Shown in pieces: positions 1 through 40,532 of a stretch of DNA of 40,532 nucleotides (position 1 is its first letter; each line of letters opens with the position of its first letter). The stretch spans positions 1-40,532 of the forward strand of contig LVBB01000124.1 of NCBI GenBank assembly GCA_001603075.1, read 5' to 3'. A program made the translations under genes and the position numbers. The stretch comes from Phycisphaerales bacterium Planc_01. Lineage in GTDB: Bacteria; Planctomycetota; Phycisphaerae; Sedimentisphaerales; Anaerobacaceae. The notes beneath the pieces were generated by a model. It saw nothing but the letters and a program-made list of their open reading frames with translations. It ran no database searches and had not been told where the DNA came from.

Positions 1-695
1 AGATCAAGAACCCGCTCTCCACGATCAAGGTCAATCTGAAACTCACGCGCGAGGCCCTGGAAGGCGTCGATCTTCGCGAGCCGCACAAGCCGTCGATCGA
101 CCGCAGCCAGCACAATCTGGCCGGGGCGATGCGCAAGATCAACGTCATTGAGAAGGAGACGGACCGGCTCGAACAGATCGTCGAGGGCTTCCTCCGGTAC
201 GTGAGGCGTCCCGAGTTGCAGCCGGTCATGATGAACCTGAATGAGTTGGTCGAGGACATGATCGATTTCTACCTGCCGCAGGCGTGCAGCCATTCGCTGA
301 CGCTGCGGCATAGCCTGGCGGCCGAGCCGTTGAGCTGTCGGGTGGACGCCGGAGCGTTGAAGCAGGTCTTGCTGAACCTGCTGATCAACGCCCAGCAGGC
401 CATGGACGCCGGCGGCGAATTGATGGTTCGGACACACCGGCGTGCAGGTAGGGCCGTGATACAGATCAGCGATACCGGCAGGGGGATTCCCTCCGAGAGG
501 CTGGCGACGATCTTCCGCCCGTACCATTCCTCGCGTTCCGGCGGGACGGGGCTGGGGCTCGCCACCGCCAAGAAGATCGTCGAGTCGCACGGCGGCACCA
601 TCTCCGTACACAGTGAGCCGGGCAAAGGCAGCCAGTTCACGATCGAGCTGCCCCTGGTCGGCTTCGATACCGCATCGAACGAGGCAAGCGCATGA
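1..695 (+). CDS. Sensor histidine kinase, 5'-truncated by the window edge
   Basis: This is the C-terminal 230 residues of a two-component histidine kinase; the frame is open from base 3 and the start lies upstream of the window. The first visible residues are IKNPLSTI, the end of an H-box (HEIKNPL), so the phospho-accepting His falls just outside. The HisKA helices follow. Then comes the ATPase domain, with an N-box (LLNLLINAQQAMD), a G1 box (DTGRGIP) and a G2 box (GGTGLGLATAKK). The stop overlaps the ATG of the response-regulator gene (ATGA at 692-695), so the pair is co-translated as a cognate system. The sensory and membrane part is not visible, so the signal is unknown. Confidence 0.95.
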   Translation, partial: IKNPLSTIKVNLKLTREALEGVDLREPHKPSIDRSQHNLAGAMRKINVIEKETDRLEQIVEGFLRYVRRPELQPVMMNLNELVEDMIDFYLPQACSHSLTLRHSLAAEPLSCRVDAGALKQVLLNLLINAQQAMDAGGELMVRTHRRAGRAVIQISDTGRGIPSERLATIFRPYHSSRSGGTGLGLATAKKIVESHGGTISVHSEPGKGSQFTIELPLVGFDTASNEASA

Positions 696-2059
696 CAGAA
701 CACAAGCCAGTGGTCCTGGTCGTCGACGACGAGCGCGACCATGCCGACGGAATCGTAGAGGCCCTCGACCGACTGCCGGTCAAGGCGCTGGCGGTCTATA
801 CGGGCGAAGACGCGATCGAGGTCTTGCAGAGCCGGCGCGTCGACGTGGTGGTGACGGACCTCAAGCTGGAGGGCCGTGCCGACGGCCTGGAGGTGTTGCG
901 TCAGGCCCGACAGAACAGCGATTCGACCGAGGTGATTCTGATCACCGCCTATGCGACGATCGAGAACTGCAAAGAGGCGATCAAGCAGGGGGCCTTCGAT
1001 TATCTGGTCAAGCCGCTCGACATCGATCAACTGCGGACGCTCGTGGAGCAGGCGAGCCGGCGGGCCGCCGGCGTTGACGCCCGACGGGCGCAGACGGAGC
1101 GGAATCCGGAGCATTTTCTTTTCGAAGGGATCATGGGCGAGAGCCCGACCATGCAGCGCATCTTCGAGATCGTTCGTCGGGTCGCGCCCACGAACATTTC
1201 GGTTCTGATCGAGGGGCCGTCGGGAACGGGTAAGGAGTTGCTGGCGCGGGCCATCCACGACAACTCGCTGCGTCGCAACAAGGCATTCCGGCCGGTCAAC
1301 TGCGCCGGGCTGACGGAGACGCTGCTGGAAAGCGAACTGTTCGGCCACGTCAAGGGCGCCTTTACCGGCGCCAATACGGACCGCAAGGGTCTGTTCGAAA
1401 TCGCCGATAAGGGCACGTTGTTTCTCGACGAGATCGGGGACATGCCGCTGACGATGCAGGCCAAGCTGCTTCGGGTTCTGGAAGACGGTATGGTGATCCC
1501 CGTGGGCTCCAACAAGGCGGTCTCGGTGGACGTGCGCATCATCAGCGCGACCAACCACAGTCTCAACAGCCTGATTGAGCAGAACAAATTCCGGGAGGAC
1601 TTGTACTTTCGTATCAAGGGGGTCAACGTCTCGCTGCCGGCCCTTCGGGAGCGCCAGGAAGACATCCCTCTGCTCGTGCGGCATTTCCTGCAGGAGGCGG
1701 CCGAGGAGATCGGCTCCGAGGTCCGGGGGATCAGCGACGCGGCGATGCACATCCTGACCGGCCACGACTGGCCGGGCAATATCCGGCAGCTCAAGAATGT
1801 CGTCCGGACGATGGTTGTGATGTGCGACCGCGATCGCCTGGACGTTCAGGACATTCCGCCGGATATCTCGCGCCGGCGGCAGTTGACCGGCGGCACTGCC
1901 GCGCCGGCGAACCTGGCCGGCGTCTCGCTCAACGACCTCGAGAAGAAGGCCATTCTCGACACGCTGACCAAGACGGAGGGCAACCGCGAGAAGGCCGCCA
2001 GGATCCTCGGCATCGGCGAGCGCACGCTCTACCGCAAGATCAAGGAGTACAATCTGTAG
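692..2059 (+). CDS. NtrC-family sigma-54-dependent response regulator
   Basis: This is a 455-aa transcription activator of sigma-54 RNA polymerase, controlled by phosphorylation from the kinase encoded just upstream. The receiver domain occupies about residues 5-122, with acidic pocket D12/D13, phospho-acceptor D56 and K107. The central AAA+ domain has Walker A GPSGTGKE at 175-182, the sigma-54-contacting GAFTGA loop at 222-227 and Walker B TLFLDE at 242-247. A Fis-type helix-turn-helix fills about 416-455. Length and domain order are typical of the family. Exosortase/EPS systems are often run by such regulators (the PrsK/PrsR pair), but a threonine operon separates this pair from the EPS locus. 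I found no convincing -24/-12 promoter here, so its targets are unknown. Confidence 0.96.
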
Positions 2060-2084
2060 TCTGCCGCCCGGCTGCCGTCCACCG

Positions 2085-2738
2085 CTAATCGGCCAGAAGG
2101 TCCGGTCGCATTCGCTGGAGCCAGGCGGGCAGGTCGTCCCGCTTCGCCTCCGCCCACAGGCCTTTTCCCAGGGCGCGCGCACTGCCTTCCAATTGACGGT
2201 ACTTGTGATAGAACCCGTGCCGGAATCGCAGGTCGGCATAGGCGTAGCCTTCGGCGAGCAGTTGTTCGTTGAGCACCGTGCCGTCGGGCAGAACCACATA
2301 GGCGAGCAGCCTTCCGTAATGGCCGCGCGTGCGTCCATCCTCTTCGAGATGCACAGTCACGCGCCGGCCGGAAAGCTGTCCGCGGGCGAATGCCGCCGCT
2401 TCCATCGCAAAATGCGCCGGCCGATCATCGGGTGCGTGCGTCTCCGGCGCGTCGATTCCCAGCAGCCGCACGCGGGTCGTGGCGTTCTCGCCGTCAGATG
2501 CGGCAATGTCCAGCGTGTCACCGTCCACGACGCGGGCCACCTCGAAGGCCTTTCCATGATACCGGGCCAGATCGCGGGCGGTCGTATGCTGAGGGGAACG
2601 ACTCGCACCGCCGCGATGCGGTGTGACAACGGCGCGATCGAACCACGCCAGCACGGCGAACCCGATGAGGACCGCACCCATCACAACGGCTCGCGAACGT
2701 CGGCTCAGAACGTAGGGCCGCTTTCGCGATCGGATCAA
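2085..2738 (-). CDS. Thermonuclease (SNase)-like protein with N-terminal membrane anchor
   Basis: This 217-aa protein has a basic N-terminus followed by one hydrophobic segment (about residues 20-32), which fits a signal anchor. A staphylococcal-nuclease fold follows. Visible family motifs are VVDGDTLDI, RVRLLGIDAPET, GRLLAYV and LLAEGYAYA; the Arg in RVRLLGIDAPE, the Asp residues and the second Arg (in TRGHYGR) match the Ca-dependent nuclease active site. The start is read as TTG, overlapping the lysC stop (TTGA), which implies translational coupling. A later Met at residue 21 would remove the basic end of the anchor and is less likely. It probably acts outside the cytoplasm on nucleic acid. 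Its link to amino-acid synthesis is unclear and may be only positional. Confidence 0.85.
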   Translation of the reverse strand: MIRSRKRPYVLSRRSRAVVMGAVLIGFAVLAWFDRAVVTPHRGGASRSPQHTTARDLARYHGKAFEVARVVDGDTLDIAASDGENATTRVRLLGIDAPETHAPDDRPAHFAMEAAAFARGQLSGRRVTVHLEEDGRTRGHYGRLLAYVVLPDGTVLNEQLLAEGYAYADLRFRHGFYHKYRQLEGSARALGKGLWAEAKRDDLPAWLQRMRPDLLAD

Positions 2739-4099
2739 GGCTTCTTGGCGATCGTGAGCAACGCATGGCCCAACGCATGGACGGCGTGCTTGCGGTCGAC
2801 TTCCTTGACGCCGAACATGATGCTGATCTCGGACGAGCCCTGGTTGATCATCTCAATATTGACGCCGGCATCGGCCAGGGCGGCGCACGCCCGGGCGGCC
2901 ACGCCGACGGCGTACCGCATGCCTTCTCCGACGATCATGATCAGCGACAGGCCGTGGTCGATCGTCACATCGTCCACCTCCAGCTCCGTGCGGATGCGAT
3001 CGAGCACCTGCGCCTCCTTGGCCGGCGTCAACTGCCGGCTCCGCAGGATGACGGACATGTCGTCGATCCCGGACGGCGCGTGCTCGAAGGACAGATGCTC
3101 GTCCTCGAGGACCTGAAGCAGTCGTCGGCCGAACCCCATCTCCCGGTTCATCATGTACTTGCTCAGATAGATCGCGCTGAATCCGTCGGCGCTGGCGATC
3201 CCGGTCACCTCGCCCTGTTCGTACTTCCGCTCGGCCACGATCATTGTCCCCGGTGCCTCCGGTCGATTGGTGTTCTTGATACAGATCGGGATTCTGGCGC
3301 GAACCGCCGGGACGATGGCCTCGTCGTGGAACACGCCGAAGCCGGCATACGACAGCTCACGCATCTCCCGGAACGTCAGCAGACTGATGGGCGGCGATTC
3401 GGGCACGATACGCGGATCGAGCGCGAAGACCGAATCGACGTCGGTGAAGTTCTCGTAGACGTCGGCCTCCACGGCAGCGGCCACGATGGCGCCGGTGATG
3501 TCCGAGCCGCCGCGCGGGAACGTCGCGACCTGTCCCTGCCGGGTATAGCCGAAGAAGCCGGGGAAGATCAGCACATTCTTCTCGTCGCGCAGGGACCTGA
3601 GATTGGTGAAGGACTCGGGCAGAACCTGGGCGTTTCCGAAATCGTCACTCAGGAGCATGCCGGCATCCTTCGGATTGACATACCGGGCCGGCACGCCCTG
3701 GTTGGCGAAGACCTGCGCGACGATCTTGGCGTTGTTGTCCTCTCCGGAGGCCTTGATCGTGTCGATGAATTGGGCATCGTTGGCGGACCGTTGCTCGATT
3801 CGGCTGCGCAGGTCGGCCTCGATCTCATGGATGACGGCGGCGTCAAGGCCCAGTTCTCGCTGGATTTCGGCGTATCGCCCGACGACCGCGTCCAGTTCGC
3901 AGGCACAGGAACGGCCGGCGATGACGGCGTTCGCCAGGGCGATGAGCATGTCGGTGACTTTGACATCGTCCGCCGACCGCTTGCCCGGCGCCGAGACCAC
4001 GACAATCCGACGATCCGGATCGGCCTTGACGATATCGACCACCTTGCGTATTTGTCCGGCGTCCGCCAGAGAAGAACCGCCGAATTTTGCGACTTTCAT
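2735..4099 (-). CDS. lysC: Aspartate kinase
   Basis: This 454-aa enzyme phosphorylates aspartate in the first step of the lysine/threonine/methionine branch. The N-terminus carries the family signature KFGGSS (residues 4-9). The middle has FPRGGSDITGAIVAAA, which binds nucleotide and substrate, and the C-terminal third (about 310-454) contains the ACT regulatory repeats, so feedback inhibition by an end-product amino acid is expected. The length fits monofunctional aspartokinases. The ATG is preceded by a good Shine-Dalgarno (AAGGGG, 5-nt spacing). It lies 62 bp downstream of the putative homoserine kinase and overlaps the nuclease-like gene by 4 bases. Confidence 0.96.
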   Translation of the reverse strand: MKVAKFGGSSLADAGQIRKVVDIVKADPDRRIVVVSAPGKRSADDVKVTDMLIALANAVIAGRSCACELDAVVGRYAEIQRELGLDAAVIHEIEADLRSRIEQRSANDAQFIDTIKASGEDNNAKIVAQVFANQGVPARYVNPKDAGMLLSDDFGNAQVLPESFTNLRSLRDEKNVLIFPGFFGYTRQGQVATFPRGGSDITGAIVAAAVEADVYENFTDVDSVFALDPRIVPESPPISLLTFREMRELSYAGFGVFHDEAIVPAVRARIPICIKNTNRPEAPGTMIVAERKYEQGEVTGIASADGFSAIYLSKYMMNREMGFGRRLLQVLEDEHLSFEHAPSGIDDMSVILRSRQLTPAKEAQVLDRIRTELEVDDVTIDHGLSLIMIVGEGMRYAVGVAARACAALADAGVNIEMINQGSSEISIMFGVKEVDRKHAVHALGHALLTIAKKP

Positions 4100-4161
4100 T
4101 TCGTCCCCTTCAGCTACAGAATCCGCGATGGCGGGAAGGCTCCGGTGATGGAGGCAGGCCG

Positions 4162-5355
4162 TCAGACGGCGCTCTTGAGGAAATACTCCATCAATTCGTG
4201 CCCGTTGTCGATTCGAAATCCCGACTTGGCGGCGTTGGATTCGCCGAAGCCGAGGTGGAGAATGCCGGTGATGCCCGTGCCGGCCATCGCAAAGGGCACG
4301 GGCTCGGCCGAATGCGCCCCGTGCCGGACCGGCGTGGGATGGTCGGGCAGCACGAGGATGCGCCAGTTCTCGAAGCGTTCGAGGGCCTCCAGAACGGGCC
4401 CGACGATGTGCCGGTCGATCTGCTCGATCGCCGCCTTCTTCACCGGGGCGTTGCCCCCGTGAGACGCTTCGTCCGGCGCCTCGATGTGTACGAAGACCAG
4501 GTCATGGTCGTTCAGGGCCTCGATGGCGGCGGCGGCCTTGCCCTGGTAGTTCGTGTCGAACAGCCCGGTCGCCCCAGGCACCTCGATCAGGTCGAAGCCG
4601 ACCAGCTTGGCCAATCCGCGTACCAGATCGACGGCGGTGATCGCCACGCCACGGAGGCCGAAGCGCTTCCGGAAGCTTTCCAGATGGGCCCGCTTGCCCT
4701 GGCCCCACAGCCAGATCGAACTGACCTGATTCTCGCCGAGGTCGCGCCGGACCCGATTGACGTCGTGGTCGGCGAAGACCTGCTGGGAGAGGTTCAGCAA
4801 CTCGATGAGCAGATCCGCTCCTTTGCCTCTGGGCAGCAGTTTTTCCACGTCGGTGCCGAGGAAATCGTGCGGCGGATATGTCCGCACGTCGAAGTCCATA
4901 CCCCGGCAGACCAGAAGATGGCGATAGCTGACCCCGGTGTGCAGCGACAGACGCTCGTCGGCGATCCGGGCCTGCAATGCCTCCAGCAGACTGGCCGATT
5001 CCTCCGTCGAGATGTGCCCGGCGCTGTGGTCGGCCATGCGTCCGTCGGCGATGGTCACGAGGTTGCAGCGGAAGACCCAATCGGCAGAGCCGAGCTTGAT
5101 CCCCTTGGCGGCCGCTTCGATGGGCGCCCGGCCGGTGTAACAGCGGGCCGGATCGTAGCCCAGCAGACTCATCTGTGCGACATCGCTGCCGGGCTCCATG
5201 CCCTCCGGGACCGTCCGCACGAGCCCTTGGCGGCCTTGCGTGGTGATGCGGTCCATGTTCGGCGTCTCGGCCGCCTCCAGGGCGGTCTTGCCGTCGAACA
5301 TCTCGATCGGCTCGTCGGCCGCTCCGTCCGGGACGATAATTACATACTTGGTCAT
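4162..5355 (-). CDS. Phosphoglycerate-mutase-like metalloenzyme, probable homoserine kinase
   Basis: This 397-aa protein is in the alkaline-phosphatase/cofactor-independent phosphoglycerate mutase superfamily (ApgM type). Metal-binding and catalytic motifs are visible: VPDGAADEP with D10, the nucleophile region PGSDVA (S57), GYDP...YTGRAPIEA, VHIEAPDEASH, and PDHPTPVRHGAHS...PVPF near the C-terminus. Many such genes are annotated as phosphoglycerate mutase. One subfamily occurs beside threonine-synthesis genes in genomes without ThrB and has been proposed as a homoserine kinase. Here it sits exactly between hom and lysC, which supports that role. The sequence alone cannot exclude a glycolytic mutase. 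The start has AGGT 6 nt upstream. Confidence 0.85.
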   Translation of the reverse strand: MTKYVIIVPDGAADEPIEMFDGKTALEAAETPNMDRITTQGRQGLVRTVPEGMEPGSDVAQMSLLGYDPARCYTGRAPIEAAAKGIKLGSADWVFRCNLVTIADGRMADHSAGHISTEESASLLEALQARIADERLSLHTGVSYRHLLVCRGMDFDVRTYPPHDFLGTDVEKLLPRGKGADLLIELLNLSQQVFADHDVNRVRRDLGENQVSSIWLWGQGKRAHLESFRKRFGLRGVAITAVDLVRGLAKLVGFDLIEVPGATGLFDTNYQGKAAAAIEALNDHDLVFVHIEAPDEASHGGNAPVKKAAIEQIDRHIVGPVLEALERFENWRILVLPDHPTPVRHGAHSAEPVPFAMAGTGITGILHLGFGESNAAKSGFRIDNGHELMEYFLKSAV

Positions 5356-5444
5356 ATGCTACCTGTTCCGCCATTTGCAGGGCCGGCCTCCATCGCTCGA
5401 TGGGGGGCGACCCAAACGACGCCTTCGATACGCCGGCCCGGCCG

Positions 5445-6785
5445 TCAGACGTCCCGGTCTTCGGGAATGTCCTCGATTCGAATGCACACCGGTTGGCCGG
5501 TGAAAAACTCCGATTGGGCCAGTTCCGCCAATGCCGCCGCCATGTTCCGTTCCTGGGTCCGGTGGGTCGTGATCACGACCGGGACCGTGTTGTCCGGACC
5601 CCGACCCTCGTGTTGCAGAGCGCCGGAGATGCTGATCTGGTGATCGCCGAGGATCCTGCCGTAGCAGGCGACGACGCCCGGCACGTCCTTGGCCATGACC
5701 CGGATGTAGAACCGGCTCACCGAATCGTTGATGTCCTCGATCAGGGGCATCACGTCTTCTCGCGGTTTCAGCCGCAGGTGTTCGAACGTCGTCCGCGAGT
5801 TGCCCATCGCTACGTCGAGAATATCGGCCACCACGGCGCTGGCGGTCGGCATCATGCCGGCCCCACGCCCGTAGTAGAGCGTCTCGCCCACGGCGCTGCC
5901 GAAGATGCTGATGGCATTGAACGAGCCGTCGACCCGCGCCAGCGAGCTGCCGGCGGCGATAAACGACGGGTGAACCCGCAATGAGACCCTGCCGCGTTCG
6001 TCTTTTGAGCCGATCGCCAGGAGCTTGAGACAGTAGCCCATCTCCCGACCGTATCGGATGTCCTCTTTGGCAATGCCGTCGATGCCCTGCACGAAGATGT
6101 CGTCGAGAGCGATCTCGTATCCGAAGGCCATCGACGCCAGGATGGCCAGCTTGTGAGCGCTGTCGCCGCCGGTGATGTCCAGCGTGGGGTCGGCCTCGGC
6201 AAACCCGCGCTTCTGGGCCTGGGCCAGCGCCACGGCGAACTCTTCATCCTTGGCGCTCATGTTCGAGAGGATGTAGTTGCACGTGCCGTTGACGATTCCG
6301 TACATGGCCCGGACGTTGTTGGCCGCCAGGCCGGTGCGTATGGCGCCGATGATCGGGACGCCGCCGGCACAACTGGCCTCGAAGGCGATACAGCGGCCGC
6401 ACTGGCGGGCCACGCGGTAGAGTTCGGCGCCGTGCTCGGCCAGCAGGGCCTTGTTCGCCGTGACGACGTCCTTGCCCGCCCGCAGCATATCGAGCTGGAT
6501 GGTGCGGGCGACGCCCGTGCCTCCGACCAGTTCGACGCCGATCGTGATGCTCTCATCGGCCAGGAGTCGATGGATATCGTTGGTCAGCACGCCCTCGCGC
6601 AACGGCACCGGACGGGGCGTCGTCGTGTCGACGTCCACCACGCAGGCCAGTTCCAGACGCACGCCCATCTTCTCGGCGATGGCGTCGGCGCCCTCGCCGA
6701 TCAGCTTGGCGACACCGGTCCCGACTGTTCCAAAGCCGACCAGTCCTACTCGTACGCGTTTGTCTTCCACAAGATCCCCTGTCAT
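5445..6785 (-). CDS. hom: Homoserine dehydrogenase
   Basis: This 446-aa NAD(P)-dependent enzyme reduces aspartate semialdehyde to homoserine. The nucleotide-binding loop is GFGTVGTGVAKL (from residue 17), the central catalytic region contains GKDVVTANKALLA with the conserved Lys, and NGTCNYIL and DITGGDSAHKLAILA are the usual homoserine-binding signatures. A C-terminal ACT domain (about 355-440) implies threonine feedback. It is the first gene of the minus-strand operon hom, putative homoserine kinase, lysC, nuclease-like. The ATG at 6785 has a poor Shine-Dalgarno. An in-frame GTG five codons later has AGGGGA close upstream and is a credible alternative start. Confidence 0.96.
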   Translation of the reverse strand: MTGDLVEDKRVRVGLVGFGTVGTGVAKLIGEGADAIAEKMGVRLELACVVDVDTTTPRPVPLREGVLTNDIHRLLADESITIGVELVGGTGVARTIQLDMLRAGKDVVTANKALLAEHGAELYRVARQCGRCIAFEASCAGGVPIIGAIRTGLAANNVRAMYGIVNGTCNYILSNMSAKDEEFAVALAQAQKRGFAEADPTLDITGGDSAHKLAILASMAFGYEIALDDIFVQGIDGIAKEDIRYGREMGYCLKLLAIGSKDERGRVSLRVHPSFIAAGSSLARVDGSFNAISIFGSAVGETLYYGRGAGMMPTASAVVADILDVAMGNSRTTFEHLRLKPREDVMPLIEDINDSVSRFYIRVMAKDVPGVVACYGRILGDHQISISGALQHEGRGPDNTVPVVITTHRTQERNMAAALAELAQSEFFTGQPVCIRIEDIPEDRDV

Positions 6786-6917
6786 TGCCCAGCCGACCTA
6801 TCGATCCCTCTTTGCCCGGCTCGGGCGCTCCGGCATCCGTCGGCGAGACGCGATGCAGAAATCCGACATCAAGCGGCCCGCCCATCGCCGGCAAAACCTG
6901 TCGTGAATAGTCGCCAA

Positions 6918-6946
6918 CCAATAACGAATGGCGTGTTTGTGGTCAA
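6918..6946 (-). promoter_or_regulatory. Weak candidate promoter for the hom operon
   Basis: On the minus strand, TTGACC (6941-6946) is followed after 17 bases by TATTGG (6918-6923). The -35 is good and the -10 is poor. It lies about 130 bp upstream of the hom start and is the best candidate seen there. Confidence 0.3.
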
Positions 6947-7089
6947 GGAAAAAGCACCTGACTGCCGCTACAGGCCCTTTCGAGGCCGACATGGCGGGCA
7001 GAGGTGTGGCATGATACATGAAAAAAAGCTGGCCATTTCGGACAGATTTGACCGATATATGTGGTGGAAACCGTTTCATCTTTTTCTCC

Positions 7090-7112
7090 GGCGTCGTGGC
7101 GTACGCGACGCC
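7090..7112. other. Short inverted repeat
   Basis: GGCGTCG (7090-7096) and CGACGCC (7106-7112) form a perfect 7-bp stem with a 9-nt loop. On the plus strand a T-rich stretch (TCTTTTATTT) follows, like an intrinsic terminator, but no plus-strand gene ends nearby. On the minus strand, the recQ direction, no T-tract follows. Its role is unclear. Confidence 0.4.
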
Positions 7113-7122
7113 TCTTTTATTT

Positions 7123-7132
7123 GGGGGGGGGG
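7123..7132 (+). repeat. Ten-base G homopolymer
   Basis: An uninterrupted run of ten G lies 38 bases beyond the recQ stop, in non-coding DNA. Such runs are prone to slippage and to sequencing error, so the exact length is uncertain. Confidence 0.8.
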
Positions 7133-7169
7133 CGGTCTCGCGCTCAGGTCGGCCAAAGGCAGGCCGGTG

Positions 7170-8993
7170 CTACCGGACCGGCGGGTCTATCTCAAGGCCG
7201 TCGGCCAAACAGTACTCCCGGATGGTGGCCAGGACGGCTTTGCCGTACTGCCGGCGTTTCTTCTCACCGATGCCGTTGATCTGCAGCAACTCCTCGGATG
7301 TACGGGGCCTCTGTCGAGCCATGTCCCGTAAAGCCTTGTCGCCAAAGATGATATAGGCTGGGACCTTCCTATCGGCGGCCAGTTTAGCCCTCAGGCGGCG
7401 CAGGGCTTCGAACAGCCCGCGGTCTACCCCTTCCCATGAATCGGCGGATATCGGCGTCTTCTGGGGCGGTCTCTTGGCCGGTCGGAGCAGGCGCGGTTGC
7501 TCGATGCCTTTGAGAACGCGCCGGCCCTTGTCCGTAACCGCCAGGACATTGAACTCGCCGGCCTTACACGCACAGCCCTGACCCACAAGCTGCTCGATCC
7601 AGTCGTGTACGGTGCGTTTTGGGTGCTCGCTCAGCAAGCCGTAGGTTGTCAGGGCATCGTGATGGTTCTCAAGAATCCGTTGGTCCTGGGAGCCGACCAG
7701 GACCAGGGCGGTGTAGCCGGCTCCATATCGCTCGCCCAGCCGCAGGATGCACGAGAGGATCTTCTGAGCGATCACAAGGGAGTCTTCCATGCAGTCCACT
7801 TCGCTCAGGCACACATCGCAGGCGGCGCAATCGGCCTTGTTCAGATCCTGGCCGAAGTAGCGAAGCAGGGTCCGGTGCCGACAAAACCCGCCGGTGCAGT
7901 AATTGTACATCTCGCCGAGCTTTTCGACCGCAATCTGCCGGGCCTGGGGCTCCATATCACGCATCAGGCCCTTCCAGACGCCGAAATCTCCTCCGGAGTA
8001 GAACAGGCAGCATTCGGCTTCCAGGCCGTCCCGGCCCGCTCGCCCACTTTCCTGCTGGTAGTGTTCGAGAGTCTTGGGCATGCCGGTATGGACCACATAG
8101 CGAACGTTGGATTTGTCGATGCCCATACCGAAGGCGATGGTGGCCACGATCGTATCGATCTTGTCCGTGATGAAGGCGTCCTGGTTGGCCTTGCGCCCCT
8201 CGGCGCTCATGCCGGCGTGGTAGGGGGCGGCTTTGTGGCCCTTGGCCACCAGCTCGGCGCAGAGGCTCTCCACGTCCTTTCGACGAATGCAGTAGATGAT
8301 ACCGGATTCGCCCCGGTGGCGGTCCAGGACCTCGCAGGTCTGCCGGATCCGGTCTGTGCGCGCATGTACACGGTAGACCAGGTTGGGCCGGTCGAAGGAA
8401 CCGACGATCATCTCAGGTCGGTCGAGGTGAAGCTGTTCGCCGATGTCGTCGCGCACCTTGGCCGTGGCGGTGGCGGTGTAGGCGGCGACGGGGACCTTGG
8501 GGAAACGGTCCTTGAGAGTGCCCAATTGGCGGTATTCCGGCCGGAAATCGTGGCCCCACATGCTGACGCAGTGGGCCTCATCGACCGCGATGAATGAGAC
8601 CTCGACCCGACGCAGCAGGGCGAGAAAGCCCTCCGACAGCAGGCGCTCCGGGGCGACGTAGAGCAGCTTGAGCGTTCCGGCGCGGATGTGACCGACGACG
8701 TCTTTGCACTCCTCCGGCGGAAGCGTACTGTCGATCCGGGCGGCAGGGACTCCGCACTCGGTCAGGGCGTCGACTTGATCCTTCATCAGAGCGATCAGGG
8801 GCGAAACAACAATGGTCAGGCCCGAAAAAAGTAAGGCCGGCGCCTGAAAACAGAGGGATTTTCCGCCGCCGGTGGGGAGGACCACGATGGCATCTCTGCC
8901 CCGGATCACGCTCTCGATAGCCTGTTTCTGGAGGGGCAGGAAGTCGTCATAGCCCCAATGCCTGCTCAATACCGCTCTGACGTCCTGGATCAT
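7170..8993 (-). CDS. recQ: ATP-dependent DNA helicase RecQ
   Basis: This 607-aa 3'-5' DNA helicase acts in recombination and fork repair. Walker A is TGGGKS (41-46) and the DEAH box is at 138-141. Motif IV-VI features include [19 protein letters not shown] and the [11 protein letters not shown] arginine-finger region. A zinc-binding set of Cys follows ([10 protein letters not shown] ... CAACDVC), then a winged-helix region, and an HRDC domain at about 525-600. Length and order match bacterial RecQ. The ATG has AGGA at normal spacing. The gene is transcribed away from the EPS locus and seems to be a single-gene unit. Confidence 0.97.
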
Positions 8994-9043
8994 GATGGTT
9001 CCTCATCCCAATACCCGGCTGCTCCGTTGGAGTTCGGACGTCC

Positions 9044-9072
9044 ATAATACCGTAACCGGGCGGGTTTGACCA
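9044..9072 (-). promoter_or_regulatory. Predicted recQ promoter
   Basis: On the minus strand, TGGTCA (9067-9072) and TATTAT (9044-9049) are separated by 17 bases. This places transcription start about 45 nt upstream of the recQ ATG. Confidence 0.5.
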
Positions 9073-9282
9073 GCCGCCGGCCTGACGTGAACGGGCCGTT
9101 GATCGCACAATTGCCGGTCCGGCCAGGAAAAAAATCTGTAACCTGCCCGCCGGGGTGGCTCCTGGGGGGCGACCGGCTTTCGCATGCTTCGGTCAATACG
9201 CCGAGCACGCGTATTATCGGAAAACCATGGTCCAGACGAAGGGTAGCGAGAACCCAAGGTGAAAATAGGGAGTAGTATAGAG

Positions 9283-9311
9283 TTGAAAATGGGCCATTTG
9301 GTTAATATAAT
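9283..9311 (+). promoter_or_regulatory. Strong sigma-70-type promoter for the EPS locus, with palindromic spacer
   Basis: TTGAAA (9283-9288) and a perfect TATAAT (9306-9311) are separated by 17 bases. The spacer holds a palindrome, AAATGG-G-CCATTT (9287-9299), that could be an operator. The predicted start is about 370 nt upstream of the glycosyltransferase ATG. Confidence 0.75.
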
Positions 9312-9634
9312 GTTGATATAGATACTGTCAGGGGTCGTTTGTGCCCCACGCATATTCGGGGGCATCCCCTGCGAGTAGCGACCGGGGGTTATCGTAACCT
9401 ATGGGCGGTGCGCGCGGTGTCGAATCGACGCGCGGACGCTCACGGGCTTCCGGTCCAACGGTGGCGCCTTGTGCGTCGACGGGGCGGCTGGCCGTTGAGG
9501 GTGGAACGACCATGTTGGAGTACGATTCCCCTCGGGAGGAGGGTCTTGAGGGCAAGGACGTATGCATGGAGCCGCGCCTTGAATGGCGTGGATGCAGCGT
9601 CCCCCCGGCCGGGCGAAGCTTGGTGGAGTGAATT

Positions 9635-9663
9635 CAGGGATCGGCCGTGATTGGCCGTCCCTG
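9635..9663 (+). promoter_or_regulatory. Stable leader hairpin just before the ribosome-binding site
   Basis: CAGGGATCGGCC (9635-9646) pairs with GGCCGTCCCTG (9653-9663) over 11 bp with one bulged T and a 6-nt loop. The Shine-Dalgarno AAGGGAGGAG begins only 11 bases later. No T-tract follows, so it is not an intrinsic terminator. It may influence translation or RNA stability. Confidence 0.55.
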
Positions 9664-9690
9664 GCGTGTTGTGAAGGGAGGAGAGTCGTT

Positions 9691-10506
9691 ATGTTGATAG
9701 CTGAGGGTGATGTATCCGTACGGACACCGTGTATTCCCAGGGCGATTAACGTGGCGGGCGTTCCTGTTGTCCCGTTTGAATCGTACGAGCATGCTCTGGC
9801 ATGCATTGAAGCGACAGTGGCGGCACGCGAGAAGACGTTCTGGGTGGCAATCAACCCCCAGAAGTGTTTTCGTGCCTGGCACGAAGGGGGGCTGCTGGAT
9901 CTCCTGAATCGTGCGGACGTTGGAATCTGCGACGGCGTCGGCGTCTCGATTGCGGCTCGGATTCTGCATGGACAGGGTATCAAGCGGTGCACCGGCTGCG
10001 ATTTGTTCTTGAGGATCGTGCCACATGCCGCCAAGAAAGGCTGGGGGGTCTTTCTGCTCGGCGCTTCGCCCGAATCGAACGCCGAAGCCTGTGCCAAACT
10101 TCAGGAAGCGTATCCTGATCTGAGAATCGTCGGTCATCAAGACGGCTACTTCAAAGACTCGGCTCAGGTGGTTTCACATATTAACTCCAGTGGGGCGGAC
10201 CTGCTGTTCGTTGCCATGGGGTCACCGACGCAGGAGTACTGGATCGCCGAGCACCGTGAGAAGATCAACGCACCATTCTGCATGGGCGTGGGAGGGAGCT
10301 TCGACGTGGTCTCTGGTACGATCCGAAGGGCGCCGGCGATCTTCCGACGGACGGGAACGGAGTGGCTGTTTCAACTGGTGACCGAACCTCACAAGAGGTT
10401 CCGAAGACAGACCGTATACGTTCCATTCATGCTACGCGTGCTCTCCAAGAGGCTCGTTGGGTCCGTCGGCGCCAGCCAATGGACGACGAAGCCCGCCCGG
10501 CAGTAA
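9691..10506 (+). CDS. WecG/TagA/CpsF-family glycosyltransferase (GT26)
   Basis: This 271-aa protein is in the family that transfers N-acetyl-mannosaminuronic acid, N-acetylmannosamine or related sugars onto a lipid-linked sugar at the inner face of the cytoplasmic membrane. Family signatures are visible: WVAINPQK near the N-terminus, RADVGICDGVGVS, GWGVFLLGASPE, DLLFVAMGSPTQEYW and GVGGSFDVVSGTIRRAP. The open frame extends 36 codons further upstream, but the ATG at 9691 has a strong Shine-Dalgarno (AAGGGAGGAG, 7-nt spacing) and matches the expected N-terminus. It is the first EPS gene, behind a strong promoter and a long leader. A gap of over 700 bp to the kinase gene, with its own promoter, suggests a separate unit. 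The sugar used cannot be told. Confidence 0.92.
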   Translation: MLIAEGDVSVRTPCIPRAINVAGVPVVPFESYEHALACIEATVAAREKTFWVAINPQKCFRAWHEGGLLDLLNRADVGICDGVGVSIAARILHGQGIKRCTGCDLFLRIVPHAAKKGWGVFLLGASPESNAEACAKLQEAYPDLRIVGHQDGYFKDSAQVVSHINSSGADLLFVAMGSPTQEYWIAEHREKINAPFCMGVGGSFDVVSGTIRRAPAIFRRTGTEWLFQLVTEPHKRFRRQTVYVPFMLRVLSKRLVGSVGASQWTTKPARQ

Positions 10507-10592
10507 ACGAATCCGACAGTCCTCCCATCCTGGGAACGTCGTCCTATATTCGAGGTTTTCTCGGTCCCGGCAAGAGGACGGAGGGACTCGCT

Positions 10593-10751
10593 ATGACGGA
10601 GATGGCGTACTTCCCAACGACGGCATCACGAGTGTGTGCCCGCGCGATCACTCCAAAGCTCTGTGGGGGAGACGGAATTTGCCACGATTTGAAAAGTCGC
10701 CTCTCGTTTGTGACGAATTATCTTCCGTGTCAGGCTCGACCGATCGACTGA
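10593..10751 (+). CDS. Possible small Cys-containing protein
   Basis: This 52-codon frame begins at an ATG with a strong Shine-Dalgarno (GGAGGG at 10580-10585, 7-nt spacing), better than those of many genes in this locus. The product has four Cys (in RVCAR, KLCGG, GICHD and LPCQA), no clear transmembrane helix and no signal peptide. It resembles nothing I recognise. It lies in the spacer between two EPS genes, before the promoter of the second. The support is the ribosome-binding site and the frame only, so it may be chance. Confidence 0.4.
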   Translation: MTEMAYFPTTASRVCARAITPKLCGGDGICHDLKSRLSFVTNYLPCQARPID

Positions 10752-10855
10752 GACCCTCAGGAGTTCGTGCGCGGGCCGCCGGCATGCGACCGAAAGGTGC
10801 GAGCCCGTCGGGGCGTCGCGGTCCCCGTAAGGGGAGCAGACGGCACGAATGGAGC

Positions 10856-10884
10856 TTGACGGGCCATCGATCGTTGTACATTAT
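10856..10884 (+). promoter_or_regulatory. Predicted promoter of the Wzc-like gene and main EPS operon
   Basis: TTGACG (10856-10861) and CATTAT (10879-10884) are separated by 17 bases. Transcription would start about 335 nt before the ATG at 11229, again giving a long leader. Confidence 0.55.
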
Positions 10885-11228
10885 CGGCAGCAGGGCATTT
10901 CAGGGATGGCGAAGAGGTGCCGGCAGGTTCTCTGACGGCGTTTCTCACGGACAGACATGGACGGAAGGTCGCAGAAAAGCCTCCATTGCCTGGGGGATTC
11001 TGCTCCGGGCGGAAGGCGTTGATTCCGACCCAGGCCAATCACGGAGGAAGGCCAAGACGCAACCGACGGAGACGGAGTCTGCGCCGCCCGTGAGGCGGGA
11101 TGCAGATGACGGCTCGGCTTGGCGTGCCCGAGTAGCCTGGACGCGAGGCCCCACATTCGAAAGGTGAGTAGCCCAGTGGCAATCTCAAAGGCGATGACAA
11201 CAGACCGAAAACTGAGCGTGGTGAGAAG

Positions 11229-13682
11229 ATGAGCCTGGACCAACCGAATGATCCGGCGGGGCGGGAAGTTCAGCACCCTCTGGACCCGATCGCACGCAAC
11301 GAGAAGGACACCCCCAACCGGTCGGACGGTCGCACGAAGATCAGCCGGGTGGTGGACGTCCTGATGTCCGACGGATCGTCCCGTGAGGCCATTCAGCCGG
11401 CGGAAGTCAGCCGACGCGGGGCAACACCCGCGACGGCAGCGGTCGCCGCTGTTCCGGCGGATCGCCCGTGGGGCGTCGCCTCGGCCGGACCGGGTACGAG
11501 GTCTTCGATGGAATTCCTCATGTCCGTCCTGCGGTTCAAATGGACGATTGTCCTCGTCTCGATTCTCGTTTCGGCGCCCATCATCGCGGCGATATGGACG
11601 CAGACCGTGCCGAAGTACCAGGCCCGTGGTGAAATCCGCATTCGGCCGATCATCCCGCGTCTGGTCTTTCGGACCGAAGACAGCGGTCCGATTCCCTTCT
11701 ACGATTCGTTCGTCAATACCCAAGTCTCTATCATCCGAAGTCTGACGGTCCTGAACCGTGTGCTGGAGCAGAGGGACGTCCAGGAGACGCAATGGTACAG
11801 AGATCCGCCGCAGTTGCTCAAGGAGCGGATCAGCGGCAATGCGATCCCACCGATGGAACGACTGCGGGAAAGTCTTTCGGTCCGGCCGCGCCCGCGAACC
11901 GAGATCATCGATATCTCGTTCACTGACGCCAGCGCCCCGGACGCCAAGACCATCGTCAACGCGGTGGTGAACCAGTACATCAAGTACATCGGCGAGAGGT
12001 CGGATGAGACGGCCGATGCACTCTATCGCCAACTCATGGAACAGCACCGATCGCTGGAAACGGAGATCCAGAGCCGCGAACGGGTCTCCGCAGACCTGCG
12101 TAAGGAACTCGGGACGGAGATGCCGCAGGAACTGGTCTCGAGCAAGCGGATGCGTCTGGATGAGACGCGCGCGCGGCTCGACGATTTGCGAAGCCGGATC
12201 ACGATCCTCGAATGGGAAATGCAGCAGATTGCTGTCCAGGGCAACGACGGGGCCGTTGGTGGAGTCGAAGGCGAAGAGCCGGACCAGCCCAGGTACTACG
12301 TCGATGCCGAATGGCGCAAGCTCGACACGGATATCAAGACGATCCAGCACCGAATGGCCACAAGCGTGGCTGGGCCAAGCCATCCAGCGGCGATTCGACT
12401 CCAGAAAGACCTGGAGTTTGCCAAGGAACTGCGTGCCGAACGTGAGGCGCAACTGGATGAACTCTGGCGAGACCGCCTGCGAGGCACGGCTCGAATCCCC
12501 ATGACCTTCGGCGATCCAAGCGGCGCCTCACAGAACGACGTGGGGGTCCCGTTGGAGCATCAGTTGGCCCGGGCCAGGCAGGAAGAGCAGCTTCTGGCGG
12601 TGGAAGTCGAGAAGCAGCAGGGCGAATTCAAGGCGCTGTTCGACAGGACACAGGCTCTCGAACGGGAGAACAACGCCTTACAGCACAAGCGAACGTTGTT
12701 CGATGCGGTTCGTCAACGCCTGGAAGAGAAGAACATGGAACGAAATGTCCCCGGTTCCATCGAGGTGCTGATGGCGGCCTTCGCGCCCAGTCAGCCGACG
12801 GAAGATCGGCGTATCATCTTCACGGTCATGGCACTGGTCTGTGGTGTCGGCTTGGGCAGTGGTACGGCGTTCCTGCGTGCGACCCGGAGTCAGACGATTC
12901 ATGTAGCCAGAGACATCCCGCAGCCGCTGAAGGTCCCGTTCCTCGGGCAGATCCCGCTGGTTACGGCCACGAGGCCGCCGGGCAAGTCTCTGTGCAACGA
13001 GCTCGAGCAGAACCACTTCATGCTGAACGAGTCGATTCGTGTCCTGCGAACGGCGCTGTTGGCACGGCTGAGCGGACGCAGCGGCGCCACCGTGCTGGTC
13101 ACCAGCGCCAATGAAGGCACGGGCAAATCGAGCTTCACGATGGTCCTGGGCAAGAGTCTGGCCCAGACCGGCAAGAAGGTTCTCATGATCGACACCGACT
13201 TCCACAAGGAAACCCTCTCGAAGCGATTCGACCTGGGCGATCAGCCGGGCTTCGTGGAAATCCTGCGAGATAAGACGATCGGCAAACTCCCGATCTATCC
13301 CACCAAGACCCCCGGCCTGGAGGTCATGCCGGTGGGCAATCGCAGCAATGGCGAAACGACCTTCGACGAGATCGCCAATGGCGCGTTCAAGTCGTGCATC
13401 AGCCGGGTGCGCAGACAAGGCCATTACGATGTGATCCTGCTCGATGCCTCCCCGATCCTGCCGGTGGCGGACGCGACAATCCTTGCCGGACAGGTCGACG
13501 GTACGGTGATGGTCGAGCGAGAGCAGGTCTCGCAGCGCGCCCACGTCCTTAGCGCCATGGCCCGCCTGCATGCGGCCGGCGGCACCATGCTCGGCACCGT
13601 CTTCGTCGGTTCCCTGGAGCCCCAGGGCTACGGCTACGGTTATGGTTACGGCTACGGCCCGAAGAAGAAACGGTCGTCGTGA
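11229..13682 (+). CDS. Wzc-like polysaccharide co-polymerase with tyrosine autokinase domain
   Basis: This 817-aa inner-membrane protein controls EPS chain length and export. It has an N-terminal cytoplasmic extension of about 95 residues, a first transmembrane helix (about 105-125), a Wzz-type periplasmic region, long coiled-coil stretches (about 255-310 and 440-515), and a second helix at about 528-548. The C-terminal BY-kinase has Walker A ANEGTGKSS (about 626-634), Walker A' VLMIDTD (about 652) and Walker B VILLDASP (about 736). The tail ends in five Gly-Tyr units (Tyr 801, 803, 805, 807, 809) and a basic end, the expected autophosphorylation cluster. Kinase and co-polymerase are fused, as in Wzc of Gram-negatives. 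The ATG has only a weak GGTGAG upstream. Confidence 0.93.
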   Translation: MSLDQPNDPAGREVQHPLDPIARNEKDTPNRSDGRTKISRVVDVLMSDGSSREAIQPAEVSRRGATPATAAVAAVPADRPWGVASAGPGTRSSMEFLMSVLRFKWTIVLVSILVSAPIIAAIWTQTVPKYQARGEIRIRPIIPRLVFRTEDSGPIPFYDSFVNTQVSIIRSLTVLNRVLEQRDVQETQWYRDPPQLLKERISGNAIPPMERLRESLSVRPRPRTEIIDISFTDASAPDAKTIVNAVVNQYIKYIGERSDETADALYRQLMEQHRSLETEIQSRERVSADLRKELGTEMPQELVSSKRMRLDETRARLDDLRSRITILEWEMQQIAVQGNDGAVGGVEGEEPDQPRYYVDAEWRKLDTDIKTIQHRMATSVAGPSHPAAIRLQKDLEFAKELRAEREAQLDELWRDRLRGTARIPMTFGDPSGASQNDVGVPLEHQLARARQEEQLLAVEVEKQQGEFKALFDRTQALERENNALQHKRTLFDAVRQRLEEKNMERNVPGSIEVLMAAFAPSQPTEDRRIIFTVMALVCGVGLGSGTAFLRATRSQTIHVARDIPQPLKVPFLGQIPLVTATRPPGKSLCNELEQNHFMLNESIRVLRTALLARLSGRSGATVLVTSANEGTGKSSFTMVLGKSLAQTGKKVLMIDTDFHKETLSKRFDLGDQPGFVEILRDKTIGKLPIYPTKTPGLEVMPVGNRSNGETTFDEIANGAFKSCISRVRRQGHYDVILLDASPILPVADATILAGQVDGTVMVEREQVSQRAHVLSAMARLHAAGGTMLGTVFVGSLEPQGYGYGYGYGYGPKKKRSS

Positions 13683-13834
13683 GGCATCCGGGTCGAGATA
13701 GGGCCGGTTGCGATAGCCATGTCCTCGCAATGCGTTCAGAAGCGGCATTCACCCAGCAACGGGAAAGCTTGGACGCAAGACGCCGAACCGATCCAAGATG
13801 GCGGTGAAGTCGTATTATCCCGTCAGGAGTCCCT

Positions 13835-14968
13835 TTGATCCAGCTCATCCTGAGTCTCGACTATGAACTCTTCGGCAATGGCGCCGGCGATGTGATGCGA
13901 GACGTCATCCACCCGACCGATCGCCTCTTGGATATCTGCGATCGACACGGCGCCAAGCTGACGATCATGTTCGAAGTCGGCGAGTACTGGGCCTTCGAGC
14001 GATACGACAGACAATTGCGCCATGAACGCGGCTACTCTCCATACGAAGCGATGAAGACCCAGGCCGTCAATGCAATCGAACGAGGCCACGATGTCCAGTT
14101 GCACCTGCACCCTCAGTGGATTGGGGCCGTGCACGATCGTGGCGTCTGGGAGCTGCGCAACGCCTACTGGCGTTTGGCCGACCTGCCGGGCGGTCTCGGT
14201 AACAAGGACGAACTCATGTCCATTACCGGTGCCCTTCATGCCGGAAAGCAGACGCTGGAAGATATGATCCGACCTGTGAAGGCGGAATACGAGTGCATAT
14301 GCTTCAGGGCGGGCGGCTTCTACGCCCAGCCGTCTCACAAGGTCATCCCTGCTATGAAGAAAGCCGGTCTGAAGGTGGACAGTTCCGTCGTCAGAGGATA
14401 TCGCCGGACCACACCATTCGACGTCGATTATTCGAATGTCCAGACGGACAACGGCTCATGGTGGACGACAGATACCGAACTGGTCGCGGAAGGCACGCCC
14501 GGTGAGAACATTCTGGAACTGCCGGTGGCTTGCAGAATGGAGCCCTATTGGAGCAACTTCAAGCCGGTGGCGTTCCGGGCCGCCATGCAGCGACGGCGAA
14601 TGGAGAAGGCATCGGGGAACGGCAATGCACATGCCAACGCCAGCCCGATCAGTTGCATTCCGTCCGTGGGGACGTTCCTGCGGCGGATGACGGCGAAGTA
14701 TGCCTCTCAGCTTGATTACTGCAAACTCTCTTGCCCGGAAATGCTCAAGCGCCTGAAGGAACTGGACAGCCCCGGAGGAAACCCCGCGGTCATGATCGGC
14801 CACACGAAGGACTTCATCAACGACCGTCACTTCGATGCATTCCTGGCGGCAGTCAGTCGCAGCGAGAGTGTCCGTTGTGTGACCATGTCCGAGAGCGTCT
14901 GGAAGCGAGTGAATTCAGCGGGGGCTTCAAGAAACCCGCAAACGATGGACGCTGGCCACAGAGCATAG
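13835..14968 (+). CDS. Polysaccharide-deacetylase-like protein
   Basis: This 377-aa protein has a NodB-like fold by motif. SLDYE near the N-terminus supplies Asp9, and HLHPQW (His90, His92) matches the metal-binding His pair. FRAGGFYAQPS resembles motif 3 of this family. It may remove acetyl groups from sugars of the polymer or a lipid-linked intermediate. It has no signal peptide, so a cytoplasmic role or substrate is implied. The start is a TTG with AGGAG 5 nt upstream; no ATG fits, because the conserved N-terminal strand begins at once. It lies 152 bp after the kinase gene, and the next gene starts 8 bp after its stop. The deacetylase class is fairly sure, the substrate unknown. Confidence 0.8.
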   Translation: MIQLILSLDYELFGNGAGDVMRDVIHPTDRLLDICDRHGAKLTIMFEVGEYWAFERYDRQLRHERGYSPYEAMKTQAVNAIERGHDVQLHLHPQWIGAVHDRGVWELRNAYWRLADLPGGLGNKDELMSITGALHAGKQTLEDMIRPVKAEYECICFRAGGFYAQPSHKVIPAMKKAGLKVDSSVVRGYRRTTPFDVDYSNVQTDNGSWWTTDTELVAEGTPGENILELPVACRMEPYWSNFKPVAFRAAMQRRRMEKASGNGNAHANASPISCIPSVGTFLRRMTAKYASQLDYCKLSCPEMLKRLKELDSPGGNPAVMIGHTKDFINDRHFDAFLAAVSRSESVRCVTMSESVWKRVNSAGASRNPQTMDAGHRA

Positions 14969-14976
14969 CGACAATC

Positions 14977-16176
14977 ATGAACGTCACATCCCACTTGGAC
15001 AACTTGAAAGCCTTCGTCGAGGCGGCCGACTATGCGGGGTACGATCCCTACGATGCGCTGAACAGTCCGTTGCTTCGTATGCTTGGCGACAGGTCGAAGA
15101 TGCTGCGGATGGCCTTCACGCAACTCCTGCGCCGCTCGCCCGTGAACCTGCGTCCGTTGCTGGGTGTCAGGAAGGGACACAACCCCAAGGGCATCGGCCT
15201 GTTCCTCTGGGGATACGCCAAGCTGTACAAGCTCCACGGCCGCGACGAAGACCTGAAGAGAATGCATTACCTTCTCGACCTGCTTGAAGGCCTGAAGTCC
15301 ACGAACTGTTCCGGAAACGCCTGGGGCTACAATTTCGACTGGCAATCGCGGGCCTTCTTCCGGCCGCGCGGGACACCGACCATCGTCAACAGCGCGTTCA
15401 TCGGCCATGCCCTGTTGGACTGCTACGAGTACACGGGTTTGCAGAAGGCGCTGGACATGGCCGTGCCCATCAAGGACTTCATCCTGAACGATCTGCATCG
15501 AACGCACGAAGGCGACACCTTCTGTTTCAGCTATACGCCGGCCGATACCGATGTGGTCCACAACGCCAACATGCTGGGCGCATCCGTCCTGGCCCGGCTG
15601 AATCGCTATGCCGACGATCCCCGCTGCGAAGACGCGGCCGTCTCGAGCCTGGCCTTCTCGATGAAGTACCAGCAGAACGATGGCTCCTGGTATTACGGCA
15701 ACACTCGTGCATACAGGTGGATTGATTCGTTCCACACGGGTTTCAATCTACAGGCTCTGAAGTACATCCTCGACGAGGGCCATGCCGGCGAGTACGCCGA
15801 CGCCTATGAAAAGGGCGTGCGATTCTATGCCGAGCGTTTCTTCCTGGCCGATGGCACGCCCAAGTACTACCACGACCAGGTCTACCCGATCGACATCCAC
15901 GCCCCGGCTCAGGCGATCTGTTTCTTCTCTCAGGCCGGTGAGCGGTACAAAGACCTCGCCGACCGAATCCTGACCTGGACGCTCGCGAACATGTTCAGTT
16001 GCAAGGGCCACGCCTGGTTCCGAAAGACCCGGTACGGTACCAACCGCATCCCCTACATGCGCTGGTCCCAAGCCTGGGCCTTCCACGCCCTGACCGAACA
16101 CCTGCTCGCCACGGCAGAAGCCAGGCCGGCACAGCATCTCCAACCAGACGGAGCGAATCTGAGCCTCAGCAACTGA
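14977..16176 (+). CDS. Putative alpha/alpha-barrel EPS-locus protein
   Basis: This 399-aa protein is rich in helices, with repeated Trp/Tyr/Gly motifs (GNAWGYNFDWQS, NDGSWYYGN, HAWFRKTRYG) and buried helices spaced as in six-hairpin (alpha/alpha toroid) proteins such as prenyltransferase/cyclase-like or glycoside-hydrolase-type barrels. Similar proteins occur in bacterial EPS clusters, but I cannot assign an activity. There is no signal peptide or membrane segment. The ATG at 14977 follows the deacetylase stop by 8 bases. The open frame extends further upstream, but only by overlapping the deacetylase gene. A role in binding or modifying polysaccharide is an inference from context. Confidence 0.75.
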   Translation: MNVTSHLDNLKAFVEAADYAGYDPYDALNSPLLRMLGDRSKMLRMAFTQLLRRSPVNLRPLLGVRKGHNPKGIGLFLWGYAKLYKLHGRDEDLKRMHYLLDLLEGLKSTNCSGNAWGYNFDWQSRAFFRPRGTPTIVNSAFIGHALLDCYEYTGLQKALDMAVPIKDFILNDLHRTHEGDTFCFSYTPADTDVVHNANMLGASVLARLNRYADDPRCEDAAVSSLAFSMKYQQNDGSWYYGNTRAYRWIDSFHTGFNLQALKYILDEGHAGEYADAYEKGVRFYAERFFLADGTPKYYHDQVYPIDIHAPAQAICFFSQAGERYKDLADRILTWTLANMFSCKGHAWFRKTRYGTNRIPYMRWSQAWAFHALTEHLLATAEARPAQHLQPDGANLSLSN

Positions 16177-16178
16177 TC

Positions 16179-17606
16179 ATGAGCATTCGCATAACAGCCC
16201 TGTACCTCGTAGTAGCCGGCCTTTCCATTTATGCATGGAAGGACTGGTTCAAAAGCCTCTGCGGCTTGATCCTGCTGATGGGAGTCATCGAGCACGAGGA
16301 CATGCCGAAGACCATGCTGGGCATCCAGGGTCTGAACCTGTGGAATATCCTGTTCCTGATGATCCTCCTGGCCTGGATCGCCAGTCGACGCCGTGACAAC
16401 CTCACCTGGGACATGCCTCGCCATGCGAGCGTGTTGCTGATTCTATATCTCGGGGTCATCGTCCTTGGTTTCCTTCGAGCTGTTTTCGACCGCAGCTATC
16501 TCGGCCACTATCCTCTCGCAAGTCTCATCAGCGAAGAACTGATCAACACGGTCAAATGGGTCCTTCCCGGCATTCTGCTCTTCGACGGATGCCGCAGCCG
16601 CAAGCAGGTTGTTATGGCCCTGGTCTGTATCCTCGCGGTGTACCTATTGCTCTCGATGCAGGTGATGAAGCGCATGCCGTTCGAATCGGCTCTTGGCGGC
16701 GAGAATGAGAGGATACAGCGCATTCGTCTGAAAATATGTCTGAGCATCGGCTACAGCGCCCCGAATCTGTCCGCCATATTGGCCGGTGCATCCTGGGCGA
16801 TGCTGGCGGCCCTTCCGCTGGTTCACAAGAAGAAGCACTGGCTCCTGCTTCTGGCGGCCGCCGGCATGGTGTCCTTTGGTCAGGCGCTAACGGGTGGTCG
16901 CGCAGGTTACCTGGCCTGGGGGGCCACGGGGCTGACACTGTGCCTCCTGAAATGGCGAAAGTACCTTCTCCTGGCGCCGGTCATGCTGATCGTGCTGCCG
17001 ATGGTCTTTCCCGGCACGGCCGAACGCATGCTCCAGGGATTCGGACAGACGGACGCAAGTGGAGAGAAGACCGTTAACGACTACGAGATGACGTCTGGCC
17101 GGACGCTGATCTGGCCATACGTCATCGACAAGATCGGTGAATCGCCGGTTGTCGGGCATGGTCGGTTGGCAATGGCTCGCATCGGCCTGCGTGACAAACT
17201 GATGGCGGATTACGGTGAGTCGTTCCCTCATCCGCACAACATGTATCTCCAGACCTTGCTCGATAACGGCATTCTTGGGTCGATTCCTATCTTTCTGTTT
17301 TGGGGGACGATGCTCGTCTATTCGGCTCGATTGTTCCGCAGCCGCAATCGCCTGTACGCCGCGGTCGGCGGCCTGTCGCTATCGCTGATGCTCGCCCAGT
17401 TGTTTGCGGGCATCGGCTCGCAGTATTTCTATCCGACGGCCAGTACCTTGACCGTATGGGCGGCGATGCTGCTTGCTCTGCGCGTGCATGTGGAGGAGAA
17501 ACGCGCCCAGGAGGTGCTGCAAGCCGATTCGGTCTGGGACGTGCCATTGCCGATCCCGGAACGAGAGGTGGCCTACGCCCATGCGGAGGAGGCCGCGTGG
17601 CAGTGA
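16179..17606 (+). CDS. O-antigen ligase/Wzy-like polysaccharide polymerase
   Basis: This 475-aa integral membrane protein has about ten hydrophobic helices. Its main soluble loop (about 290-370) carries the family signature: SGRTLIWPYVIDKIGESPVVGHG, then FPHPHNMYLQTLLDNGILG. In this family that loop faces the periplasm and joins polymer units or ligates chains to an acceptor. In a Wzx/Wzy/Wzc-type cluster it is the expected polymerase. The ATG lies 2 bases after the preceding stop, so the genes are coupled; upstream frame extension is rejected. The C-terminal tail is acidic and soluble. Confidence 0.9.
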   Translation: MSIRITALYLVVAGLSIYAWKDWFKSLCGLILLMGVIEHEDMPKTMLGIQGLNLWNILFLMILLAWIASRRRDNLTWDMPRHASVLLILYLGVIVLGFLRAVFDRSYLGHYPLASLISEELINTVKWVLPGILLFDGCRSRKQVVMALVCILAVYLLLSMQVMKRMPFESALGGENERIQRIRLKICLSIGYSAPNLSAILAGASWAMLAALPLVHKKKHWLLLLAAAGMVSFGQALTGGRAGYLAWGATGLTLCLLKWRKYLLLAPVMLIVLPMVFPGTAERMLQGFGQTDASGEKTVNDYEMTSGRTLIWPYVIDKIGESPVVGHGRLAMARIGLRDKLMADYGESFPHPHNMYLQTLLDNGILGSIPIFLFWGTMLVYSARLFRSRNRLYAAVGGLSLSLMLAQLFAGIGSQYFYPTASTLTVWAAMLLALRVHVEEKRAQEVLQADSVWDVPLPIPEREVAYAHAEEAAWQ

Positions 17607-18580
17607 CACGACTGGCCTACATCCTGGCGGCCAGCCACTCGGGCTCGACGCTGCTGAGCATGCTGCTCGGCTCGCATCCTCAGATCGCCACGATCGGTGA
17701 GATGAACCTCTCGCCCCAGGCGATGGGAGACCTCGACCGCTACCGCTGCTCCTGCGGGCAATTCATTCGCCAATGCGGATTCTGGCAGAGAGTGTCCGAG
17801 GCCATGCGCCGTCGCGGCGTGGCGTTCGATCTCGCCTGTGCCGGCACTGACTACCGAAGCGTACAGTCGCGATACGCCCAGCGTTTGCTCAAACCGATGC
17901 ATCGAAGCACGGCCCTTGAATGCATCCGCGATGTAAGCCTGTCGCTTTCTCGGGCGTGGCGCGCCGCATTGTCGGAGATTCACAGGCGAAATGCCGCTTT
18001 GGCATCGACGGTTGCCGAGCTTGCCGGTGCCCAAGTCGTCGTGGATTCCTCCAAGGTCGGTCTGCGGCTGAAGTACCTGCTGCGGAACCCCGAACTGGAC
18101 GTCAGGGTCATTCGCCTGATCCGCGACGGCCGGGCGGTGGCGCTGACCTACATGGACCCGGCCGGTTTTGCCGATGCCAGCGACCCGAGCAAGCGGGCCG
18201 GCGGCTCGGGCGGTGACCGAAAAGCTGAACGGCTTTCCATGCGCCAGGCCGCCTATGAATGGCGACGTTGCATGGAAGAGGCCCAGCACGTCCTGCAAGG
18301 CCTGGACCGGTTGCGATGGATCGAGGTCGGTTATGAGGATTACTGCCGTGAGCCCGAAGGTACACTGGACCGGCTGCATCGGTTCCTCGACATTGAACCC
18401 GGCCGGCAGCCGAAGGAATTTCGGTCGGTCGAGCAGCACGTCGTCGGCAATGGCATGCGCCTCGACACCACCTCCAAGATCCGCCTCGACGAACGCTGGC
18501 GAGAGATTCTGACCGAGCCCGACCTCGAGACATTTGACGCCGTCGCCGGCGAGATGAATCGCCGATACGGATATATATAG
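17597..18580 (+). CDS. Sulfotransferase family protein (first of two)
   Basis: This 327-aa PAPS-dependent sulfotransferase-like protein would move sulfate from 3'-phosphoadenylyl sulfate to a sugar hydroxyl. The 5'-phosphosulfate loop is SHSGSTLL (residues 13-20). The 3'-phosphate-binding motif is VIRLIRDGRAVALTY, and a conserved DSSKVGLRL segment precedes it. No signal peptide is seen. Two GTG codons can start it: 17597 (AGGAGG 4 nt upstream) and 17603 (GTGA overlap with the previous stop, 10-nt spacing). I chose the first. The upstream open frame overlaps the polymerase gene and is not used. Confidence 0.87.
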   Translation: MAVTRLAYILAASHSGSTLLSMLLGSHPQIATIGEMNLSPQAMGDLDRYRCSCGQFIRQCGFWQRVSEAMRRRGVAFDLACAGTDYRSVQSRYAQRLLKPMHRSTALECIRDVSLSLSRAWRAALSEIHRRNAALASTVAELAGAQVVVDSSKVGLRLKYLLRNPELDVRVIRLIRDGRAVALTYMDPAGFADASDPSKRAGGSGGDRKAERLSMRQAAYEWRRCMEEAQHVLQGLDRLRWIEVGYEDYCREPEGTLDRLHRFLDIEPGRQPKEFRSVEQHVVGNGMRLDTTSKIRLDERWREILTEPDLETFDAVAGEMNRRYGYI

Positions 18581-18598
18581 GCACCGAGACACCACTGC

Positions 18599-20242
18599 AT
18601 GACAAGTCCTTCCGCAACAGAAGCCCCCGCACCTCCGATTTCGAACGCTACCGAGCCCCCCGATCTGACCGGCCGCAGCCGCATGGCATGGAATGTCATC
18701 ATTAGCTGGGCCGGCCAGATGGTCTTCATCGTTGCGGGGTTCATCATGCCCCGCATGATCGACCGCAAACTCGGTCAGGAGACCCTGGGCATCTGGGATT
18801 TCTCCTGGTCCATGGTCGCTTACTTCGGGCTGATTCAGATGGGTGTTGGCTCGTCGGTCAGCCGCTATGTCGCCAAGTACCGCGCTCGCGGTCAAATCGA
18901 TTCGGTCAGCAGCATCGTCAGCTCGGTCATGTTCCTCCAGAGCGCCATGGCCTTGGTCATTCTGGTGTTGACGGGGTTACTCGCCTACGTGTTGCCTTCC
19001 TTCTGGGGCGAGCGCCTCGGCGACGGGATCGGCGATGCCCAAGTCGTCCTGTTGACCCTCGGGGCCAGCCTCGCGATCCAGATTGCTCTGGCAGCCTTCA
19101 CCGGCGTCATCACCGGCTGCCACCGCTGGGACATCCACAACTACATCAAGGCCGGTTGGCACGCAGCCACGCTTGTGGGTATGATCGTTGTGCTGCAACT
19201 GGGCCTCGGTATCCGTTCGCTTGCCTTAGTCAGTCTCATTGGCTTGGTTCTGACCGACCTCAATCATGTTGTCTGTGCTCTTGTGCTCTGCCGTGGTATG
19301 CAGGTGGGACTTCGCTTCGTTCGATTGGCCATGATTCGTGATGCATTCAGTTTCGGAGTCAAAACGCTCGCGCCGCGTCTAGCGAACCTGTTGCTCAACC
19401 AGACGTCTAGCATTCTTGTGGTCACGTACCTGGGGCCGGCGGCCCTGGCGCTGTACTCGCGACCGAGGTCTCTCGCCCAGCATACGCACATGCTGGTCAG
19501 CAAACTGTCCTTCGTCGTGATGCCAACTGCCAGCGCGATGCACTCGGCCAGCCGGCGCGAGGAACTGAGAGAACTACTCGTCAGCGCCACGCGGTACGCC
19601 GCCTGTATCAGCCTGCCACTAACGATCGGCTTGGCGATCATGGGCGGACCGCTGATGCTGCTATGGATGGGGCCGGAGTATGCCAACGGAACGCTGGTGG
19701 CGCTCGTGGCACTAGGCAATTTCGCTATGTTTACCCTTATGCCGGCGATGAGTCTCCTGACCGGTCTCAACGCCCATGGCCGACCCGGCATGGTCCATCT
19801 GTCGGCCGCCGTCTGCTCGGTTGGGCTCGTGATTCTAGCCTTGGGCCCATTGAAACTCGGCCTCGAAGGTGTTGCCCTAGCGGTGGGTCTGCCCCTGACC
19901 GCCGCCTATGGCGGGTACGTAGTCGTTCATACGTGCAAACGCGTGGAAATACCTTGGACGACATTCCTGGGCAGGAGTCTGGGCGTACCCATGCTGTGCA
20001 CAGTCCCGTTAGCGGCATGTCTTATTGCGTCTCGGTTGTTCATGTCCGCGCAACCTCTTCGTGCCCTGTGGCTGGGGAGCGTTAGTGGAGGAATTCTGCT
20101 GGCAATCGCCTACTGGCGCTATGTCTTGTCTGCGCAAGTGCGGCGCCACATACATGGGCGAGTGGGAATCAGGTATCCATTCTGTAGATTGTCCACAACT
20201 TCTCTTGGTGGTCACAAGGGACACAATGGCACCGGCGGGTGA
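18599..20242 (+). CDS. Wzx-like polysaccharide flippase
   Basis: This 547-aa multi-spanning membrane protein (about 12-14 helices) is of the oligosaccharide-flippase/MATE-like superfamily. It would move the undecaprenyl-linked repeat unit across the inner membrane to the polymerase. A soluble N-terminus of about 30 residues precedes the first helix (MAWNVIISWAGQMVFIVAGF). The pattern of long hydrophobic helices with short loops, and conserved small-residue stretches such as FSFGVKTLAPRLANLLLNQ, match the family. It lies 18 bp after the sulfotransferase gene. The 47 bp after it is the largest gap of the next stretch, and base composition changes there. Confidence 0.9.
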   Translation: MTSPSATEAPAPPISNATEPPDLTGRSRMAWNVIISWAGQMVFIVAGFIMPRMIDRKLGQETLGIWDFSWSMVAYFGLIQMGVGSSVSRYVAKYRARGQIDSVSSIVSSVMFLQSAMALVILVLTGLLAYVLPSFWGERLGDGIGDAQVVLLTLGASLAIQIALAAFTGVITGCHRWDIHNYIKAGWHAATLVGMIVVLQLGLGIRSLALVSLIGLVLTDLNHVVCALVLCRGMQVGLRFVRLAMIRDAFSFGVKTLAPRLANLLLNQTSSILVVTYLGPAALALYSRPRSLAQHTHMLVSKLSFVVMPTASAMHSASRREELRELLVSATRYAACISLPLTIGLAIMGGPLMLLWMGPEYANGTLVALVALGNFAMFTLMPAMSLLTGLNAHGRPGMVHLSAAVCSVGLVILALGPLKLGLEGVALAVGLPLTAAYGGYVVVHTCKRVEIPWTTFLGRSLGVPMLCTVPLAACLIASRLFMSAQPLRALWLGSVSGGILLAIAYWRYVLSAQVRRHIHGRVGIRYPFCRLSTTSLGGHKGHNGTGG

Positions 20243-20289
20243 CTTCTCTCGCCAGTGCGAGGCTAGCGTGAAGTAGCTGGAGACTGATA

Positions 20290-21015
20290 ATGGCCGAATA
20301 TGCCGCGAAGACTCGCTATCGGAGCCACGAAGCTCTGTCGTATGACAACAATAGAACACAGAGTTGTCTTAATCGGAGACGGTGGCAGGGCGAACTGAAA
20401 ACGATTGATGCCATTATGTCCGGTCTCCCATCCGGTTTGCATGTCCTGGATATTCCTTGCGGAACCGGACGATTCTTCCCTATTCTGGCTGAGCATGGGT
20501 GTTGTATTCACGGTGCCGATATCTCTCAGGACATGATCGACTGCATCCCTCCCTCCATTGTGGATCGCTGCCCGAACATTTCGCTTAGTACGGCTGATGC
20601 AACGAATCTTCGCTATCCAACGGGAAGTTTTGACTATGTCCTGTGCATGAGGTTCTTCAATATTGTTCCGGATGCCGTCCGCACGGCCGCATTGCAGGAG
20701 TTCTTCCGGGTCGCATCCAAAGGTGTTATCATTCAAGTACGGTTTCGGGGATTGATGGGGCCGCTTCTGGCGTTCTCGAATATGACTCGAAGGTTATTCC
20801 ACATGGCGAGGGCTCTGTTGTCGCCGGAGACGCCATCGTATGCGCCGCGTGCTAGTTCTATGCGTCCGAGTCTGAAGGAATTCAAGCTTATGGCTACCGC
20901 GTGCGGCCTCGACCTCGTACAGATATGCCCTATCTGGTGGGGGATAACCCTGAGTCCAATGACGGTGTGCCTTCTTCGGGCCAATCATGCAGGCAAAGGA
21001 GACCGGGGCAAATGA
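20290..21015 (+). CDS. Class I SAM-dependent methyltransferase
   Basis: This 241-aa cytoplasmic enzyme has motif I VLDIPCGTGRF (about 52-62), the acidic residue after beta-2 in GADISQDMID, and the later strand FDYVLCMRFFNIV, all typical of the Rossmann-like methyltransferases. It may methylate a sugar precursor of the EPS, but the substrate cannot be inferred from sequence. The ATG has GGAG at normal spacing. The stop overlaps the start of the second sulfotransferase. Base composition is lower in GC than its neighbours (hand counts of 60-base samples gave 45-57% against 62% in the flippase gene). Confidence 0.88.
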   Translation: MAEYAAKTRYRSHEALSYDNNRTQSCLNRRRWQGELKTIDAIMSGLPSGLHVLDIPCGTGRFFPILAEHGCCIHGADISQDMIDCIPPSIVDRCPNISLSTADATNLRYPTGSFDYVLCMRFFNIVPDAVRTAALQEFFRVASKGVIIQVRFRGLMGPLLAFSNMTRRLFHMARALLSPETPSYAPRASSMRPSLKEFKLMATACGLDLVQICPIWWGITLSPMTVCLLRANHAGKGDRGK

Positions 21016-22049
21016 CGTATCGGATGGAGACATCACTGCCCCCTTTATTCATTGTAGGCAGTATGCGCAGTGGAAAGACCCTGCTCAGACGTTTGATGCA
21101 GAGAGTATGGCCGCAGATTGTCTCGCTCACAGACGACGATTGTGAGAGTCGAACCTTCTGGCAATTCTATGGACTTCGAATTGGTGCCAGAGCCACTGGG
21201 ACATACTGCTATCCAGCCTATAGTTCGCAGGTCACTGATGGTGTGCGAGAGGCAATCCAGACACACGTGCAGCAGCGATCCAGAAATCGGTATTTGCTCG
21301 TCAATGACAATGCACATCTGATGAACAAGATCGGTTTTGTGGCACAATGCCTCCCGAAAAGCCGTTTTGTCCATGTTGTGCGGGATGTCATGGGCTTGGT
21401 GGCCTACGCCAAACGAGGTTTCCAGCGCGGCAATACCAGCAACGAGTCCTATCCGGCCTTTGTACATTACTGGCCTGACGGCGAACTAGCATGCTGGTAC
21501 ACTTTGAAGAACAACCTCAGATGGTGCTGGCCAACGCTAGGAACATGCCGAAGGATCACACGAGAGTTGTGTCAGACGGTTCATCTCAAAGATCGGACTG
21601 AGTACCGCTCGCCCTCAGTGCGACATGGACACATTGGCCTGCGAGCGTTTCTCAAAGATCACCCCGACCTTACGCGATACTACCCAGGGGCAGGCTTTGC
21701 CAGGCTACCCGAGGCATGGATATCTCAGAATCACGGTGTTCTCATGCAGTTCGATCACTTGGCCTCCGAACGTGTCGCCCGTGCGACGTACACTGAACTG
21801 GTGATGCGGCCGCGAGACACTGTCAAACGGATACTGGAATTTGTGGGCGTCCAGAACTGCGATTGCAGTGCTCTGCCGCAGACACTGAGTTGCACTGAAT
21901 TGGCGGCTTGGCAGGAGCTTCTCGATAGAGATGAACAGGATGTTGTTAGAGGCGTGATTCAGAATTATCAGAAGGAGTATGCGAGGCTATGTGACGCTTT
22001 TCAGCATCAGTTCATCAGTGAAAACGTCATGTCCAATACTCATTGCTGA
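21012..22049 (+). CDS. Sulfotransferase family protein (second)
   Basis: This 345-aa protein has the phosphosulfate-binding loop VGSMRSGKTLL (about 15-25) and the 3'-phosphate motif FVHVVRDVMGLVAYAK. The central part is divergent from the first sulfotransferase, so they are not recent duplicates. The ATG overlaps the methyltransferase stop (ATGA). Some frames extend the reading upstream, but they overlap the methyltransferase gene and are rejected. Two 60-base samples counted by hand gave 43% and 53% GC, below the local norm. It may sulfate a sugar, and together with the first one it implies a sulfated polymer. Confidence 0.8.
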   Translation: MTYRMETSLPPLFIVGSMRSGKTLLRRLMQRVWPQIVSLTDDDCESRTFWQFYGLRIGARATGTYCYPAYSSQVTDGVREAIQTHVQQRSRNRYLLVNDNAHLMNKIGFVAQCLPKSRFVHVVRDVMGLVAYAKRGFQRGNTSNESYPAFVHYWPDGELACWYTLKNNLRWCWPTLGTCRRITRELCQTVHLKDRTEYRSPSVRHGHIGLRAFLKDHPDLTRYYPGAGFARLPEAWISQNHGVLMQFDHLASERVARATYTELVMRPRDTVKRILEFVGVQNCDCSALPQTLSCTELAAWQELLDRDEQDVVRGVIQNYQKEYARLCDAFQHQFISENVMSNTHC

Positions 22050-22085
22050 TAGCGGCAAGTTACTGGGAGAGATGGCAAGCGAGAA

Positions 22086-23249
22086 ATGAAGACGCAGGTC
22101 ACTCTCATTCACTTCTGGGCGGGGTGTCCGAAATCGGCGAATTCGAAGTGGCAGCGGTTCCTGGCGGTCGTTCAGCGCTGTCACGAGGAAGGCTGGCGCA
22201 GCGTTCTCGTGCTGTCTCGAATGCCCGACGATGCGGCGCTGGTCGAGCCGTTCACCGAGGCGGGGTGCGAGATTGTGCTTCAGGCGCGTTCGCGCGGCAA
22301 CTTCGACGCGGCGAGCATCCGGCGAACGTTTCGACTGCTGCGACGTCTGAAATGTGACATCTTCCACTGCCACAACGACCATACAAGTCCTCTGCTTGGA
22401 GCGACTCTCGCCAGGGTTCCGGTGCGCATTTGGTCGAAGCTATCGATGTCATCGCACTATGAGACGGGTGAAGCACCGTCTGGTGTTCAGAGTCTGTGTC
22501 TCAGTAATCGGATTTCGTCCTGGTGCAGTCACAGTGTACTGGCGCTGACCGAGGCGGTCCGTCAGGAGTTCATCCGTCAAGGTGGCTCTGCTCGCAAGAC
22601 CGTCGTCGTGCCCGGCCCTGTCGATGTGGAGCGATTCACTGTGGCATCCGGTGATGGTGTGCGCGAGAAACTGGGCTTGACGGATTCTGACATAGTCCTT
22701 ACGGCAGTAGGCCACGCCGTGCCGGTCAAGGGCTGGGACATTCTGGTACGCGCTTTTGCGCAGTTAGCCGTTGACAGGTCCAACCTGCATCTGCTTCTGG
22801 TCGGCAGCACGAGCAGTCCGGAGGAGGCTGTATTTGCAGAAAGCCTCCGCTCCATGGCGACAAAAGCCGGCTGTGCCGACCGAGTGCATCTGCTGGGCCA
22901 TCGTCGCGACATTGCGGAGATTCTCAAGGCCAGCAGTATCTTCGTCTTCCCTTCCCGATCGGACGGCCAGGGTCTGGCCCTCGTCGAGGCTATGGCCGCA
23001 GGCCTGCCCTGTGTGGCAGCCACGGTGGGTGGTATCCCAGACGTTGCTACCGACGGCGAAAACGCCCTCCTGTTCGAAAGAGAGAATGTACAGGACCTGA
23101 CAAAGCGGTTGCGTAAGGCGATAGAGGATGAGCCGCTGCGAAGACAACTTGCGTTCGAAGCATCAAGACGGGCCGAGGCATTTGGCATGGAGGCATATGT
23201 CGATAAGGTTTTCACCTGCTACAGGTCTTCACTGAATGGCAGCAAATGA
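22086..23249 (+). CDS. Glycosyltransferase family 4 (GT4), first of four
   Basis: This 387-aa GT-B-fold retaining glycosyltransferase would add a sugar to the growing lipid-linked repeat unit in the cytoplasm. The C-terminal nucleotide-sugar-binding half shows SDGQGLALVEAMAAGLP, the usual E-x7-E region with Asp in the first position, and GGIPD. The mid-region VGHAVPVKGWDILVRAF matches the GT4 donor-site loop. It starts at an ATG 36 bp after the second sulfotransferase and ends overlapping the next GT4 by 4 bases. Sugar specificity is unknown. Confidence 0.92.
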   Translation: MKTQVTLIHFWAGCPKSANSKWQRFLAVVQRCHEEGWRSVLVLSRMPDDAALVEPFTEAGCEIVLQARSRGNFDAASIRRTFRLLRRLKCDIFHCHNDHTSPLLGATLARVPVRIWSKLSMSSHYETGEAPSGVQSLCLSNRISSWCSHSVLALTEAVRQEFIRQGGSARKTVVVPGPVDVERFTVASGDGVREKLGLTDSDIVLTAVGHAVPVKGWDILVRAFAQLAVDRSNLHLLLVGSTSSPEEAVFAESLRSMATKAGCADRVHLLGHRRDIAEILKASSIFVFPSRSDGQGLALVEAMAAGLPCVAATVGGIPDVATDGENALLFERENVQDLTKRLRKAIEDEPLRRQLAFEASRRAEAFGMEAYVDKVFTCYRSSLNGSK

Positions 23250-24418
23250 CTGAATACATTGCCTGCAACAGCGATCTTCGTCTGTGTCTTGTGGCGCATT
23301 TCGCGTATGGGGCGCTGGCGGGCGGCAATGGCGGGCATATCGGCGGCGTGGAGCGGCAGACGTCGTTAATGGCGAAGTGGCTGGCGGCCCGGGGGCACCG
23401 GGTCAGTCTCGTTACTTGGGATGAAGGCCAGCAAGACGGCGAGGTGATCGACGGCGTGCATGTATTCAAGCTGTGCCGCCAGGATGCGGGTTTGCCTGGG
23501 TTGCGGTTCTTCCGGCCTCGGTGGAGCAGTCTGAACGCGGCGATGAAACGAGCCGACGCCGATGTCTATTACCACAACTGCGGCGAGTATGTTACCGGTC
23601 AGGTGGCGATGTGGTGCCGCCGGCACGGCCGCAAGTTCATCTATTCGGTGGCGAACGATACCGACTGTGATGTGAGCCTTCCCGAGATGCATTCGCTTCG
23701 CGAGCGTATTCTGTATCGCTATGGCCTCAATCGCGCCGACTGCGTGATCGTGCAGACCTGCAGGCAGCAGGAGATGCTGCTTGAAGGGTTCGCACGCGAT
23801 TCGCTGGTCATTCCCATGCCGTGTCCGGGACCATCGGACGCGGAATACGCCGCCTGCAACCACAACCGCAATGGGTCGCAGCGGGCGCTCTGGATCGGTC
23901 GCATCTGTGAGCAGAAACGGCCGGACCGGCTGCTGGACTTGGCCCAGTTGTGCCCAGATGTCCACTTCGATCTGGTAGGTCCGGCTGCCAATAGCGAGTA
24001 TGCCCGCAAGGTGTGTGAGCGGGCGCGGACCCTGAAGAACGTGACCGTCCACGGTGCGGCCTCGCGAGATCGGGTAGCGGATTTCTACCGGCGGGCGAAG
24101 GTGATGTGTTGCACGTCCGACTTCGAGGGGTTTCCCAACACCTTCCTGGAGGCCTGGAGCTACGGTGTGCCGATTGTCTCAACAGTCGACCCGGACGGCC
24201 TGATTGCGGGCAAAGGTCTGGGGGCCGTGGGGACTGATGTCCCCCAACTGGCGGCCGGCATTCAGGGGCTTCTGGCATCGTCGCAGCAGTGGCGGAGGGC
24301 ATCGCAGACCTCGCGCGAGTATTTTGCGGCAAACCATGCGATAGACGAGGCGATGGCCCGGTTCGAGCGCGTCTTCTGTGAAGTTGCCGATTCGAGTGTC
24401 AGGAGAACTCGGACTTGA
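23246..24418 (+). CDS. Glycosyltransferase family 4 (GT4), second of four
   Basis: This 390-aa GT-B glycosyltransferase has the donor-site hinge ALWIGRICEQKRPDRLLDLA in the middle and the E-x7-E motif in FEGFPNTFLEAWSYGVP. The N-terminal half contains GGHIGGVERQTSLMAKWLAARGH, typical of the acceptor domain. The ATG overlaps the previous stop (ATGA), so the genes are translationally coupled. The donor sugar is unknown. Confidence 0.92.
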   Translation: MTEYIACNSDLRLCLVAHFAYGALAGGNGGHIGGVERQTSLMAKWLAARGHRVSLVTWDEGQQDGEVIDGVHVFKLCRQDAGLPGLRFFRPRWSSLNAAMKRADADVYYHNCGEYVTGQVAMWCRRHGRKFIYSVANDTDCDVSLPEMHSLRERILYRYGLNRADCVIVQTCRQQEMLLEGFARDSLVIPMPCPGPSDAEYAACNHNRNGSQRALWIGRICEQKRPDRLLDLAQLCPDVHFDLVGPAANSEYARKVCERARTLKNVTVHGAASRDRVADFYRRAKVMCCTSDFEGFPNTFLEAWSYGVPIVSTVDPDGLIAGKGLGAVGTDVPQLAAGIQGLLASSQQWRRASQTSREYFAANHAIDEAMARFERVFCEVADSSVRRTRT

Positions 24419-25554
24419 AGCTGGCCTTTGCGACATCTTTTCCGGACGATCCGGCGGCGCCGGCGGGGGGCGTCGAGGCCGTCAGCGTCAATCTTGTCGA
24501 AGCTCTGGCCGCTGGCGGCGATCTTGACATTGATGTGGTGACCACAGACCGTCGTTGTCGCTGTGCCCGTGTGGAGCCGTGGAACGGCGTGCGCGTTCAT
24601 CGGCTGCCGTGGGCTGGCGGGAGCATGCTGCGAAACGCCATTGGGCCGGGGCGAGGGCAGGTGCAGAGCTACCTGCGCGACCTTGAGCCGGACGTGATTC
24701 ATGCGCACGATACCTATGGTCTCGTGGTCCAGGGGATGCCTATCCCGCGCGTGTTCACCATTCACGGGTTCATCCATGGCGATACGCTCGTCTCCGGGGA
24801 GCGATTCGCACGATTGCGGTCGTGGATCTGGCGTCGGGTCGAGACGGTCGGGTGGGCGGATCAGCCACACATCATCTCGATCAGTCCGTATGTACGGGAG
24901 CGCCTGCGCGGGATTGCCACCGGCGTCATTCACGATATTGACAACCCGATCGCAGAACGGTTCTTCGATGTCGCCCAAGCGGGGCGACATCTCACCATTT
25001 TCAGCGCCGCTGTGGTGACGCCTCGCAAGAATACCCTTGCCTTGGTGGATGCCGTGGCGGAATTGACTGCCGGCGGGATCGACTGCGAACTCCGCCTGGC
25101 CGGTTCTCTCGGCGACGAGACCTACGTCCGGCAGGTGCGGCAGAGGATTCAGGAGGGCGGGTTGGAACCACGTGTTTCGTTGCTCGGGAAGATCGGCACG
25201 GAACAGGTTCTCCGGGAGTTGGCTGCAACAAGCGTATTCGCGCTGGTCTCTCTGGAGGAGAACTCGCCGATGGGGATCGAGGAGGCGATGGCGGCGGGGG
25301 TGCCGGTGGTGACGTCGAATCGCTGCGGGATGCCGTACATGGTTCGTGACGGCGAATCGGGCTTTCTGGTCGATGCGAACGATCCGCACGACATCGCGCG
25401 ACGGCTGAGGCAACTGCTGGAGAGCGACGAACTGCGGCGATCGATGGGGGCCAAGGGCAAGGAGATCGCGCTCGATCGCTTCCATCCGGCCAAAGTAGCT
25501 GCCCGGACGCGCGAGGTTTATCTCCAGGCCATTGAGGATTTCCACCGGAAATGA
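24415..25554 (+). CDS. Glycosyltransferase family 4 (GT4), third of four
   Basis: This 379-aa GT-B glycosyltransferase begins GGVEAVSVNLVEALA in the acceptor domain, has HAHDTYGLV and a C-terminal E-x7-E motif in EENSPMGIEEAMAAGVP followed by GMPYMV. The start is a TTG overlapping the preceding stop (TTGA), with AGGAG 9 nt upstream. It is one of three non-ATG starts in the window with a clear ribosome-binding site. The donor sugar is unknown. Confidence 0.92.
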   Translation: MKLAFATSFPDDPAAPAGGVEAVSVNLVEALAAGGDLDIDVVTTDRRCRCARVEPWNGVRVHRLPWAGGSMLRNAIGPGRGQVQSYLRDLEPDVIHAHDTYGLVVQGMPIPRVFTIHGFIHGDTLVSGERFARLRSWIWRRVETVGWADQPHIISISPYVRERLRGIATGVIHDIDNPIAERFFDVAQAGRHLTIFSAAVVTPRKNTLALVDAVAELTAGGIDCELRLAGSLGDETYVRQVRQRIQEGGLEPRVSLLGKIGTEQVLRELAATSVFALVSLEENSPMGIEEAMAAGVPVVTSNRCGMPYMVRDGESGFLVDANDPHDIARRLRQLLESDELRRSMGAKGKEIALDRFHPAKVAARTREVYLQAIEDFHRK

Positions 25555-26828
25555 TCCTGGATCAAGCGCCAGAGATGAAGACAAGCCAGCGAACGGATGC
25601 GTCGGTACAACTGCGGGCGGTGCCGTATCCGTATCGGGCGATGCTGGCGATCTGCAGCGATCTGGATGAGACGCCGGATCGGCATGTGTATTGGGAGATC
25701 GTGCGGTTTCTCAATACGACGGCCGAGACGGCGATGGGACCCGGTGTCGGGCTCGAGGTCGGCAATACGATCTATTTTGATATGCCGCCGGACCAATTCG
25801 CATATTGGAACACAGACGACGCTGGCCGGGAGATGATTCGCGCGCTGATCCGCAGCGGGCATGTCGATTGCCTGCACTCCTACGGCGATCTGGCTACAAC
25901 GCGCGAACATGCAGCGAGGGCGTTGGATGAGTTGGCACGGCATGATTGCAGGCTCCAGGTCTGGGTCGATCATGGCACGGCAGCGACGAATTTCGATCCG
26001 GACATCATGCAGGGCCATGGCGATGAGGTCGGTCACGAGGCCTATCACGCTGATCTGACGACCGACTACGGCATCCAATACGTCTGGCGCGGACGGGTCA
26101 CGAGCACGATCGGACAGGATGTTCGTCCCCGCTTGCGCGGCATCTTCGATGGCGCACATCCAGTCGCATCCGGACGGACGCTCCTGAAGGAGGCGGCCAA
26201 GCACAGGCTCGCCCGTGCAGGCAACGCGAAATACGCGATGCACGGTCCGAATGAGACGCTCCGTCATGCGACGCTGCGAGATGGCAGGGGCGTGTATGAA
26301 TTCATGCGGTGCAACCCGCACTGGGGCGGCGTCAGTTCGTGCGACCAGGGTCGCCATATTGGCAAAGTGCTGACGCCCGATATGTTGGATCACCTGATCG
26401 AACGAGAGGGCACCTGTGTGCTCTACACGCACTTGGGCAAGGTTGATGATCCTCGTATGCCGTTTGGTGAAGATGCCGTGCGGGCGTTCCATCGGCTGGC
26501 GGATGCGTTTCACAGCGGTCAGATTCTTGTGACGACAACGCGCCGCCTGCTGGGGTACCGACGTGCCGTTCGGGAGATCGATGTGGGCAGTGTGATCGAT
26601 GACAAAGGTCTGCATATCGAGGTCACGACAAAGGCGGGCACGGCATCCAGCGCTGCGCTGCCTGCCGCTGATCTGGCCGGACTGACGTTCTACGTTCCCG
26701 ACCCGACCAGGACGCATATGACCGTTGCCGGCGTGGCTGTGCCGAACCTCAAACGCAACGCATCCGACCACACAGGGCAGGCCAGCGTTTCACTGCCTTG
26801 GCCCTCACTGGAGTTTCCAACACGATGA
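25551..26828 (+). CDS. Deacetylase-like protein of the EPS cluster
   Basis: This 425-aa protein has NodB-like elements: AICSDLDET (Asp37, Asp39) at the end of the first strand, then DCLHSYGD and QVWVDHG, placed where metal-binding residues sit in polysaccharide deacetylases. It is not a close match to the first deacetylase-like protein in the locus. The C-terminal 100 residues form a separate small beta-rich domain. No signal peptide is present. The ATG overlaps the preceding GT4 stop (ATGA), and its own stop overlaps the next GT4. A Met eight codons later is a weaker alternative. Function as deacetylase or related hydrolase is inferred. Confidence 0.65.
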   Translation: MILDQAPEMKTSQRTDASVQLRAVPYPYRAMLAICSDLDETPDRHVYWEIVRFLNTTAETAMGPGVGLEVGNTIYFDMPPDQFAYWNTDDAGREMIRALIRSGHVDCLHSYGDLATTREHAARALDELARHDCRLQVWVDHGTAATNFDPDIMQGHGDEVGHEAYHADLTTDYGIQYVWRGRVTSTIGQDVRPRLRGIFDGAHPVASGRTLLKEAAKHRLARAGNAKYAMHGPNETLRHATLRDGRGVYEFMRCNPHWGGVSSCDQGRHIGKVLTPDMLDHLIEREGTCVLYTHLGKVDDPRMPFGEDAVRAFHRLADAFHSGQILVTTTRRLLGYRRAVREIDVGSVIDDKGLHIEVTTKAGTASSAALPAADLAGLTFYVPDPTRTHMTVAGVAVPNLKRNASDHTGQASVSLPWPSLEFPTR

Positions 26829-28144
26829 ACACCGAATCCGTGGCTGAGATTGGCGCCCCCGTCGACGTCGCCGCCGACAATAAGGTCGGGCAAGCGGAAG
26901 AGGCGGTCTCGTTTCGTCGGCGACTGCGCCGGTGCGGATGGCATTTCTGGGTGCGGCAGATCACATTGTGGTCGCTGATCGCGATTCGTGTTGCCGGCTG
27001 GATCGGGCGTAAACGGCGCCCTATCGGCCCCGAGGGCTGCGAGATCATGCTGACGGGACGGTTCGACTCGGCCAATTGGATCCTGGCACACCTGGGTCCG
27101 CTGTCAGCATCGAAGGAATGCAAACGCCTGTACATGGTTTCCACCAATCCAGTGCCGGAATTGCCCAAGGTTATGGCACTCTATCCGCCGAAGTGGCTGA
27201 TCCGAGTCATGGGTGCGACAGCAGCACGACTACTGACATTCGGATGGGCGGCCATGCGCCGGCGTCCTCATTGTGTTGGCGGCTTCCATCTGATCCTCAA
27301 TGGGATCACGGCAGCTATTGTCGGGCGCCTGGCGGGAGCGAGGTCGATGTACTTCTGTGTCGGTGGACCGGCCGAGATTCAGGATGGTGGCGTCCATTCG
27401 GAGGACAATCCCTTTGCGAAGATGGAGACAGTGGATTCGATTGTTGAGAATCGTCTTCTGAGGATCATATCGAGCTTTGATGCCATTGTCACGATGGGTA
27501 CCAGGGCCGTTACCTTCTTTCAGGACCGAGGGATCAATACGGAGTTCCACGTCGTATCCGGCGGTATCGATTCACGTCGATTCCATGCTGGAGATGAGAC
27601 AGTGCGTTCGATCGATCTGATCCTCACGGGTCGTCTGGTTCCCATCAAGAGGATGGATGTCTTCCTTCAAGCGGTAAGGAATCTCGCCGAGCGAATCCCC
27701 AATGTCCATGCGACCATCGTGGGGGATGGCAAGCTCCGAGAAGAACTCGAACGGATGGCCACAGCTCTGGGCGTTGAGCGCCATGTTGCATTTGCCGGAC
27801 ACCAGAATGATGTGCAAGACTGGCTGCAGCGGGCGAAGGTCTTTGTGCTTACGTCGGATTCAGAGGGGCTGTCCCTATCCATGATGGAGGCGATGATGAG
27901 TGGCTTGCCGGCGGTGGTGTCCGACGTGGGGGACCTGGCCGATCTGGTCGAGGATGGGGTCAATGGCTATCTCGTCCCGCGACGTTCGCCCGAACTCTTT
28001 GCGGATCGTCTCGTGGAACTGCTCTCGGACGAAGTCAAACTGACAAGTTTCTCGCAGGCGGCGCGGCAATCGGCCATGCGCTATGAGACACAGGCCACGA
28101 TCGAACGATGGAACGGCATTCTGGCGGGTTTTCGCACCGCATGA
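26825..28144 (+). CDS. Glycosyltransferase family 4 (GT4), fourth
   Basis: This 439-aa GT-B glycosyltransferase has an N-terminal extension of about 70 residues with a hydrophobic stretch. The donor-binding half has ILTGRLVPIKRMDVFLQAV and the E-x7-E motif in SEGLSLSMMEAMMSGLP. The ATG at 26825 overlaps the previous stop (ATGA), and the stop overlaps the next start (ATGA). The upstream frame extension lies inside the previous gene. The donor sugar is unknown. Confidence 0.9.
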   Translation: MNTESVAEIGAPVDVAADNKVGQAEEAVSFRRRLRRCGWHFWVRQITLWSLIAIRVAGWIGRKRRPIGPEGCEIMLTGRFDSANWILAHLGPLSASKECKRLYMVSTNPVPELPKVMALYPPKWLIRVMGATAARLLTFGWAAMRRRPHCVGGFHLILNGITAAIVGRLAGARSMYFCVGGPAEIQDGGVHSEDNPFAKMETVDSIVENRLLRIISSFDAIVTMGTRAVTFFQDRGINTEFHVVSGGIDSRRFHAGDETVRSIDLILTGRLVPIKRMDVFLQAVRNLAERIPNVHATIVGDGKLREELERMATALGVERHVAFAGHQNDVQDWLQRAKVFVLTSDSEGLSLSMMEAMMSGLPAVVSDVGDLADLVEDGVNGYLVPRRSPELFADRLVELLSDEVKLTSFSQAARQSAMRYETQATIERWNGILAGFRTA

Positions 28145-29712
28145 GGACGGACGGTACCATGTCTGTTATCGATGATTCATTGACATCGACCCATATGGCC
28201 GTCTCTACCGGCAACAAAGGCTATCCATTGCAGCCGCCGTACTCGCCTGGCGGGCTGTGTCCCGAGTATCCTTTCGGCTCTGATGCACTGGCGAAAGAAG
28301 TGAACCCTGCGTATGAGGCAGTGCGCGACGCGTTGCGATTGCTGGAATGTGACGCAGGGCACTGTGGACAGAGCAACTGGAATCCGCTGGGGCAGATCAT
28401 CCAGCCAGGGCAGACGGTGGTCTTGAAACCGAACTTTGTGCGCGAGTTTCGCGAGACCCATTCAGGACATGATGATTGTCTGATCACTCATGGGTCGATC
28501 ATTCGAGCGGCCCTCGACTACGTGTACGTTGCTCTGAAGGGCCAGGGGCGGATTATCATTGCCGATGCCCCGCACAACGATGCCGACTTCGATGTTATCC
28601 GGAAGATCGCAGGGCTGGATGAGATCCAGGAGTTCTACCGTCGGCATGCGGGCTTCGACGTGGAGGTTTACGATCTGCGGCCTGAGAAGGCGCGGAAGAT
28701 CGACGGTGTGATTGTCGGGCACGACCCACTGCCTGGTGATCCGGCCGGCTATGTCAAGGTGGACCTGGGCAGCCATTCCATGTTTGCTGAGATCGAGCAT
28801 CTGTGCCATCTGCTCTATGGCTCCGAGTACGATACCCACGAGATTCGCAGTCACCACACCGGCGGCGTTCACGAGTATATGATCTCGAAGACCATCCTCG
28901 ACGCCGACTGCATCATCAACCTGCCCAAGCTCAAGACGCACAAGAAGACCGGCATCACGGTGTGCCTGAAGAACCTCGTGGGCATCAACGGCAACAAGAA
29001 CTGGCTGCCGCACCATCGTGAAGGCACCCCCTCGCAAGGCGGGGATCAGTACGCCGACGATGGCCTGATGCACCGCATCGAGCGCAAGAGCATGGAGTGC
29101 TTTCGCCGGGTGTTTCCCCTCTTCGGCCCCCTGCGTACCATGGTCGCCGGACCGATCAAGTCCATGGGCAAGCGTGTGTTCGGCGATACGAACAAAGACG
29201 CCATTCGCTCCGGCAACTGGCACGGCAACGACACGACTTGGCGAATGGCCCTCGATCTGAATCGAATTCTGCTGTATGCCGATAAGAATGGTTCGCTCCA
29301 GGATCACCCAGCCAGGCAGGTGTTCTGCCTCGTCGATGGGATCGTGGGCGGCGAGGGGAACGGCCCGTTGGACCCGACGCCGAAACCCGCCGGCGTCGTT
29401 CTCGCCGGACGCAATCCGGTAGCGGTCGAGTTGGCGTGTGCAAGCGTGATGGGTTTCGACTGGCAGCGATTGCCCTTGCTGCAGCGAGCCTCTACGGCCC
29501 ATTCGTTACCCTTGACAGCATTTGACGCTGCCGATGTGGTCTGCACGCTGTCGGAAGGCTGTACCCAGCCGTTGGCAACTCTCTCGCGTGAGGTGAACAT
29601 GCACTTCACCCCGCATTTCGGGTGGGGGGGACATGTGGAGCGTGCGACAAGCGATTCGCATGCATCAGTAGAGGAACTCGCGACAGAGGCCAACGCTTTG
29701 CCGGCAACGTGA
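28141..29712 (+). CDS. DUF362 domain protein
   Basis: This 523-aa protein contains the DUF362 signature NLPKLKTHKKTGITVCLKNL, followed by VGINGNKNWLPHH. DUF362 proteins have no settled biochemical role; some carry ferredoxin-like [4Fe-4S] clusters, but no CxxCxxC cluster is seen here. There is no signal peptide, so it is cytoplasmic. It is unusual in an EPS operon and sits directly before an AMP-ligase gene. The start is read at 28141 (ATGA overlap with the GT4 stop). An ATG at 28159, with GAGG upstream, is a possible alternative. The conserved region is at about 80-430. Confidence 0.8.
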   Translation: MRTDGTMSVIDDSLTSTHMAVSTGNKGYPLQPPYSPGGLCPEYPFGSDALAKEVNPAYEAVRDALRLLECDAGHCGQSNWNPLGQIIQPGQTVVLKPNFVREFRETHSGHDDCLITHGSIIRAALDYVYVALKGQGRIIIADAPHNDADFDVIRKIAGLDEIQEFYRRHAGFDVEVYDLRPEKARKIDGVIVGHDPLPGDPAGYVKVDLGSHSMFAEIEHLCHLLYGSEYDTHEIRSHHTGGVHEYMISKTILDADCIINLPKLKTHKKTGITVCLKNLVGINGNKNWLPHHREGTPSQGGDQYADDGLMHRIERKSMECFRRVFPLFGPLRTMVAGPIKSMGKRVFGDTNKDAIRSGNWHGNDTTWRMALDLNRILLYADKNGSLQDHPARQVFCLVDGIVGGEGNGPLDPTPKPAGVVLAGRNPVAVELACASVMGFDWQRLPLLQRASTAHSLPLTAFDAADVVCTLSEGCTQPLATLSREVNMHFTPHFGWGGHVERATSDSHASVEELATEANALPAT

Positions 29713-29733
29713 GTGGCGGCTGGACCATATCCC

Positions 29734-31173
29734 ATGAAGAAGGCGATTTCGCGAAAGAACATTCTGCAGTCTGCTCCAGCCTTTCTGAAGCAGACAGTGG
29801 GAAGGCTCCTGGAGCCGGTGCCGGTTCAGTGGCTTCTGGGCAGGACGTTCAGGGAACATCGTGAGCGACTTCGCAGCGCACAGTGGTGGAAAGCGGAGGA
29901 GGCGCGGAAGCATCAGTTGGCAGGCCTTCGTGCGATTCTCGCCCTTGCCTATGAGAGAACGATATTCTACCGACGGCAGTTTGATGCCGTCGGTTTCCAG
30001 CCGCATGGGCTGCAATCTCCCGAGCAGATCCGGTCTCTTCCCACAGTGGACAGGAATGTCATCACCGAGAATCTGGCAGACATGTGCACCAAGAGCGTAT
30101 CGGCACGGGATGTCGACCAGATCTCCACAGGTGGAACGAGCGGCTCGCCGCTGTATTTCTACGCCAATGCGAGTCGTTCGGCCGTCGAGTATGCCTACCT
30201 TACGTCGAGCTGGGCACGTGCCGGATACAAGCTGGGGATGCCGATGGCCGTACTGCGGGGCCGTGTGGTACGGGCAGACCGCGACGGGCTGTATCACGAA
30301 TACGATCCGCTTCTGCGGCACCATCACTACAGTAGCTTCCACATGTCCGATGAGAACATGGGACGCTACATCGAGCACATCGCGACGATCGGGCCGTGTT
30401 ATCTGCATGTGTACCCATCGACCGTGGCGGCGCTGGCCCGGTTCCTTCGTCGTACGGGCAGGCAGGCTCCTGCCAACGTTCGTGGTATCATTGCCGAATC
30501 GGAGATCGTCTATCCCGAGCAGCGACAGATGGTCGAAGAGGTCTTTGGCTGTCGGTACTTCTCCTGCTATGGCCACACCGAGAAGATCGTCCTGGCGGCC
30601 GAATGCGAGCATGCGACCGACTATCACGTCTGGCCCATATATGGCTACTTCGAACTGCTCGACGAAGACGGCCAGCCGGTGACGACGCCGGGCCGGCGAG
30701 GCGAGATCGTGGGGACGGGCTTCATCAACACCGTGATGCCGTTTATCCGGTATCGCACGGGCGACTGGGCGACGTATGTGGCCGACCGCTGCGAAGCCTG
30801 TGGCCGCGAACAACCTATCATCCGCGATATCCGGGGCCACCGCACTCAGGAAGTGCTGATCGCGGCAGACGGCTCGGAGATCCCGTGGACGGCCCTGAAC
30901 ATGCACGACGACACATTCGTGCGGGTCAGACAGTTCCAGTTCATGCAGAAGATGCGAGGAAAGGCCGTTCTGCGTGTCGTGCCCGGCAAGGGGTTTGGAG
31001 AACACGATATCGACCGGATTCAGCGCAATCTCGGTCGCAAGCTCGATAGTCAACTGATGCTAAGCGTTGAACTCATTGAGTCAATCCCTTTATCGACGAC
31101 AGGCAAAGTCATCTACGTGGACCAGCGGATTCCGCAAGGCGGATCAGCCGCTGTACCTGGGAGGCCAGTATAG
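29734..31173 (+). CDS. CapK/PaaK-type AMP-forming ligase (adenylating enzyme)
   Basis: This 479-aa protein belongs to the adenylate-forming enzymes related to phenylacetate-CoA ligase and to CapK-like proteins of capsule clusters. Visible motifs are STGGTSGSPLYFY (ATP-binding loop, about 130-142), CYGHTEKI and YRTGDWATYV (adenylate-binding TGD motif). It could activate an acyl or amino-acid substituent for attachment to the EPS, but no substrate can be named. A GTG at 29713, right after the preceding stop, is an alternative start; the ATG at 29734 is chosen for its basic N-terminus. Neither has a good Shine-Dalgarno. Confidence 0.82.
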   Translation: MKKAISRKNILQSAPAFLKQTVGRLLEPVPVQWLLGRTFREHRERLRSAQWWKAEEARKHQLAGLRAILALAYERTIFYRRQFDAVGFQPHGLQSPEQIRSLPTVDRNVITENLADMCTKSVSARDVDQISTGGTSGSPLYFYANASRSAVEYAYLTSSWARAGYKLGMPMAVLRGRVVRADRDGLYHEYDPLLRHHHYSSFHMSDENMGRYIEHIATIGPCYLHVYPSTVAALARFLRRTGRQAPANVRGIIAESEIVYPEQRQMVEEVFGCRYFSCYGHTEKIVLAAECEHATDYHVWPIYGYFELLDEDGQPVTTPGRRGEIVGTGFINTVMPFIRYRTGDWATYVADRCEACGREQPIIRDIRGHRTQEVLIAADGSEIPWTALNMHDDTFVRVRQFQFMQKMRGKAVLRVVPGKGFGEHDIDRIQRNLGRKLDSQLMLSVELIESIPLSTTGKVIYVDQRIPQGGSAAVPGRPV

Positions 31174-31247
31174 CCGTTGACATGCCGGATCGATATCGGC
31201 AGCGCCGGCCAGACATCGCACGCCCGGCAGGCCGGAGGGTGATTGAT

Positions 31248-34200
31248 ATGTGTGCAACAATGAAGAAAGAAACGCGCATGGTGGACCGGGGTTCCATATT
31301 CTCGCTGATCGTTCTGGTTGTGGTTTGCGGCGCGGCGATACATGCACAAGCCGCAGCCTATACTCTGACCGTTACCGCCATGCATGGCTCGGTCACAATA
31401 AACCCCGCTAAGGCCCAATACAATGAAGGCGAGACCGTCGAACTGATCCCCAGGCCAGACGCTGGCTACAGCTTCAGCCACTGGTCCGGCGACGTGGGGG
31501 GCAAGCGATTGGTCGGCCGCATCACGATGGACTCCAACAAGTCCATTGCCGCCAACTTCCAAACATGGCAGCCTCCCATCGGCATCCCCACCCCTGAATT
31601 CGGGATCTTTGAGACCTATCGGATGTACGACAATCCCGCCAGCCGCAACCCCGCGTTGATCTACAGCCAGAACGCTGAGGGCGGTTACTACACCCACTAC
31701 GTGGACAACGACCATCCCAGCAGTACCGACTCGGGCAACACGTATGGCTCGCCATCGGTCCCCCGCAAGACGATTCCCAACATGATCCCAGCCGGCAGTG
31801 TTATCGAGGTCCGCAACAGCATTAATGAGTCCGGTACGCGATATAAGACCTTCGAGAGCAATGAGACATGGCCCGCGTTTGTCCGGGGCGCGGACGCAGC
31901 CGACCTGCCGAGCATCAACGCTACCTTCCTCACGAAAGGCTCCTACGTCATCTGGGAGAATCTCAAAGTCCAAGGCACGTTCCAGATTCGTCCTCATGAC
32001 GGCAGCAACGCCCATCACGTATGTGTCCGCAGCTGTGAGTTGTGGAACGTCGGCGAGGTTGGCAACATTACGGGCGTGTCAATCTACGGGGCGACGGACA
32101 ACCGTTTTCACGACATCGTCGTCTATGGCAACCATATCCACCACGGAGGCGACAGCGAGGCGGCGACAGAAAACGATAACCACGGCGTCAACGTCGGGAC
32201 GCAGACGCAGGACGTTTGGGTGGTGGACAACTATATCCACCACATGGGCGGCGACTCCGTTCAGTTTTGTCACGGCGCGAACTTTACCTCATACCAACTG
32301 TATGTCGGCCGCAATGTCATGCACGACGACAGGGAGAACGCCGTAGACATCAAGCAGGCAAATCACGTCATCGTCTCCGAGAACGAAGCGTGGGGCTACC
32401 GCAACCGTAGTTCTTCTAGTGGTGAGGCGATGGTGGTCCACTACGATCCACAGTACATCTGGTGGATCAACAACGTGGTCTACGAATCCATCTACGGGAT
32501 CGTAAGCACGGGCTGTTCGGACCACTACGTCATCGGCAACCTGATCTACAACGTCAAAGGAGACGCCAGCTACTCCAACGCCTACAGTCCCCACCGCAAG
32601 GGCATCGGCATTCGCTGGTACAACACGTACAGCACGGTCGTCGTCAACAACACGATCATCGACTGCGAAATGGGCATCGGGGCGGACATCCTGACTCATC
32701 CGGCCACCATTACCGGCAACCTGATCGCCGACATAAATGACACGGACGGCTATCATATCTCCTTGCAGGGCACTGGCCTTTCCACGTCCGTGATGACGAA
32801 CAATCTCCTCTACCAGAGCAATCGCAACGCCCAACTGTACTGGGGCACCACGTACGACGGGCTGGCCGCCTTCCAGTCGGGCACCGGCAAGGGAGCGGAC
32901 TGCATCGAGGCCAATCCGCTTCTGGCGACGACGTATCGCTTGACTGGAGACTCCCCGGGCGTTGATGCGGGAGTGCTGTCAGATGCCTACCAGGTATTTC
33001 AGAATTTGTATGGGATCGACATTCGCAGGGATGTTGCAGGGCGGGCGCGGCCGGTGGGGGGGGGCTGGGATATTGGGGCGTATGAGTATGTGCTGGAGGG
33101 GATTGGGGATTTGGGGGTGTCGGGGGCGGGGCGGAATTCTCTGGTGCTTTCGTGGACGGTGCCGGGAGCGGACGGCAGTTCGGATCGGCCGGGGCGGTAT
33201 GATATTCGGTACGCGCAGAGCCCGCTGACCGAGGCCAACTGGGCCGGGGCGACGCAGGTTCAGGGCGAACCAGCACCGAGCGATGTCGGCCAGTCGCAGT
33301 CGTTCACCTTGACCGGCCTGACTTCGGGCACAACCTATTACGTCGGCGTCAAGACGAGGAACGACCGCGGTACCACGGTGTCGGCTCTATCCAATATCGC
33401 CTCGGGCACCACTACAAGCAGCGGCAACCATGCGCCGGTGTTTACGCCGATCGGCGACCGAACGGTTGCCACCGGTGGGACGCTGACGTTCAGCGTTGGT
33501 GCCACGGACGCGGACGGCGATGGGTTGACGTACTCGGCCAGCGGTCTTCCGAGCGGGGCCACGTTCAATACGGCGACACGAACGTTCACGTGGACCCCCA
33601 CGAACGCCCAGAGCGGGACGTATTGGGTCACCTTCGGCGTCACCGATGGGCAGGTGAGTGTGTCTGAGACGATTTGTATCACAGTTCAACAGACGGTCAA
33701 TCATGCGCCGGTCCTGGCGGCCATCGGCAACAAGAACGTCAACGAGGGCCAGACCCTCACGTTCACCGTCAGCGCGACCGACTCGGACGGCGATTGGCTG
33801 ACGTACTCGGCGAGCAATCTGCCGAGCGGGGCGAGCTTCGTCGGCCAGACGTTCACCTGGGTTCCGACCTACGAGCAGGCCGGCTCCTATTCGGTCACGT
33901 TCACCGTCAGCGACGGGCAATCGACAGACTCCGAGCAGATCACCATCGCCGTAGCGAATGTCGTAGCGGACCTGGCAGCCCCTACGGCGGCCCCTGGCTA
34001 TCCGGCGGCGGACGCGATTCAGGTCCCGCTGAATCCGGCTATCAGTCTGACCGTCTCCGATGCCGGACAGGGCGTCGATGCCAGCACCGTGACGATTCGT
34101 GTCAACGATCAACTCGTCTATTCGGGCAATACCGCCAGCTACCAGAGCGCCTATGGTGTCTGCCGTCGCACGGGCACAAGCGCCAGCTATCGGTACACCT

Positions 34201-36068
34201 ACCAGCCGGCCACATCGTTTGCCTTTGACGAGCTGGTGACGGTCCGCGTCACGGCGTCGGACCTGGCCGGCAATGGCATGACACCACACGTCTATTCGTT
34301 CACGACCGAAATGCGGGTCTTCGGCGACAACCGTCCAGCCAGTTGGGCCCCTGAGGATCTCGACAAGAGCCGTCCGGCCACGGTCCGCGACAGCCAGGGC
34401 AATGTCTGGGCGGCCTATCAGGCGGGCCCGTCCGGGCAGAGAGACATCTACGTATGCAGCCTGCCGCCCGGCAGCGCCTATTTCGGCAGCTCGGTCCGGC
34501 TGACCACGAACAGCGCCGACCAGGCCTATCCGACCATTGGCATCGGTACGGACAACCGGCTCTACGTCGCCTGGCAGGACAACCGCCGGGGCAATTGGGA
34601 CATCTACATCAGCACTTCCTCCGACGGCCTGACATGGTCGGCCGAGACGCGGATCACCGATTCCGACGACAACCAGACTCGCCCGGCGCTGGCGGTCGAC
34701 AGGCAGTCGCCCAATCGGGTCCACGTGGCCTGGCAGGGCGACGACGCCGGCAATCCCGATATCTACATCGCCACGTCGAGCAACGCCTTTGCGACGAAGA
34801 CCGTCGCGCAGGTCACGACGAACGCCGCCGATCAGACGGCCCCGGCGATCGCGGTCGATGCGTCGAACAACGTGTACCTTGTCTGGACGGACAGCCGCAA
34901 CGGCGCCAGCGACATCTATGGCGCGGCCTCGAACAGCGGCCCTTGGACGAATGTCCCAATCGCCACGGGAGCGGGGCACCAGACGGCGGCGGTGATAGCG
35001 ACCGAATCGGCCGGAACGATGCTGCACTTCGCCTGGGTCGATGACGCCGCCGGGAACCGCGACATTCGTTATGCCTCTTCCAGCGGCATGCCGAGCAGCG
35101 CCTTGGCCGGATCGAACATCGTTGACGATACTTCCGGGGCCGACCAGACCGCCCCGACCATCGCCACCGTCGGCAGCACGGGCAACCGGTTGGGTGTGTT
35201 CGTCTGCTGGGTGGACGCAAGGAACCTCAATCCCAACGGCTGGGACACCGACCTCTATCTTGTGGACGTCGCCGCCGGGCAACGGACCAACGTCCTCGTT
35301 GGCGACGCCGGAACCGGATCGGACCAGACCGAGCCGGCCGTCGGGGTCGATCTCTATGGATACCCATATGTGCTCTGGACCGACAATCGCAACGTCGCAA
35401 AGTACGTCTACTATGCCGGCAGCACGTACATGGCCCCCGAGCCGCTGGCGACGGCGCCGATCACGGCAGCAACCGGCGGGACGGTGGGGACCGCCTCGCC
35501 GACATCCGCCTCGCATGTCTCGGCCGTGATTCCCTCCGGGGCCAGTCCGCAGGATGTGACGATCGAGATCACGCGGGTTCTCAACCCTCAATCCATGGTC
35601 GGGTCTAACGTTCTGGCCTATGATTTCGGGCCGAGCGGCCTGCAGTTCAGCCGGCCGGTGACGTTGACCATCCCGTATCCTGTGGCCAGCTTCAGCGGCG
35701 GCATGCCGGTGCCCTGTTGGTATGTCTCCCAGACCGGCACCCTCAGTCAGCAGGGCATCACGAATCCACGGGTCATCGACATTTCGTCGGCACTGAAGGC
35801 CCTGCGATTCGAGACGACGCACTTTACGCCGTACTATCTGCTCGAGTCCTTCGTCGATGACGGCGGCGACGGCGGTTGGTCGGGCGACGATGGTGGCGGC
35901 GGTGGGGGCTCCAGTGGAGGTGGTGGTGGCGGCGGTGGCGGCTGCTCGCTGGCGCCGGGCGAAAGCGGCTCTCTGGCCGGTTTCCTCCTGCCCTACATCG
36001 CCCTTGCAGCGGCCATGCTCGCCTTGCGACGGCACGACCGCCGCAGGCAGAACGTCCGAGGCCGGTGA
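31248..36068 (+). CDS. Large modular secreted surface protein (beta-helix, FN3, Ig-like, propeller)
   Basis: This 1606-aa exported protein has a signal peptide (residues 1-36, cleavage near AQAAA). Domains in order: InlB-like beta-repeat (38-105); right-handed beta-helix of pectate-lyase type (about 125-600); fibronectin type III (about 618-725); two Ig-like/cadherin-like repeats beginning NHAPV (about 727-815, 818-905); a Big_5-like domain; seven propeller repeats (about 1050-1400), one with an Asp-box (SSDGLTW); and a ZU5-like domain (about 1400-1530). It ends in a Gly-rich linker, Cys1566, a hydrophobic helix (1574-1593) and an Arg-rich end. The ATG at 31248 has GGAGG 9 nt upstream; earlier in-frame codons lack one. 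It may be an adhesin or a polysaccharide-modifying enzyme. Confidence 0.88.
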   Translation: MCATMKKETRMVDRGSIFSLIVLVVVCGAAIHAQAAAYTLTVTAMHGSVTINPAKAQYNEGETVELIPRPDAGYSFSHWSGDVGGKRLVGRITMDSNKSIAANFQTWQPPIGIPTPEFGIFETYRMYDNPASRNPALIYSQNAEGGYYTHYVDNDHPSSTDSGNTYGSPSVPRKTIPNMIPAGSVIEVRNSINESGTRYKTFESNETWPAFVRGADAADLPSINATFLTKGSYVIWENLKVQGTFQIRPHDGSNAHHVCVRSCELWNVGEVGNITGVSIYGATDNRFHDIVVYGNHIHHGGDSEAATENDNHGVNVGTQTQDVWVVDNYIHHMGGDSVQFCHGANFTSYQLYVGRNVMHDDRENAVDIKQANHVIVSENEAWGYRNRSSSSGEAMVVHYDPQYIWWINNVVYESIYGIVSTGCSDHYVIGNLIYNVKGDASYSNAYSPHRKGIGIRWYNTYSTVVVNNTIIDCEMGIGADILTHPATITGNLIADINDTDGYHISLQGTGLSTSVMTNNLLYQSNRNAQLYWGTTYDGLAAFQSGTGKGADCIEANPLLATTYRLTGDSPGVDAGVLSDAYQVFQNLYGIDIRRDVAGRARPVGGGWDIGAYEYVLEGIGDLGVSGAGRNSLVLSWTVPGADGSSDRPGRYDIRYAQSPLTEANWAGATQVQGEPAPSDVGQSQSFTLTGLTSGTTYYVGVKTRNDRGTTVSALSNIASGTTTSSGNHAPVFTPIGDRTVATGGTLTFSVGATDADGDGLTYSASGLPSGATFNTATRTFTWTPTNAQSGTYWVTFGVTDGQVSVSETICITVQQTVNHAPVLAAIGNKNVNEGQTLTFTVSATDSDGDWLTYSASNLPSGASFVGQTFTWVPTYEQAGSYSVTFTVSDGQSTDSEQITIAVANVVADLAAPTAAPGYPAADAIQVPLNPAISLTVSDAGQGVDASTVTIRVNDQLVYSGNTASYQSAYGVCRRTGTSASYRYTYQPATSFAFDELVTVRVTASDLAGNGMTPHVYSFTTEMRVFGDNRPASWAPEDLDKSRPATVRDSQGNVWAAYQAGPSGQRDIYVCSLPPGSAYFGSSVRLTTNSADQAYPTIGIGTDNRLYVAWQDNRRGNWDIYISTSSDGLTWSAETRITDSDDNQTRPALAVDRQSPNRVHVAWQGDDAGNPDIYIATSSNAFATKTVAQVTTNAADQTAPAIAVDASNNVYLVWTDSRNGASDIYGAASNSGPWTNVPIATGAGHQTAAVIATESAGTMLHFAWVDDAAGNRDIRYASSSGMPSSALAGSNIVDDTSGADQTAPTIATVGSTGNRLGVFVCWVDARNLNPNGWDTDLYLVDVAAGQRTNVLVGDAGTGSDQTEPAVGVDLYGYPYVLWTDNRNVAKYVYYAGSTYMAPEPLATAPITAATGGTVGTASPTSASHVSAVIPSGASPQDVTIEITRVLNPQSMVGSNVLAYDFGPSGLQFSRPVTLTIPYPVASFSGGMPVPCWYVSQTGTLSQQGITNPRVIDISSALKALRFETTHFTPYYLLESFVDDGGDGGWSGDDGGGGGGSSGGGGGGGGGCSLAPGESGSLAGFLLPYIALAAAMLALRRHDRRRQNVRGR
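33098..33131 (+). other. G-quadruplex motif at a domain junction
   Basis: Five G-runs occur within 34 bases on the coding strand: 33098-33101, 33105-33108, 33113-33117, 33122-33126 and 33128-33131, with loops of 3, 4, 4 and 1. It encodes the link between the beta-helix and the FN3 domain. Confidence 0.75.
34399..35430 (+). repeat. Seven protein repeats of a beta-propeller
   Basis: Seven copies of a repeat with core W-x-D-x-R-x-G-x-x-D-I-Y lie about 49-57 codons apart in the surface protein, at codons near 1051, 1105, 1157, 1206, 1258, 1314 and 1371. Copies include VAWQDNRRGNWDIYI, VAWQGDDAGNPDIYI, LVWTDSRNGASDIYG and VLWTDNRN. Seven repeats fit a complete seven-bladed propeller. Confidence 0.75.
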
Positions 36069-36077
36069 TAGCACTCA

Positions 36078-36130
36078 CAGGCCACCGGTAAGCGCTGATC
36101 CTCCTTTGATCCGTCGTTCCGGATGGCCTG
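36078..36130 (+). other. Inverted repeat between the surface-protein and EpsI genes
   Basis: CAGGCCACCGG (36078-36088) pairs with CCGG-A-TGGCCTG (36119-36130) over 11 bp with one bulged A and a 30-nt loop. It begins 10 bases after the surface-protein stop and has no T-tract. It may be an RNA-stability or processing element. Confidence 0.4.
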
Positions 36131-36178
36131 CACGCGATCGGAACAGAATCTCTCGCATATCGGATGGAGAAATTGCGA

Positions 36179-36886
36179 ATGTCGCAAGACAGGAGTCTCA
36201 ATCAACGATCCGCTGTGTTTGCGGCGGGGGTGGCGAGCGTTTTGATGGTGGCGTTCGGGCTGGGGTATCGGGCGGTGGCGGCGCGGGTTGAGTCGCCGGT
36301 CGATGCGACGCCCGTCGCTCAGGAGGCGCTGGACCGGTTGCCGCTGCAGATCGGGGCTTGGGCCGGCCAGGATACGCCGCTCGACGAAGCCGTCATCAAG
36401 GCGACGGACACCGACGCGCACATCAACCGCCAGTACGTATCGAGCGGCGGCCTGGGGGCCGTCTCGCTGTGGATCGCCTCCGGGGTTCGGGCTCGCGATC
36501 TGATGCCGCACCGTCCGGAAGTCTGCTACACGGGTAGCGGCTTTACGCTTGTGGCGCGCCAGTCGCCCGACCTGCCCCTGGCCGATGGCGGTGTGCTGCC
36601 CTGCAACGCGATGCAATTCAGTCGCGGCACGCTGGCCGGCAACAGGGTGCTGGTGTTGTATTACTATCTCGTCGACGGCCAATACTGCCGCGACGTGGCG
36701 GAGTGGCGATACAAGGTGATCTGGACGCCGATTGGGTACATCGCCCAGGTGCAGGTGATTACCGCGATCAGCGACACCACGCCAGCCGAAGTGGCCATGC
36801 GGCAGGCCGCCGCGTTCGCGACCGAGTCGGCGCCCTTGATCGCCGCACTTTTCCAGGACGAGCAAGCCGAGGCAGACCCGGATTGA
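36179..36886 (+). CDS. Exosortase-associated EpsI-family protein
   Basis: This 235-aa protein has one N-terminal hydrophobic segment (about 12-28), then the EpsI domain with the recognisable core HRPEVCYTGSGFTLV (from residue 111). EpsI proteins accompany exosortases, either as a C-terminal fusion or as a separate gene as here; they are linked to EPS production and substrate handling, with unknown chemistry. It sits outside the inner membrane by its N-terminal anchor. The start at 36179 has GGAG 9 nt upstream. The ATG at 36164 overlaps that site and is less likely. It lies 45 bp before the exosortase start. Confidence 0.88.
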   Translation: MSQDRSLNQRSAVFAAGVASVLMVAFGLGYRAVAARVESPVDATPVAQEALDRLPLQIGAWAGQDTPLDEAVIKATDTDAHINRQYVSSGGLGAVSLWIASGVRARDLMPHRPEVCYTGSGFTLVARQSPDLPLADGGVLPCNAMQFSRGTLAGNRVLVLYYYLVDGQYCRDVAEWRYKVIWTPIGYIAQVQVITAISDTTPAEVAMRQAAAFATESAPLIAALFQDEQAEADPD

Positions 36887-36931
36887 AGCGAGCCGAGCCG
36901 GGCTTTGGATCCATAGAAAGAGGAGTTGAAC

Positions 36932-37885
36932 GTGGTTGAACGTGTGATTCGACGCAGAGTGGCCCTGACACCGTCGGCCGACAGCGCGATGTCGCAGACG
37001 GCGGCGTGGCTGATTCCCCTCGTTGCGCTTCTGGTCGTGGCGACCGGATGGGCCTATTGGTCCACGGCGGTCGATATGTTCAAAGAATGGCAACGGGATG
37101 ACGACTATTCGGCCGGGCAGCTCGTTCCGCTGGTGGCGATCTTCTTCCTGTGGGTGGATCGCAAGCACCTCGCGCGCCTGCCGCTGAAGCCGTGCTGGCT
37201 GGGCGGACTGGCCCTGCTGGTGCTGGCGCAGGCGGCGCGGGCGTACGGGGTGCTGTTCCTGTTCGAATCGGCCGAGCGCTACTCGTTGGTCCTGGCGGTC
37301 GCGGCCCTGGTCCTGATGGTCGCGGGGACGGCGGTCTTCTGGCGGGTCAAGTGGATCCTGCTGTTTCTGTTCCTGATGGTGCCGCTGCCGGGACGAATCC
37401 ACAACATGATCAGCGGGCCGCTCCAGGGGTTCGCGTCCACGGGGTCGGTGTTCGTCCTCGAGGTGTTTGGCGTGCGGGTCAGCCAGCAGGGCAACGTGGT
37501 CACGCTCGATCAGCGGATTCCGATGGGGGTGGCCGAGGCGTGCAGCGGTCTGCGGATGCTCACGGCGTTCATCATCGTGGCGGTGTTCGTCGCCTACATG
37601 GTCAAGCGCCCGCGATGGCAGAAGGCGGTCCTGGTGATCTCCAGTATTCCTGTGGCTGTACTATGCAATGTGCTGCGGATCGTCGCCACAGCGGTCCTGT
37701 TCCTGCATGCCAGCTCGGAGGTGGCGGAGAAATTCTTCCACGATTTCGCCGGCCTCGTGATGATGCCCGCGGCGGTCATGCTCATGTTCGGGCAACTGTG
37801 GATCATGGCCATGCTGACCGTGCCCGAGGACAAGCCGCAGCACAAGGCCGTCGTCATCGGGCGACGCAAGCCCCGGGGCCAATAG
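36932..37885 (+). CDS. Exosortase (PEP-CTERM-type sorting transpeptidase)
   Basis: This 317-aa multi-spanning inner-membrane protease/transpeptidase of the exosortase family processes proteins with a short C-terminal sorting tail. The catalytic set is visible: Cys204 in AEACSGLRML, Arg249 in NVLRIV, and His270 in HDFAG. About eight hydrophobic helices are present. A GTG at 36932 is chosen because AGGAG lies 6 nt upstream; the TTG at 36926 directly abuts AGGAG and is not used. It follows the EpsI gene, and likely substrates lie just downstream (39150 and 39792). The subfamily cannot be told from sequence alone. Confidence 0.92.
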   Translation: MVERVIRRRVALTPSADSAMSQTAAWLIPLVALLVVATGWAYWSTAVDMFKEWQRDDDYSAGQLVPLVAIFFLWVDRKHLARLPLKPCWLGGLALLVLAQAARAYGVLFLFESAERYSLVLAVAALVLMVAGTAVFWRVKWILLFLFLMVPLPGRIHNMISGPLQGFASTGSVFVLEVFGVRVSQQGNVVTLDQRIPMGVAEACSGLRMLTAFIIVAVFVAYMVKRPRWQKAVLVISSIPVAVLCNVLRIVATAVLFLHASSEVAEKFFHDFAGLVMMPAAVMLMFGQLWIMAMLTVPEDKPQHKAVVIGRRKPRGQ

Positions 37886-38035
37886 CCGCCCCTGTCTCGG
37901 CATTTCCTGCTCCCGCAGCTCAAGCACCCCGCGACGGTCGCTGTTGTGGCCGTGTCCAACCATTCCCCATCAGACCCCCGGGAAGGGCCTCCGTCCCGCC
38001 TGGGCATATCCTCCCCGTTTGTCTTTTCGACCGGA

Positions 38036-38055
38036 GCCTTGGCCCCCGCCAAGGC
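38036..38055 (+). other. Perfect 7-bp hairpin after the exosortase gene
   Basis: GCCTTGG (38036-38042) and CCAAGGC (38049-38055) enclose a 6-nt loop. It lacks a T-tract, so it is only a weak candidate for transcript ending or protection. Confidence 0.35.
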
Positions 38056-38234
38056 GCAGTGGAGAAATCCGGCAGCGAACCAGGAGAACGGTTCCTCTAT
38101 GGCCAGACCCCCTCGGCAGGCTCGGGGTGCCGAACGACAGCGGCGGCCTGGATTGCGATACGCTGTAAGGCCGGCAAATCCATGAATGAAGCCTGCAAAG
38201 CCCCTATATTTACAGGATTCACGTCTAACCTCTA

Positions 38235-38263
38235 TTGACTTGGCCCTGTTTTTCGGGTACAAT
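38235..38263 (+). promoter_or_regulatory. Upstream promoter of the sorted-protein operon
   Basis: TTGACT (38235-38240) and TACAAT (38258-38263) are separated by 17 bases. Transcription would start near 38270, giving a leader of about 175 nt before the ATG at 38447. That leader includes a GGCGG/CCGCC hairpin. Confidence 0.65.
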
Positions 38264-38370
38264 AGGGGGATGTGAGCAGGGAATAGAGGGTAAAGGCGGT
38301 GTGTGTGTGTGCCGCCGTTGCGGAGAAGTGAGAAAAAACGGAAAACCGAGACTTTTGTATAAACTTCCCG

Positions 38371-38400
38371 TTGACAATATAGGTAAGATTGTGCTATCAT
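38371..38400 (+). promoter_or_regulatory. Proximal promoter of the sorted-protein operon
   Basis: TTGACA (38371-38376), an 18-base spacer and TATCAT (38395-38400), with TG one base before the -10 (extended -10). The predicted start near 38407 leaves a leader of about 40 nt and excludes the TTG at 38405 as a start codon. Confidence 0.7.
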
Positions 38401-38411
38401 CACATTGTCAA
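38371..38411. repeat. Perfect inverted repeat flanking the proximal promoter
   Basis: TTGACAAT (38371-38378) covers the -35 and ATTGTCAA (38404-38411) covers the predicted start site. The arms are 33 bp apart centre to centre, about three helical turns, as for a looped or dimeric operator. Confidence 0.6.
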
Positions 38412-38446
38412 AGTGTGTGTCTTTAGGTTATTGGGTAGCTGAATCC

Positions 38447-39025
38447 ATGGTCGAGTTGAGAAAAACCATCCTGTCGGTTGCGGCGATCTTCGTCGTGGCC
38501 GCTTCTGCGCATGCGGGGCTTTCGCCCGTTTGCGTGGTGGACGGCACCTCAGATGCGGCCTATACGCTCGACCTGGCCCAGTGCCAGGAAGTGCTGCTGT
38601 TCGGTTTCTCGGACCGTGGTCCCATCGCCGCCGACGTGGTCCCGCAGGGCGAGCGCCTCGCCGAGACGGCGCAGGCGGACGAAGCCGAACCGGCCATCAC
38701 ACTGCGGGACGGCCGCAGCAGTCTGGATTTCTGCCTCTATACCCTGCTCGGTCTGGGCGTGTTCCGCTCGGGCCACTGGGTTCGTCGAACTTCGCTCGGT
38801 TTCATTCCCGAATGGTACCACAGCGGTGCTCCGCAGCAGATCGGCCACAGCCATGCTGTGGGGCCCGATGCCTACTGTCATGCGGCGGTCTGCTTCGTCC
38901 AGCCGGACGTGATGCCTGATCGTCTCATGCCGCTCTACGACCAGGGCACGATACCGTCCCTGGTGCGCACTTCGCAATTCATTTCCGACGTACTTGCCTC
39001 TCGGGCCCCTCCGAGCCTGTCATGA
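38447..39025 (+). CDS. Secreted protein of unknown function next to the exosortase
   Basis: This 192-aa protein has a signal peptide (residues 1-24, cleavage after AHA). The mature part is neutral to acidic, with four to five Cys and a short hydrophobic stretch (LDFCLYTLLGLGVF) in the middle. I recognise no family. It has no VPVPGA tail, so it is not an obvious exosortase substrate. It is the first gene after the tandem promoters and likely shares a transcript with the two tail-bearing genes. The ATG at 38447 is chosen because transcription from the proximal promoter starts near 38407; a frame start at 38405 is excluded. Confidence 0.7.
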   Translation: MVELRKTILSVAAIFVVAASAHAGLSPVCVVDGTSDAAYTLDLAQCQEVLLFGFSDRGPIAADVVPQGERLAETAQADEAEPAITLRDGRSSLDFCLYTLLGLGVFRSGHWVRRTSLGFIPEWYHSGAPQQIGHSHAVGPDAYCHAAVCFVQPDVMPDRLMPLYDQGTIPSLVRTSQFISDVLASRAPPSLS

Positions 39026-39074
39026 GCCCTGACGGCCTCGCCCGTTGTGCCGGGCCCGCCGTCGCCGATGCGAA

Positions 39075-39098
39075 CCTTCCGCTCGAACGAGCGGAGGG
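39075..39098 (+). other. Strong hairpin in the leader of the first VPVPGA gene
   Basis: CCTTCCGCTCG (39075-39085) pairs with CGAGCGGAGGG (39088-39098) with one G-U pair. It lies 51 bases before the ATG at 39150. No T-tract follows, so it more likely protects the downstream mRNA than ends the upstream one. Confidence 0.5.
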
Positions 39099-39149
39099 CA
39101 AACAAAGCCAATCATGACAGAGTTTCACAAAAGAGAAGGAGCAAGTACT

Positions 39150-39755
39150 ATGAAGAAGTTCAGTATCGCCATCGTCGTGGCCTGCCTGATGGCCCTCACC
39201 GCCGGAACCGTTTCCGCCGATCCAGTAGTCAACTTCAGCCAGTTCTTGGATTTCCGTGCCGGCGGCGATCCTGGCAATCCTGCAAACCATCCTTTCGGCA
39301 TATTCATTGTGCAGGGCCAGCCTTTCACTTACCAGCATGACGTACTGAATGCAGTGCCTTCAATCGACATTGGCGCCGGCCATTACGTCACCGACGCGAC
39401 CCTCAAGCTCTACTTCTACGATGAAGATACCGATGGAATTGGCAACTACGAGTGGGTCACCGTGAATTTCAATGGCGGCGCCGGGACGTGGAATATCGGC
39501 ACGTATGGCGACGGCAGTGACGATGTGGATTGGGCCACATATCCGTTTGCAGTCGATGTCGCCTGGATCAACGGCAACAACGGTATTCTTGCTGTTGAGG
39601 TGGCGGTTCGGAACGTGGGCGGCACAGGGGATATCTTCTTGAAGACCTCAGAGCTTTCTGGGACGGCCGTCGTTCCGGTTCCGGGTGCGGTTCTGCTGGG
39701 CGTTCTGGGCTTGGGTGCTGCCGGGATGAGACTTCGCAAGAACAAGGTTGCCTAA
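39150..39755 (+). CDS. Secreted protein with VPVPGA exosortase-type C-terminal signal (first)
   Basis: This 201-aa protein has a signal peptide (MKKFSIAIVV..., cleavage after VSA, residue 23), then a beta-rich region (about 24-170) of unknown fold. It ends in a tripartite sorting signal: VPVPGA (from residue 175), a hydrophobic helix (VLLGVLGLGAAG) and a basic end (RLRKNK). This is the PEP-CTERM/VPLPA-CTERM layout. The exosortase about 1.3 kb upstream is the likely processing enzyme. The ATG has AAGGAG 8 nt upstream. The role is probably matrix or surface structure. Confidence 0.85.
   Translation: MKKFSIAIVVACLMALTAGTVSADPVVNFSQFLDFRAGGDPGNPANHPFGIFIVQGQPFTYQHDVLNAVPSIDIGAGHYVTDATLKLYFYDEDTDGIGNYEWVTVNFNGGAGTWNIGTYGDGSDDVDWATYPFAVDVAWINGNNGILAVEVAVRNVGGTGDIFLKTSELSGTAVVPVPGAVLLGVLGLGAAGMRLRKNKVA
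39672..39740 (+). repeat. Sorting-tail coding repeat, copy 1
   Basis: These 69 bases encode 23 residues, VPVPGA to RLRK, and match 40383-40451 at 61 of 69 positions. All eight differences are synonymous. Confidence 0.85.
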
Positions 39756-39791
39756 TCAACGACAGTTTCCTTTTCGGTGGAGGTAAGAACG

Positions 39792-40463
39792 ATGAGAAGT
39801 ACAATGATACTCCTATGCATGGCAGCGATTCTGGCCCTCGGCGCCGCACCAGCTTCGGCAGATCTTTTTGGTTTTAGCGTCAGCAACCCAGTATGCTCGT
39901 TTGATGGGGTCGATTCCTTCGTCACGGAGGTGTGGACCAATACGAAGATCGATCTGTACCGCAATCTCTCGCCGGTGGGACTTGCCGAGTTCGGCGGGTC
40001 CGCTGGATCTTGGGGTTCGGGATTGGAAGGCTTCGTGCTGTCGATGACCATTACAGACATCACCACAAGCACGGCATCTGGCTCGGGCTCCTTTAGCTTC
40101 ACGGATTTCGACGGTGACTTGATCGCTGGCAGTGTTAGCGGTTCTTGGACCAGTATGGCGGGTCGCGCCGTGTTCGCGGGAAGCTTGTCGGACGTGACTT
40201 TTGCCCCACTCGTAGATGACTCCTTCGACGGCCACCAAGGTAGTGTTTCGATGGTCTTCAGCGCGCCGCAACCGTGGAACGGCACGCTCATCCAGCTGAC
40301 CGCGACAGGCGGCTGGTTCACGGATGCCCAAGGTGAGCTAAGGGAGTACAGTGTACCTGGCGGCAGCATCGATGCGGCTGTTGTTCCGGTTCCTGGTGCG
40401 GTTCTGCTGGGCGTGCTGGGTCTGGGCGCTGCGGGGATGAGACTGCGGAAGCGGCAGTCGTAA
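39792..40463 (+). CDS. Secreted protein with VPVPGA exosortase-type C-terminal signal (second)
   Basis: This 223-aa protein has a signal peptide (cleavage after ASA, residue 23), then a beta-rich, Ser/Thr/Gly-rich domain of no recognised family. It ends in the same tail as its neighbour: VPVPGA at residue 198, a hydrophobic helix and RLRKRQS. The ATG has GGAGGT 7 nt upstream; a GTG 15 bases earlier sits on that site and is rejected. It lies 36 bp after the first VPVPGA gene, so the two are bicistronic. The bodies of the two proteins are unalike. It is a likely exosortase substrate. Confidence 0.85.
   Translation: MRSTMILLCMAAILALGAAPASADLFGFSVSNPVCSFDGVDSFVTEVWTNTKIDLYRNLSPVGLAEFGGSAGSWGSGLEGFVLSMTITDITTSTASGSGSFSFTDFDGDLIAGSVSGSWTSMAGRAVFAGSLSDVTFAPLVDDSFDGHQGSVSMVFSAPQPWNGTLIQLTATGGWFTDAQGELREYSVPGGSIDAAVVPVPGAVLLGVLGLGAAGMRLRKRQS
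40383..40451 (+). repeat. Sorting-tail coding repeat, copy 2
   Basis: This is the second copy of the tail-coding segment at 39672-39740, identical in protein over 23 residues. Confidence 0.85.
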
Positions 40464-40532
40464 AGGAGCAGGCCTGGCGACAGGCGCGCTCTACAGTGAA
40501 GTGATGTATAGACGGCCGGCAAGGCCCCGATA

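Follow-up and report, generated by a model that had tools for sequence, protein, structure and literature searches.

We identify an exosortase and a sorting signal that form, with a probability we put at roughly two in three, a dedicated pair of the PEP-CTERM kind, as predicted from sequence. They are encoded in a contig of Phycisphaerales bacterium Planc_01 (LVBB01000124.1, 40,532 nucleotides, called the window below). The pair is most likely new within this known kind, and has been seen in one order, with little searched beyond it. Comparison with related genomes suggests that the enzyme and its tag may have diverged jointly from a sister enzyme whose tag differs.

A preliminary description had placed an EpsI, an exosortase with Cys, Arg and His residues, and two proteins ending VPVPGAVLLGVLGLGAAGMRLRK inside 4.3 kb, and all are present there. 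It overlooked a conserved gene between the exosortase and the tailed proteins (38447-39025, SRGPP family). The features of the locus are:

36164..36886, forward strand: EpsI-family protein, 240 aa, the exosortase's upstream partner (PF11984, E 1.6e-21; TIGR02914, 49.3 bits, cut-off 42.8)
36926..37885, forward strand: exosortase of the window clade, 319 aa from TTG (PF09721 and TIGR02602 above cut-off; tree; invariant residues)
38371..38400, forward strand: candidate sigma-70-like promoter, TTGACA-18-TATCAT, 5' of the SRGPP gene (consensus match only, 11/12 positions)
38447..39025, forward strand: SRGPP-family protein, 192 aa (family profile; linkage to window-type tails)
39150..39755, forward strand: tailed protein 1, 201 aa, tail at 39672-39752 (PF07589, 15.0 bits for the protein and 18.8 in the genome search, cut-off 20.7)
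39792..40463, forward strand: tailed protein 2, 223 aa, tail at 40383-40460 (PF07589, 16.0 bits for the protein and 20.1 in the genome search, cut-off 20.7)

The EpsI protein scores above the cut-off of TIGR02914/PF11984 and is encoded directly 5' of the exosortase. The source genome has three EpsI matches, each sharing a contig with an exosortase (the match on contig C8 has 25.2 bits, below the cut-off of 26.1; C-numbers denote contigs of this genome, G-numbers genomes of the 148-genome set). A search of both strands of the window for DNA encoding VPVPG gave two matches (shuffled sequences average 0.10 and 0/100 have two copies). The bodies of the two tailed proteins have no blastp similarity (E<=0.01), and their tails are identical at 23 of the 23 positions compared. 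Three promoter candidates of the quality listed occur in 36000-40532, and shuffles average 0.9. A 1628-aa protein with a Cys tail is encoded upstream of the exosortase.

The enzyme is an exosortase by profile (PF09721, E 2.4e-62, 211 bits against a cut-off of 25.7; TIGR02602, 152 bits against 105.55). The residues named earlier, Cys204, Arg249 and His270, are invariant in 78/78 aligned exosortases; that numbering fits the alternative GTG start at 36932, and from TTG they are Cys206, Arg251 and His272. A search of sequences of solved structures gave no related entry at E<=1. The source genome encodes three exosortases, which fall into three clades in a tree of 78 sequences (including eight references, several of them long-branched). 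The window copy belongs to a 13-member clade (support 99/99). Its sister clade (98/94; node joining both, 98/95) consists mostly of exosortases fused to a hexapeptide (LbH) domain and includes the C24 copy (C24:38735-39595). The third clade, which includes the C8 copy, stands apart from both. The third clade probably handles VPEP tails, an assignment made by elimination, and the window enzyme lies outside it, in contrast to the placement that would have refuted the preliminary description.

Among named exosortase models, XrtD/VPLPA-CTERM (TIGR04152, TIGR03370) is the best match, and tails lack Glu in both systems. The window enzyme differs in having no fused EpsI domain and in scoring 175.6 bits, far under a cut-off of 400 that a stand-alone enzyme could hardly attain, since the TIGR04152 model includes that domain; the two XrtD references fall outside its clade in the tree. 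XrtA (TIGR03109, 161.9 bits, cut-off 208), NCBI exosortase W (NF038142, 156.7, cut-off 425), XrtV (127, cut-off 313) and XrtB (81.6, cut-off 275) were likewise rejected. Only 3/27 window-type tails have any match to TIGR03370 (best E 0.61). Weak matches to other tail models, such as MYXO-CTERM in 9/27 (best E 0.0042), were taken as a chance likeness of helix and basic end.

Regions around window-clade genes have the tail consensus VPVPxA..LGxLGLxxAGx[KR]LR[KR], and those around fused-clade genes IPAPGA..LGSIGVxLVGWLRRRRTL. The classes are separated by V at position 3, A at position 17 and the end xKLRK in the former, against A, V and WLRRRR in the latter. The hexamer VPVPGA, put forward earlier as the distinguishing motif, is not diagnostic by itself. 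Within the source genome, the C1 tail has VPVPGA yet scores nearer the fused class (40.1 versus 34.0 bits), own tails on C1, C93 and C139 exceed 30 bits on both tail models, and VPVPGA on C80, C49 and C143 is not in a C-terminal tail.

Tails linked to exosortase genes, chosen with our own motif filter, number 32 in 12/13 window-clade regions, 37 in 17/28 fused-clade regions and none in 21 third-clade regions (seven of the 11 fused-clade regions without one stop at a contig edge). Leave-one-genome-out models matched 69/69 linked tails to the correct enzyme clade, including those of five genomes in which both loci supplied tails (G000, G053, G038, G127 and G145). Proteins with window-linked tails have bodies unrelated by blastp in 459/496 pairs, and their tails average 69% identity (minimum 30%). 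Thus motif, helix and basic end are common to unrelated proteins, as in the PEP-CTERM architecture, the helix being judged by eye from composition. That these tails are ordinary membrane anchors, never cleaved, would agree with their scores below curated cut-offs (10.2 bits for the first window tail against 16 for TIGR02595, and below 20.7 for PF07589; the first fused-type tail reaches 19.5 on the PEP-CTERM tail model, the sister class scoring better) and with cleavage being itself a prediction, but is scarcely credible for an architecture that proteins with unrelated bodies share and that is linked to exosortase genes.

The 148 genomes comprise 13 in which the window clade was detected, 71 with the fused clade only and 64 with neither. 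Window-type tails (profile A3) occur in 12/13, 9/71 and 0/64 of these, respectively. The association (12/13 versus 9/135 others, Fisher p 2.5e-11) ignores the relatedness of genomes, and 11 of the 12 matching window-clade genomes themselves contributed tails to the profile. The exception, G049, has the enzyme on a contig that stops about 0.6 kb past it. Fused-type tails (profile A4) are found in 78/84 genomes having either clade and in 14/64 having neither; a fragment or contig end accounts for three of these 14 (G085, G052 and G144), and the other 11 are unexplained. A profile of eight own tails, independent of other genomes, gave 72 genomes with both enzyme and tail, 12 with enzyme only, 13 with tail only and 51 with neither (p 5.6e-16, relatedness again ignored). 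On the tree and the full separation of linked tails, the proposal of a distinct enzyme-signal pair is supported, with these qualifications: PxPGA recurs in the sister class, VPEP tails are assigned to the third clade by elimination, and nine genomes have window-type tails and no detected window-clade enzyme (drafts of 50 to 630 contigs, where an assembly gap might be the cause).

These nine genomes, in which only the fused clade was detected, and the tails that score well on both models are what would be expected if the sister exosortases were interchangeable and the locus-specific tails came from local multiplication or conversion of tail-coding genes, with no discrimination by the enzymes. 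The 23 identical residues of the two window tails also fit such conversion. We consider this unlikely, because the class-specific tail is common to unrelated bodies and window-type tails also lie on contigs lacking the enzyme gene, for example in G068 (20 window-type and 25 fused-type matches, counts that may overlap). Clade-specific residues around the active site also argue for discrimination: position 207 is S in the window clade and N in the fused clade, and position 275 is A and G, respectively. The clade-fixed positions of the window enzyme are D60, S207, V218, Y224 and A275.

The third-clade exosortase (C8) might instead process every tail, the window enzyme acting elsewhere, such as on the upstream Cys-tailed protein. 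PF07589 tails are present in 146/148 genomes and a Gly-rich Cys tail lies upstream in 5/13 window-clade regions, both in keeping with this idea. It is highly improbable given that linked tails are absent from 21/21 third-clade regions, and window-type tails from all 64 genomes in which neither the window nor the fused clade was matched.

If the window enzyme and its tails do form a dedicated pair, the tailed proteins would be exported via an N-terminal signal peptide, and the C-terminal helix would keep them in the inner membrane with the basic end inside. The exosortase, aided by its own EpsI, would recognise VPVPGA and the helix end AGx[KR]LR[KR]; Cys206 would attack near the motif, assisted by Arg251 and His272, and the tail would be removed. 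The processed protein may then be handed to an acceptor made by the adjoining exopolysaccharide genes. The sister LbH-fused exosortase would act likewise on IPAPGA...VGWLRRRR tails.

The overlooked SRGPP protein has a signal-like N-terminus, a hydrophobic stretch and a conserved C-terminal part ending SRAPPSLS. It has no NCBIfam or Pfam match at E<=10, and 12 family members gave only stray Pfam matches of single members (best E 0.0022). We found 23 members in 13/148 genomes, 22 of them with a window-type tail within 1 kb 3' (10 of the 11 members outside the family's profile). The family is present in 11/13 window-clade genomes against 2/135 others, 10 of those 11 having given rows to its profile (A5). 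Homology to the RGPP-ending proteins of fused-clade loci was not supported (hhalign probability 12.9%, over 20 signal-peptide columns only), and a conserved RpoN site 5' of SRGPP genes was rejected (simple matches in 2/23, one in a coding stretch; upstream windows of truncated loci were misplaced). The SRGPP protein is probably a companion of window-type substrates. A more specific role, with SRGPP (and perhaps the fused-locus RGPP-ending proteins) as a dedicated membrane adaptor of one exosortase class that guides or holds window-type substrates through a tail-like hydrophobic segment without a PxP motif, is doubtful.

The PEP-CTERM/exosortase (EpsH) system (TIGR02595/TIGR02602; Haft 2006, PMC1569441) shares with the window locus a tripartite C-terminal tail, a Cys/Arg/His exosortase, EpsI, an exopolysaccharide neighbourhood and, weakly and at one locus, a PrsT-like TPR protein. 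The window system differs in its own enzyme clade, P-V-P-G-A for P-E-P, a distinct helix end and the SRGPP gene. The LbH-fused exosortases of the same order share PxPGA tails and a large TPR neighbour with it, but have an N-terminal hexapeptide domain, IPAPGA...VGWLRRRR tails and, in 35/36, Cys-Asn-Gly at the active site versus Cys-Ser-Gly in the window clade. GlyGly-CTERM/rhombosortase (PMC3237569) likewise combines such a tail architecture with its own sorting protease, identified from co-occurrence as here; rhombosortase is reported to belong to an unrelated enzyme superfamily and to have another tail motif. The strings VPVPGA, VPAPGA, IPAPGA and VPxPGA were not found among the exosortase/PEP-CTERM papers listed, and otherwise matched a single paper, on Trichomonas vaccine design. 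No paper pairing exosortase with Sedimentisphaerales was found; two pair it with Phycisphaerae, and one of these, in the passages searched, names exosortase only in the reference list.

Proteins with window-like tails may escape annotation, because their scores fall under the curated PEP-CTERM cut-offs. The SRGPP family represents a companion family so far without a name; if it does act as an adaptor, enzyme, tag and adaptor would diverge together as a set. Two sister exosortases in one genome, with separable tails and clade-fixed positions, would provide a clean tail-swap system for asking how exosortases discriminate between tails.

The window is a complete contig (C124, 40,532 bases) of a draft genome of 5.65 Mb with 97.41% completeness; C, G and L numbers denote contigs, compared genomes and fetched loci. 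The EpsI, the exosortase and the two tailed proteins claimed in the preliminary description are all borne out by sequence and profile matches, and a 192-aa gene absent from its list sits between the exosortase and the tails:

36164-36886, EpsI
36926-37885, + strand, exosortase
38447-39025, + strand, 192-aa protein of an unnamed family, here SRGPP, ending in SRAPPSLS
39150-39755 and 39792-40463, VPVPGA-tailed proteins

Ten proteins scanned 5' of the system include glycosyltransferases, a methyltransferase, an AAA_31 protein and others. The published PEP-CTERM/EpsH system (PMC1569441) has an exopolysaccharide gene setting, a feature in common with the window locus. In one contig scan, the named MAG relatives of the exosortase were Phycisphaerae bacterium AS06rmzACSIP_359 (80%) and Sedimentisphaerales bacterium Zod_Metabat.1213 (62%).

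A tree of exosortase domains (103 from the loci, 79 without copies, 78 once a second C24 copy was dropped) places the window enzyme in a clade of 13 rows (window clade, support 99/99). Its sister, mostly LbH-fused and including the C24 enzyme of the same genome, has 36 rows (fused clade, 98/94), the union of the two is supported at 98/95, and a third clade with the C8 enzyme has 21 rows (100/99). The references (two XrtD, XrtB, XrtV and two others) fall outside these clades on long branches, of which the program itself warns. The sister of the window-fused union is a pair of Isosphaerales enzymes encoded on plasmids. Because PF07589 matches occur in 146 of 148 genomes, the third clade is assigned to VPEP tails by elimination only.

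All three fused-clade proteins scanned have an N-terminal LbH/hexapeptide domain, the cut-off being passed in two of them by Hexapep or GlmU-like models only, or by none:

L002 1483-3582 (C24), LbH-fused exosortase
L128 4278-6491, LbH-fused exosortase
L130 14893-16881, LbH-fused exosortase

Open frames in this clade are mostly about 630-740 aa; five rows, either fragments or stand-alone enzymes, are shorter. Among matches in the order, probably Sedimentisphaerales, frames of about 650 aa are common. Fused-clade regions run fused exosortase, tyrosine autokinase, polyprenyl glycosylphosphotransferase-like protein, TPR protein and tails, with one locus scanned for domains. A bacterial sugar transferase (L130 10777-12474) has a weak LbH match in its N-terminal half (25.6 bits, cut-off 54). 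Fused-clade loci also encode RGPP-ending proteins of 200-300 aa (L130 4770-5606, L132 5404-6276, L134 15010-15780) with an internal LPAVPxA-helix-RDR segment; profile comparison with SRGPP gave no demonstrated homology.

Window-clade loci run EpsI, exosortase and tailed proteins, with an SRGPP gene in 10 of 13 regions. Several carry a large protein 3' of the tails; a single example was scanned and is of the TPR kind (best named model PrsT, 236 bits, under the cut-off of 312.2). Upstream of EpsI the window encodes a further tailed protein:

31182-36068, + strand, Cys-tailed protein ending in a Gly-rich stretch, CS, a hydrophobic stretch and RRHDRRR

Similar tails end proteins in four more window-clade regions (L115 1372-6270, L120 1-2781, L122 33-1316, L123 18-470); the sixth match of this search is an ordinary fused-type tail, and two Cys-type tails scanned against NCBIfam tail models gave no match.

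A motif filter found 32 linked tails in 12 of 13 window-clade regions and 37 across 17 of the 28 fused-clade regions; the 21 third-clade regions had none. G086 has only an enzyme fragment and was left out of these counts, although its contig carries tails. Position 3 is V in 29/32 window-linked and A in 35/37 fused-linked tails, position 17 is A in 28/32 and V in 35/37, and W19 occurs in 2/32 versus 35/37, with two odd-looking tails (L131 3412 and L170) retained among the 37. Leave-one-genome-out models assigned 69 of 69 linked tails correctly.

The genome itself encodes three exosortases, on C124, C24 (43% identity) and C8 (32%), and its EpsI matches fall on the same contigs. Tails with letters read comprise three PEP-type (C139 twice, C24) and eight PxPGA-type (C124 twice, C144, C1, C139, C24, C93, C47); one on C122 is doubtful. 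A profile of the eight matches additionally on C22, C8 and C121 (E<=1e-4), with 15 own matches altogether at E<=1. By models leaving this genome out, C124, C144 and C47 tails score as window-type (class pattern VPVPxA, end AGx[KR]LR[KR]) and C24, C1, C139 and C93 tails as fused-type (class pattern IPAPGA, VGWLRRRR); those of C1, C93 and C139 exceed 30 bits on the window model too, and the PEP tails are near zero on both.

Of the 148 genomes compared in the order, 84 reach E<=1e-45 with an exosortase of window or fused type (cut-off set by eye), 57 have weaker matches only and 7 none. Querying with this genome's eight tails (E<=1e-6) gives 72 genomes with tail and enzyme, 12 with enzyme only, 13 with tail only and 51 with neither (p 5.6e-16); the corresponding counts are 34, 5, 5 and 22 for the 66 better genomes and 46, 5, 6 and 26 by genus. 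Class profiles were hand-made from 27/32 window-linked (A3) and 30/37 fused-linked (A4) tails, excluding duplicates, near-duplicates and divergent ones. At E<=1e-7, A4 tails occur in 92 genomes and A3 tails in 21. The latter include 12 of the 13 window-clade genomes, a partly circular count, as 11 of these 12 were sources of A3 tails; free of this circularity, A3 tails occur in 9 of 71 genomes with the fused clade only and 0 of 64 with neither. Nine genomes with window-type tails and no detected window-clade enzyme were fetched (G114, G140, G147, G123, G128, G074, G100, G124, G120). For eight of them a single stretch of tail letters was read, and the majority have a window-type appearance, those of G128 and G140 being mixed. 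In a phylum sample, tail profile A2 (E<=1e-4) matched 6 of 294 genomes, five within the order, including this one. The sixth, G157, has one fused-type tail (L238, G157:C253), possibly through contamination, since the contig is a 3.3-kb piece of a draft.

Searching the 148 genomes with the SRGPP profile (A5) yields 23 genes spread over 13 genomes. Of these, 11 belong to the set of 13 window-clade genomes; the other two are G100 and G123, both of which carry window-type tails as well. For 22 of 23, a window-type tail starts 592-954 bases 3' on the same strand; the remaining gene (G100:C173) is 249 bases from the contig start. Twelve of the 23 are A5 rows, mostly from regions already known to contain tails, so the fairer count is 10 of 11 genes outside A5. 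Because 10 of 23, counted from coordinates, share no contig with a window-clade exosortase match or, in the case of G127, are separated from one by half a megabase, the linkage is not one inherited operon. A two-gene unit is also seen with no exosortase within the fetched 16 kb:

L050 7318-8028, SRGPP gene, followed by a VPVPGA-tailed gene (tail at C144:52699)

Blastp groups the proteins 3' of SRGPP genes, with their tails, into seven clusters of up to 15 members; one of the ORFs was wrongly picked. By eye from the alignment, the SRGPP hydrophobic stretch, followed by basic residues, resembles a tail without PxP.

Taken by clade, linkage and co-occurrence, the predicted pairing of the window exosortase with its tails is well supported; we place it at roughly 0.65, brought down because the A3 count is partly circular. 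In the literature on tail motifs and exosortases in the lineage, we found neither a sister pair with separable tails nor the SRGPP companion, the SRGPP motif itself lying outside that scope. As predicted from sequence, the window pair is an additional enzyme-signal pair of a known kind.
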